NCBI GenBank assembly: GCA_964036665.1
Contig: OZ038527.1
Location: 1,364,001-1,428,000, forward strand
DNA from: Gordius sp. MW1
Lineage: Eukaryota; Nematomorpha; Gordioida; Gordea; Gordiidae
DNA length: 64,000 nt
Reading direction: 5' to 3'
The notes beneath the pieces are model-generated. The model made no database searches and was not told where the DNA came from. It saw nothing but the letters and a program-made list of their open reading frames with translations. The position numbers were made by a program, and so were the translations under genes. This document shows positions 1 through 64,000 of this stretch, in pieces. Numbering within the stretch: the stretch's first letter is position 1; each line of letters starts with the position of its first letter.

Positions 1-1644
1 GTGGCGTGGGTCATAAAAAAACATTTCAGACTCCGGTCATACTTGAACAGCTTTAACTGGAACTAAAATTGATCTAGATTGTATGCGAATGTATTGATTT
101 TCCTACTTTTTTTATCCATAATCTGATTAGTAAATTAATACCTCAGGCTTCAAGTGCTTACCTACAAAATAAAATAAATTAGCTTATCATTAAACAAAGC
201 ACCTTCCTTATTTTATCCAAGCCATTATTTGGAGCTAAGTAATCGTTTTACAAAAGGAAGTGGAAAGATAAAAATTAATTAATTCTTAAAGTCGGCTAGG
301 TTAATTTAAAAATTAATAAATATAATTTTTATTATAATTTTCTTATATAATTTATTGTGATGAGGGGCCGAAAGGGGGCAGAATTTCACTTTTGAGAAAG
401 GGGACCTTGTCTATCTCGCCCTCACTCTAAGTAATCCACTGAAAAATGGATATATATATGTACTCTTTCTTTTGGTATAAAATTGCATTCACGATTAAAA
501 AACTATAAGAACGCGCTTAGGCCGCCCCCCTCCCCTAAATAAAAAAAATTATCAATACAAAAACCCTTAAAAATTTATGTTTGGCCCCCTCTCCCCTAAT
601 TGAACTTAAACAACTTTCGTCCCCCCATCTAATCCAAAACCTGGCTATGCCCATGGCACTAAAACTAAACGGATGGCATTGATCCATGTACGAAAATCAT
701 GTTGGATTTAACAATTTTTATTGTGATCTTTATAAAAGAAGTACTCTTTTAAATCGAATGAGACGTTAAAGATCGCTTTTCCAATTTATTATAAGTTAAT
801 ATTATTAATTATAATTTATTTTCTATATTTAAATTTTGTGTTCTAAAATTTTTTAATTTATGACCCATAGTGGAAAACATATGATTTGAGCAAGTGGGGG
901 TCAAAGTAGCTCATCAGGAAAAAAAGGGGCACACTTTGTTTATTGAAAATAAATCAAGGCAAAACTATCAAACCTATTTCTAAGAAGAATTTGCACAAAG
1001 AAGGGTGTATTAATTTTAAAATAACCCTAACCCAAATCAAGAAATCAGTCCCTCATTTTTTTTAAAAAACATATCATCTCATAAAATGTCAATATACATC
1101 ATGCAATTATATCACATGTATATAAACAAAATGATACAATAAACCTTTTCATACATGATTGACTTTTATTATAAGTATGAAAAAACATCAGGATAAATAA
1201 AATATGTAATTTTATAAATATCCATAGTTGGTATTTAAAAAATATAAGTGCTAAATTATACAATAAAATCTTTCCATACATAAATGACTTTTATTATAAG
1301 TATAACATCAGGATAAGGTATTTGCTAAAACAATATGTTAAATTCTGATATACATGATGAGAAATGTTCCAATACAATCTTTATATATTCATATATTTAC
1401 TTGTTATGATTTCACTAGGACATGTTAATATAAAATATTTTGTGCTAAGACAATATGTTAAATTCTGGTGAATAATATGAGATAAGTTCCAATAAATTCT
1501 CTAAAAATTTATGTATATATTACTTGTTACAAATTCAAATTCACCATATCAAAAAACTCTGAGCAAATCTGAGCAATCATGACCAGTTTCGCTTCTATTT
1601 CTGTGCTCCTTTGACCGGTTCCCGATTTGAGCACTTGTGGTTAA
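1..1644. other. AT-rich non-coding stretch
   Basis: I see no supportable gene here. The stretch is strongly AT-rich with short homopolymer runs. It holds one decayed copy of the CATGGGCGTAGCCA element (about 511-655) and a loose duplication around 1090-1500, where phrases such as 'acaatatgttaaattctg' recur near 1331 and 1451. Small open frames on both strands have no recognisable composition or splice context. Confidence 0.6.
511..655. mobile_element. A-family short element, C-rich subtype, decayed
   Basis: The right end reads ggctatgcccatgg, matching the right terminus of the other copies. The interior has the same C-runs and 'ctaattgaacttaaac' block as the copy at 26140-26303. The left end (cgcgcttaggcc) is badly eroded and no target duplication is visible. 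Confidence 0.55.
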
Positions 1645-3483
1645 GGCCTAGGCTATGTATTCTCGATTCAGAGTGATAAATAACAAAACGTAAAACGCAT
1701 TTCTTAAACGTTCCATTCCCGAGCGCAATCATCGCGTTCGTTAATTTGTGTGTTATTGTTTACAAATTTTTTAAATTCGCCATTTTTGCTTGTTCTAATC
1801 CATATGGTAACAACAACATTTTGTGGCAATATAAAGGTATGATAAATAGATATATTAACTATTTTCCTAGATAAATAATTTTGAATTTTTAATCTTTTCA
1901 AACAAGATTTGTTCATTAATTTAACATTTTGTGGCAATAAAAAGGTATGATAAATAGGTATATTAACTATTTTCCTAGATAAATAATTTTGAATTATTTT
2001 CTTAGATCAGTTGCAAAAGAGGTGGGAAAAATACATCAACCATTCAAAGGTTCAACATATTTGTCTCATTTACTAAAACATCAATCAATAGTTGATTCAA
2101 ATACATCAACCATTCAAATGTTCAACATATTTGTCTCATTTAATAAAACATCAATAAATAGTTGTTTAACCATTGTATTTAAGAATTTATAACATATATC
2201 TAATAGGTTTTTTTAATGAGGTTGGAAACCTTATTTGTTATCCGTGTAATACAATAAACCTTGTGTTGTTGCTTATATTATTGTTGTTAGTGTTTCAACA
2301 TATTAATACTATTTGTGAGTCAGGGAGAGTTACAATTATTAATTGCTATGCAATTTATATTGATAAGAATGACCATTTAAGTATTTTATCAAATTTATAA
2401 TATGATTTTCATTAGAAATCATTAGTATAACAATTTACAATTTTGCATACATATTCTGACAAATCCTTAAATATTAGTTTGTAAAAATCTGAATACATTT
2501 ATACATATTTCATTAAGAGTTACATAATATAAGTGCTGTTTTCTTATTTTAAGAGTTAATTGGTAGTATTAGAATTCCTGTATGTTCTAAAAGTGCAAAA
2601 GCTTTGTGCATATGGTTACCAACAATTTATTAATTCTATTTTCAAAACTTATTTTTTAAATGTTATAATCTAAAAGTTACTCAAGATAGTTACCAACAAT
2701 CTTCTATTTCATTTTTTATAAAAGGCACATATAAAAATGTCAAAAGCATTTTCAATATTTTTTACCTGATGTCATAACCTAAAAGTTTCTCAAGATAGTT
2801 ACCAACAATCTTCTATTTCATTTTTTAAAAAATGCACGTATAAAAATGTCAAAAGCATTTTCAAATCTAATTTTTTTAACATGCTATCTTAAAAAATACA
2901 GTTTATTTAAATTTGAGCCAAATTCAGCAAACCATTTAGGAAATTTATTGAATCTCTAAAAAAACAACACTCAAATATGTCAGCTGCAGTTTATTATTTT
3001 TAAACAATAAGAAACAATGGTGAATCAACTATTGATTGATGTTTTAGTAAATAAGACAAATATGTTGAACATTTGAATGGTTGATGTATTTTTCCCACCT
3101 CTTTTGCAACTGATCTAAGAAAATAATTCAAAATTATTTATCTAGGAAAATAGTTAATATATCAATTTATCATACCTTTTTATTGCCACAAAATGTTGAA
3201 TAAATGAACAAATCTTGTTTGAAAAGATTAAATATTCAAAATTATTTATCTAGGAAAATAGTTAATATATCTATTTATCATACCTTTCTTTTCCCACAAA
3301 ATGTTGTTGTTACCATATGAATTAGAACAAGCAAAAATGGCGAATTTAAAAAAATGTAAACAATAACACACAAATTAACGAACGCGATGATTGCGCTCGG
3401 GAATGGAACGTTTAAGAAATGCGTTTTACGTTTTGTTATTTATCACTCTGAATCGAGAATACATAGCCTAAGCCTGTGGTTAA
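1636..3483. mobile_element. Foldback Mutator-like element with 9-bp target duplication
   Basis: The element proper is 1645-3474. It is flanked by the perfect 9-bp repeat TGTGGTTAA at 1636-1644 and 3475-3483. Its ends are inverted: the left begins GGCCTAGGCTATGTATTC and the complement of the right begins GGCTTAGGCTATGTATTC. The arms stay inverted for roughly 450 bp (1645-2098 against 3026-3474). Each arm contains tandem sub-repeats (1816-1922 and 1923-1996; 2029-2098 and 2099-2168), and the centre holds a direct duplication (2661-2753 and 2771-2864). No transposase frame is visible, so it is non-autonomous. The 9-bp duplication and long terminal inverted repeats fit the Mutator superfamily. 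The right duplication ends six bases before the DLG5 start codon. Confidence 0.85.
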
Positions 3484-3489
3484 CAAGTG

Positions 3490-3763
3490 ATGGAGTGTTT
3501 GCATAAAGATCTATTAATAAAATATAGAGAATGTTTTATAAATTCGATTGAAATTGACAAAATAAAAGAAAATTTAATATCGATTGGAATTTTAAATGAA
3601 ACTGATATAGCTTTTATCGAAAAGGAAATTTTAAATGAAACCAAAATTGAAAAACTATTAGATATTTTACCAACCAAGGGCAAGAAATCATTTAAAGAAT
3701 TTTGCAAAATACTGGAGAAAACTTATCCACAACTGCTAACTTTGATGTTTTTAGGATCATATG
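3490..3763 (+). CDS. DLG5: DLG5 exon 1: CARD domain and start codon
   Basis: This exon encodes about 91 residues with a CARD pattern: an amphipathic helix after MECLHKDLL, then GILNETDI, then KLLDILPTKG, KSFKEFC and LEKTYPQL, in the order seen in CARD adaptors and at the N-terminus of vertebrate DLG5. ATG at 3490 is chosen because the codon before it is GTG and a transposon boundary lies just upstream. The donor is GTATGT at 3764, leaving one base (G) that joins AT at 10055 to make GAT, so this exon is in phase with exon 2 across a 6.3-kb intron. Confidence 0.85.
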
Positions 3764-6700
3764 GTATGTTGCTTGTATATGATATATGATAACAAATTGA
3801 TATCTTTATTGTTAATAAATTTAATATAGGAGATTTATTTTTATTGTTAGTTTGTTAATTTATATTATGTACATCTTAAATGCTTTATTAACAACATTAA
3901 GAAAAATATATGATTGAGTGGGTGGAAAGGGAGAATATTTTGGGCCAAGGAATAAATTGATATTTTTATTGTTAATAAATTTAATAAAGTAGATTTATTT
4001 TTATTGTTAATACGTTATATATTATAATCTTGAATGCTTCATTAACAATATTAAAAAAAAAATAGATGATTGATTGGGTGGAAAGGGAGAATATTTTGGT
4101 CCAAGATCCATCCTAAGAAAAGAATTCATAAGTTAAAATAAAATTTCAGCAAAAAGAAATTAAAGTGAAAGTATAGGTAAGGTGACAGGAAAATTAATAA
4201 GTTGAAAGTATAACAATCTAAAATATGATTTTTTTTCTATGCATATTTTATCAATCCCATCTAACCACTTGTTAAAAAAATATTGACATAAAAAGATTAT
4301 TACTAAATTAATATATTTATGCATTTTATACATTTGAAATTTTATATAAAAGCTACTAATTGAACTTAAAATGCTTAGTTTTTATATTTTTATAAATTAT
4401 GTGAAGAAAATTTTAGGTAGCTTAAAAATTTATTTAATACTTATGTTTTTTTAACATTATTTTTGTGAACTTATTTTCTTTACTTGCAACTTTTTATGAT
4501 TTTTTAATTTTCAAGTGGGTTCTGAATTTAAAAATCTCAATTATTTGTTCAAAAACTTTGTTTTGTTAAGATATTTTATTTAAAGTAAATATAGAGTAAA
4601 AACAGTATACATAAAACAAATTTAACAATTAAAAATATTCTATATAAAGTAAAAACAGTATATATAAAACAATTTTCGTCGCCAATAGTGATTATTTTAG
4701 TGCGGGATTACAAAAAAAATTAAGCATAAGGCTTTAACAAGTCTAATTCCGCAACTTGTTTTGATTTCAAATGTACAACCTTTTACACTATATTTTAAAT
4801 GCAATGTTATCAAAAAGTTATAACAATTAAAAATTTTATGTATATAATTTTTGGATTTATTCTTCAAATGCTATATAATTTAGCTTTACAATCTAATTTA
4901 TGTACTAAGTTTAGCCAAATTTAGTAAACTATATGATCAATGAATTATATATTATGAAATTACACGTGTGCTCTACATAGTTTACAATTCAACCTTTATC
5001 TCTTGTATGAATGATAAATTAAATCTATCCTTTAAGATAAATTTAATCAGCATCATACTATTGTTTATCTACATTTATGTCATATACATACATAACTGTG
5101 CAATATTATTGCCTATTTTTGACAATCATTTTGCTTGATGAGAGCTGATTCACACATTTTTACCTTTATTAGACACATTTGGATTCAATATATTAATATT
5201 TTTAAATATAATGTGGATACCTCAAATGTTTGATTTACTTTAAAATTTAGATTTGAAAAATATATAAAAAGTCTTTTACAGAAGCATAAGTCCACAGCCA
5301 TTAAATAAAATTCGTAAAGTTTCCACATCAATTACTGAAAAATTACAAGTTGGACAGGACGGACAACCAAAAACGAGCCCATAAAGCAATTAATATCTGC
5401 CGCCGAAAATAAAATTTTACAACACATGGGCGTAGCCAGCATTGGAATTAGAAGGGGGGGGGGGCAATAATGTTTTAGGGAGGGGCAAAATGATCATTTT
5501 TTGAAATTTAAGCCATAATTAGATAAAAAAAAAATAAGATTTTTTGACATTTAGAGGGGGGCAGCCACCCCCTGGCTACGCCCATAAACATTAACCAATT
5601 TATGAAGTTTGACCTAGAGTTATTTAATACTACAAATTCCTCTTTTTACTAAAATTTGATTGTATAATTAGACTTTCAACGTCATTCAATTTTGTCATCA
5701 TAATTTAGATGGTGGGGATAGGTGCGAAACGATGACGTTGCAAAAAGAACCAAAGGGTAAAATTGTGGACGAATATCAAACGCTCTTACCCTATAACACG
5801 AGTAAGTATTGAGTAATGTTATAACCCTGGTCAATTTTGCAAATTTCGACCAAGCCTAGAGGTCTACTCATAGAAACAGACCAAAAAACCTTTAGTGTGT
5901 TTATATGTTTAGTCGACTAAAGCCAAAGGTGGATCAAACAAAACCTAGCCGTTTTTACAACACTAATATCGATTTAATTTTTCATTACGAATTTCAATCA
6001 ATAATTAATCAACTTTAATTAACTTTCGTTGGAAATTATAAAATAAGCTAAGGGAAAATGTGGGCCTTTGTGTGTAAACAAATATTAAATCCAATGAATT
6101 AAAGTATTTAATGCTTGGTCTAATTATATTATTTAGTTGACATTATCAACGTTAAATTGATGCAAAATTTAATTATTCATACATTGAAACTATTGGGTTG
6201 AAACGCAAAAAGATAACAAAATTTATTAATTCTATATATTAACCACATAAGTCAATCCTCAATTTTAGGCATTTTGATCATATTTTTAGATAGAATGTTG
6301 TTTGAGCTTTCATATTTTTATTCTAATTTATATTGTTTGTTATTACCCTATTTGTAATGGTAAATCATTTATTAAATCCAACTCGATTTTATATTATATC
6401 ATAGATAATTAATTACTTAAAAATGTCGCAAATTTCTATAAACAATTTACTTTTATATAATTAATTACATTTGTCATACATAGCTACAAATGAAACGCTA
6501 ATATATCACCATGCCCACCTATCAAGTCTTGGCAATACTAGTTTTGAAAAAGATTAAAATATTGCTTAATTATGACAAAAAATCTTAAGACTTTATTAAA
6601 TAACATACATACCTCATATATAATTGACCAACCTCGTGTCAGTTAGTTTTTTAGTTAAAAATAATTAAGAGATTTTTAATTATAAAATAATGGTTAGAAA

Positions 6701-9700
6701 AACAAATTTTATAAGAAGGGAAGTACTTATAAATGCCCTGAAAAGCTCTTTTTAGATTAAATAATACGTGTTTTGAAATCTTTATACATAATAAAGTATC
6801 TTAGATAAATTATGGGTTGTTATAAAATTTTATTATATTAGTTTTTATAATAAAGTTTGTTAAAATCGACGATTTTAATGAAGTATTGAATAGTTTGATC
6901 CCTAATGTTTTTTTATGACTAATCCATTAAAAATTATGTAATGCTAAGAAAAATAGAGTGTTTATTTTATTTATACTAATTTTTTTTAACGAGTATGGCA
7001 ATCTGAAATCGTTATTTAACATTGAAGCCTTTGTATAAAAGTATTTTGTCATTGGTAAAAAAAAGTAAGAAACCAAACGATTTTTTAAACTTAAAAGCAC
7101 GTACCAAATTAGATTTTCAAAATGAAGGTCAAAAAAAGTTATATTTGGTAACAATTTATAATACATTTTGAGGTAATATACATATCCTCAAAATTTCGTT
7201 TTCTATGTTTATGTCCTGTTCCTAGTTGAAAGGCAAACATTTATTATTCAAATATTAATTATTAATTAAATATGAATTTTATTTTGTGCTACTCATTTTA
7301 AATTTATATCCCATTTAAAAATGTTATATCTACTATCATCTAACATATAGATTAAACACCGAGGTGTTAAAAATTTATGTTTTCATTTCATCCTATTTCA
7401 CCTAAATCGGTGAGAAACTTTTTTTGCAACGTAGTTTAATCGTTTTTAAATTTACTTTTATTGTTTTTTCTTGTTGACTTATAGCTTAAATTAATATCTA
7501 GTATTATTTATGGTTTAATAATAGGTTGGGTAGATGGTGTAGCATTTGTTTATGAAATATCATAGCCTAAATTTAAGCTTCGCTTAACATATTTACCCTG
7601 TGGGCTTCAAAAATTTAAAGCGCCTTTCATACAATCTAAAAACTTAATAAGTCTACCACTCTACTATACTACCACCATTTTGTTAAACTTAGAAGAAGAG
7701 TAAATGACAAAAAAGCGATGAGAAAAACTAGTTTTCGTTTTTCATGAAGTTTCAAATGAGAAAATATTTTTTAAATATATATATAATTTAATATTTAGTT
7801 TAATTACATTTAACATGCAACCTGCTTTACAAATACCACGGATTAGTTGAATCATTGCTTGCTTTCATCTTTAATTTAAAGTAACATGGATTTATGGATA
7901 AGATTTAATATAAAATGATTTTATAACTTTTTATCAATCATCAAAATCACGATTTTTAGAACTATGCCACAAAATTGTGTTTGTGCCATGTAATGTTAAA
8001 ATTATTATAAGTTTACCTCAGGTTTATGGGAAATTCATGCTGATTGCATTTTAATTAGACTCTAGCTAGACAAATTGTCAATAAAATTAAATAACAAAAA
8101 ACATTTATTTTATAAAAGTCGTCTGCTCTTTTAAATACAATAAACTCCGTTTATAGTGGTTTTCTTATATTTAATTTTAAATAATTTTACAAAAGTTAAC
8201 TTGAGATTTAAAAAAAACGATTCTTAAAGGCAATTTATCTAAAAATGCCTATTATTGTATGCCTTTTTGTATATTAAATATTAAAATTATTGCATATTGA
8301 TATAGGCATTTTACATGAATTTTAGATATCTCAAGTAATTTAACTTTGCAGAAGCAATCTAAACAGACAAATGTTTTTTTTAATTTCTTTGAAGAAATTG
8401 AATTAACTAACTCTAATTCAAAATAACCTAAAATTTGCTTTTAAAATTTTATCTATCCAAATCTGATTATTTTGCTTTAAAAATTTAAGATGGTTTATGA
8501 AATTTGGCTATGGGCATCTTATGACTTTAAAACTAGTTTATGATGGTGTTTTTTGGCCCAAATCTCAGTACACATGTCTTTTTGAAATAAAATTACTCGG
8601 GAATTCCTCCAGCTTTCGTATTGTTGCCGATTTTTTTAACTTCAAAATTTTTGTTATTGAAAATCACTCTCAGGTTTGAGGTTTCTGGCGCAGCCAGGGG
8701 GTGGCGGGGAGAATCGGCTGCCCCCCTTTAAATCGAGAAATTCTTTAAAATTTATAATAATTATTGCTAAAATTTAATAAAATCATCATTTGCCCTCCCT
8801 AAATTATTGCCCCCCCCCGAATCCAATTCTGGCTACACCCATGCTTGAGGTCATGTGTTAAACCACCCCTATCGCTTTATCTAAAAATTAGGTATGTCTT
8901 GTGAATGTTTACGCTAAATTTTGGGTAGTTCATGCAGGACTTTACCGTGATTAATTTAAACAACAAGTAAAAAACATTTTATAATAAATACATACGTGTT
9001 GTTATTACCAATTTTTGAACTGCGTACCCATAGGCGTAGCCAGAATTGGGATTAGATGGGGCATTAATTATTTAAGGAGGGGCAAAATGACCACTTTTTA
9101 AATTTTTAGTCATAATTTAATAACTTTCAACAAATTTTGGATTTAAAGGGGGGGGGCAGCCGCCTCTCCCCCTCTAGGCCACGCCCATGATGATAGATAA
9201 AGAATTAAAAGTCACCAAAATTCACGGACTTCCCTCAATGGTTATCTACCCTTTCTTACCTTGTTTGTTTGGGGAAGTGCTTTTCGTTGCTATTATCATC
9301 TCATCTCATGTTTGGGGGGAAGGTAATTCGCCTTGTGGTTGTGGTACTGGTGGTGTAATTATTATTGTTATGTATTTGCGCAACGCAATAACAACCCCTC
9401 TCCCACCCCACCCTCCTCCACCTCGCTTATATACTGTTGTATTTTAATTCGGGAGAACCACCCTCTTACGCCCCCCCCCTCCGCCCCGCTCCCTTGGCTC
9501 TCCCTGAAATTTGGTTGTTACAAAGTGTGTGTCGCAACAATGGGACTGAATGACATCATAAATTTTTAATGTGTGCCATCCCGTCACGACAATTCCCTTT
9601 TCCCACACGCACGCACACCTGATCTGATAGCAGGTAGGTAGGTGTAGTAGGTATATTTTCTGCCCGTCGCGCACATCTATTCTATAAGCCGATCATCATC

Positions 9701-12700
9701 TCTAGCCTTTCCTTCGCTCCCTATACAACACTAGTCGAGTCCATAATGTTTCCAGTTCCTACCCTCTCCTTCGAGACTGAACAGCTAAATTGTCGGCCAT
9801 GATGAAATGTCATTGACCGTTCACCCCTCCCTCTCCCTCCCTCTCCATCATATACTCCTATCCCATCTTTAAATGCGGACGACGACTTTAAGTGTTTCTT
9901 TTTGAGCTAGCGAGCGCGCATCTCACTTACACCGTTTTTTCGGCAAAAAACACGATAAATGAAGACTATTTTATTGTTCGGGTTTACCTCCGCTTATAAT
10001 TCCTGAGGAACGTCAATATTTCAGATATATAATCCGTTTTGTTTGGTTTTGCAGATTCTTCCAGTTTGAAGTCATCCCTGAAAAGCGATTCTTTCGTGTT
10101 GATGGGAGACGATTCTTGTTGCAGCCACGCGAACAAAAAGTTTGCTTATCGTAGTATTCTCTACCCCGACCCCGAGGGGCCTTGTGTTTCCTCCTCACTA
10201 GGTAGCGGGGATGACCATCCCAGTAATTCGCTCCCCAACGCGATGGAGCATTGCCAACCTTATTACTCCTCCCTACTACCCAACACTCCACCACCACCCA
10301 TCCTGTCATCCATCCACAACGCCCTGAGACCGCCTTCTTTATTCCTCCTCACCCCACACGACCCCGACGAGGAACAACACGTGACCGCTTCTGAATCAGC
10401 TGTGGCCGCCACGTCTACGATCTCCGGGGTCGGGACCGTGATGAGCGCGGGCGAAAGCGGGATCGATTTGAATTACAATAGCTCATCCTCGGCTGCCGAT
10501 CTCGTCCTCTATCCACCCGCCCCTCGAGCTCCGCCCCATTCCACCTCACCCCTCACAGCTTCCACCTCACCCCCAACCGCACCTTTGGACGCTTACTACC
10601 CACCCGCCCAACAGTGCTATAGCGTGGCCAGCGTCGCCTCTTTCGCCCCCACCATCTACTCATCGGCGCTGAGCGGTAGCGTCGGGGGCAGCGGAAAAGC
10701 GGAATACTCCCTGAGCAGCGGTTCGAGCGAGTTGCTTAGCAAGATGTACGACACGGCGCTCGAGAAATACGAGCGCGCCAAGCGCGAGCACGAAGCCCTG
10801 GTTCGGGCTTGGTCCGAGCGCGAAGCGTCTCACGAGAGCGCCTTGGCTCGGGCTCGAACCGAAGCCTCGCGCGCTCGCTCCAAACTCGACGACGCGCTCG
10901 AGCAGCGCTCGACGCTACTGCGCGAAAATTTTGCGCTCAAACAGCACTGCGCCGCGCTGTCGCACCAACTCGAAGCGTCATTTCACGACGCCACCGAGGC
11001 GCGCGAACAACTACAAAAGGTAGCTGTATTGAAAATTGAAAATCTCTTTTGTTTTATTTAAGGGTTTATACAATTTAAAATAACTTTAAACCTCCATACA
11101 TAATAATCGCTTGTCTCATATCTTTGACTCTAAATCATAAAAAGTGTAGCTTAAGCAATCATTCTGGATAGTAGTGTTGTACAAACGGCTGGATTTTGTT
11201 TGGTCGACCTTTGCTTTTAGTCGATTAAACATACACAGACTAAAGGATTGACCAAAAAACCTTTCATCTGTCTATGCCACTAAAAATAGTAGACCAAAAA
11301 ACTATTGATCTATTTATGTTTAGTCAACTAAAACCGTAGGTCGACGACCAAACAAAACACAGCCGTTTTTACAACACTACTCTGTACAGAGTATTAGTTT
11401 GCCTTCGCTCTTGACCGGCTTTGTCTAATATTTATAATGAATTTTCATTATACATAACATAATTTTACTCATTATGCCATACTTATAAGATACAAAAAAT
11501 TATTGGCGATCGCAATTCTTTTTTTATAAATTAAGCATAATTTTTTGATGTCCTGTATTTAGGTGACGCAACAAAGGGACGAAGCGATAAAGGAGATGAA
11601 TCACGCGCTCGCGATGCAAATCCGAGCGGCAAAAGATTTGGAGCGTCGACTTATAGAGCGCAACGCCGCGGTTCAAGAGTACAGCTTGGTGATGGCAGAG
11701 CGCGACACCGTACACAAAGAGATGGATAAGCTGCAGGAAGACGTGGCTGACGCTAAGAAAAAAACACAAGTTGGAAAAACCCTACAATTTCATTTTTGTT
11801 ACAAGCCTTAATTATTACAGCGATTTTATTTGAAGTTAGTTCAATAGTTGTTATCTAGTAGAAATAGTCTGGTTTTGGGTATGGTTATCGCGTCAATATC
11901 GTAACACTAAGGCATTTTAGGTTTCGGTCGTCCCTGGTTTAGTCAATAAGGAGTCCTTATTTACGGGAATTAATAGAGATAATTTTTCAAATTTGTTTTA
12001 CAGCTATAAATGAAGACTTCTATAGAAAGCACAAATGCTTCAGAGTTTACACTTTTCTTTTTACGGTGTACATAGTAAGTGAGAAGGATTCATGATATAT
12101 CCATTTGGCTCCACTTTTGATTTAAAACCTGCATTAATAGCTTAGAAATTTCTGACAGATTTCCTTGATAGATCTCGACATCACTAGTGGATATAAAAAC
12201 GAAACCAAATATTAGTTTCCCATATATTTCCTCGCGCTAATTTTTATACGCATTTTACGACAGGAATTGGAAGGGGAAAATAAAGAGTTGGCCGAAGAAC
12301 TGCAATTGTATCGAAAGGAGATTGAATGTGCCCTTGCGGATCGTGATAAAGCGATCAACGAAGGCAACCACGTCAAAGATAAATACGGCGAAGTGTGTTT
12401 CAAAATATTACATATTATTTTTACGTTTTTGACATTTTTTAAAGTAGTTTGACAGCTTTTTTTAAATTTTAATTGTTTGGTAATACGTATTTTTTAAAAA
12501 ATTCGCGCTTAGTCTATCACTTTAAAGATATTATTTTGTTTTCGAATCGAAGTATAGTCCGATTTATAAAATGATTGTGAGGGAATGGGACAAAATTATT
12601 ATACTCCTCAAAGATCTTCCAACTGCAATTTTTTAAAAAAAATTCTTTCGTGTAAAACGTTGTAGAGCTATTTCAAGATGGCCGCCACTTTTTATTTCTC

Positions 12701-15700
12701 ACTCCGAATGGATTTAGGTGATGACGCTGAAAAGCTTGGTCGAGAAGGAGCGCGACGAAGCACTCAAAGATTATAGTAGCGTCATAGCTGAGCGCGATGC
12801 CGCTCGGCACGAAATGAGTCAAGCGCTAGATCATCGAAATCAAATATTGCAGGAGTTGTACAGGCAAGAACACATGGAGGACTTCAATAAGGAGGAGGTT
12901 GGAAAGCGTTTAAACGAGCTACAACTACAGCTCGCGGGTATGAAATTCGTTTCTTATTCTTAAACTTGACAATTTCACCAGGTTTTATGCAATAAAAAAA
13001 TAATTAAATTATATACTTAAAATTAGACGGTTACTCTAGTTGGCCTGGAATCAAATAATCTTCAAATTAATTATTTCTCCTGATATTGTTAGCGATAATA
13101 TCGAAATATAGGATAATTAATTTGAATTTATAAAAGAATTTCGTTAAATTTTAATGAACACACCACAACTACTCTAAGATTGTCAAAAAGAAGCTGACAT
13201 CGCGAGGAAGAGGAGGGATTGGGCTTTCAAAGAAAGGGATAAGATAGTGACCGAACGAGATCTTTACAAACAAGCTTTGATTCAAGCGCAGCGGGGCAAC
13301 AAGCCTCCTCAGGATGATGATGGTTGTGGTACCTCTTGCACAATTCAAGATGGCGCCGATGGCGAAATTGGGTAAATTTGAAATGGGAAATTAACATTAA
13401 CAGTAGGCTGTTATGACCATCAAGTGTTTATTTCGTTTTTGATGCGATATAATGCAAATGTATAAGAAATTTTCGGTTTAATTTAAACGATTACAATGAG
13501 ATTTGTGTAGCAGAGTACCGAAGTTCATTCCTAATATGCGTATAATCTATACGTGGAATACCTTGCAAAAATTAGAACCCACTGAAATTATAAAGCTCAC
13601 ATTATTGTGATGGGATTGAGGTTTTCTTCATTATACAATATGCCCTCATAACCATGATTACTAAGCTTAGAGATGGATAAATGGGTGGTTTTCAAATTCA
13701 TTTGCCATATAATTACTTCTTTAGCTGTAACTAAACTTGTTTTAATGCGTTTTATTTTTTATATGAAAAGGGAAAAGTCATATCTAGCGTGCCACAACCC
13801 CCTGGACGACGATCAAAAATTGGAATGGGAAAGCGTAACTTGCCAAATCGACATGGTTATAAATCATATATTCCCAAATTTGGGCAAACTAAACGAAATT
13901 TATTTCAAATGTCATAAAATTATTGCGTATTATTTAGGTTAATTTTTGAAGAAAGGTTCACTTTATTAAGCTTATATATGTTAAACCTAGATTGTTCCCC
14001 GTCAAACTATGCATGATTTGGGTATCATCGTTGGAGCATTAGACGAATTGGGTCTTAGAATCGAAGAGGTTTCACCAATGTCCCCTTTTTACGGCAAATT
14101 GAGGTTTGAATAAATAAAGTCTTTGAAATTACTGATCTACCCGATTAAATTTTATCATATTTTTGCAGCATTTTTAAATAACAAAAATATAATGTTATAA
14201 AAATGGCAGAATGTTTGCGATTTCCTAAGTTACAATTTTGTTTTGACTTGAGCCTAGTTTCTGGTACAACTTTTAGTAACCCCCTTAGCCTCCCTAAAAC
14301 AAATAAATGTTATTAAAACTGGTTTTTAAACACATCGTTAGAAAAAGACCCATTTTTAGATATTTCAACAGATTAAATTATTCCAAACAAATTATTTACA
14401 ACATTTTGAATTACACTTGTGTTATTTTTGACGTTTAAATTTGAAAAAGATGATAATTTTAAAGTTGTAATTTTTTGGCTTGTTAAACAGGAAAAACGAT
14501 TGTATAACCGAAATGAACGACGTCGATTTGAAGGTAACTCATCCTCTAGAAGCAGCCCAAACCGTAATCGAAAGTCAGGCCACCAAGTTGCGCGTTGTAG
14601 CCAACAGAACTAAAATAAAATACGAAAGCCAGTCAGAGATTCCAAGCGACGTCAAGCATATATCCCTGTCCCTTCCCAAAGCCAAAGGTCGAGCTTCAAA
14701 TTATTTTTTTGTTAAAAACTTAGCGTTTATTGTTATTTTTATCAAAGTTTTTCCATAAAATTTATTTAGAATATCCGATTTTTGTTTAATTCAACCATTA
14801 GATACCACTTTCCAGTGCCCGAGACTTTCATTACAAACACACTATCGTTTGCATTTTTTATATTTTATAGAGTTGGGGCTGCATTTGTCCAGTCTCGTCT
14901 ACGTCAAAGATATAACAGAAGGTTCAATAACCGGTCAGAATTGCAGTTTGAATCCTGGGGATCAAATACTAGCGGTGAGGCTTATCACCTAAGCTCTATT
15001 TCCGATAAGATTAAAACAATTATTAAACTAAAATCTGTTTATCGAAATTAGTTTAGATACAAATAATTTTAGATTTTTAGTAAATATTGGTTTTAAAACC
15101 CATGATTTATCTCAATTATTTTTATATATAGATTAACGGACAATATTTGGATGGTAAAGGAGTGGCCGAAGTTATGAAATTGATGGCTAACTGTCGCGAG
15201 TCATTAACATTAACCGTGTGCAAAACACCATGTAGTGTGCAGGAAGTAGCTGGTAAGAATTGCAAAATACATTTACATGGGCGTAGCCAAGGGGGGGGGG
15301 GCAGGGATCTAAATTCAAAAATTTGTTGAAATTTATTAAAATTATGGCTGAAATTTCAAAAAATGTTCATTTTGCCCCTTTCTAATTCATAATTGCCCCC
15401 CTCTAATTCCGATGCTGGCTACGCCCATGTATTTATCTTTTCACCATAAGTATCGTTGAAATTTATTTTTTGTTTAATCACGCAGCTCATTCCCCATACA
15501 AGATTTTATCTAATTTCAAAGATTTGCGCAAACACCCAATTCCTCTGTTCGATCACAAAATGGGCGCTAACGAAAGTTTTGAAGCCAACGAAACGGCAAG
15601 CGTCGTGAGCAAAAACTCGAGCGGCACTAACAATAACGCTAACCAGGCGACGCGTAAGAAGCTGGTCGCCAAATTCGAAGCCTATTTCGACAAATTTCAC

Positions 15701-18700
15701 GAACGCATCAAGCGCAAAATGACGGCCCACCCATACGGGAGCGCCGATATTTTAGACGGCTGGGAGTCGAAATATAACCAACACCCGCCCGCCCCGCAAG
15801 GACTTAAATCCACCTCATGTTTGAGCGCCGAGTGTAGAGCGCACAAGAACAGCGCCGGGATTGGGGAAGCGGGAACAGCTTTTAACTCGAGCGCACTAGA
15901 TCACAGCAGAACGTCCAACAACAAAAATGGAAGTGTGAAATGGTGCGATAAGCGCGATAGCGCTACTACCATTACTACGGACGATATAGGCTTAAGGCGT
16001 TCGTTTAAAACGGGACACACCTCCACGTTTCAACAACATCTGTTAGGAACGAGATCCCTACGCGGTATCATATCCTTGTTCGAAGGTGTTTCTTCGAATT
16101 CCGCCCCGGTTCACGCTAAATCATTGTCGAATCCCTTCAGCCCTAACGCTCTTACCCCTACCCACAGCTCTAAAGGACCTACGACCGTCAAGCGCGTCAA
16201 AGATACGCGCGACGCTAGAGCGAGCCGGCACAGGCATCACCTCTCGCAAGAAGAAGAAGAAACGCTAGCAACGTTAGACGACGTTTTATGTAAGTATAAT
16301 CCTCCTTCCGCGAATCACGGCTCGTTAACCAGCAAAAAGTGGATCAAAAATGGAAATAACGTTATATCCCAGCTGCTTAAGAAACGGACTCACCACCACG
16401 ATCAACAACAGATGTCATCATCGACTAAAGATCGACCTCAAACTTTGGGTTTTTCGGCCCACTTACCGGCCGATATCAAGCCACCTAGTGGCAAGTCTCG
16501 AATGCGCGAGACTTCCATCGCTGTTGGGCTCGCTAGCTTGGATCAGCGACGGACTTGGCCTAGGTGCGTCAATTACGAAAATTCCATATTAGCTAAGCGA
16601 GATCCTTTGCCATCCCCGATTGTCGTGCCAAAGAAAACGCGACACCCTAGAGACTTAGCCAGCGCCATATACGCTTCCTCCACATCTTCAACCTCTTCCC
16701 TAAGATTTTTATTGCCCACCACGGTTAAGTTATCTGCCAGCGATAGCATAAAGCAAAGGGCAGCTGCCGTGGCACTTGCCTCCACCTCAAACAAAAGATC
16801 GGGGGTTAGGAAGGAGCGTAGATCTATACTTTTTTCTTTTTGGCCATCAGCGTCGACCTCCTCTATTCCCGCAGCTCCTCATGGTATAAATCACAAAATA
16901 GATCGAGCCGAGGCTAGAATGATCGATAAGGAAGATTCCTTGCACGTCCCGCACTGCACCAGTCTTAGATATCCTCCCAGCAACGTGCGAGAATTGGAAC
17001 AAACCTTCAACTATGCGAGCGTCAAAATAAGTGGCCACCATAAACGGCCTACTTTGCCTCAAGCAACCGGGGCTTACGACGGCGACACTCGTTGCGTCGA
17101 GCGTCAAACTCGGACGTACCATGAGCGCCGAAATCATCTGTCTCCGTCGCGCACGGATGACGCTCTCTCCGACATCTCATCTTCCATCGAAACGCCCCTT
17201 CATGTCAGCCGAAGCGACAAGTTGACGCCCAAGCTGTACGCTAACGGCAAGTGCTTTAATACCGATAGTCCGACCTCTACTTCTAAGTTGGCCTGCGTTG
17301 CAGCCATCATAAAACGGCGCCAGAAAAAAGCTTCTTACGATAGCTATTTCGGTCGGATTAGGCCAAAATCAGCTCCGCCTAATAAATTTGATTCTGATCC
17401 GGATCCGAACTCTTTAAGCCCGTCAGGCTTTAAACCTTCTCAAGATTCATCTTTCGACGAATGTGAAGAAGAAGTCGGTTTTATTAAAAAACAACCTTTT
17501 GTTTTGCCCGAAGCCTCTAAAGCGATCAGTTCGATTCCTTCTTATCAAACTATACTTGCTAACGATAAGATAGCGTTCAGACGTCAAGTATCTCCCTACT
17601 CTGGCGACTCAATATCTGGATCCTTTTCTCACCAAAGTCCAATTATACAAAAGGAAAATGGAGGAGATTATACCGATTACCAGTATACCTCCACCTTGAC
17701 TCGAAGAAATAACAATAAACCAAGCTTGCCAACTTATGATGAAACTACTTCTGACGCATCGCACGGTCAGCTAACAAACCAGTGTCAAATGCCTCCAAAC
17801 ACGGAACTTAACGCCGCAGCTAGCTTTTCGAGCGTCGCCCTCAAGCGTCCCAAAATGGGTGAGGTCAGAACCATAGTCATCGACAAAAGTACCGAGCCAT
17901 TAGGCATTCAAATCGAATGCGTGGAACATAGCCACAGTAAAAGCACTACGAGTTCCAACAGCGTCAACGTTTTGAGTCGATATCAAAGCGGGGGCGCGGG
18001 TGGAGCTCAAGCGCTGCGCGGCATATTTATATCTTCTGTGAGCGTGCACGGACTTGCATACCTGGCTGGCCTGCAAGTTGGGGATCAGATGCTCGAGGTT
18101 TGTGGCATAAACCTTAGAAATGCCACATACCCCTTAGCCGCTAATGTGCTTCGAAATTGTGGACAGCACATGACTATTCTCGTCCAATACAATCCCGATA
18201 GTAAGATCCCAATATAAATGTATATGAACGCATAAGTGGGGTTAAGTTGAGGGGATTTTTGTAAGCGTAAGCTGAATATGTATTCCGGAATTAATAGACA
18301 ATAAGATTCAATATTTTCGGGAGAAAAATATATTAAAATACTATTTATACCAAGGTATATCTAATAGATAGGTTGTAACACAGTCGAATCAATTAATTAT
18401 AATACTGAACGATACTAATTAAGAATTCATTGCACAAAACATAAATTAAGGGTATATTAATGTGTGGAAAAACTTTATTTTTTATTTGTTTTGCCTTACC
18501 CCGCGTTCGTGATGACGCGCGAAGCGAAAAAAAGCGAAGTGAATTTTTGTGCTAATTTATCAAACTTTTCATTATTTTTTTTAATATCTTATATTCATTG
18601 TGAATTTTATCATATATCACGAAAATAACAATTGTAAATATGAGATGTTCATAGCGAAACCGTAGACGATTATTTTCGCCTGCAACAAAAAGCCAACCAA

Positions 18701-21700
18701 AATAATTTTTTAACCATTGCGCGAAAAGTACAAAATGATTTGTATCTTAATTTTAATTCGCTTTTAGCTAAGCCAAGCCTTATGCCCATGTGCGTAGCCA
18801 GGATTGGATTAAAAGGGGGGTACTAATGATTTAGGGAGCGGCAAAATGCTCATTTTTCGAAATTTAGCCATAATTATATAAATTTCTTGGATTTAGGGGG
18901 GGGGCAGCCGCCCCTCCCTGCCTCCTCTTGGCTAGCCTCTAACGATTTTTATTTAAGAAAATTTCTTGTGAATCACCATTTTAGTTAGAGGTTAAATTTA
19001 ATTTGGTAATTGTTGATAGAACACGTATACTATAGATTAAATTAAAGGGATAAAATAAGTTGGGAATAAAAATGATCTTAGGTCCTTTATGTATACTAAT
19101 GTTGTAAAAACGGTTAGGTTTTGTTTGGTCGACGATTTCTGCAATAAGAACAGATCAAAAACTCTTTGGTTTGTTGATGTTTAGTAGACTAAACTAAAGG
19201 TCGACCAAACAAAACCCAGTCGTTCTTACAACTCTAATTGTATACCTTGCATCGTTAAAATCCTGAAATATTTTGTAAAGGTTTGTTAAAAGGTTTTGCA
19301 CATAATAAGTGTGAGTTTTTTTGTGGTTTTTAGAATATTTTTTGGGAGAAGCGGAAAATCGTACGTCCACCTCGCCGCCCATCAAGTATAAAACCGATTG
19401 CGACGAAAGTAGCGTCGATCACGTGACCACCCCCGATGATTACGTGATGGACCCGTTGGCAGAAGCCAATAATTTCAAGATGGCCCCCGAATGCGATCAA
19501 ATGCATTTGCAGCACGAGCCTTGCAAGAAGAAAAGAACTTGGATCCTACCGCATTATCAAGCAAATTTAACGGGAAACGCCCCCCCACCCGAACCCTATA
19601 GCAACAATCACGTTTCGTGGTATGGAATGCAACTTTTGACTTTAATTTATAATAAAATCAAATATATATTTCTATTGATTATTGATTTAGAAATTGTGAT
19701 AGGATTTCTGTTCCTTTTAATTAAAACGAGTGCGATGTATCTTATTTTAAATTAAACGAGAATTTAGAGGGCTTTAAGCAATAGATACTTGAGTAAAAAT
19801 AATTTTACTTAAAAGTCTTTGATGTCAGCCGTGTTTGATCTTTAGGCTAGGTTGTTTATTAATTTCTCTAAAATTAAATTTAATTCATTTGCTAGCATTG
19901 ATGTTCAATTTTTTGTAAACTCAATAGTTTCAAAAATAACTTTTTGATACTTAGGTCACTACCTAACAAAAACGAGGACATTAATGATATGACTGGTGTT
20001 GGTTACAATACCTTAACACTCCGTTCCAAAAACCAACCCAATCGTCGACTCGACGATATAATAAACGGTGGGAAGGGAGAGCTGAAACTGACGCCATTTG
20101 GATGCATATCGGCCAACGTCAACCCTTACTACTACCTACCGCGGCCCAGGATAGTTACCATCCAAAAGTATGACGCACCGCCATTTTCGACTTACCGTCG
20201 CTCTCCGTGTCCCAAATCGTCAGTTAGTTTCGGGATTCAGCTGATTGGAGGCAACGCGTGCGGAATATTCGTCAAAGAATTTCCCAATGAAGCCCTGAAT
20301 CGGGTCGGCCTTATGAGGGGCGATCATATCTTAGAAGTAATAAAATATATACAAGTTTTATAAAAAGACCTGGGTTTTGTTTAATCGCCCTTTGGTTCAA
20401 CCAAGATTAAAGGACCAAAAGTTTTTGGTCTGTTTTTCTAATCGACCCAAGGCTTCGTAATTTGCGAACGGACTAGAGGATTTTGGTCTGTTTTTGTTGA
20501 GTCGGCCGTTAGTCTTAGTTGAATCAAGGGTGTACTAAACAAACCCCAGGCCTTTTTACAACCCTACTATACATATACCCATCGTATATTAAGCTCGGAT
20601 TTTTTTCGCAAAAAACCTTTAATTTGTTACCGCTCCATCCAACTCGTCAATTATTGAACAATATAATTTCCACGTGATGCATGATTTTAGATAAATGGGA
20701 CGGACGTTAGAAGTTTTACCGCCGAGGAAGCTGCCTTGGAGCTTAATAAATACGAAGTTGTGGATTTGCTGGTCCAACACAATATACCCAAATTTATGGA
20801 AACTCAAAAAATTAACGGTCAGTCGTGGTGATCATTAAAATTGTTAACTTTTGCCTGATTTAGTTGTTAGCATTTAAGCTTCTTGAATAGCGAGCTTTTT
20901 GGCAATATAATTCCTTCATTTACTATTAAGCTTTATATAGATCTTTTCGGAAGAAATCTTTTATTTTATAATTATTTTACGATAAAGTATTAAAATTACA
21001 TAGATCAAATTTAAAGAGAAAGTCATGGGGGTAGCAAGCATTGAAATTAGAGGGGGGGCAATAATGATTTAGATAGGGGTAAAATTAACATTTTTTGAAA
21101 TTTAGCCATAGTCTTAATAGATTTTAACAAATTTTTGGGTTTATAGGGGGCGGGCGCCCCACCCTGCCCCCCTTGGCTACGCCCATGCGTTTAGCTACTT
21201 GAATCTACTAAGGCGATAGGGAAAATAATTCTTTTGCTAGAGTGTTTTGCTAATATAATAAATATGAATGTCCTAATACATGCGCCTAACCAAGGGGGCC
21301 TTTAAATCCAAACAATTGTTGAAATTTATTAATATTATGGCTAAAATTTCGAAAAATGATCATTATTGCCCCTCCCCCCCCCCCCCTAGTCGCCCATGTC
21401 CTAATAAATGTAACAGCTCCTCATAAGCAAAATTTTTAAAAAAGTTTTAGTATATCGAGTTATTGCTAAAATTAAAAATTTAAGGTATATGAAATTTCAT
21501 TACAAATTTTTAAGGATCGAATGGTGGTGATTCGTTTTACGTGAAAGCATTATATGATAACACGGGGCCAGGCAGCTCAGGAGTCGAAGGCCTTTGGGGT
21601 GCTGCCTTACTTAAATTCAGACGGGGTGACATGCTCTACGTTGACGACACCATGCACGCTGGAAAATTGGGATTTTGGCGGGCTCGATTATTGGATCAGG

Positions 21701-24102
21701 CTGGGAATTCCATAGAATCCGGTCTAATACCGAGCAAATACAAGTAAATGTTTGAAGCTTTTCAGATGAGAAATCCAGTTTTGCAATGACTTCTGTATTA
21801 GTAGTAGTATCACTGTGCAATTTATGAGCTCGTTTTTGGTTGTTCTTCCTTCCTGTCCAACTCGTAATTTTTCGATAATTGCCGTGGCGTGGAAGTGGTT
21901 AGATGGGTGTGAACTAGTGTTGTAAAAACGGCTGGGTTTTGTTTGGTCGACCTTTGGTTGTAGTCGACTCAACATAAACAGACCAAAGATTTTTTGGTCT
22001 GTTTTTCTTAGGCGACCTCTAGGCTTAGTTGAAATTTGAAACACAGACCATAGTCGACCGTAAGTTTTTAGTTAAACCATGGTCGATCACACAAAACCCA
22101 GGTCTTTCACAACACTACTCTGGACTTATGCGTCTGTCAAATAGACTAGCTCTAATGACCGCTGATTAGCTTTAATTTTTACGAATCGAGGTCGAGATTA
22201 TATAGGTATCACATTCTTTGATTTTGGCCATAGGCTCGAAGAGAATTCCAATTTCCCACCTCGCAACCCTAAGGATTCGGCCGACCTTTTGTCCGGTAGC
22301 AAACAAAGTTATAGACCCTTTTCTTCGGAAAATTTGGTCGAAAACGAACTCGCCGACCTTAGCAGCAACCATCTCGGCGGCGCTAAAGATTCTTGGAACA
22401 ACCAACATCAGGTTTGGGGATCTATTAGCTCTAAGAGAATCACATTTTTGGGCGGAGCCGCGCATTTGAGAAGTCAAACCGTGGGTAAAAAAAGTAAATT
22501 GGCCAACAATTTCCACAAACTCTTGCACATGGCTGCCCCCTCTAACTCGAACCCCGGGCACGGATCTCATCAGGAGCAGTTGTATGGGTACGGAAAAGAA
22601 TACCCAAAAAATTTCTACCAAAAAATGGATCGTTTAGATGGTAAGAAACCCGTATTTTTATCGATAATCCATCAGTTTAAAAACGGTAAAGGGGTAGCAA
22701 TATTTTTTTTTCAAATTTTAATTGAAATTAAACTTGTGGGTTATGTTATGACAAATTAAATCGCCGTTATTTGAATACTTTTAATGATAGTGTAGGCGTC
22801 ATATATTGTAGCAATTTCTGAAATTTTAGCAATTCTGATCATTATTTTTGAGGTTATGAATTTTCTTGTTTTTGATTGTCATATTTTTCAAAGTATCGGC
22901 GTTCTCAACTTGAATTTTGGTGTATTTTGTTAATCCTGAGAAATTTTAGCTAATTATGTAAAAAAGGTTTCTTCAGCAAAGTTGTTTAAAAATGTCAACT
23001 CTAGAGGGAAAATAATCAGTATTTTGATGTATACTTTTTATTATTATTAGTTAAACATCAGAGACCTCTTGTGGTGTACGGACCTTTCGTGAATGAAATT
23101 ACGGAAAAAATGATAGAACTTTGGCCAGAAAAATTTAATCGTTGCGAACATGGTAGGTTAACCATAAAACTTTTATTTATTACATATCGATGAATTTGCA
23201 AATTTAACTAATTTTTGATTTTTTGCGTTTTGGTGGTTAGAAATTATGAAGGGATCGTCGAAAATGATGGAACAAGGCTTGGCCGATAACATATTTTTCG
23301 ATTATAAGCGGGCGGGAAATCATTACGAGTACCTGACTTACGATAATATCAAGCAACTCAATCAAAGCGTATTGCTAATAATTAAACATTAAACGAATTT
23401 AATTATTTTATCAAATATTCCCTAACTTGTCTCGTTTGACGTAAAACTTTTTATGAATTGTTTATGTTTTATATGATTTTAAGTTAATAATTTACATTTT
23501 TTGCTACTGTTTTTACAATTGTCTTCTTTGTTATTTAATAAATTGGTTGTGGTTTGATAATTTAGCAGAAAACGCATTGTATAGTGGATATCAATCCGGA
23601 AGCCTTGCAACGGTTGCGGTTTTTAAAGATTCACCCCATCGTTATTTTAATTAAATTCAAGAATTCCAAATGTGCAAAGTAAATAATCTATTGTAAAACA
23701 TTCCCGATACGTTCGGTTTTTTTCGTATTATTTATAAAATTTTTCCCCGTTTTTTTTTGGTCTTAGAGAGTTTTACGAGATAAATTTTAAAGATGAAGAC
23801 ACTACCTTTATGAACGACCTGAAAAAGAGCAAGGGGATTCAAGATAGCGTCAATAAATTGGGGGAAGACATTAGGAGTAGCGTTTGTGGTGAGCGACACA
23901 TTTAAATTGAATTAATTTATAAAAATAATTTTTGAATTCTAATATTCTTTTCTGCCTTTTTTGTCTCTCGCCAGTTTACATTCCATCTAGTTTGGTGTTG
24001 ACCAAAATATGCGAAGATTTAATGTTACTCGTTAATAACGAGCAGCAAAAAGTCATATGGATACCACAGCAGACTATCCCTCATAATTGTGATACACTTT
24101 GA
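3490..24102 (+). CDS. DLG5: Disks large homologue 5 (DLG5), MAGUK scaffold, 22 coding exons
   Basis: DLG5 is a membrane-associated guanylate-kinase-like scaffold acting at cell junctions, in polarity and in trafficking. Predicted exons are 3490-3763, 10055-11019, 11563-11769, 12264-12392, 12718-12937, 13179-13371, 13771-13855, 13991-14103, 14491-14687, 14871-14974, 15132-15252, 15486-18200, 19334-19619, 19955-20336, 20691-20817, 21515-21743, 22234-22640, 23051-23152, 23241-23368, 23569-23678, 23767-23888 and 23975-24102. Every junction keeps phase and the lengths sum to 7,344 nt (2,447 residues plus stop). Domains in order are CARD (about 1-90), coiled coil (about 314-650), PDZ1 (700-770), PDZ2 (785-867), PDZ3 (1657-1774), PDZ4 (1931-2035), SH3 (2045-2112), a basic linker, and a guanylate-kinase-like domain (2252-2440). 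The C-terminus QQKVIWIP matches the family. The protein is longer than the roughly 1,900-residue vertebrate form, mainly because of exon 12. AATAAA lies at 24134. Donors after exons 3 and 7 are weak. Confidence 0.93.
3794..4105. repeat. Tandem duplication of about 160 bp
   Basis: A block starting 'aaattgatatctttattgtt' at 3794 recurs at about 3954, and both end in 'gagtgggtggaaagggagaatattttgg'-like text (the second copy has 'gattgggtgg'). It lies just inside DLG5 intron 1. The copies differ by scattered substitutions and small indels. Confidence 0.75.
5272..5395 (+). mobile_element. LINE-like coding fragment
   Basis: It shares 'acagaagcataagtccaca' and 'gttggacaggacggacaacc' with the two fragments at 44.1-44.4 kb. 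The best-preserved copy there reads KKPYKFARELLKNYELDRT, which resembles a retroelement polyprotein piece. Here the frame is broken. Assignment to a LINE is inference. Confidence 0.45.
5425..5586 (+). mobile_element. A-family short element (CATGGGCGTAGCCA ends)
   Basis: Left end catgggcgtagccagc; right end ctggctacgcccata. The interior has the G-run, 'gcaataatg' block and gggggcagccaccccct segment. No clear target duplication. Lies in DLG5 intron 1. Confidence 0.85.
5830..5965. mobile_element. hAT-like foldback element, partial
   Basis: The right end is intact (gccgtttttacaacacta) and the hairpin core with 'agaccaaaaaacc' is present. The left end is eroded. Same family as the copy at 36388-36524. 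Confidence 0.7.
8675..8851 (-). mobile_element. A-family short element with 8-bp target duplication
   Basis: Element 8683-8843, inverted relative to the 5425 copy. Flanking 8-mers are tttgaggt (8675-8682) and cttgaggt (8844-8851), seven of eight identical. Confidence 0.8.
9029..9189 (+). mobile_element. A-family short element
   Basis: Left end cataggcgtagccagaattg; right end ggccacgcccatg. Interior has the 'gaggggcaaaatgacc' and G-run blocks. The target duplication is not recognisable. DLG5 intron 1. Confidence 0.8.
9190..10054 (+). promoter_or_regulatory. C/T-rich block upstream of DLG5 exon 2, possible internal promoter
   Basis: The sequence changes from AT-rich to C/T-rich, with runs such as ccccccccctccgccccgct near 9471 and 'ctccctctccctccctctcc' near 9827, and a 'cttatata' box near 9425. 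Exon 2 has an in-frame ATG at 10102. A second promoter giving a CARD-less DLG5 is possible but is inference only; small open frames in this block are not supported as genes. Confidence 0.25.
10055..11019 (+). CDS. DLG5: DLG5 exon 2: Ser/Pro-rich region and start of coiled coil
   Basis: The first two thirds encode a low-complexity Ser/Pro/Thr-rich, probably disordered segment. From about 10723 the frame turns into a charged coiled coil beginning SELLSKMYDTALEKYERAK, which parallels the ILNKLYDTAMDKLE segment of vertebrate DLG5. The acceptor is ttttgcag and the donor is AAG/GTAGCT. The exon is much GC-richer than its flanks, and arginine and alanine codons are strongly GC-biased near its end (CGCGAG, GCGCGC). 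Confidence 0.92.
11172..11379. mobile_element. hAT-like foldback element in DLG5 intron 2
   Basis: Left end tagtgttgtacaaacggctg, right end agccgtttttacaacacta. The interior is largely self-complementary (ggtcgacc, agtcgact, gaccaaaaaac). Flanking 8-mers (ctggatag and ctctgtac) match only weakly. Confidence 0.85.
11563..13371 (+). CDS. DLG5: DLG5 exons 3-6: coiled-coil region
   Basis: Four short exons (11563-11769, 12264-12392, 12718-12937, 13179-13371) continue the heptad-rich coiled coil. Repeating phrases such as ERDTVHKEMDKL, DRDKAINEG, ERDAARHEM and RRDWAFKERDKIVTERD match the 'R/ERD' repeats of DLG5. Phases are 0, 0, 0 and 1. Exon 3 uses a weak donor (CAA/GTTGGA). Exon 6 is recovered only by splicing because no start codon lies in it. 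Confidence 0.88.
13771..15252 (+). CDS. DLG5: DLG5 exons 7-11: PDZ1 and PDZ2
   Basis: Exons are 13771-13855, 13991-14103, 14491-14687, 14871-14974 and 15132-15252. Exon 7 carries LEWESVTCQI, equivalent to the MEWETEVVEFE segment before PDZ1 in the family. PDZ1 is HDLGIIVGAL ... KNDCITEMNDVDL. PDZ2 is ELGLHLSSLVYV ... LNPGDQILAINGQYL ... CRESLTLTV. Each junction restores a codon (for example AG+G, G+AG). PDZ1 has a poorly conserved carboxylate-binding loop, so its ligand binding is uncertain. Confidence 0.87.
15276..15429 (-). mobile_element. A-family short element in DLG5 intron 11
   Basis: It occupies most of the 233-bp intron between exons 11 and 12. Ends are catgggcgtagccaa and ggctacgcccatg; orientation is opposite to the 5425 copy. 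The acceptor of exon 12 lies 56 bases beyond its end. Confidence 0.85.
15486..18200 (+). CDS. DLG5: DLG5 exon 12: 905-codon disordered linker and PDZ3
   Basis: This single 2.7-kb exon encodes a basic, Ser/His-rich, mostly low-complexity linker followed by PDZ3. PDZ3 starts at VRTIVIDKSTEPLGIQIE, contains an insertion rich in Ser and Gly (KSTTSSNSVNVL ... SGGAGG), and ends GDQMLEVCGINLRNAT ... MTILVQYNPD. The acceptor is cacgcag. The donor is GTAAGA at 18201, in phase with exon 13 (A+AA gives Lys). Reading through that donor adds a few residues and meets a stop at 18217, so retention of this intron would end the protein just after PDZ3. Confidence 0.92.
18787..18937 (+). mobile_element. A-family short element, right end lost
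   Basis: Left end catgtgcgtagccaggattg, with typical interior G- and C-runs. The right end stops at 'ttggctagcc' without cccatg. DLG5 intron 12. Confidence 0.75.
19097..19236. mobile_element. hAT-like foldback element in DLG5 intron 12
   Basis: Left taatgttgtaaaaacggtta, right cccagtcgttcttacaactcta. 'tgtatac' occurs immediately left and two bases right of the element, suggesting a decayed target duplication. Confidence 0.75.
19334..20817 (+). CDS. DLG5: DLG5 exons 13-15: linker and PDZ4
   Basis: Exons are 19334-19619, 19955-20336 and 20691-20817. Exon 13 encodes an acidic linker (DPLAEANNFKM) and its donor joins TG to G (Trp). PDZ4 spans exons 14 and 15: SVSFGIQLIGGNACGIFV, then GLMRGDHILE/INGTDVRSF and TAEEAALELNKY. 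The glycine-rich SFGI loop and the GDHILEING turn are diagnostic of PDZ folds. The intron between exons 14 and 15 carries a hAT-like foldback copy (20361-20567). Confidence 0.88.
20361..20567. mobile_element. hAT-like foldback element, diverged
   Basis: It lies in DLG5 intron 14. The terminal phrase is changed to 'taaaaagacctgggttttg' on the left and 'ccaggcctttttacaaccct' on the right, keeping the hairpin core with 'ggtctgtttttc'. Confidence 0.7.
21024..21187 (+). mobile_element. A-family short element in DLG5 intron 15
   Basis: Ends catgggggtagcaagcattg and ttggctacgcccatg. Another family member follows 92 bases later in opposite orientation. Confidence 0.82.
21271..21406 (-). mobile_element. 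A-family short element with perfect 8-bp target duplication
   Basis: Element 21279-21398, only 120 bp. The 8-mer tcctaata flanks it exactly at 21271-21278 and 21399-21406. This is one of the cleanest demonstrations of insertion for this family. Confidence 0.88.
21515..22640 (+). CDS. DLG5: DLG5 exons 16-17: SH3 domain and basic hook
   Basis: Exon 16 (21515-21743) encodes an SH3 domain: DSFYVKALYDN at the start, RRGDMLYVDDTMHAGKLGFW in the centre, and GLIPSKYK at the end. It matches the SH3 of DLG5 (ALYD ... YVDDT ... IPSKY). Exon 17 (22234-22640) encodes a Ser/Asn/Lys-rich hook region linking SH3 to the guanylate-kinase-like domain, joined in phase by AA+G (Lys). Another hAT-like copy (21915-22117) sits in the intron between them. 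Confidence 0.9.
21907..22125. mobile_element. hAT-like foldback element in DLG5 intron 16
   Basis: Element 21915-22117; ends tagtgttgtaaaaacggctg and tttcacaacacta. Flanking 8-mers gtgtgaac and ctctggac share five of eight positions. Confidence 0.82.
23051..24102 (+). CDS. DLG5: DLG5 exons 18-22: guanylate-kinase-like domain
   Basis: Exons are 23051-23152, 23241-23368, 23569-23678, 23767-23888 and 23975-24102. They read RPLVVYGPFVNEITEKM, then IFFDYKRAGNHYEYLTYDNI, then HCIVDINPEALQRLRFLKIH, then the C-terminal NNEQQKVIWIP. In place of an ATP-binding P-loop the first segment has GPFVNEIT, which lacks the glycine-lysine signature, as is usual for MAGUKs; a catalytically inactive protein-binding domain is therefore inferred. 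The stop is TGA at 24100-24102. Confidence 0.9.
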
Positions 24103-24613
24103 GACCAAACTCATCCAACCCAGCATTTTAAAGAATAAAAACTTGCAACTTTTTACATCTTCAAACGCGTGAAATACAACTTTTACATGGATTTTGCTAG
24201 AACACTTCCTCGAAAATGTTTTATTTTTTTCAATTTTGATACAATTTATAATCGTTTAAAGTCTATTTATTATTATAATTCATATCATATTTTTATGTGT
24301 TAAATATAAGTCGTATTGTTCAACAATTTTTTATTGCATCGTTCAACTTTTTATCCTTTTCACCGTTATATTTATACCACTTTATATGTCTAAATAGTTT
24401 TCGGCTTGTGATTTTAATTATTAAATTATTGGATTCCGACATTATATGATATTATTTAGAATCATGGATTATTATTATCTTTGTTTTGTGTTATGGACAT
24501 AAGAGGGTTTACTAGAAAATATTAGTATGTAAAGTAGGCACGTGGTGAAAGAATGAAATTAAGAGACGGATAACTGAAAGTTTAAATAGTAATTAAATTG
24601 GCTTCAATCAGAG

Positions 24614-24798
24614 TTGTATGGCATAAACGTAGCCAGCATTGAGATTAGAGGGGGGGCAATAATAATTTAGGGAGGGGCAAAATGATAATTTTTGAAATTT
24701 TAGCCCTAATTTTAATGAATTCTAACAAATTTTTGGATTTAGAGGGGGCAGCCGTCCCTCCCTGTCCCCCCCCCCTTGGCTACGCCCATATGTTATGG
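24614..24798 (+). mobile_element. A-family short element
   Basis: Element 24622-24790. Flanking 8-mers ttgtatgg and tgttatgg match at six of eight positions. Left end mutated to cataaacgtagccagc. Confidence 0.8.
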
Positions 24799-25249
24799 AT
24801 AAATGCTTGAAAATATAGAGTTTGATAAAGGGCGAATTCTGGAGATACGTAAAGCATTAATAAATGTTAAATAAAACTGCCATTATAAAGTCCAAAAAAT
24901 GTTAATATGAAGCCATCGGGCCCTTATAGAAAAAAGTATACACTCTGACGGCCCTTCCCTAATTCCATCGCCAAATGGATTAGATTTTACTAGGATATAC
25001 CTTTTACAACCTTCTTGCTATTGCTAAGAGCCCCATAACTTTTAAATAAGAGCTTTTAATGGCTTATATATACCTGTAATTGTCTCGTGCTTTGGTACAA
25101 TTGTAAAGCAAGTTATTAGTTTTTGAGAATGTATATCGAAAGCCATTTACTCAAAACAAAAAAAAGGAATTGTTATATTCAAAATTAATTGTCTGCTCAT
25201 CCCTTTCCGTTCAAGAAGATAACAAAAGGTTATATCGTACTCTTAATTC

Positions 25250-25565
25250 TTAAAATTAATTGCAATTTCAAAATCATTATTGCCCCCTGGTTTTTATTGA
25301 AGGTTTAATTTGGTCCTTTTTCTTTTATGAGACGATTTAACTTACCAAATCACAATTCCATATTTAAAACCCTAGACCAAATGTTATTTTCATTTATATA
25401 CTACATGCATTTCTTAGTTTTTAAATTCATAATTTGAAAGTAAGCAAAATAAAATAATATTTTGACTTATATAGGCCCAATCCCGGCCCACACTTTTTAA
25501 ACAGTCCTATTTTAGGCCCGGTGCAGCTAGCCGGGCTTGGGCCACGAGATGGCCAGCATGCAGAC
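25250..25565 (-). repeat. Dispersed repeat, copy 1 (inverted partner at 57.7 kb)
   Basis: The complement reads 'tttggtctagggttttaaat', 'cgtctcataaaagaaaaagg' and 'gggcctaaaataggactgtt'. Each has a counterpart in the same order at 57690-57912 on the plus strand. No coding potential or terminal structure is visible, so the class is unknown. Confidence 0.55.
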
Positions 25566-26131
25566 CTATAGTCCTTAATCAGAAAAATAATTAGTACATA
25601 TGAATATGATATATAAATAGGAATCATATCGCTACCTGAGGATTCGAGTGCTCTATCTGCACAAAGCTCCAAACTGAGATGATCGAGTCAAAACATTGAT
25701 ATGCTTCAATATCTAAACTGATTTTTCTTATAACTTAAAATTATGTCGGGCAATGTAAACTTTAGCATCTGTAATATTTTGGCCAAAAAATGACTTTTCT
25801 TTAAATTTCATAAGAAATTCTACTTTTTAAATTTCAGATAGAGCTAAGTTCTAAATTTATTTCTCATAGATATGCAACATATTTTGCCTTATCACTGCCA
25901 TTTTCAAAATGCCATGCATCGTGTCATATTAAATTCAATAAAGGTTTATATGGAACAAAAAATTACTTGTAAAATAAGGCCATAACTATCAATTCAAAAA
26001 AATTATAGGGCCGACTTCATGTGGGAAAGTTTAATAAAAGCATTTGGATTTTGACATATAGGATAAAAACAATGGTCTGCAAGGTGCAAACTTACTCCGG
26101 CCGATTAAAAGCAATTTCACAAGGTACTAGA

Positions 26132-26311
26132 TAAGACCTCATGGGCGTAGCCAGGAGGGCGGCTGCCCCAATCCCCTAATTTACGAAAAATAAAATTTTT
26201 AATGCAAAAACTTTGAAAAATTAAAAAAATTTATATTTGCCCCCCTCTAATTGAATTTAAACGTTTTGCCCCCCCCCTAATCCAAAACCGGGCTACACCC
26301 ATGTAAGACCT
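26132..26311 (-). mobile_element. A-family short element, C-rich subtype, perfect 8-bp duplication
   Basis: Element 26140-26303. The 8-mer taagacct lies exactly on both sides (26132-26139 and 26304-26311). Ends catgggcgtagccagg and cgggctacacccatg. It sits about 110 bp upstream of the UFD1 start codon. Confidence 0.88.
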
Positions 26312-26415
26312 AATTGACTTCGCATATGACTGCGCCTTCGATTATTACCATATGTTATTTTGTACAATTTGTAACAAATTGGTCTTTTATTTTTCATACA
26401 TTATAACTAACTAGA

Positions 26416-29293
26416 ATGGTAAATACTAAATGCTATACCTTAATTTATTTAGTTCAGCTTTAATCTTTTCCCCGATTTTAACAATGGAACTTTTAAAACA
26501 CAATATAAATGTTTCTCTGTATCAATGCTCCCAGGAAACGAAAGAGTGGATGTTGAAAGGGGTGGAAAAAGTAATTAACTGCATTGTTCCCCAAAATATA
26601 TTTTTATTTAGTTATTATGCCACCATCGGCTTTGAATCAACTAAGTAGGCTATAATAATTTATTTTGATTATTTTAATAAATAGCTCGTTTAAACATTGA
26701 ATATCCTATGCTATTTAAGTTAACCAACCCTAAGACTAACAGAACAACCCATTGTGGTGTACTTGAATTTGTTGCAGATGAAGGAAAAATTTATATACCA
26801 TATTGGGTATCAGTTAATGACTGTATAAATTATTTATTCAAAATTTAGTTAATATATATGTGTTTATTTATTATTATTAGATGATGAGGAATATATTACT
26901 CGAAGAGGGTGGAATAGCACAAGTTGAAAGTGTATCATTACCTATTGCAACTTTTTCAAGATTTCAACCACAAACTATAGATTTTCTTGATATTACTAAT
27001 CACAAGGCATTGTAAGTTCTTTTAAATGTTATTATATTAACCTAAGTGTTTAGTAGTAAATTAATTTTAAACCCTAACTCATATTTTTCTTATTTATTGT
27101 TCGATTATCCTTAATTTCATGTTTAAAGTTTCCTATAATAAGCCAAATCAAGTTCTGAAATCCAGTGTATAATTAATAGTAACTTGTGCATGAGACTAAA
27201 TGTGTATCATTTTTATCTAAAATGATTCAGTAATTTAACTAATTCAGACAACACATTTAGTTAATTCAAATTTTGGCTAAAATGGTATAACATCATAATC
27301 ATTTTAGACATATTTGAACAAATTGTTTTTTAATGTACATTAATTTATTGCTCAGATTAGAAAATGCTCTGAGAAATTTTGCCTGCCTCAGTACTGGAGA
27401 TATAATAGCTATAGAGTATAATGACCAGGTTATTGTTAATCTGATAAATTTGCAATAATTTATAGATTTATGAACTATGTGTGTTGGAAACCAAACCAGG
27501 AAAAGCTGTCTCAATAATTGAATGTGACATGAATGTATGCTTTTATATTTTCTATAATTTTACTAATTTATATTTTTTAAGGTTGAATTTGCAGCACCTG
27601 TGGGGTATAAGGAAGATGAAAAGATGGAGGATGAACATGTTGATAGAGAATCACTAGAATCAGATACTACAACAGTTAGATTTAAAATGATTTGATTTAA
27701 ATTAGTTTAATAGAAAGCCATGGAATACATTGATAAGAGCAAGTTTGTGGTAAAAATTTACATGCAATTTAAATTTATCTAATTATTATATATTATATTT
27801 ATTACTAAGGTTTATGATTAAATTTAGGCTTTTGCAGGTCAAGGGAATCGTATTGATGGTAAAAATCATAAAATTGATCCTTTAGCCAAGCCTTTGCTTC
27901 AACCACATGACATTGTCAGGTTAGTTCCATCTATGTTCAAGTTAAAGCTTAATTTTATACAAAAATATCTAATTTATTTTTTCTTAGCTAAAAAGCAAAA
28001 TTTAAGCATTGATTTGTTGTGATCAATTTTATTGTGTTACTTTGTTTATAAAAAAATTCATCTAACCTTTCTCTAAAATATATGAAGGACAATAAGAGCT
28101 TTCAAATTGTAAATACCATAATATTAATGGTTTTTTATTGATATGAACAAAATTTTTCTTTTATTTTAATTACTCTGGACATTTTTATTTGTATGCTTTT
28201 CATTATCCACACAGAATAATCTCTCAAAAAATATCATCAAAATATATTTTAGCAAATCTTTGTATAGCAAATTTTTGAAGTACAAAAATTTTTGGGCTTT
28301 GTCACCAATTGAAACGTTATTATTATTTAACAATATGAATACCATAATATTATAGGAGTTTTTTATTAAAAGATTGAATAATGTATGTTTATATAATCAC
28401 TTACTCAGTAATCATTAAAACATATATATATTTTTACTAGGGGCATACCTGATTATGATTTCGATATTTATTATCTCACATTTTTTCGCGGCTCAACCAA
28501 AAAAGCAGACGACTCACTGTCTAACGTAAGTTCACAAAAGATATGCAGGTTATTAAGACCCTTATTAAACTTTTAATGGAATACATGTACAGGTTAGATT
28601 TAAAAATTTTAGTGCTTTAATTCATTTATTAATATTGAAAACCACTAGTTTTACATTTAAATTGTAAGAGAAATATTTGTAGGTCGATCTAATTATAATT
28701 ATTTTTGATTCATAATCATAATCAACCACAGTAAACCATAAACAATAGCATTTTAAGTAAATATATATAGAGTGTATAAATTTTATTTTCGAATTACCAT
28801 AGACAATAGATTGCTTCCTTTATATATTCACGCATCAAACAGGTCGCAAAGACCGTTGATATGGATTGTGTTTATCATTTATAGCATAATATGTAATAAC
28901 TCTTTTTAAGAATATTTGTTTAATTTCAATTCAAAAAGCGCAAGAAAATAATACCTTAAATGGGTGGGGTTTCTTTCATCGAAACGTTAATATATGAAGA
29001 GTTCTAATATGATAATTATTTTCCTAACTGCACTTAATTAAGATGATCAAATCAGGGTGGGCATTAAAATTTAAAACTTAAAGAGATTCAGCAGTTTATT
29101 TGTCTAATATTGAACCTGACCGACGGAAGTCTAATCAGAAACATTAATATAAAAATATAACTAGTTTTATACTTATTTGCGTTAAAAGTTAGTTTATGTT
29201 ATACAAATTTATGTTTATTAGAGTAATATGCCACCACCCTTTCAACCATTTGCGACCGAAGGCAAACCTCTAAGAACAAGAAAGGCCAAATGA
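26416..29293 (+). CDS. UFD1: Ubiquitin fusion degradation protein 1 (UFD1), 12 exons
   Basis: UFD1 pairs with NPL4 as the p97/VCP cofactor that extracts ubiquitylated proteins from membranes and complexes for degradation. Predicted exons are 26416-26418 (ATG only), 26453-26570, 26612-26644, 26685-26806, 26881-27011, 27356-27428, 27466-27534, 27582-27674, 27714-27749, 27828-27919, 28441-28525 and 29222-29293. All phases agree and the total is 927 nt (308 residues; family about 307). Recognisable blocks are [92 protein letters not shown] and SIIECDMN, covering the double-psi beta-barrel (about 15-190). AFAGQGNRI (227-235) is the p97-binding SHP box. The acidic segment 184-214 is linker. AATAAA is at 29572. 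The first, 34-bp intron is the least certain part. Confidence 0.93.
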
Positions 29294-30864
29294 TACAATT
29301 TTGCGTCATATTTAATGACATTTCAGCTTATCCTTTCATCGTTTATGATATTGTTATTCACGAATATTTATGTGATCATATAGTGATTATACATTGCTTG
29401 TTGAATTAACATATAATTGTAAAATATTTATGATGTTTCTAATGTTGCTTACAGACACTTGAGTCGAGCCTTTGAATTTATAAGAACATTGAATGGAAGG
29501 CATAGAGTATAGCGCTCAGTTTAAAAAAACTAGTTGAGTTTTATGTAATCTTTGTTGCTTATATTAAAATTAATAAACGTCTTTTCCAATGTTTTTAAAG
29601 TGTTTTTTTACTAAAAAAAATTGCTTTGGGGGGCGGAAGGGTGCAACAAAAGAAAACTTATATACAAACAACATGTGCAAATGGGTACCTGTTAGCTAAC
29701 CTGAATAAATAATGTATTGCTGATAAATTTGATTATTTTAGCAAAGATCATTAGAAGGGCCAAATCTATTAAACCTAAATAAATAATGTATTGCTGATAA
29801 ATTTGATTATTTAGCAAAGATCATTTGAAGGGCCAAATCTATTATGAGAAACGTAGGATTAAAAATGTGCAAGATTAAATGCTCCTTATAGTCATAAAAC
29901 TTCAACATTTATAAATTACCATTTTAAAACTAATTTTTGGTAAAGTTTATAACTTAAAAATCCAATGGTGTTCAAAAAAAGGTCCTTCTATATTATCCTA
30001 AAATTTTGAAAATTTTAATCGTTCCTTGACCACAAGGGTGTTGACAAGGAGGGGCATTTGCCCCCTCCACCCATAACGAAATTTAAATTTCCAGAAAATT
30101 ACTATATTGCCTTTTTATAAATTATTACTAAAATTTTAGGAGGGGTAGTATATTAATTAAACTTTTTTGTTAATTGTGCGTAATTTAGGAGGGTTGGATG
30201 CATAGATGCTTCCTTTGCCTTCCCACGTTAATTTTAAAATCTAAGCATCAAAAAATAAAGGAAAATTTAGAGAAAAAAATATGAGGAAAAATTATTTGAT
30301 TTAATGAGATTATGCTCACGAATATGCTAAACCGATATATTTTGATTAACTATAATATTTACCAAGTTCATTAAAATTTTCGATCACAACTCAAAATCGA
30401 CCAACTATAAATCGTTCTATAAAAAATTATGACTTTCCCCAAGTCTTGGCCTAATATGAGACTTAGTATAACGCTGTATAAATAAAAGGTATATTGACAA
30501 CGCGTGGTAGTTTTTTGTCAATGGGAGACCCCCCCCCTCCCTGTGCCACTATGGTGTTTAAATTTTAATTGCGATATAATTATGGAAGCTAATTCCATAA
30601 TTTAACAAGTATCAAAATCTTTGAACCCGAAGCACACTTATTGAATTTTTACAATTTAAGCTTACCATAATATTAAATCTTATTAGCATTAATTATTAAT
30701 AAAAATTTGTATCGCTTAATGAAAATCGAATCTACTGCAATATATTAAATCCTAGCAACGGCATTTTTGTTTTTAAACCTAGAAATAACAGAACATTTGA
30801 ATAAATATTTTAAATTTAATTTATTATGTGTTATATATATGTAATTTATTTATTTATCTGTATA
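29294..30864. other. Intergenic stretch, UFD1 3' side to tRNA
   Basis: AT-rich, with a likely UFD1 polyadenylation signal (aataaa, 29572-29577), a 72-bp tandem duplication at 29701-29843, and isolated C- or G-runs (near 30051 and 30525) that may be remnants of A-family elements. No gene seen. Confidence 0.6.
29701..29843. repeat. Tandem duplication of about 72 bp
   Basis: 'aataaataatgtattgctga' and 'gaagggccaaatctatta' occur twice in the same order (from 29703 and from 29777) with only a few differences, indicating a recent local duplication. Confidence 0.8.
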
Positions 30865-30936
30865 AGCAGAGTGGCGCAGTGGAAGCGTGCTGGGCCCATA
30901 ACCCAGAGGTCGGTAGATCGAAACTACTCTCTGCTA
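30865..30936 (+). tRNA. Initiator tRNA-Met (CAU)
   Basis: A 72-nt cloverleaf. The acceptor stem AGCAGAG pairs with CTCTGCT. The D arm is tggcgcagtggaagcg. The anticodon stem ends in three consecutive G:C pairs (GGG/CCC) around loop CCCATAA, with anticodon CAT at 30897-30899. The T loop reads ATCGAAA rather than TTCGAAT. The GGG/CCC stem, A at the start of the acceptor stem and the altered T loop are hallmarks of eukaryotic initiator tRNA. A T-run follows at 30940, a polymerase III terminator. No intron and no encoded CCA. Internal A- and B-box promoter sequences coincide with the D and T arms. Confidence 0.97.
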
Positions 30937-33900
30937 ATATTTTTTATTTATATTTTTCATTCAATTAAAAATTTTTTCGATTTTATTTTACTAATATAGG
31001 TTTATTTCCAAATCATTGTATATAATACATGCTAAAACATAATTTATTTTTGTTGATGATTAAAAAGTTTGTTTTCACGAAAACAAAGTTACCTATAACA
31101 TATATAATGAAAAACTTAATGATTTTAATAGCACTCATGTTTAGGGCATTGATAGTTTTTTATTACCTTATTTGAAATTTAATTTTATATTAAATCTACC
31201 AATTTTAAGACTATTTATAGAAAAATTTTCTGCCCCTCAAGTGGCTGTTTTAAAATGAAAAGAAATTAGAGCCATTGATCAAAATTGCATTGGATTTCAC
31301 AATTTTCATGGTGATTTTTGGCTTAATATGAAAAAATTCTTTGGGGTCGTGTGTAGTTAATGTAATAAATTTTGATATTTGTTTAAGGAATTGTCTACCC
31401 AAGTCAGAATTCACCCTTTGGTTAATTAGTTATTTTAATAAAAGGGATATAATTTTTCCTCGAAGCCACTAAAAAATGTAAAACATTTCAAAGTACCCAT
31501 AAGATAAGACTGCCATTCCATGGGCTTAGCCAAAGCGTTTGCTCAAAAATCTTGATTTTTTTCTATTTGACAAAATAATGGGTACATATTCATAAAATTA
31601 ATATATTACAATCACTTTCTTTCAAATTTTAGGAAACTTCTAACTATTTGCTATACCCACTTGGATTATCATCTCTTTTATGTATCACTTGCGCCATAAA
31701 TCGTAATATACTTCTAAAAAGTTAAAATGTGCTGAATACTCGTAAAATTCCAAACAAATTTATACCGTTTTTTTATTTTTTGAGAATTTATAATAATCAT
31801 CTCAAAAATTCCATCCTACTAGGGTGACAAACAATGGGCTATGAATGTCAAAAATAAATTTCAATAAACTTGCTTAATTTTTAAACTTTGCACGCATATT
31901 CATTAAGCTTTATTGCTGTATTGATGTCCGAATCTTTATAATTTATTATTATCAGGCCCTAAACTTTTCTCTAAATTTTATACAGACCGGGTTTCTTAGA
32001 AACTCCACTAAACCATGTAGTGACCGAAACGCTTTTTTAAACCCAGACTCGACCCCATTAGGTCGAAATTTAAATAGTAAGAAATTTATTCAAATGATAT
32101 TCAACAAGAAACTTTTTATATTTCAGACTATATTATATATCAAATGTGGTGGTTAGTTTAGTTAACTTTCACGCGTTCAAACATAGAAAAATATGATTAT
32201 AATATTGACGACCTTGAGAAAGTGGCAAAAATTTTTTTATCCACTACAGAAAAAAGCTTCTGGAATATAAAAAGAGGCAATAATTAATACATAATAAACA
32301 ACTGTGCCACTAATTTAAAACATTCCCGATCAAATATTGCATTAGTACATTTCAAGCTTAAAATCATCCTTGGTTTTTTAATCATATTCTTCGACCTTTA
32401 GCTATAAATTGTTTTGATTCATAGAGATCATAAGCCTCATAATCAAGAATGAAAAAGCGTGAAAAATGGGAAAGGGGGGGGAGGGGGTAGAGAGGGAGGG
32501 GGTAAGGGGGGGGCAAAAGGACCTTTATTTTTTTTTGAAATTTCGCGATTTCTTTTTATTAAAGGCTTTAAAATCTTTGAATTAAATCTCACGGCACCAA
32601 GTAGTCATGAATTTAGTTACTTTCGTCAAGTCCTATTTCAATTCTGTGGTAAATAATTTATGACATTAAATCCATGTGACTTTAATTAACTCCATTACTT
32701 TATTCAAGTTCAGCCATTAATATTTAATTTTTAAATTTTTTTGGAATTAAAATTATTTATTTTTTTTTAATTTTTAAAACGCACAAAAAATTTTTGAAAT
32801 TTTTTTTTGAAATTTAAAATTAACGTTTGATTATGCGATAAACAGTTCATATTTTCCTGAATTGTATAGTTATTTTTATAATTTTATGGTTTTTTGGAGT
32901 ATATTTTAAGTATTTTATATTGTCAATATCCTTTAATTCTATTTGAATTATTTTATATTTTAACGGATTTTTAGTTATTATGTAAAGAGTGTTTTAAATA
33001 TACTTTGATTTATATTGATTTTATAATTTTTTATTTTTTTTTCATTTTGATTAAATTTATCATATAGATTGCAAATAAACTCTATAATCTAATTCATCTA
33101 AGTAATAATTGTTATGCAATTTATGGGCTCGCTTTCATTTCTGTAAAACGTTTAATTTATTTAAGTATTTTTAAAATCAAGTTTTACACATTTTACGTTT
33201 TAAAAATGTGAAACATGCTAGAATTATGATTGCTTTCAAAATAATTTTATTGATGCCCAAATTAATAAAATGCATTTTCAATTTTTAATCAATTTAATAA
33301 AAGTTTTTTCAATTTATTTAAAAAATAATAAGTATCTAATGTTCTTAACCCTACAAATTCTGTTTTAATTCACAAATTCTAATTTTAATCTTAATAGTAT
33401 AATGATAAAAGTTATAATTTTAAACATATTTTAACTAAAAAAGTTTACTGCATAGCACGAAAACGGCATTCTTAATAGCACTTATTTCTTTTTTTGACAA
33501 AAAATATTGGTTCCAAAGTGGTTTGCCCTTAGTTTATTCTATATAAACATTTTCTAAATTATTTAAATTAAAGATTCTAATAATCATAAAAAACATTGAA
33601 TATTACTTCAAAAACGAATTTTAAAGATTTCTTGAACTAAAACAATATTCGGTTTCTATCTATATATTTTATTTCCTTATTTGACCAATGATAAAATTTT
33701 GAACTAATTTTCCCTAAAAAGTTGTACAAATTTGAATTGTTAAAAAGTAAAATTTTTGAAGAAGATTAAAAATACAGGGTAAAAACTAAATATTTACAAC
33801 AGTTGTGTTAATTATAAACTAAAATTAGACACGGACAAAGTAACATATAAATATTAATATTTCAAGCAAATAATGACAAAAAAGGTCTTTTGGACAATAA

Positions 33901-34837
33901 TTCTGTCATCATGCCAAAATTTAAATCTAACTTTTTTAAAGTTATTTTAAAATATTCCCGAAATTATAAAAATAAAGCGGCAATTAACAACCTGGGCAAA
34001 TTGAAAATTCAAATTGCAATTTTAATATTTAAAACTTATTTTTAATTTTATTAATTGGCCAATACAATTTTCTTATTATCAATCTGCCCTGAAAAATTTA
34101 AATCAACATCTAAAGTTGTATAACAGCAACCAAGCGGGGGTTTGCTGCCGATTTAATCGATATTTTCTCATTTTGCAATTTATAACACAGCAGAATAGGG
34201 GGGGGGGGAGAACGGTTAAAAAACCGCAGAAAAAAGCTAAAAATTACTAGCACTAACCAACTAACCCCTTCCCCTCTAAAGTGCAGAAAAATTTCTAAGG
34301 AACTCTCAACAAAACTTCGCGAGTTGAAAATTCTCTGTTTTTTTCATAAATTTTTCCTTACTGCTCGCTCACCCTAGAGCTTATCTAACAGATTCTCCAA
34401 TATCCTTCTCATCCGCTCAGAGATTCTGATTTTCCTCCAGAAAATTTCTATTGGCACGCGTAAACTTATAAGGCAACAGCAGCTACAGAGAGTTTTATTT
34501 ATTGAAGAAGATACATAAAAAACAGTTAAATTTTCTAAGCCTTCCCCCAATTATTATTCGTTCTTTAAAGGTAATTTGTTGCGTTGTTTAAGGTAAAAAA
34601 ATTTCTCGTTAAATAAACAATTTTTGCATTAAAAGCTCGAGGAAAAATATTAATTGAAATCCCAAGAAGAAGTGATTTGGCAACCAGCAATTGACAAATA
34701 AACTTTTCTATTATTCTATTCATTCAACGTTAGGGGAAGAAAAAATCAATTATTATTATCCATTAGTTATTGCTAATTTATTATTTCCAATATCTTTTTG
34801 CCTACCCCCTTTCAATTTCAACTGATCAAACCTCAAT
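30937..34837. other. AT-rich intergenic stretch before the LIM gene
   Basis: About 3.9 kb of very AT-rich DNA with long A/T homopolymer mixtures, especially 32700-34100. A G-run with purine-rich text at 32460-32515 and a C/G island at 34130-34450 interrupt it. The latter, followed by the predicted ATG at 34838, may be the promoter and 5' leader of the LIM gene. No other gene supported. Confidence 0.55.
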
Positions 34838-37612
34838 ATGGTAATAATAATTTGTGATTTCTCGATCATTTATTTCTAATCTTTATATTTTTTATTATTT
34901 TATTTTAGATTTTTTCTAGTTTTTGATATATATTATTTTATAATCAACTTTCAATTAGTAAATTTTGCAGACTTTATAAAATTGATAGTTAATTATTTAT
35001 TAATTGTTAAATAATAATTTCGTTTTTATCTTTAAATTCCAAATTAAATTTATTCTTGTCTTTTTGGTGCAACCTTTAAAATATCTCATTGTTATATTTT
35101 AATAATTCAAGCAATTTTATTTTAATAATTTTAAAACAATTTAATTTAGTTGCCATCTTTATATTGTTTCTGTTCCAGATGATCTTGATTGATTTTTAGA
35201 CTTGATATAACTAAGTTTTTCTTATGTTACTCTAAAAGATTTAATTAGTTGTAGTAGCTTAATTTTAATTGAATATTCATTGGCACATCGACAAATAAGA
35301 CTTATTATATGACACGATACAGCATCATTAATATATGTTAATACTGTACTAGGGGGCTAGGAACAACATGGGCGTAGCCTGGGGGTGACAGGGGAGGGCC
35401 ACTGCCCCCCTCTAAATTCAAAAATTCTTACAAATTTAAAATAATTATGGCTTGAATTTCCAAAAATTATTATTTCGCACTTCCCTACAATATTGCCCCC
35501 CCCTCTAGTTCTAATCCTTGTTACGCCCATGGTGAGTTATGATTATATAAACAACAAAACACCTTAAGAATTAAGTAGAGATTATAAAATATTATTATAA
35601 AAAGGAATAAAAAATCAAATTGGTACATCTGAAGGATAAAGCTAAACTAGGTGGTAATAAGATGATGTATATTTTTGAAAAATTCTATTGAGAAACTCAT
35701 TGGCGTAGCCAGGATTGTGTTTAGAGGGGGGCAATATTAATTTAGGGAGGGGCAAAATGATAGTTTTTAGTAATTTTAGCCATAATTATATTAGCCCATG
35801 TAAAAACTTTATTAATTGCTATGCAATTTTATAATGAGTTTCAGATATTTTAATTTTTATTAATATTTTAATGCAAATTTCAATACTCTCTAAAATTTTT
35901 TTACCAAACAATTCAACTAATTTAAAAAGCAAATTTCCATTTTAAACTTAAAATATTATTGTAAAAGATAAAATTTTATTAATTGGAATATTATATTGGT
36001 TTTTTAATCATATTTGAATAGCCCAACTGCTCGTTGTGTAGCAAAGAGATCGGGGAAAGTGATGTAGTTAATAAAGAAGGGAAAGTTTATTGTCACGAAT
36101 GCGCAAATAAGCATGTTTGCGAAGAGGGTGGTGTCTGTGTCAAATGCAACCAACCATTTAAAGCAGGTATATTTTATATTAAATTGATAAATTTTGTGTT
36201 ATTTTAATTCATTAATTTGGCTACATTATATAGTTTAAGATAAGTTTTAAAAATGTATAGCAACCTGAACGGAATCTTAAAATAAATAATTTTTCAATTT
36301 TAAATTTTTTTCAAAATTAATATTTTATTTTATCATTAGATATAATTATGTATTTTATAAGCCAAAGGCAAAGGGTATCCTTTTAAGTAGTGTTGTAAAA
36401 ACGGCTCCAGAATTTATGATGCGAATAAGAAAAACAGACCAAAAAAACTTTGGCATGTTATGTTTATATTTAATCGACTAAAATTAAAGAGATCAAATAA
36501 AACCCAGCCGTTTTGACAACACTACTCATAAGTCATGATTAATATTTTTTGGTAATTATTATTCTGCCCATCCCTTATTTATTTTACAATTTTTGGTCCT
36601 CTTTAACCCAAATTTTGATTAGGCCCATCCATAATCTGCTCGTAAAAATATCAGTATAGCTTGGTTAAATTACATAAATCTAAAAATGATTATTTAAATT
36701 TGTAGTATATTGCATCGAAAATAATAAAATATTTGCAGGTCAGAGGAAGGTTGATATACAAGGGCAGGCATATCATGACGATTGTTTCAAATGTTCCAAA
36801 TGTGGTGCTAAAATAGGTCAAGGAAAATGTTACATTTTCAACAACGAATACGTTTGTACAAATTGTTACGAAAACAAAATTGCTCAGAAATGTGCCATTT
36901 GCGGAGAAGTAAAGCTAATAAATAATAATATTTCAATTATTTTTATTATTTTTAGCTATATAAAATAACTAACAATGATAATAGATCATATAGCAATTAA
37001 TAAAAAATATAACCTATATTTTTTTAATTTCTAGAAAATCCATGGCCCCATGTTGAAAGGAAAGGATGAGTATTATCATAAAGATTGCATAGTTTGTAAT
37101 TCCTGCAAGCAATCCCTCGGTGGTAAAACCATTGTTAATTATGAAGACAAAAAATATTGCCTGGAATGTTTTGACAAAAATTTCGCCAAAAAATGCAAAA
37201 AGTGTGACAAACCTATATCAGGTAAACCTCTGTTTTAATTTATTACTATAATTGGTAATTAAATTTTATTAAGTAAACAAAAGCAGACGATAATTTGCTA
37301 TGTGGCATAATTTCAAACGATTATATTTGAGTTAGGTGTTAGGTTTTCAATTCATCATTTAAAGTAATTTTAAAATATGGGATTGATTTAAAAAATGAGT
37401 AGAAAACCTGTGTAACATCTAACAATGTATAAAAAGCTTACTGTATAAACTTTTAAAGTGTGCAACTATTCAAATTAGCTGGTACGCAATATGTAACTTA
37501 CGAAGACAACAATTGGCATGGAGACTGTTTCAAATGCACCAATTGTTCAGATCCATTGAAAGATCAAGCCTTCAGTTATCGGGAAAATGAAATATTTTGT
37601 CAAAAATGTTAA
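34838..37612 (+). CDS. FHL-like LIM-only protein (half LIM plus three LIM domains)
   Basis: LIM-only proteins are zinc-binding adaptors in actin structures and transcription complexes. Predicted exons are 34838-34840 (ATG only), 36022-36166, 36739-36908, 37035-37221 and 37479-37612. Phases agree; 639 nt, 212 residues. The N-terminus has a half LIM (C4, C7, C25, C28). Then come CVKC ... HDDC FKCSKC ... CTNC, CAIC ... HKDC IVCNSC ... CLEC, and CKKCDKP ... HGDC FKCTNC ... CQKC, with the last zinc pair ending two bases before the stop. This is the FHL layout (a leading half LIM) but with three full domains instead of four. The ATG-only first exon (donor GTAATA) is inferred: it is the closest in-phase start giving MPNCSLC; a different upstream exon is possible. 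Confidence 0.8.
35367..35531 (-). mobile_element. A-family short element in LIM gene intron 1
   Basis: Ends catgggcgtagcctgggg and ttgttacgcccatg; inverted relative to the 5425 copy. No matching target duplication. Confidence 0.8.
35690..35808 (+). mobile_element. A-family short element, internally deleted
   Basis: Element 35698-35800, 103 bp, with the right-hand G/C-run segment missing but the terminal gcccatg kept. Flanking 8-mers gagaaact and taaaaact share six of eight positions. Confidence 0.72.
36380..36532. mobile_element. hAT-like foldback element with 8-bp target duplication
   Basis: Element 36388-36524; ends tagtgttgtaaaaacggctc and agccgttttgacaacacta. Flanking 8-mers cttttaag and ctcataag match at six of eight positions. 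LIM gene intron 2. Confidence 0.85.
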
Positions 37613-39199
37613 AAGATTATCCTCTCCTAAAACTAACACCCCCAACTTGCAACTCCACCCTAATGTATGTACAAAATTCCTACCTTATCTTGCATGGAAG
37701 CATAATCAATCTCGTCAACACACGAAGCATATAGTCCAAAATTATTTTTTTATTATATTTAAAACTATCGTTATCATTTATTATTATTTATGCGCGATAT
37801 TATTATAAACAATCTTTATTCTCAACGTTCATGTATCTATGAAGAGTGGCAATATTAAAACATTTAAACATGAACCATTATAATTTATTAATTACCATTT
37901 CGTTTAATAATAATAAATTTCCTCATAACGTCAAATCGTTTGGTTGATTGAATTTATCGTTAGCCATTAAATAAACAAACAATATAGGTTAAACAAGGTT
38001 TTAAAAAGTATGAAAATATAGGTTTTATTTTCATAGTTCCAATATTGATAACAACTTTATCCAATTTTATTATCATTACTCTTATTAAGAATAATATTGC
38101 CTCTTGGATATACTTAATTATGATTATTGAGCACATTTATATCTCAATAAAATGTATTAAGGTATTCATTTTGCTTTTAGAAATAAAATGATAAAGTGAT
38201 AACATTTTGAAAGGCGAAAAGGCGGTGTTTTAAATTATAATATTTGTAAACCAGATTCGAAAGGTTCATATAAAAATAATTAATATAAATAAGACTAGAA
38301 TTTAATAGTAACATAGAAGACCTCGCTAAATTATAGCCATTTCCAGGTTTGGATTTAAGTTGAAATTTTTGTAAGTAGTTAGCTACCTATTTTAGTCTTA
38401 CTTCAAAAGAACGCATAGTTTTTATAAGTACAAATGCCAAATTTTTTTATAGCTAAATCTATTTAAATGTTAAAAATTCTTGTTTGCTAACATGAACCAG
38501 TATCAGTCGGTTGCAGAGGTCAGATTTGTTTTTTGTCCCCTAACCAGGCCCGGTCCGTTTTTATAAGAAAATTGCCCACCCGAACCCTTCTAAGTGTCCG
38601 CGCGACCATGCCTGAATTATTAGAGCTGCCCGGTCCGAAATGATGGGTTTTTAAATTTTTAATACTAACATTATCATTTTTCCAACAATTTTTTGTTTAA
38701 TTTTGGATTTCTTTTGATGTGAATGCAAACAATTAGTTAAAAAGGTGACAAAATAATGGACGAATACAAATTAATACAATAAAGACAATCTCATTAAGCC
38801 CATCGCTCGAATCTTGTGAGGGTGCCCGCCCTAGAATATAAATTTCCAACAGCGGGCAGCAGACCGGGTTTTCTGGTCTCTGATTTGTAGTAAAGCTAAG
38901 AGATATGTCATAAATAGACTTAGTCCCAAAACTTTCAATAAATTCTTAAAAGAGGGGCATTGATTAGTAAAAGGGCTGCACAAATCCATATAAATCAGAT
39001 GTTTTATAATTTTGAGAAATTTAGTACACTAATTTTAGTTATTTTATCACAAAGCACAAATCCCAAACTTGTGAATTGGTGCGGTAAAAAATAATTTCAA
39101 ATTGGTTTTCGGTAAAAATAGCTTAAAACGAGTGGATGGCAGTAGTTTTAAATGCGTATAATAAGGCTTAATTGTAATTAAAACATAATTTATAATTTT

Positions 39200-39259
39200 C
39201 GACCAATTTTTGGATTTAAAGGGGAGCCGCCCCTCCCTGCCCCCCTGGCTACGCCCACG
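39200..39259 (+). mobile_element. A-family short element, right half only
   Basis: Only the 'ggatttaaagg' to 'ctggctacgcccac' half is recognisable. Confidence 0.6.
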
Positions 39260-40067
39260 ATCAGCCATGGGGAGACAGATATTCCATGGATTTGTATTTT
39301 TAGACATATACCGAAATAATGTGGTTATTATTTAAAATAAAATCAAAAAGGCCCTTTAAAAATTTTATGCCCCTAATTAAATTTTGAATATGCTCATTAA
39401 CATATCGTTGTCCAATTTAATTTTCCGTTCGACCTACATTAGATATTTTTACCTGACCCGTAATGTAGTTAATCATGGCCAAATTTGTAAAATTCCATTC
39501 ATAAACAAGCTAAAAATTATTGTAAACTTTTACAGCAATTTTGGCAATTAAGTTTGATACGGATTCTGTTATCTATAAAAGGGAAGGCATCTCAAGGACT
39601 TTACATAAAATATACATTATTAATAAAGCTTTTCGAGAAAGAAGGCATATGTTACTTATGAACCTCCTTTATAAGCTTTAAAAAATCAATCGTTTTATAG
39701 CAACTAATCCGTAATCTCAGTTTAAAATTTAAACAGAATGTAAAATATCAATAATAAAAAATTAAAAGTGATTTGAATTTTGAAAAACACAACATTTTAA
39801 AACTATGCCAACAATTGCACTTCGCTTTGATGCTTTAAAAGGATTGGAAAAATGAATTTCATCGAAAATTTAGTTTGTTTCGCTGCAGAGTAAAATTCTT
39901 TTTAATGATTTCTTAAAGAAAGGTTGTTAAATAATTTACGATAAAATTAAATAGTCAGGCGATTGCCTACATATTAGTTAAAATTCACTATAAGCGTGTT
40001 AGGTGCAGAGATTGGTTAAATTTATGTTTAATAATAACCCTCATAATTATATTGAGAAATTTTTTCC

Positions 40068-40183
40068 ATATAAACTAGTGTTGTAAAAAGCGGCTGGGTT
40101 TTGTTTGGTCGATCTTTGGTTTTAGTCGACTAAACTCAAAGTGGACCGCAAAAGAGAGTAGTTTATACAACGCTACTATAAAC
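40068..40183. mobile_element. hAT-like foldback element, short, with 8-bp duplication
   Basis: Element 40076-40175. Flanking 8-mers atataaac and ctataaac match at seven of eight positions. Right terminus eroded to acaacgcta. Confidence 0.85.
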
Positions 40184-40454
40184 TATGAAAAATAATTTAT
40201 TAGTGGTATGGCTATGGATTGTTAAAAAAGTATTAGGAAAACTAACTCGATATTTCAGGCTATAGGGGCCCATCTTCAAAGGCAAAATAATAAAGTCGAT
40301 CCTAAAATTACATCAATGTATTTAGGAAAGCTCAAATTGCAAAATATTTGAATGTTGATCCCACCGCAGTTTCACACCTACCTCAAGAAAAGAAAAGGAT
40401 TTTTTGCATTACATCGCGGGTGACATTGATAAGCGAAATCAATACTATAACCTC

Positions 40455-40580
40455 TAGCGTTGTAAAAACGGCTTGGATTTTTTGAACTTTAGTTTTAGTC
40501 GATTAAACATTTGTGGTCTGTTTTGCTTAGTCGACCTCTAGGCTTGGTCGAAATTCGAAAACCGAGCCGTTTTTACACTA
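40455..40580. mobile_element. hAT-like foldback element
   Basis: Ends tagcgttgtaaaaacggctt and gccgtttttacacta, 272 bases from the previous copy. 'ataacc' occurs close to both flanks. Confidence 0.78.
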
Positions 40581-41001
40581 TTATAACCCAAAACGTAAAT
40601 AAAGACAAGAACCCTTACAGATGTAGCCAATATTTGAAATAAGGGCGGAAGCAAAAACATATTTCTTGGAATTTTAACCTTAATTTCATTTTATATACGA
40701 AATCTTTTAGATTGAAAGGTTGGGCAACCCTGCTTCGGTTTAAGCCAAAATGTATGATTAACAGTTTTTCCCCCATTAGAACAATAATCTATGAAATTAC
40801 AGATAGTATCAAAACGGAGGTATACCAAAAAATAATTATTAAAGCCTGAGAAGTTTATGCAGCAAAAAGGGACCAGGTATCGACAATGGTTTTAGTTTTT
40901 AGATTAAGAGTTGCTTTAACCAAACGAAACTAAAAAGATCGTAGTCGAATCGAAACTATAAAGATCGTAGTCGAATACAATTTCGTTCCGAAAGGGTAAG
41001 A

Positions 41002-41164
41002 CCTGGCTGCATGGGCGTAGCCAGCATCGGAATTAGAAGGGGGGGGGGGGAATAATGATTTAGGGAGGAGGGGTAAAATAATCATTTTTTGAAATTTTAG
41101 CCATATTACTTATAAATTTCAACAAATTTTTGGATACCCCCTTGACTGCGCCCATGCTTGGCTG
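41002..41164 (+). mobile_element. A-family short element with 8-bp duplication
   Basis: Element 41010-41156; flanking 8-mers cctggctg and cttggctg, seven of eight identical. Right end shortened to gactgcgcccatg. Confidence 0.83.
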
Positions 41165-41439
41165 ACATTATTAGGAAGAAGAGACGAAAATGGGTTTGGA
41201 AAATTATAACTATGAGCTAGGAAAAATGTATTTCAAGTTAAATTGAAAGCGTCAAAAGTAATATGTCTACTAGACCCGACGTATAATTTAAATGCTGGCA
41301 GGAGGAGCATAGGGAAAAGTATCTAGCAATAAAAAAATTTATAGCCACATTTAAAATTTGGAATGGAAAATTTTGGATTTGAAAACATCCCATATGGAAG
41401 GCAGCTAACCAAATGACGATTTGCCATCCATAGATATTA

Positions 41440-42490
41440 TGTGGTTCCAATCAGATGATAATAAGTAAACTAGATCCGTATGGGCATATACTAAGAAGGG
41501 AGACAAATGATGTAAGTATCGAAAAGTACTGGACATGGTACCGGGGAAGAGAGGAAGAGGACGACATCGTGTTACGTGGAAAGGGCAGGTGGACAAAGTT
41601 ATGAAAACAAAAGAGATTAGTATAGACATGGCCGCCCCCTTACCCGATCAAGATGGAAGAAACTCATCAAAACCAGGGGTTTGTCCCGAACCCGGTAAAA
41701 CCCGATGTTTTACAGAACCCGAACACGAACCCGAACCCATTTTTAAAAATACCCTTAAAATCCGAACCCGATAAATACAAAAAGGGGTCGGGTTTTTAAT
41801 TCAAAAATATATTGTGAATGGAATTGAATATCTCAGTTTTCTCTATCATGAGAATGTAAAAAAACGAAGAAAACCATATGATTTTAATTTCAATATTTTT
41901 ATGTTTTCGGCATTTTTCATTCATTAATCAATACTAATTATCTAAAGAATTATTTGTAAGTATTATATATATTGATATATATTAGACTATAATTTATATA
42001 ATAATTGTAAAATACTTTAAATATACGTACTTTAACATATAATATAAAGAAATATCAGATGTTTTATTATAATTTTAAATTTGTTTCTCACTTGTTTGTA
42101 AAATTTACTGGGGTCTAATTATTACACAATGTTTAAATAAGAATAGGACATATATTTTATTATTCACTTTAAGAGTCTAAAAATGGTGAAGGAAAATAAC
42201 CCCATTAAACAATTGGCATGTGAATTTAATTTGGTGCTATTTAAAAATTAAGTTAACTATTCAATAATTTTTTGAAGGTAAAAATGTATTATTAGTTTAA
42301 TAAAATTTTTTGAACCCGAACCTGTACCCGAACCGGGTTTCAAAATTTATGCCAAACCCGAACACGAACCCGATTTCAAAATTTATGCCAAATCCGAACA
42401 CGAACCCGATTTTATTTTGGGCGGGTTCAAACCCCTGATCAAAACAAAACACACGACTGTTGGACCAACTACTTGATAAAGAAGAAAATT
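41440..42490 (+). mobile_element. LINE-like 3' coding fragment, interrupted by a later insertion
   Basis: Translated pieces read LDPYGHILRRE and VPGKRGRGRHRVTWKGQV, typical of the C-terminal tail of non-LTR retrotransposon reverse transcriptases (GHI.RR ... GKRGRGRPR.TW). A paralogous fragment at 55163-55390 continues without interruption through 'aactcatcaaaacaaac', where this copy is split at 41673 by the 764-bp element and resumes at 42438. Frames are broken, so this is a relic. Confidence 0.7.
41666..42445 (+). mobile_element. 764-bp CCCGAACCC-rich hAT-like element with perfect 8-bp duplication
   Basis: Element 41674-42437, ends CAGGGGTTTG and CAAACCCCTG (perfect 10-bp inverted ends). 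The 8-mer ATCAAAAC flanks it exactly (41666-41673 and 42438-42445). Both terminal regions carry tandem 'aacccgaacccg' hexamer-like runs and the centre is AT-rich without a transposase frame. The uninterrupted LINE paralogue at 55 kb serves as an empty-site reference. Confidence 0.9.
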
Positions 42491-42666
42491 TGTCTTAAAC
42501 AACGCCATGATTCCTGTCTTTATATCAAATCCACATAACTTTATACTACATTTATTAAATCATAAATCATACAAGTTTATATTTAATCATGTATTTTATT
42601 AAAAATTTTAATGTATAAATGAATTCCATTTCGTCCATTAACATTTTCTCGAGCCTGAGGGCAAAT

Positions 42667-45600
42667 TCAAACGGGTGGCGGGATGGATGGCATCCCTGGG
42701 GGTGGGGGTGGTGGAATCAATGTCCCTAATGTAATTTAAAACAAACGATACATTCAAAAAAATAAAATTTAATGACAACAAAACCTTATTAAATCTTAGA
42801 ATTATGAATCTTGTATTTATGGAAGGCTTTGGCGTTAAAACTCATATAACAAATCGGAATGAGATTTTAAACATCTTGTATTATATATTTCTAATTTAAA
42901 ACTGTTCCGCTCCAAAATTTGCCTGTTGGTTAAGACCAAACATCAAAGCTTAAATTTTGCTTTAACACTTGATTTAGTTTGTTTTGAAAATGCATTTAAA
43001 AAGTCACTGAAACGAGCCAGAATTAATACCTATAGAGAGCGGAGCTTGTCCCGCACCCCCCATCATGCCTGGGGGCGGTGGGGGTGGTGGTGCCAAATCG
43101 ATGGAGGGCGGGGCTGTGGTAGATCCGCTCGATGGTACATCACCGGACGATTCGACCTCGATCGGGGTCGGATTGACGGGGACGGGTTTGGGCTGAACTA
43201 GGCTAGAAACTGGAATTAATCCTCCTGAAGCACCTGAAACGTTTAGCCCGCTCTCATTCTTGAACGCGAATTGAAGGTAAAACTATTTGAAGGCGACCCC
43301 AAAATGAATGAAACAAAATTATACAATTTTTCGCTGGGCATAAATAATAATTTTAAGGCATAATCTTCTGCAAAGGAACAAAAATCGGCAAATGCTTAAT
43401 TTTTCAATTTGACTATATGATATTTTTCCGTGCCTGTCCAAACTTTTTACATATTACTACATGGGCGCAGCCTATGCGAGTCAATATATAATTATGGCTA
43501 AAGTTAGAATAAATTATCTAATTTTCCTTTTCCTACATCATTATTGCTCAATCCTGCATGCGCCTATGTATTTGAAGGTAATGCATTATATTCAAATGAG
43601 TGCAAACAATGGTAAGTTACTTGTAGTAAAAGCTATATAATACGTTTTTCACCCCATTTTTTGTTGAAATTGTGATATTCAATTTTTTTAATGACATGCA
43701 AATAAAATTCAAATCCAATTTTCCATCCGTAGGAGGGTATATTTCACTACATTCCATTATTCCCTCTAAAAAAACCTGTAAAGAACTATTCCAAATCACT
43801 TTCTTTGCCAAAAAAGCATATTTATTCTCAAGTTAACTTCGGGGTTGTGTATGTATGAATGCCCAGCTGATAAACATGTGATCGATTACTTGTTTAGCCT
43901 GGGAATTCCAAACGTACCAAAACTTTTTGTCGTGATACCCGAAGCCACCCACGGGTTTGTCCACCTCCCGACTCGGCACCTTGAAGGCTATGGTCTCGTA
44001 CGGTTCCGCAGCGAACAACAAATACTGCCACCTGCGGTCCGGAGGTTCCACGTGCTGCTCGTAAGCCGACATAAAACGATGACGTGGTATTATGCCTACG
44101 TTGATACATAGTCGAATAATATGTATATAGTTAAGTTTGCACAAGAATTATTGCAAAATTACGAGTTGGACAGGACGGACGGACAACCAAAAACGAGCCC
44201 ACAAATTGCATGTAGCAATTAACATGTGTTTATAGTAATAATAAGTCGGGTACAAAAACAGGAATGGAATTGCATTAGCCATTCTATTTGCGAAAGCAAA
44301 GTAAAAGTCTTTTACAGAAGCATAAGTCCACAGCCATTAAAAAGCCGTATAAGTTTGCACGGGAATTATTGAAAAATTACGAGTTGGACAGGACAAAACG
44401 GCCGGACAACCAAAAACGAGCCCAAAAATTGCATATTAAAATGATCAATTTTGAATTTAATAAATCTTTTTCAAATTAAGGCGATGGTTTGTTGGTAGGG
44501 CGAGGTCGCCAAACCTAAAAAAAGCTGGAATTTGTTTGGTCGCCTTTTGGGGTTCAACTAAGCCTGGCGGTCGACTAAGAAAAACAGACCGAGGTAAATC
44601 TTTGGTCTGTTTATGTTTAGTCGAATGTAACCAAAGGCCGGCCAATTAAAACCCAGCAGTTTTTACAACACTAAGCCAAGCCGTAGGACCAATTTAAGGT
44701 CCCTTTCAACTTTAGTGATCACTTAATATTAACCGCGAGATTAAAAGATATAATTAACATGGTAGAAATGTAGACGTACAAAAGTAAGAATAACCCTTGT
44801 CTTACTTTATTCATTCGATTTATATATTGTTACCTGAAGATAGGGGCCCCGCGAGAAACATACAATTCCCCCCCTAGTTTTATAAATCCGAACTCACCAG
44901 TTGTTAACATCAAATATACTTACAAAGGATTGACCATTAAATAATTTCATTATGGGTATAAAGTTTGCATGGGCGCAGCCAGATTTTGGATAGGGGGGGG
45001 GCGAAAACTATTTAAGTTTGATTAGGGAGGGGGAGGGGCAAAACATAATTTTTTTTTTAACTTTTAAGGGTTAGTGCATTAAATTTTTTTTGTCGTTTAG
45101 GGGGGGGGGGGGGCGGCCCCCCCCCGGCTACGCCCATGGAAGTTTGGATAGTTAGTCTATCAAAATAACCAAGTTATGGGCAATTTTAAAGTTTTCAACA
45201 TGTTGAAACAAGCATTTGATCCAATCTGATGTTCTGGGCTTAAAATAATTATGATGGTTTAAAAAATTTAAATCCTTCCTTTTTTACTATCATAAAACAA
45301 TTAAGAATACCAACTTTTGTATTTTAAAGATATATTCAAAGCTGAATGGTGATAAGGCAAAACTATTATTTTTTATTTAATGTGTACCATCTCCAATCTC
45401 GGGGTAATCCACCTGGAAAAGCAAACTGCACTGCCCATTTTCTGGATCTTTTTGTTTAGTTACCTTTTATGTTAAATGAACACAAATATCAAATGGATAT
45501 GAGACAATAATTGCATACATAGATAAATTTAATCAAATAATGTCTTTTAAAGTTTAAATATAAAGATTGCAAAGTTTTTCTTCATAAACTAGATTATGGT

Positions 45601-46601
45601 TATATCAAAAGAAGAATGTTGGTGGGAATCTAACACAGAGTATATTAATTTACATTTATAAACACAAAAAGAACATTTGTAATTGATAATAAAAATTAAA
45701 TCAAGTTAAAAAAATGTGAATTTTTATATAATAGTCAAATAATTTTTCCCAAAAAATTAAAGACTTGTTAGATATATCATACAATAATAAATATACATTA
45801 AGCTATTTATTATGGTATTATTTAATCAAGACATACCTTCAATTATTGTCGATTCATTTATAGAATTGAATAGATGTATTAATTTTCTATATAAAGCATA
45901 TTTTGATACTAAAATTTGCTATCAATAAATAATTTATCTTTACAAAATAATTAACATGAGATCAAAAGTCAAGGAGTTGTTTCAAATAAAGTTTTAAATG
46001 TATAATTTAATATTGCATTCGCTTAATTAAGTTGCTAATGTAATTCCCCAACCTTATAACCGGGCCTGCCTATTTTGACAAATTTCTTTTTTGTAGCAGA
46101 TGATGCCCTGTCAGCAGCCAAAGCAAGGCTGGGTTGCATTTGTTGGTTGGCTGATGCATCTCTAGCTTCTTTAGCTGCCCTCCTTGCTAAATTAGATTGA
46201 TGCTTTTTTCCTTGTGTGTGAGCCAAATAACTCCCTTCATTATTATGTAATGTAAGACACAGTTTGCATTCATAAGTCCCCAAATGATTTTTCATAAAAT
46301 AGGGGTCCTAGAGTTGATAGATCCCCATATAAATTATATTAACACATTAATTATGAGCTAAATTAAAGTATAAAGGGAGTGATAATAAAATACATAAAAA
46401 ACAAAGACTTAATAAACAACATAGGATAAATAAGGATTAATTTAAATAAAATTGTTTAATAAAATTTTATATTACTTTTCCCAAATCAATCGTTTCTAAT
46501 GCAAGCAATCTAAGTCTTTCCCTCCTATCTTGATTTGTTTCAGACCATGATGCAACTCCACCAGAACCTGTCTTTGCGCCTGGTCTATGCTGAAAATCCA
46601 T
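42667..46601 (-). CDS. SF3A2: Splicing factor 3A subunit 2 (SF3A2), six exons
   Basis: SF3A2 is part of the SF3a complex that brings U2 snRNP to the branch site. Exons (minus strand, 5' to 3') are 46601-46476, 46307-46053, 45463-45388, 44095-43890, 43282-43030 and 42725-42667. Phases agree; 975 nt, 324 residues. Exon 1 begins MDFQHRPGAKTGSGGV. Exon 2 carries the matrin-type zinc finger (C56, C59, H72, H78) in YECKLCLTLHNNEGSYLAH and ends KKFVKIGRPGYK. Exon 3 reads VTKQKD ... SLLFQVDYPEIGD. Exon 4 reads GIIPRHRFMSAYEQ ... PPDRRWQYLL ... YETIAFKVPSRE. Exon 5 begins FYLQFAFK. Exons 5-6 end in PPPPPPP/PPPPPP segments. The C-terminal tail is short compared with the long proline repeat of the human protein. 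Exon 6 is inferred from phase (G+GG) and a proline-rich end. Confidence 0.92.
43460..43568. mobile_element. A-family short element, degenerate
   Basis: Left end catgggcgcagcc, right end tgcgcctatg; G- and C-runs mostly lost. Lies in SF3A2 intron 4. Confidence 0.55.
44128..44216 (+). mobile_element. LINE-like coding fragment, copy 2
   Basis: Contains 'gaattattgcaaaattacga' and 'gttggacaggacggacggac', shared with 5272-5395 and 44305-44433. SF3A2 intron 3, opposite strand to the gene. Confidence 0.5.
44305..44433 (+). mobile_element. LINE-like coding fragment, copy 3
   Basis: The best-preserved frame of this repeat: LLQKHKSTAIKKPYKFAREL then LKNYELDRTKRPDNQKRAQ. It looks like a retroelement polyprotein piece, but no neighbouring domain confirms it. 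A minus-strand fragment also occurs at about 21826-21880. Confidence 0.5.
44516..44673. mobile_element. hAT-like foldback element, left end eroded
   Basis: Left 'aaaaaaagctggaatttg'; right 'cccagcagtttttacaacac'. Core with 'gtctgtttatgtttagtcg' retained. SF3A2 intron 3. Confidence 0.72.
44960..45146 (+). mobile_element. A-family short element, C-rich subtype, with 8-bp duplication
   Basis: Element 44968-45138; flanking 8-mers aaagtttg and gaagtttg match at seven of eight positions. Ends catgggcgcagccag and cggctacgcccatg. SF3A2 intron 3. Confidence 0.85.
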
Positions 46602-46847
46602 TTTTAAATATAAGAATTCGTAAATCGATTACAACAACTCAATGGTACTTCACCTAAAGTAAGCGGAGTTAGGAAAAGGATCCCTTTCGAAATATTCCAT
46701 TTCTTTATTATTAAAATAAAAAATATGTATACTTATAGCTAGACATTAATATTCTTCAAATATTTTCGGTTTGCGGCTATTTTTGAAAGGAGATCTCGAT
46801 ACTCTACGTTCGTATTTTATATTAATTCCTATGTTTTTATGAATTTA

Positions 46848-46998
46848 GTGTCATTCATGGGCCTAGCCAGGGCAATGCAAAATCCTTAAAAATTAAAAAA
46901 AAAATTATGTTTTGCCCCCCACCCCCCCCCCTGATTAAACTTTTAAACGTTTCGCCCCCCCCCTTACCCAAAAATTTGGCTACGCCCATGGTGTCAAT
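46848..46998 (-). mobile_element. A-family short element, C-rich subtype, with 8-bp duplication
   Basis: Element 46856-46990; flanking 8-mers gtgtcatt and gtgtcaat, seven of eight identical. It lies about 250 bp upstream of the SF3A2 start codon. Confidence 0.85.
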
Positions 46999-47132
46999 AG
47001 TGTCCTAAATCCATAATCAATCTTTACTTAATAAAAATCATGTCAACTTGCAAAAGTGCATATTACTGCAGAATTCTAAGCTTTGTTTACTATACATTTT
47101 ATGGTAGCGGCTACATTTTTGTTCGTGGGTAT

Positions 47133-47318
47133 TTATAATCAGGTGGCCCGTCAACTTGCATCTTGCCGAATTGAATGTCCCAATGTTAAAAAATCCCCCA
47201 ATAAGAAAATGTCCCCCAACAAAAGCATATTAATCATTCAATTTCGGATTTTAGGTATTTTTTATAATAAAATTGATAATTATTATAAAAGGTACTTTGA
47301 TAGGGCACCTTATAATCA
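47133..47318. mobile_element. Mutator-like palindromic element, copy 1, 9-bp duplication
   Basis: Element 47142-47309; left end ggtggcccgtcaacttgc, right end ttgatagggcacc. The 9-mer TTATAATCA flanks it exactly. The interior contains 'aaaatgtcccccaac' and has diverged more than the copy at 54744. Confidence 0.82.
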
Positions 47319-47807
47319 TTATATGTAAATAGAGTGGGACATGCTACTAATAAAATTTATAAATTATTTAATTTGAATAAATTAAATTAAAACCCAATAG
47401 AAGTAGAGCTATATGCCTCTCATTATCATTTTGAATGTTTTCATATTTGATACAGCAGACTTTATTTAAACATTACCTTTTTTATGGCTAAGTCAAATGT
47501 TCAAATGCGCTTAAAAAAACTTACAAAAAACATTATAATAATATTGGTGGCATATATATGAGGCATTTAACACTGTTTTTAAATTATACTTTGAACATCG
47601 ACTCCCGTTCAAATAACTAAAGTCAATGTTAGGTGCCTTTAGATACAGTTAATTTTTACATAGTCCCCTCATTTCTTGATATATATCTGCCAAAGCATAA
47701 ACATACCAAAAAAATTTAGTTTTTGAGCAAATTCAGGTTTATCTTGATCAAAAAGATTAACATTAGATTTCGCCTACGTCATTAATAATATTCAATAAAA
47801 TTTATCA

Positions 47808-47884
47808 TTACTGTTCCTTACGGTATTCATCTAAGGTGGAACGCGGCGGACCTCTGTAATTGTTTGCACGGTAAAGATATGTAA
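47808..47884 (-). CDS. Possible terminal exon of an unrecognised gene
   Basis: On the minus strand a strong acceptor (aatttttcag) is followed by 24 codons, TYLYRANNYRGPPRSTLDEY then RKEQ, and a stop at 47808. Only this frame is open and the composition is GC-richer than its surroundings. Alternatively a donor at CC/GTAAGG inside it continues to another exon. I do not recognise the protein and found no upstream exon; a hAT-like element occupies the next 1.7 kb. Confidence 0.35.
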
Positions 47885-47998
47885 CTGAAAAATTAATAAC
47901 TAACAAAAAGAGGGTTTAATATTCAGAGTGCTTAAAACAAATTTGCAGTCTATGCGCCATTATTTTAACAACGCTTCTCGAACCTAAATATTCCATGC

Positions 47999-49684
47999 CT
48001 GCCCAGTAGTGATGCGGAAAAACCGGGAAAAATCTAGGTCTCGTCTCGTCTCGAAAAACCGAGACGAGACGAGACGAGACGAGAATTCAAGAAATTGAGC
48101 CAAGATTGAGACGAGAATTTTGAACTCGAGACGAGACGAGACGAAACGAGATTTTATAGACGAGATCTCGACTTAAAATTTTCTTTATTAGCCATCATAA
48201 TCATATATATACTAAATTTAGTTTATATTTCTATTTTGTATAATCTACATTTAGAATGTTCAATGTAATTTAATATTATTGCAATTCCTTTAATATTAAA
48301 AATTACCAAAGTTTAATCATCATTAAATATATATCCGTGTAAAATTTGAATTTTAGCTGTATCCTTTAGGGTTGTTAAATAATTATTTGATATATCTATT
48401 ACATAATTATATCCTGAGCATTAATATAATATGAACATACAAACATGAGTTCCGATTAAGTAGTAACTAAAACATCTTCAAATTTCGCAACAGTTACATC
48501 ATAAGGGTATTTTTAATTGTTAAAACATACTGAAATTGATTTGGCTAAAGATTTTTTCCCCTACGATTTCTGTGCCTGCCGAACGTTGAATTTTAAGTTC
48601 AATCATGAGTCTGCCAATATTTATGATTGAACTCATCATGGCACACCTCTGAAATTCTCAAGCTAAAAATCACATTATGCACTTCTTTTGCCAATTACAT
48701 TTCCTTTATATTTAGGGTGGGTTGGCGGGTGCATTATGATCTATTAAATTTCTGTAAATGTTAGGATTTTGCAGAATAAAAATATAAAAGTCTAAGCTTT
48801 ATTAATGTATATATATCTTGTGGCTAATAATTTGTAAAATTATATATTTTGGGACATTATATAATGTTTTACACTATAATAGAATGGTTTACTCATAAAT
48901 GTAAAGATTTTGTGTGTAATTATATCGGTGCAATTTTTTAAAACCTCAAAATTTTAATGTTATTAATTAAGTAACAATGCTACTTTTAATAATTTTATTA
49001 CAACTTTGTAATGTGTACAACTAATTACTTATGTTATATATAATGACGAGAAGTATCCACACGCACCTTTGTGGTTTCTATGACAATATAATAATAAAAT
49101 GCTATAAATTCTTTGAAACTAATCGAAAAGAATTATATAAAATATGTTAAACATATATATAAAAAGTCTTATATTTGTCGATGCTAACTAAGGGTTTCTT
49201 AAATTTGCCCATGCTATAGAAACTGTTATTTGTATTAATTGGTAAGTAACTTTATACAAGCAAAAGCGATATTAAACATGTTCATAGAAATTTTCTTTAG
49301 CCATAATTAATTTTATAAATTTTCTTAATATATGTTATCATTTACAAAAAAAATCAGGGGAAAGAATTATATAGTGTAAAAATTTATTGGCGAGATATGT
49401 CGAGAATTATCGTCGAAAGGAGACCGAGATTTTTATAGACCGAGACGAGATCGCAACACTTGTGTTTTGGGTTTGAGATAAAAAATTGGTTGCATTATGA
49501 CCAATTTATATCTTATATAATAATTTATAGCCAGAAAAAAAATGTATATGGTATAATTAAAAAGTCGAAACGAGACGAGAATTCTCGCCGAGACGAGATC
49601 GAGATTTTAATAATCGCACCCGAGACTAGACGAGATTTTGCTTTCAAGACTGAGACGAGACGAGATCGAAACACTACTGCCCAG
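47999..49684. mobile_element. 1.67-kb GAGAC-rich hAT-like element with perfect 8-bp duplication
   Basis: Element 48007-49676, ends TAGTGATGCG and CGAAACACTA (seven of ten paired). The 8-mer CTGCCCAG flanks it exactly (47999-48006 and 49677-49684). Both ends carry tandem and inverted 'gagacgagac' runs (48041-48160, 49388-49460, 49566-49670) and the centre is AT-rich without a transposase frame. The internal 'gatcgcaacact' near 49450 looks like another terminus, suggesting a composite or rearranged copy. Confidence 0.83.
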
Positions 49685-50373
49685 CCCAGCTATTTCGTAT
49701 CATCAATAGGCTTTTGTGAAATAATTCAACATAATCAGTTATTGTATACTCAAAAATATTAATCGCTCCGTTTTTTACCCAATTAGTTGAACGATTTCTT
49801 GATAAGAAACAAAGTCTAGGTCATTTCCAAATCAGATTTCCTCAAGACACAACATTCATTTTGCCCACAGACGAGCCTAGGTTTTAGTCAAGTAATTTAA
49901 AGGACCTACAAATTAATTAAATTACAATTTAATTCAAGTCATATGGCAATGTAGTAGATTAAAGAGGATTGTCGTCCCTAGAATGCCTCGCATTCCAATC
50001 AACGAGGGACTATTTTAACAACTCTTTTGAGATTTTAACCTATCTACCTATAAATTGCACAAATGAACGCATTTTTAACGATTGAGATATTTAAAAGTTA
50101 TCTAAAGTTAGTTTTTCAGATTATCAATAAATTGATAGGCATTAATAACAGTTTTGTGAGAATTATCTTTGAATAATTAGGAAACTAACAATACTCAGAA
50201 GCGCTATCTATTTTTTAAAATAAATTTTTAAATGATTATAAAAATAGAAGGCAAAATTATTTGAAGTATCCCCCCTCGCCTGAATATATCTCAGCCAAGC
50301 GCTTGTTCTGGAGCTCCTTATAACTTAATAAATTTTAATGTCTAACCTTACACAGTTTTGGGAACAAGACTAG

Positions 50374-50406
50374 TCCGAGATTTTTCTCGGATTTTTCGCA
50401 TCACTA
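50374..50406 (-). repeat. Solo terminus of the TAGTGATGCG element
   Basis: The complement begins TAGTGATGCGAAAAATCCGA and continues GAAAAATCTCGGA, a variant of the left end of the 48007 element, but without its body. It contains a short hairpin (tccgag/ctcgga). Confidence 0.6.
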
Positions 50407-50617
50407 TCCGCTACACTTAGAATTGACTGCTAAAAAACGTGATATTAATTAGACTAAAAAAACGGTCAATCACAGCCTTATTTAAGGGTATACATTCACA
50501 ACCTTATTTAGGATATTCATTATATTATTATTTTTTCTTAAGTATCCAATGCCCGTCAATCATTTAATAGACTAATATAATGGTTATGACCTCTAAGTAA
50601 TACCATAGTTTGAATAG

Positions 50618-50743
50618 ATAGTGAACATGGGTGTAGCCAGGATTTGATTTAAAGGGAGGCAATAATAATTTAGGGAGGGGCAAAATAATAGAGAGGGCTG
50701 CCGCCCCTCCCTGCCACCCCCTAGCTACGCTCATTATAGTGTA
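50618..50743 (+). mobile_element. A-family short element with 8-bp duplication
   Basis: Element 50626-50735, internally shortened; flanking 8-mers atagtgaa and atagtgta, seven of eight identical. Confidence 0.8.
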
Positions 50744-53700
50744 GGTAGTAGCGATTATATCGAACATGTTTATAGTATTTATTTTCAGAGTAAAAATAGA
50801 ATTATAGTACTGATACGACATGATTAGGATAGGACGGAATTCGATTGATTAATCTCCATTATAATTAATTATATGAATTACATATTGGATGGAATTATAA
50901 AAATTTAAAATATAAATATACTCCTACATTTGCTGATATATAATAGTTAATCTACTCTAGGTTACCTACACCAACGCCAAGGTAACATTTTGTATTTTCC
51001 AATCTTTGGGCCTGGATGTGATATTTATCTAAACCTCTTTAGGTAAATTTCAGAGTTCTACCAAAATTTTAAAAATGTGTTATTAAAAGATCTATTAATT
51101 TATTAAGCAGTCTACGCCAAATCAGCAAAACATCGGGCCGACACACACTCTCCTAATTTCCTTTTCTAATCATTATTAATGTTTATGTATAGACCTGAAA
51201 TTCGGTTATGCATAATTAAATGCGGGATGTAAAGATCGAAAGTTAGACAGCAATATAAAAGGACCTGTAGGATGGATGACGGAAACACATAGCAACCAGG
51301 AAGGCGCATCTATATGGAAAAATTAAATGAGTTATACTATTATGATTTTAATGGTATGTCCAAATTAAAGAGGCAAAGCAATATACATACTTATTAATAA
51401 TTTTGTAGAATGTAGTCAATGGTGTCGCAGCCGAAAGAGGTATATTGAAACTAAGCAAAAATGTAGCAGAAATGGTTTAAGTATTACTTTTATTCATAAG
51501 GAAATTATTTTAAATTATTTTTTGATGGTCATAGTAAAAATAAATTATCTGTTAGCCCGCTTACACGACCTTGTAAAAAATTTTATGAATAAAGGGTTGT
51601 TTTAAATATTGTCTTAAGACTATACTAAAGTGGATAGTTGGCAAAGTCTTCAATGTACAAGTCGGAATAACCAATAACCGCACCAGAAAACTTAGCAAGG
51701 GGATAATCTTTTAAAGATATAAATAAATGTCAATCAATTGCGTGAATTGCCTAAAGTATATTTAATCTGCCGTTCTTTTCTAGGGAAACCATTTATAATT
51801 GTTCTAGTTTTAAATCAAAATTTAAAATAAATCTCGCAATTTACTTAAGGAAGCATTCTTCTCAATAATACTAGCACTAACGTTACCAACTTTTAAAACC
51901 GAGAGCCTCGTCTACTCGAAGACCAAAATTTAATTGCTCTACTTTTTAAAATTATTTTTCATTAATTGAACATTTATAGCCCTTTAAAAATAATATGTGG
52001 TTATTGTTATCTTTCGATACAAAATAGAATGTCAGAAAGAGTTTTGCTTATTTTTTTTTTATCTATTTAATATATTAAAGCGGTTAAGAGTTATTTGTGC
52101 AAGACTATTGTGTTGGCTTTATTTCCTCCCCCTAGTTATAAAATAATACAGGCTCCTTCTACAGGCTTTCCTATCGAGAGGATCGTTAATAAATACGCTG
52201 AAGAAGGATCAATTTTTGTTTTCGCTATTGGTCGCGATATATAATTGTTCATTGTAATAAATAGCGATTATTTTTAATTTTCCCGTTAAATATTTTAATC
52301 GTCCATATTATTATAAGTAATCTTATATAAATTCAGAAATATTGTAACCAGTTTATTAATAACTTGTCTATGTTTTTAAATCAGTAAAGACATAAAAACA
52401 AAATATGGTGTTTTTATTTGATAATCATTCGTACTCCTGTTTTTATAATTTGGATACTGAATATAAGGAATTTAAATATAAGCATAGAGCAATATGTTTC
52501 CCCAATAATTATATGAGGAAAGACTATTGTCAAGGATAGTTTTCGGTATGTAAGAATTAAATACTGGTTAATTGTGTCAGAAATAACTGAAAGTTCAATA
52601 TGTGTCGCTTCTTCGCTCATTACCAATCTATGGCGTTTTTGATAATACCCAAAACCTCAATTAAATATGTGTAGTTGGCTTTGCTACACGTTTGTTGACG
52701 CTCTATTTGCGTGCTCGTCTGTCTGTGATTTTGCGGATTCGAATAACCTTAAGTATTCATATGAAAATATATCTTGCAAATAAATAGTGTACTGATATAA
52801 TACAATTTATTTACACTTTTTCATACACTATTTAGCTTATAATTATAAAATAAATGCTAAAATACATTGAATCAATGCGGCGGCACTGAACCATGTGTCA
52901 AAATAATATTGGATTTTACATATTTTACCCTCTATAGCAATCAATAAGTTACATCAGCTGTTTCAGGCAGGCATAGTTTTGAATCTCCCATCAAATTATG
53001 CGAAATTTAAATCTTTGAATAATTCTTAAAAAGTAAGCTTAAAAATTTTTGCATATTGTTTTTTGAACTAAGTGTAATTATTAATCTTGATATTTAAGTA
53101 TTTGGTACAAACATGAATTATTAAATTTATTTAGTACTCATAAACATTTATTTTTTTTTCTTGGTTTTGTAAGTAACACTGTTTTTTACTGCTTATTGAC
53201 TTAATCTATGGATTTTATGTGCTTATGTAAAATATTTTTAAGATACTTATAATTTTTTCTACTATTTTTAAAACCTTGCAATTTTTTGTTCAGTGTTCAA
53301 ACAATGTTTTAATATTCAAATTAATAATTATAATTGTAAATAAAAAAGATTAGTTTTTTTCTTTCTTGAAATATATCTACAAACTTAACCTCAAACAATC
53401 CATGACGTAATGTAATAATTATAAATTCCGAATCACCTTGATCTTCCTGTGTTATCTATCATGTGAGTAATATTCAATCCCAATTGATGCCTTAAGGCTA
53501 TTTTAATTATTGCCTATTAACCCAAATCAAAGTTTAAAAAGATAGTCATATACTATTCTGACTGATTATATCTATGCTTTTTTTGCGATAAATAATTTAT
53601 TATCTACACTCTTTAGCCTTGGTTTTATTCAAAATTTGATTTTAAGTCACCTAATTATGTAATTTTGATAAAAAGTATGAACTACATTTAGGATGACTTT

Positions 53701-54733
53701 AAAAGCTCTGGCAGGTTTCAATTCATTTTTTTAATTAAGTGCATAATATGTAAAAGACTATTTTTAATTTAACAACATTTGTGACACTATTTAAATTTTA
53801 TTTGAGAATAAGACATAGCAGACAACAATACTGCCATTTTTGGATACAAAAGGTTAAATTACATTATAAAATAAGTCAACAAAACACCTTTACTTGGCAA
53901 AATAAAAAACACATATTAAACTGCTATAATTTTATTTCATAATTTAATAGGCTTAACAATTCATTTTATAATTTAGTAATAAAGTGTTTGAAAGGCAGCC
54001 ATTTAAATTTGGACAATTACAGTAAAATCCTTGAAAACAATTAAGACACATTCAAATATTATTATCATTTGAGGAAAGGACAGATAGGCACACTGAGGAC
54101 AAACTTAATTGATGTATCATATTAAAGTTTAAATTATGATCTGTATGACCTCGAGAAGAAATATAGATACAATGGAGACCAGGGTTACTTTTATCTTTTC
54201 TATTATTTTTAAAAATAATAATCATATAACATTAAAATTTAAACCCTTTATATGTTTATTTTGTCATAAAGTTTATGTAAAAAATTTACAGAAGAAAAAC
54301 TTTTTTTGGGGGGCTTTTAATAGCCCTGACAAAATTTTGTATTTTGCACGTATAAAATTTTGCTGGTTGTATATTTTAGACTAATTTATGTTTTTTCTTA
54401 TTAAGGGATATTTTTTATATAAAAATGTTTAATTAATGAATTTTTACTTGCAATATAACTTTAAACTTGGTGAAAAAAGATGTTTTAGATTAAAAAAAAT
54501 TTATATAGGCTTATGATTTCGATTATGTTAGTAGCTCCACTCTACCAATTTAAGTGTTTATTATTCAGGGGGGGTCTTAGACGTCGCTAATATGTTTTCT
54601 TGGTGCAAAATGCATAAAGAGAGTTATTGAAGTTACAGCATTGAGCTCTGGCAATTTTTAAATCAGTTAAGCTTAAATAACAAAGTTATCAATTTTGTTT
54701 AAATTAATAGCGTAGTCTGGTTCCCGAAACCAC
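50744..54733. other. AT-rich stretch, no supported gene
   Basis: About 4 kb without a recognisable gene. Two plus-strand segments have splice-like borders and open frames (51409-51474 and 52165-52244) but no family match. The region 52750-54500 is very AT-rich with long T/A runs. Confidence 0.5.
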
Positions 54734-54928
54734 ATTTGACCATGGTGGCCCGTCAACTCGCCGAAAACAATCTCGCCGAAAATAATGTCCCCCAGCTAAA
54801 AAATGTCCCCAAATTTGTGATTGGTTGATGGGTTAGGGTTAATAAGCTTGGGGACCTTTTTTTAGCTGGGGGACATTATTTTTCGGCGAGATTGTTTTCG
54901 GCGAGTTGATAGGGCACCATTTGACCAT
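54734..54928. mobile_element. Mutator-like palindromic element, copy 2, 10-bp duplication
   Basis: Element 54744-54918, nearly a perfect inverted repeat: ggtggcccgtcaactcgccg on the left, its near-complement ending cgagttgatagggcacc on the right, with both arms carrying aaaacaatctcgccgaaaat and 'aatgtcccccagct'. The direct repeat ATTTGACCAT flanks it exactly. The spacer is about 40 bp. Confidence 0.88.
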
Positions 54929-55038
54929 ATGTTTATGGCGCTTTACAGCTATCGAACCCGTTAGCATTTAACATCAGCATCACGAGTCTAAAGTAAACGT
55001 AGTAAAAGCATTTAAGGAGGGAGACTTTAAGATTGTAG

Positions 55039-55161
55039 TGGTGTTGTAAAAACGGCTGGGTTTTGTTGGGTCGACCTTTGGTTCAACTGAGACTAGCGGT
55101 CGACTCTCGTCTCTGTTTTTCCGATTTCTACTAAGCTTAGAGGACCAAACAAAACTCAGCC
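55039..55161. mobile_element. hAT-like foldback element, truncated
   Basis: Left end tggtgttgtaaaaacggctg. The right end stops at 'aaactcagccag', directly abutting the LINE-like fragment. Confidence 0.75.
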
Positions 55162-55162
55162 A

Positions 55163-55390
55163 GAAGGGAGACGAATGATGTAAGTTTCGAAAGTATTGGA
55201 CATGGAGGTACCGGGGGGGGGAAGAGAGGAAGAGGACGGCCTCGTGTCACGTGATAAGGGCACGTGGACAAAGTTATGAATGCTAAGAAGATCAATCGAG
55301 ACATGGCCGCCCCCTTACCCGATTAAGGTGGAGGAAACTCATCAAAACAAACTCCACGACTGTGGGTGGGACCAAATACTTGATAAATTA
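55163..55390 (+). mobile_element. LINE-like 3' coding fragment, uninterrupted copy
   Basis: Paralogue of the fragment at 41.4-42.5 kb: 'agggagacgaatgatgtaag', 'gaagagaggaagaggacg' and 'gacatggccgcccccttacc' are shared. It runs straight through 'aactcatcaaaacaaac', the site disrupted in the other copy. Confidence 0.7.
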
Positions 55391-55402
55391 TAAAATTAAA
55401 CT

Positions 55403-55573
55403 TAAAAACACATTGACGTAGTCGGGCGTAGCCAGAAAGGGGCGGTTGGCTCCCTCTAAATACAAAAATCAAATATAATTATGGGTGAAAATTCGAAAAA
55501 GTAGCATTTGCCCCTTTCTAAATCATTATTGCCCGCCTCTAGTTCCAATTTTGGCTACACCCATGTAAATACA
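55403..55573 (-). mobile_element. A-family short element with 8-bp duplication
   Basis: Element 55411-55565. Flanking 8-mers taaaaaca and taaataca match at seven of eight. The left end carries an insertion (cattgacgtagtcgggcgta). Right end ttggctacacccatg. Confidence 0.75.
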
Positions 55574-56686
55574 CCAAATATTACTAAACATGCATATGAA
55601 CTACTTGCCTTGTATAATTCACAAAATTGCGTATTTGTTATAAATTTATCCTTTTCGATTTGTAAATAACAATTGTATGCCTGACCTATCTCAATTGTAT
55701 AAAGATGATTCTAGTTTGAAGAGAACATTTATCAGGTCGTCTAGTTACATACCTCTTCTTTTAATAAACATGCAAAGCATAATTATATTATTGAATGACA
55801 CTGAATTATTATTATTAATGATTAAATTTTATATATATTTAAAAATAATAATCTCAGATTTAAATTAGGGTGGGGGGTTTTACCCCATCTCTGCCCCCAT
55901 TAAAAAATAAATTTATATAACTAAATCATAGAAGATCAAAATTTGTTATTTAGTTTTACAGCGTTTCTCTATTTGTTTAAAAATCTTAACTCCCCTCCCA
56001 CACACTAGTAGGAGAGGAAAAGGGTGATCAATCAAAGCTTTTAAAAAAGAACGCCCTTTCTCTCTCCTTCTGCCAAATTTTTTGATAAAAAAGTGGCCGA
56101 AATGTTTAAATCATTGCGTGGAATTTTAAATAAAAAAACTGCTATTTTTTAAGTTTAAAACTTTAATTTTTTAAAACATTTGGTGGTTTTTCAGAGATTT
56201 TTCATTGCTAAATTTTTTAAGGGACCAACAATTTAAAAAAAAGCAAAAAACTTTGTTGCAAGTATAGAATATAGAATGACATTTTATCAATTTTTTTTAC
56301 ATATATACTAATTTGAATATCTAATTTTTTTTTAAAACCTTTAAAATATTTCATACAAACTTCATACCAATTTTGGAATAAATTTTATAAATTTACATGA
56401 CAGTTTTTTATTCAAAATTTCACGCAATATTTTCAAAATTTCGACCACGTTTTTTTACAAAAAATGTGGTAAAAAAATCGACAAATTTCTGAGAAAAACC
56501 ACCAAATTTTTAAGAAAATTACAATCTTACTTAAAAAAGAAAATCCTGGAAAGTACAAACTACATTAACAAGTTACACTTATGGTGCCTTTTAGCGAATT
56601 AGTAACATGCATATTTCAAATATTTTTTCCAAACAGCCATATCAAAGTTTTTTCAATTTTTAACTACATTTTATAAATTTACTAGA

Positions 56687-57550
56687 TGAACCCGGCAAAC
56701 GTTGTTTTGCCATTTACCCTGGTGTATTAGCAGAATATATATCATCTTATAGATAAATTTCTATAGATTAAGAATATATCAATAATAATTGGTAAGGTTT
56801 ATTATGCAAAAATTTTTAAACAAATAGTTATAGAGGGTCCAAGGCCTAGTTATAGAGGGTCCAAGGCCCAGGCCCACCCAAGAAAGAAAACCTGGCCCCA
56901 TGGCCCTCCCCCCAAGGGAAAAATCTTTGGCCCCCTGGCCCTTCAAGCAATTTTTTTTAATTTTTTGTAATTAAGAATCAATATCATAATTATAATTATT
57001 TTTTTCTGAATAAAACTTTTAATTCTGAACTTAATAATGTCCGAAGAACTGAGATATATCAACATTTATTGGCACTTTGTTAAAATTATTTTAATTTTTC
57101 TCCTTATTTAACGCGCAAAAAATGACAAAATTAGATTTTTTTAATCTATTTAGCCACGCAGGAGGGGAGAGGGGACACGACCGTCTATAATAATAATATT
57201 TGACGTGAAAAATAAGCAAAAAAATTACTTTGATACTCGATGTTTCAAATCGTAAAAACAGCACATGCATACATTTATCACACTACAAACGATAGATACG
57301 CAGTACATCATGAGGTTGCGTTTGATTGACATTCGATTAAACGTCAAAACGTATAAAACAAACTCTAAAACTACTGGACCGATTTGGCTGGAAAAATCTT
57401 AAAACATGCTCCGGAGTGTTAGAAATAAAATGTGAAATTTTGAGCCAAATCGGTCTGGTAGTTTTCCAAAATTGGTGGCGGCATACACACACACACACAC
57501 AGTTTCATTTTTATATATTAGATATACAGTTTCATTTTTATATATAAGAT
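56687..57550. repeat. Probable old interspersed repeat with CA-run tail
   Basis: The opening 'tgaacccggcaaacgttg' and the closing CA run plus 'tttcatttttatatattaga' look like repeat termini rather than gene sequence; the tail is itself duplicated (57502-57527 and 57528-57552). No coding frame. Class uncertain. Confidence 0.4.
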
Positions 57551-57689
57551 TTATCAATAAGTCTTATCAATTATCATTACTTTAAATACCACTAGCATTT
57601 TAATTTTTATCATAAAGTCTATTACGCATGATTCCTACTCTATAGTAAATCCTATTCTTTCGGACCTATTATTTATCTAATTGAGGAAA

Positions 57690-57912
57690 GGCAAGCTGTC
57701 CCGGGCCTAAAATAAAACTGTTTTAAAAGTGCGAACGTAAGTTAGGATTTTATTTTGTTTGAATATAAAGGCAAAGAAATCCATGTAGTATTTTAAGGAA
57801 AATAAAATTTGGTCTAGGATTTTAAATTATAACGAAGGCATTAATTTATGGTAAATTAGGATTTCGTATGGTAAGTCGTCTCATAAAAGAGAAAAGGACT
57901 TAATAGCCATAG
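57690..57912 (+). repeat. Dispersed repeat, copy 2
   Basis: Matches the complement of 25250-25565 in order: 'gggcctaaaataaaactgtt', 'tttggtctaggattttaaat', 'cgtctcataaaagag'. GGGC-rich text also continues to about 58150 without a counterpart that I can align. Confidence 0.55.
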
Positions 57913-58371
57913 AAGTCTTTTAATTTTTAAACGATAGTTTTGAATTATAATTATATTTGTGCCGTTGATTAGTAATTTTATATACAACGTTTTTAATATT
58001 CAAATAAGAATTTTTAAAACAATGTGGGCTTATTCTTAATTAATGCGGGCCGTCTGACGCGCAATTTCATGGTTAAATCTGCGGGCTAAATGCAAGCCGA
58101 AAAAAATATATTTGGGCGGGTGTGGGCTGGGTCTTAACTCAATATATCGGCGCATGCAGATCTCCATAGAGGACTATGCCAGAGCAACGCTAGGCCGGAC
58201 ACAGCCAGTATAATCATAGAAAGCTGAAAATAATAATATAGATAAAAAAACTATCAATCCAAATCCACCGTATTTATACAATGACATTTATATAAACGGA
58301 TTGAAAATTATTGACTTTATTCATAAATGAATGTATGTATAATGTTTTCACAAACATCTTCATAAAATAAA

Positions 58372-59303
58372 CTAAATCTCTCGTGTGAATGCGTTAGGGT
58401 TAATGGTATCTGTAGGAACGCAATTTATCTTTCGACTTCTCCAAGCATCTATGTAGTTAGCCTTGCAAACGCCATCGCATTTATTGTGAGAGCATACGAT
58501 GGCAGTGGGTGTAGCGCAGAACATCGCGGTATTTTACCACACTCCGTACAATTAATTTCTTGAAAAGTCTCGTTATCACAATACTCGTCAAACAATATTT
58601 GTACTAATATGTTGCCAGTCTCGTTATTTGCAATGTATAGAACATCTTTAGTACTTGTCGGTGTTGATTTTCCTTTATCTTTATGTATTAAATTTAAATT
58701 TGTAATATTTGATACTAAAAGGTGCTGGGCGGCACTAAGTCTCTGAACCCTAACTAATTTTAATCATTTCAGGCTATTGGCTATGATAAAGAATCACTCT
58801 CAAAACAAAAGCAACTTTACTCTAAAAATGCACTTAGCTTGTTCATTTTCTTTAGGCATTTTATAACATAAATAAAAGACAGTTGATACAATGACTACAT
58901 TTAGAAATCTCTCTTTTGAAACTTAACACGTCAAAAAAGAAATAAAAAATATTGGTGCTCATTTCAGAATATAATTAGATAAGAATATATATCACAATAA
59001 CTTGGTCTAAAATATTATATATTTACCGGTTGTGGTGGCTGGCGTGGTTGTTCTTCTACGTCTAGAAAATCCTATGAATTGATAATGATAATGCGAGAAT
59101 CAAAATAACCATGTAATTTAAATAAAGGAAAACAATTAATATGGATAACATTTAAATTCAAAAATTCAACCGGATCTGATTATTATTATTTGCAATTCAT
59201 TTTATAATGACAATGTAAAATTACTTCCTGATCCTTGAATAGAAACTGAAACTGATATCATTGCTACCAATAAAAGAATGATGCAACTATGTTTGAAACT
59301 CAT
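58372..59303 (-). CDS. Small secreted cysteine-rich protein, frame disrupted in last exon
   Basis: Minus-strand exons are 59303-59225, 59071-59027 and 58672 onward, joined in phase 1 each time. The start gives MSFKHSCIILLLVAMISVSV, a clear signal peptide, followed by FSRRRRTTTPATTTG, a basic and Thr-rich stretch that could be cut by a furin-like protease. The last exon reads VLYIANNETGNILVQI ... EYCDNETFQEINCTECGKIP. Continuing this frame gives a stop at 58449 (115 residues). After about 58515 the cysteine-rich character passes to another frame, IVCSHNKCDGVCKANYIDAW ... INC, open to a stop at 58372. Cysteine spacing hints at a cystine-knot ligand, but I cannot name the family. A one-base loss, a sequencing error or a pseudogene would each explain it. 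Confidence 0.5.
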
Positions 59304-60344
59304 TTTAGGTAGGAAAATTTTAGTGAATAAATATAAAATATGTAGGGCTACAAAATTTAATAGTGTTTATAGTGTTTGAAGGCAAATAAACAGTCTATCT
59401 TATATTTATTTTAGGATGAGTCATATAGCTACGGCCAATTACAAGAAAAGGCAACGTCAAAAATATATTTTCTTAGAATAGGAAATAACATTTCACTTTG
59501 AGCTGAAAAATATGTTGTTCACTTGGCAATTATTCAGACTTGTTATTATCTCTCTGTTTCAAACTAAAGAGAGATATATAACAGCCCATAATATTATTTA
59601 ATGAAATGGCCGTGGAACATAGCATTTTTTCTTTAAAGGCCGAGATTTAATTGGAATTGCATTAGTCATCAATAAATAGTCTAAACATGCTCCAAAATGT
59701 TTGCATTTTTTTTAAAAATATTTTCACTCTTTTTATGGGAAGAGTGCTTTATTTTCCTAATTTTAATTTAAATTGATGTTTTTCAACGGCTTTTTACAAT
59801 GGCATTTTTGTCGTTGTTTTTTTTGTCGTAGAGAGAGATACGACAGTGTAGCAAATATGTTTTAATTTGTCGCCGCTAATGCCATTACGCAGTCGTGTAA
59901 GTGTCCTTGTAAAATTGTAGATTCGAGATCTCCCCTCCCTTCCCATTAGCTTTTCATAAACGATGCGTTGCCCTCAAGGTCGCCTGTCCGAAACTTATTA
60001 AAATTTACACGTTATTTATCTTTTCTCATCATACTACACCACCACGACCAAAGGCCATTTCAAGATGGCGCTCATTAGCTTAGAGCGACATCTACTACTA
60101 GTAGTAGTATAGTTAGTTAGTAGTCACCTTTGCTGCTATTATTGTGCCTTTTGCGTTGGAGCGTGAAGGATATATACACTGTATGCTACTATAAGGCTAA
60201 TATACTTAATTTTAAAATGATGAGATTATTATTATTATGTTATAATCTTATCGACCGTATGACGTAATGTTAGTGGAGTAAATGGTTGCGGGGCATGCTC
60301 CCCCCCCCTGCTAACTTAATCATCGCGATTATTTTGAAATTGCT

Positions 60345-60502
60345 CAATGGAATTAGAAGGGGACAGAAATGATTTAGGCAGGGGCAAAAGGATCATTTTT
60401 CGATTTGTCTATAATTTTAATGAAATTTAACGAAATTTTTGAATAAAAGTTGGCAGCCGCCCCTTCCTGTTCCCCCCCCCCCCCGTTATTGGCTACGCCC
60501 AT
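60345..60502 (+). mobile_element. A-family short element, left end lost
   Basis: Begins 'tggaattagaaggggacaga', ends 'ttggctacgcccat'; interior typical. Confidence 0.7.
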
Positions 60503-60947
60503 CTCTATCCCAAGGGTTGCATAAAAGTATATATGGAGTTTTTGAGCCTTGAAGTTATATGAACCTTAACACTTCGTAGGTCGGGTGGGGTAATAAAGAC
60601 CCCAAACCGTATAAAAATGCTGTAAAATGTTTTTGGGGTCGCTCTAATTATAGGTATAAAATTTAAACCACCTGATCAAATAGCCAAATTAATATATTAA
60701 TGAACGTATAAGAGTTGAAATATTATTCTTGCAAATTTTGACAAGTTTATATTATAAAATATGGAAGTTATAGCTATTTAAAGGTTGGGGTAATTATAAC
60801 CCCAAATTATATCCGTGTTAGCATTTTTGACCCAACCTACGAAGTGTTAAACAAATGGAATATTAGGTATTTTCGTAAATACTGAACGTATTTAATTGCG
60901 AATTTCAGAATTCAGATGTCAACCAATAGAATTGTATACATTTTTAC

Positions 60948-61125
60948 TAGCGTTTCAAAAACGGCTGGGTTTTGTCTAGTTGGCCGCCCTTGATTTGTTT
61001 TGGTCTCTTTTTCTTAGTCGACTTCTACTAGGCTTAGTCATTGGCAAAAAACGGACGAGAGACGACCGTTAGTCTAAGTCGGATTGAAGGTCGAATAAAC
61101 ACAACCCCGCCCTTTTTACACCTCC
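60948..61125. mobile_element. hAT-like foldback element, diverged
   Basis: Left tagcgtttcaaaaacggctg, right 'cgccctttttacacctcc'. The minus-strand open frame across its right half is not a gene. Confidence 0.7.
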
Positions 61126-61435
61126 AAGGTCTCGATCGCGATATTTTGCCTGCGTAGCAGCGCGTCGTTAGAGAGCGAGAGAGAGAGGGAAAGGTGTATG
61201 TAGTGTGCGTATGGATGACATTTTGCCTCCTTAACATGACACGGGGCCGGCCTTGAAATTTTATGTGCTAAATAGCGTCGTCTCCCGTTTGTTGGTTGTG
61301 TTGGTTGTGGTCGTTGAATGTTGTAATTATCACCCCGCCTTGGCAGCTATTAAATTTGTTGGCGACTTTTATAGTGAATGCCATGCCATGCACTTTATGA
61401 CCATAAATGTCCGGCTTGTCCTTCCTGCCTATGGT

Positions 61436-61594
61436 GGTGTTGTAAAAACGGCTGGGAGTTGTTTGGTTTTTGAAATTTCGACTCAGCCTAGAAGTCGACT
61501 AAGAAAAACAGACCAAAAAATTGTTGGTTTTTTATTTTTAGTTGACTAAAACCGAAGTTCGACCAAACAAAACCCAGCCGTTTTTACAACACTA
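61436..61594. mobile_element. hAT-like foldback element
   Basis: Left tggtgttgtaaaaacggctg, right agccgtttttacaacacta; core 'cagaccaaaaaattgttggt'. A plus-strand open frame running into it starts at a TTG and is not supported. Confidence 0.82.
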
Positions 61595-62514
61595 TTTTTT
61601 AGATAGTCGTGTGATATGTATAAAATATTTCACAGGTTTTTATAGGATTTGGATGGGGGGACTAACACCCACCCTGTTGATCTTAAATAAAAAATAATAT
61701 AACTATGATATTTGTGAAATGCTTAATTAATTTAGTTTTTTGTTTCAGTTTTTTATGTTTAAATCTACATTAAGAACGATTTTCAAACTTTTAACCCTTA
61801 GTTTTTCGGGGATCACACCCGACCAGTTAATTGAAAGTCTCGATTTTAAACTAATTAACAATTAATAAATATTTCTTGTTTACTACTTGTTCTTTAACTA
61901 TGATTCTTAAATTTTTAAAAGATGAATAATGAACCTTTTAGTAGTAGTAGAAAGTGTTTAATATATTTCTAGACTTAGCCAGGTGGTTTTGTATGACGTG
62001 TCAATAATTTTTTTGAACTCCAACACATAAAGAGTATATATTATTGAGGTGGAGATTACTGCTGTAAGGTGTTAACTCATATCTCAACACTTACATGAAT
62101 AACCCTTTATCTTCCCCTCCTAAAAGGAAACCCCTCCTTGACCTGTCTTTTACCTCCCTTTTTCTCAAATCCTCAGTTTAATCACGTCAATCATCCTTCT
62201 CTCCCCTTTACTTACTTTCTCTCACACCTCCCCTCCCCTTAACCAAATAACTGCCGCATATTTATTTACTCTAAACTTGACCGCAACCAAAGCCCCTTGG
62301 ACTTGCACTTTGGTGAAGGTGAGAATAAATGTGGGGGGGGCGATGCCTTATTTGTTTTACAGCAGTTGGCTGTTTTAAAAGACCTTCCTTTTCAATTAAG
62401 TTTTACGACTGGCGTCGCCACTTGAATTTATAGTGTCTAGACGTTTCAAGCAATATAACAATTGTTTCCTTAATGATTGTGTTGTGTCCCGTTCAATCGC
62501 CTTGCTGCATTCAA

Positions 62515-62699
62515 ATTTAATGCACGGGCGTAGCCAGCATTGGAATTAGAGGGGGGAGGCAATAATGATTTAGGGGGAGGGGCAAAATGATTATTTTTTG
62601 AAATTTTAGCCATAAATTGAAATTACAAAAAAATTTTGGATTTAAAGGGGGTAGCCACCCCTCCCTGCCCCCCCCCCCGGCTACGCCCATAATTTAATG
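62515..62699 (+). mobile_element. A-family short element with perfect 8-bp target duplication
   Basis: Element 62523-62691. The 8-mer atttaatg flanks it exactly (62515-62522 and 62692-62699). Ends cacgggcgtagccagc and cggctacgcccata. Confidence 0.9.
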
Positions 62700-62817
62700 A
62701 ATTCGTTATTAATTTTTTGGTAATCAATATTTTATTTCTAATCATTTATAAATTCCCCCCTGAAGATTTTGAATATTGTTTTAAATTTATAACAAATTTT
62801 TAATTTCCGATGTTTAG

Positions 62818-63083
62818 ACAAAACGCTATAAAGCATGACGAGAGACGAACGATTTGTACTGACACGTGATTACGAACCACGTGATCTAGGTCCCCCTAAT
62901 GATCAGCTGATTGAAGGGCGTCGCCGGCCCGACCCTTACTACCATCCCTCACCCCTCGCACGACCACTTAGTTATTCCGGGTATGGGCCAGAGATTCAAG
63001 ATGGCCGCCCGCGTAATTTAAAATCAGCTGCTGATTCTGACGAAGGCATTCATTCGTTGGGAGAAGAACAAAGGGGATATGGG
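62818..63083 (+). CDS. First coding exon of an unrecognised gene (continues beyond the window)
   Basis: An acceptor (gatgtttag) precedes a short leader with an in-frame stop, then ATG at 62835 opens 83 codons, MTRDERFVLTRDYEPRDLG through RRRPDPYYHPSPLARP to EEQRGYG. A donor GTAAAA follows at 63084 in phase 0. The peptide is polar, Pro/Tyr/Asp/Arg-rich and probably disordered, without a domain I can name. Its GC-rich codons and clean borders argue for a real exon. No second exon lies before the window end; a roughly 0.8-kb element begins 124 bases downstream, in the presumed intron. Confidence 0.6.
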
Positions 63084-63207
63084 GTAAAAAAAGAGTGGCC
63101 GAATTTTGTTAATAAAGTTATTTATAAAAATATTTATAATCATGTTAAATTAAATAACGAAATTACAATAATTTATGTGTTAAATTTAAAATATTATGGG
63201 TTAAAGT

Positions 63208-64000
63208 CAGGGGTTTGAACCCGCCCAAAATAAAATCGGGTTCGTGTTCGGGTTTGGCATAAATTTTGAAATCGGGTTCGTGTTCGGGTTTGGCATAAAT
63301 TTTGAAACCCGGTTCGGGTACAGGTTCGGGTTCAAGAAATTTTATTATATTAATAATACATTTTTACCTTCAAAAAATTATTGAATAGTTAACTTAATTT
63401 TTAAATAGCACCTAATTAAATTCACATGCCAATTGTTATGGGGTTATTTTCATTCACCATTTTTAGACTCTAAAAGAGAATAATAAAATATATGTCCTAT
63501 TCTTATTTAAACATTGTATAATAATTAGACCTAAGTAAATTTTAAAAACAAGTGAGAAACAAATTTAAAATTATAAAAAAACATCTGATATTTCTTTATA
63601 TTATATGTTAAAGTACGTATATTTAAAGTATTTTACAATTATTATATAAATTATAGTCTAATATATATCAATTATATATATAATATTTACAAATAATTCT
63701 TGAGATAATTTGTATTGATGAATGAATGAAAAATGCCGAAAACATAAAAATATTGAAATTAAAATCATATGGTTTTCTTCGTCGCTACATTCTCATGATA
63801 GAGAAAACTGAGATATTCAATTCCATTCACAATATATTTTTGAATTAAAAACCCGAACCCGACCCCTTTTTGTATTTATCGGGTTCGGGTTCGGGTTTTA
63901 AGGGTATTTTTAAAAAGGGGTTCGGGTTTGGGTTCGGGTTCTGTAAAACATCGGGTTTTACCCGGTTCGGGTTCAGGGGTTCGGGTTTGGGACAAACCCC
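63208..64000 (-). mobile_element. CCCGAACCC-rich hAT-like element, second copy, cut by the window edge
   Basis: Inverted relative to the 41674-42437 element. It begins CAGGGGTTTGAACCCGCCC and its last bases are 'gggacaaacccc', so only about two bases of the far terminus (expected TG) are missing. Internal blocks 'gtattgatgaatgaatgaaa' and 'ctcatgatagagaaaactga' match the other copy. The left flank is gttaaagt; the partner duplication is outside the window. Confidence 0.85.

Follow-up and report, generated by a model that had tools for sequence, protein, structure and literature searches.

A MULE foldback element in the leader of one of two DLG5 first exons in Gordius sp. MW1

In the nematomorph Gordius sp. 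MW1, the start codon of a DLG5-like gene lies directly behind a long inverted repeat, which raises the question of how a gene interrupted at this position can still be supplied with transcripts. We analysed the locus within a stretch of 64,000 nucleotides (the window; positions 1,364,001 to 1,428,000 of contig OZ038527.1, here C1). A preliminary description of the window had proposed that a foldback element cuts the start codon off from its leader and promoter, so that transcription starts inside the element, an upstream exon is spliced over it, or the CARD form is silenced and a second promoter near 9.2-10.0 kb is used.

The insertion and its host gene

The foldback element spans 1645-3474 (1,830 bp) in the window sequence and has long inverted repeats at both ends, in line with the class and the size of approximately 1.83 kb given to it earlier. 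The two TGTGGTTAA copies at its flanks are identical over all 9 bp and, as had been claimed, fix its boundaries, exactly at 1636-1644 and 3475-3483. The distance to the gene was also described correctly: the right copy ends at 3483, the ATG is at 3490, and the six bases CAAGTG (3484-3489) lie between them. The parts of the insertion are as follows.

1636..1644, no strand: left target duplication, TGTGGTTAA (from sequence; single copy at the empty site)
1645..3474, no strand: foldback element, classed as a non-autonomous MULE (from its ends, family copies and arm alignment)
1645..2192, + strand: left arm (arm alignment)
2193..2997, no strand: loop (open-frame list, Rfam scan)
2998..3474, - strand: right arm, an inverted copy of the left arm (arm alignment)
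3475..3483, no strand: right target duplication, TGTGGTTAA (from sequence)

The arms can be aligned over approximately 548 nt, with 480 matches in 519 aligned columns and 58 gap columns. Within this alignment, 455 bp are 96.9% identical. Two copies of a repeat spaced by 108 bp are present in the left arm (1815-1890 and 1923-1998); very long inverted arms and internal direct repeats, which together define foldback elements structurally, are thus both found. The longest open stretch listed within the element has 100 amino acids (1704-2006, minus strand) and the longest listed for the loop has 76 (2170-2400), and an Rfam scan of 1200-4200, which includes the loop, gave no match at the gathering score. 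The foldback is a real insertion and not a chance arrangement, since 9-bp duplications also flank other copies of its family and an element-free paralogous site has a single TGTGGTTAA (see below).

For the host gene, the two exons considered here are:

3490..3763, + strand: DLG5 exon 1, proximal copy, CARD coding (donor ATG/GTATGT; boundary inferred)
10055..11019, + strand: DLG5 exon 2, phase 1 (acceptor TTTTGCAG; boundary inferred)

The frame from the ATG at 3490, which is the first in-frame ATG because of an in-frame TAA at 3481, matches Pfam CARD (PF00619, 4e-11). Joined to exon 2, exon 1 stays in phase and yields 413 open codons, and a later exon matches PDZ (4.5e-9). DLG5 proteins have an N-terminal CARD followed by a coiled coil, PDZ, SH3 and GK domains, and we take the gene to be DLG5 from its CARD, its PDZ and a coiled coil that we liken to that of DLG5. 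Across the ten frames scanned, the SH3_2 match is weak (0.084) and a guanylate-kinase piece was not found; DLG5 is a probable assignment that is still incomplete.

An element-free copy of the leader and first exon

A genome search with the 141 bases that directly precede the insertion leads to a second locus at C1:1342985-1343126 (L089). Here TGAGCACTTGTGGTTAACAAGTGATGGAG is uninterrupted: it contains a single TGTGGTTAA and lacks the foldback, and we regard the locus as a natural empty site. A CARD exon then follows, open and with a GTATGT donor as in the proximal copy; its frame scores CARD at 1.5e-11, and its ATG (C1:1343137) precedes the proximal ATG (C1:1367490) by 24,353 bases. In the genome, the CARD exon has exactly two matches. 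Both sites fall within a tandem duplication:

C1:1326423-1344220, head-to-tail with copy 2: tandem duplication copy 1 (colinear blocks)
C1:1345002-1368578, head-to-tail with copy 1: tandem duplication copy 2, its right part being window 1..4578 (+ strand)

The copies consist of colinear blocks of 93-99% identity with unshared insertions between them, and there is no N across the 50.5 kb spanning both. On the opposite strand, both contain the same open piece with an IF-2B score (PF01008, 5.2e-15) and, beside it, a second common open piece that we read as another exon of an eIF2B-like gene. The duplication reaches window 4578 only, though window 1-12000 was compared, so that DLG5 is doubled at its 5' end only; both the first exon of DLG5 and an eIF2B-like gene lie within the duplication. 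The copies differ at 13 of 1,631 bases upstream of the insertion site and at 20 of 807 in intron 1. Between the two CARD exons there are 3 differences in 274 bases, 2 of which change an amino acid, a pattern that gives no sign of constraint on either copy. Joining the distal exon to exon 2 would need an intron of approximately 30.6 kb that crosses the eIF2B-like gene on the other strand.

The shared leader contains another, evidently older insertion, here called repeat A, that is present in the distal copy as well:

883..891, no strand: left 9-bp target duplication of repeat A, GATTTGAGC (flank comparison)
892..1623, no strand: repeat A, 732 bp, with imperfect inverted ends (genome matches)
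1624..1632, no strand: right 9-bp target duplication of repeat A, GATTTGAGC (flank comparison)

The genome search with the 141 bases upstream of the foldback gave 223 candidates, of which 40 were scored; the 38 scored matches outside the DLG5 copies all end at query positions 123-133, corresponding to window 1622-1632. One further copy (L090) has a partial duplication of 7 bases, and in the flanks of a shorter copy (L091) no target duplication was found. Repeat A predates the tandem duplication because both DLG5 copies carry it, and the leader was thus already cut before the duplication took place. For the foldback, arrival after the duplication is the simpler reading, and a precise loss from one copy would be the less simple one. 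The change counts for repeat A (3 of 510 shared, then 2 and 2, with edges placed 1-2 bases off) and those for the foldback (7 of 1,685) fit the order repeat, duplication, foldback, although these numbers are small. Together, repeat A and the foldback are two 9-bp-duplicating insertions within 27 nt before the ATG, with target sites 3 bp apart.

The separation of the start codon from its leader and promoter is thus true for only one of the two first-exon copies: it holds for the proximal exon, but the distal copy is intact and the leader had been cut by repeat A beforehand. Since the foldback struck one of two first exons, CARD-containing DLG5 need not be silenced, and with an element-free CARD exon and leader 24.35 kb upstream the silencing that had been considered is not forced.

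The element family and its transposase

The exact 34-bp end of the foldback occurs at 89 + 82 places (171) in the 211.8-Mb genome, and its 24-bp end, with up to 2 mismatches, at 202 + 198 places; controls gave 0 + 0 in both cases. The left 186 bp as genome query yielded 458 candidates, and among those scored there are 40 full-length matches (27 at 100%, the window copy included, and 13 at 99%) and 2 partial ones. On average, 25 of 30 fetched copies differ pairwise by 0.73% (one duplicate locus, two copies with another structure and two read from the other arm were dropped), a value that is biased low because copies were picked by likeness to the window copy. In the alignment of these 25 copies, which has 1,685 columns, 7 differences are private to the window copy. 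The foldback belongs to a family that is young and present in many copies. Elsewhere in the assembly, the telomere repeat TTAGGG is present at the four contig starts examined, and the 14.8-kb contig C12 is presumably mitochondrial, from CYTB and ND1 likeness. No match to the cuticle family PF00379 was found, which carries little weight because the controls of that scan gave no match either.

For 20 other copies the second flank was fetched, and an exact 9-bp duplication is present at 16 of them; L022 and L029 have a 9-bp duplication with one mismatch, L018 has inverted flanks, and in L027 the identical 9 bp are displaced four bases further on, as read from the printed flanks. An exact 9-bp duplication also flanks two of four longer relatives; of the others, one has 10 bp in common and one (L042, nested) has none. 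No target consensus beyond A+T was found in 20 duplications (the 16 from other copies and four more). A host-gene domain lies within approximately 1.5 kb at 6 of the 21 two-flank sites (the 20 other copies and the window):

window: CARD
L011: FAD
L012: SAM
L018: metallophosphatase
L032: SDE2 (below cut-off)
L037: aldo-keto reductase

Two family sites adjoin other mobile elements, of piggyBac type at L010 and an integrase (below its cut-off) at L028. We do not claim a 5'-end bias of the family, because the 20 frames of this survey (17 from the 20 other sites) were picked by eye and had no control set. Nor is the six-base position alone remarkable, since under uniform insertion approximately 0.2 copies would be expected at 10 bp or less before an ATG, a rough value that assumes 200 copies and a gene number borrowed from a bryozoan genome abstract.

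Transposase sequences are absent from the window copy and present in relatives with the same ends. On contig C7 (6516200-6527700), two inverted 4.6-kb arms that are 99.5% identical each contain the same 407-aa open frame, matching PF10551 (2.4e-16) and a ZSWIM1-3 RNaseH-like model (2.5e-30). The outer part of these arms is approximately 88% identical to the window arm, and each arm has several copies of a repeat unit of approximately 104 bp (104-108 bp); the C7 element is without a left terminus. Of 149 candidates from a genome search with the 407-aa frame, 102 were scored, and among these only the two C7 frames were full length and free of stops. At five loci, decayed transposase sequence is present 0.3-0.5 kb away from an exact 24-bp family end:

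family ends near transposase remnants: C1:8593291, C1:8610308, C2:16735412, C3:12444650, C1:4742424

Because relatives carry a transposase and the window copy has none, we class the family as MULE foldbacks and the window copy as a non-autonomous member. Two features mark it as MULE: a MULE-type DDE transposase in same-ended relatives, and a target duplication within the 8-11 bp range given for MULEs in a survey (PMC6446971), here 9 bp at the window copy and at 16 of the 20 others. Among the 102 of 149 candidates scored, a transposase-bearing direct source of the window copy was not found. The nearest transposase-bearing relative found is approximately 88% identical in the shared arm and lacks the left terminus, and any activity of it would be putative.

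Other assignments fit less well. A 9.1-kb candidate on C3 (L055) was dropped as a family relative; it contains a nested retroelement with frames that we take to be gag-pol-like. The P superfamily (Galileo) has a P-type transposase and an 8-bp target duplication, as opposed to 9 bp here, and above the cut-off only MULE and ZSWIM1-3 families were matched. Rehavkus transposases are described with a PHD finger in the same survey (PMC6446971), and no PHD finger was found by Pfam (E up to 1) in three left-arm frames and one right-arm frame of the C7 element, so that Rehavkus is improbable.

The arms that carry transposase in relatives here, at 3.6-4.6 kb, exceed the published MULE end lengths, 14-500 bp in the survey (PMC6446971) and 13-1,193 bp in arthropods (PMC13359780). 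No element with one transposase per arm came up in a targeted literature search, although this argues only weakly that none has been described. It is conceivable, if doubtful, that the foldback belongs to a structural class of MULEs, near-perfect palindromes with one transposase gene per arm, which recurs across several MULE families here; its members would hit the same few bases at the 5' ends of genes again and again, and would here have re-plumbed a duplicated DLG5 first exon.

Among known systems, Muta1 of Aedes aegypti is not known to be a foldback of the window element's size. Muta1 resembles the window element in being a MULE, in the 8-9 bp that it duplicates and in its weak target preference, but unlike the window element it is an experimentally tested system (PMC5225508). 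In yeast, 41 of 60 Muta1 insertions were in genes or at most 1 kb away, and in the 5' UTR of a yeast reporter a short Muta1 derivative leaked while a longer one blocked expression (PMC5225508). The Tm1 Mutator/Foldback family of root-knot nematodes shares composite ends of foldback type that contain internal repeats, target duplications mostly of 9 bp, a MULE transposase (Phantom-like) and an excess of non-autonomous over transposase-bearing copies (PMC3169594). Its repeats are 13-15 bp, compared to an arm repeat spacing of approximately 104-108 bp here, and one 496-aa transposase lies in a 2.6-kb element, whereas the relative here has a frame in both arms (PMC3169594). Drosophila FB4, with Pack-MULE, is similar in its long inverted arms (approximately 700 bp), 9-10-bp duplications and MULE-like classification; host and sequence differ, and the authors regard the source transposase of FB4 as unknown (PMC8277862). 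Wheat VRN1 promoter foldbacks also have 9-bp flanking repeats and are inserted before a start codon, but they measure at most 222 bp and some lie approximately 100 bp upstream (PMC3095301), versus 1.83 kb and six bases here.

Leader consequences and supply of DLG5

Between 1585, an arbitrary leader start, and 3489 there are 32 ATGs, all within the foldback; the last is at 3419, and one of the frames overlaps the CARD start. The earlier suggestion that a long inverted repeat in the leader forms a strong hairpin is supported by a predicted folding energy of approximately -690 kcal/mol for 500 + 500 arm bases with a linker, a value that has no shuffle control. An unspliced proximal leader would hold these 32 upstream ATGs and a hairpin of approximately 0.5 kb, and because of both, a transcript that reads through the foldback would probably make little CARD protein.

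Upstream of exon 2, the composition changes:

9550..10054, + strand: stretch richer in CpG ahead of exon 2, a candidate for a second promoter (composition)

GC content is 0.44 and CpG o/e 1.16 in this stretch, compared to 0.31 and 0.55 at 1400-1635. The CpG value is a hint only, because exon 2 (1.23) and the whole window (1.02) are also high; a second promoter near 9.2-10.0 kb, as proposed earlier, may be present, but the signal could also be regional composition.

Our preferred reading, to which we give a probability of roughly 0.7, is that the non-autonomous foldback, presumably mobilised in trans by a MULE transposase of the same family, integrated by cut-and-paste in front of the proximal CARD exon, one of two tandem copies, where it interrupted the leader and duplicated 9 bp. 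The insertion would persist since the distal exon, with its intact leader, intact CARD frame and same donor, could supply DLG5. Alternatively, a promoter near exon 2 may supply a CARD-less protein; DLG5 would then come from the distal first exon, the promoter before exon 2, or both, with the proximal exon yielding little CARD protein.

Splicing bears on this reading directly, as the foldback might be removed as an intron from a donor GTG/GTTAAG (1640) or a left-arm AAG/GTATGA to an acceptor at 3458-3488. In a model of 18 donors and 18 acceptors of the DLG5 gene, several donors score within or above the true DLG5 range: in the left arm, 1837 and 1945 rank 16 of 18 and 2022 is above all 18, and at the junction of duplication and element, 1640 is middling (rank 6 of 18). 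There is also a strong acceptor deeper in the right arm, at 3120 (rank 16 of 18), along with several middling ones. However, only weak acceptors follow the last upstream ATG (ranks 3, 4, 2 and 4 of 18), and those of the native leader and the joined empty site are weak as well; 3120 would keep the later upstream ATGs in the leader, a left-arm donor would keep those preceding it, and the model is built on just these 18 + 18 sites, curated by eye. Splicing over the element, as suggested before, is thus conceivable from its strong left-arm donors but weakly supported on the acceptor side, and we consider it quite improbable. Still less probable is that the foldback donates a promoter: the left arm resembles the sequence upstream of an inward-facing C7 transposase frame, the C7 frames face inward with the shared arm outside them, and transcription would thus be directed toward DLG5, but such a transcript would still contain the right arm and its upstream ATGs.

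Two further explanations question the gene copies themselves. The duplication might be two haplotypes set in series by the assembler, with the foldback polymorphic at a single DLG5 first exon. The copies diverge by 0.8-2.5%, which is within the range of heterozygous invertebrates, and several large insertions differ between them. However, the head-to-tail junction lies inside one contig with no N in the 50.5 kb, the same two eIF2B-like pieces occur in both copies, and the doubling takes in no more of DLG5 than its 5' end (the match ends at window 4578 and exon 1 has two genome matches), making this rather unlikely. Somewhat easier to entertain, but still unlikely, is that both CARD exons are relics and that DLG5 is a CARD-less protein made from a promoter at approximately 9.5-10.05 kb. 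The two successive insertions close to the ATG, the amino-acid changes at 2 of the 3 exon differences, the CpG-rich stretch and an in-frame ATG in exon 2 would all agree with this, but both frames are open with good CARD scores (4e-11 and 1.5e-11), the donors are intact and exon 2 is phase-matched.

With the foldback in the proximal of two leaders, the locus is a natural experiment: two versions of one exon and leader, only one of which carries a transposon with long inverted repeats, lie approximately 24 kb apart on one chromosome. It would allow measuring the effect of a foldback in a 5' leader on transcription, splicing and translation, and asking whether a gene is protected by its duplication when an element of this kind inserts. 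As a side lead, palindromic MULEs with a transposase per arm may bear on the origin of foldback elements.

Paired MULE transposase matches

Among 128 MULE transposase matches in the assembly, adjacent matches lying no more than 12 kb apart fall on opposite strands in 14 pairs and on the same strand in 1, with a single run of four matches on contig C4 supplying 3 of the 14 opposite-strand pairs. Three of the 14 were examined, and these are inverted repeats with 99.2-99.5% identity across 3.6-4.6 kb, with corresponding open frames present in each arm.

MULE transposase pairs lying as inverted repeats
C7:6518937-6524966, opposite strands, inverted repeat
C1:3785500-3794200 (locus L097), opposite strands, inverted repeat
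C3:21982800-21991800 (locus L098), opposite strands, inverted repeat

Foldback copies and their surroundings

One longer copy of the foldback family (L039, C2:14857232-14861943) is bounded by a perfect 9-bp duplication. Its interior is unrelated sequence that contains repeats spaced at 144 bp and a 182-aa open frame, and may possibly have been captured.

Near 1806-1808 kb on C7 (L018/L076), an inverted duplication is centred on one foldback copy, the right flank of which, when reverse-complemented, equals the left flank over 589 bp, including the element end, at 99.5% identity. On the same contig, two loci 14.4 kb apart (L015, C7:14660464; L016, C7:14646054) share a stretch of 3,186 bp at 100% identity, which takes in a foldback copy together with a tandem-repeat flank; this is a recent local duplication. 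Five 24-bp family ends lie on one strand of C2:6672393-6690571 at a spacing of about 4.54 kb, in what looks like a tandem array whose unit includes an element end.

The tandem duplication at DLG5

An eIF2B-like gene on the minus strand (C1, about 1346671-1350481; L094 and L095), one open piece of which matches PF01008 (5.2e-15), was duplicated along with DLG5 exon 1. The start of DLG5 intron 1 (window 3791-4105) holds a direct repeat of two units of approximately 160 bp, near 3791 and 3951, and this two-unit repeat is found in each copy of the tandem duplication.
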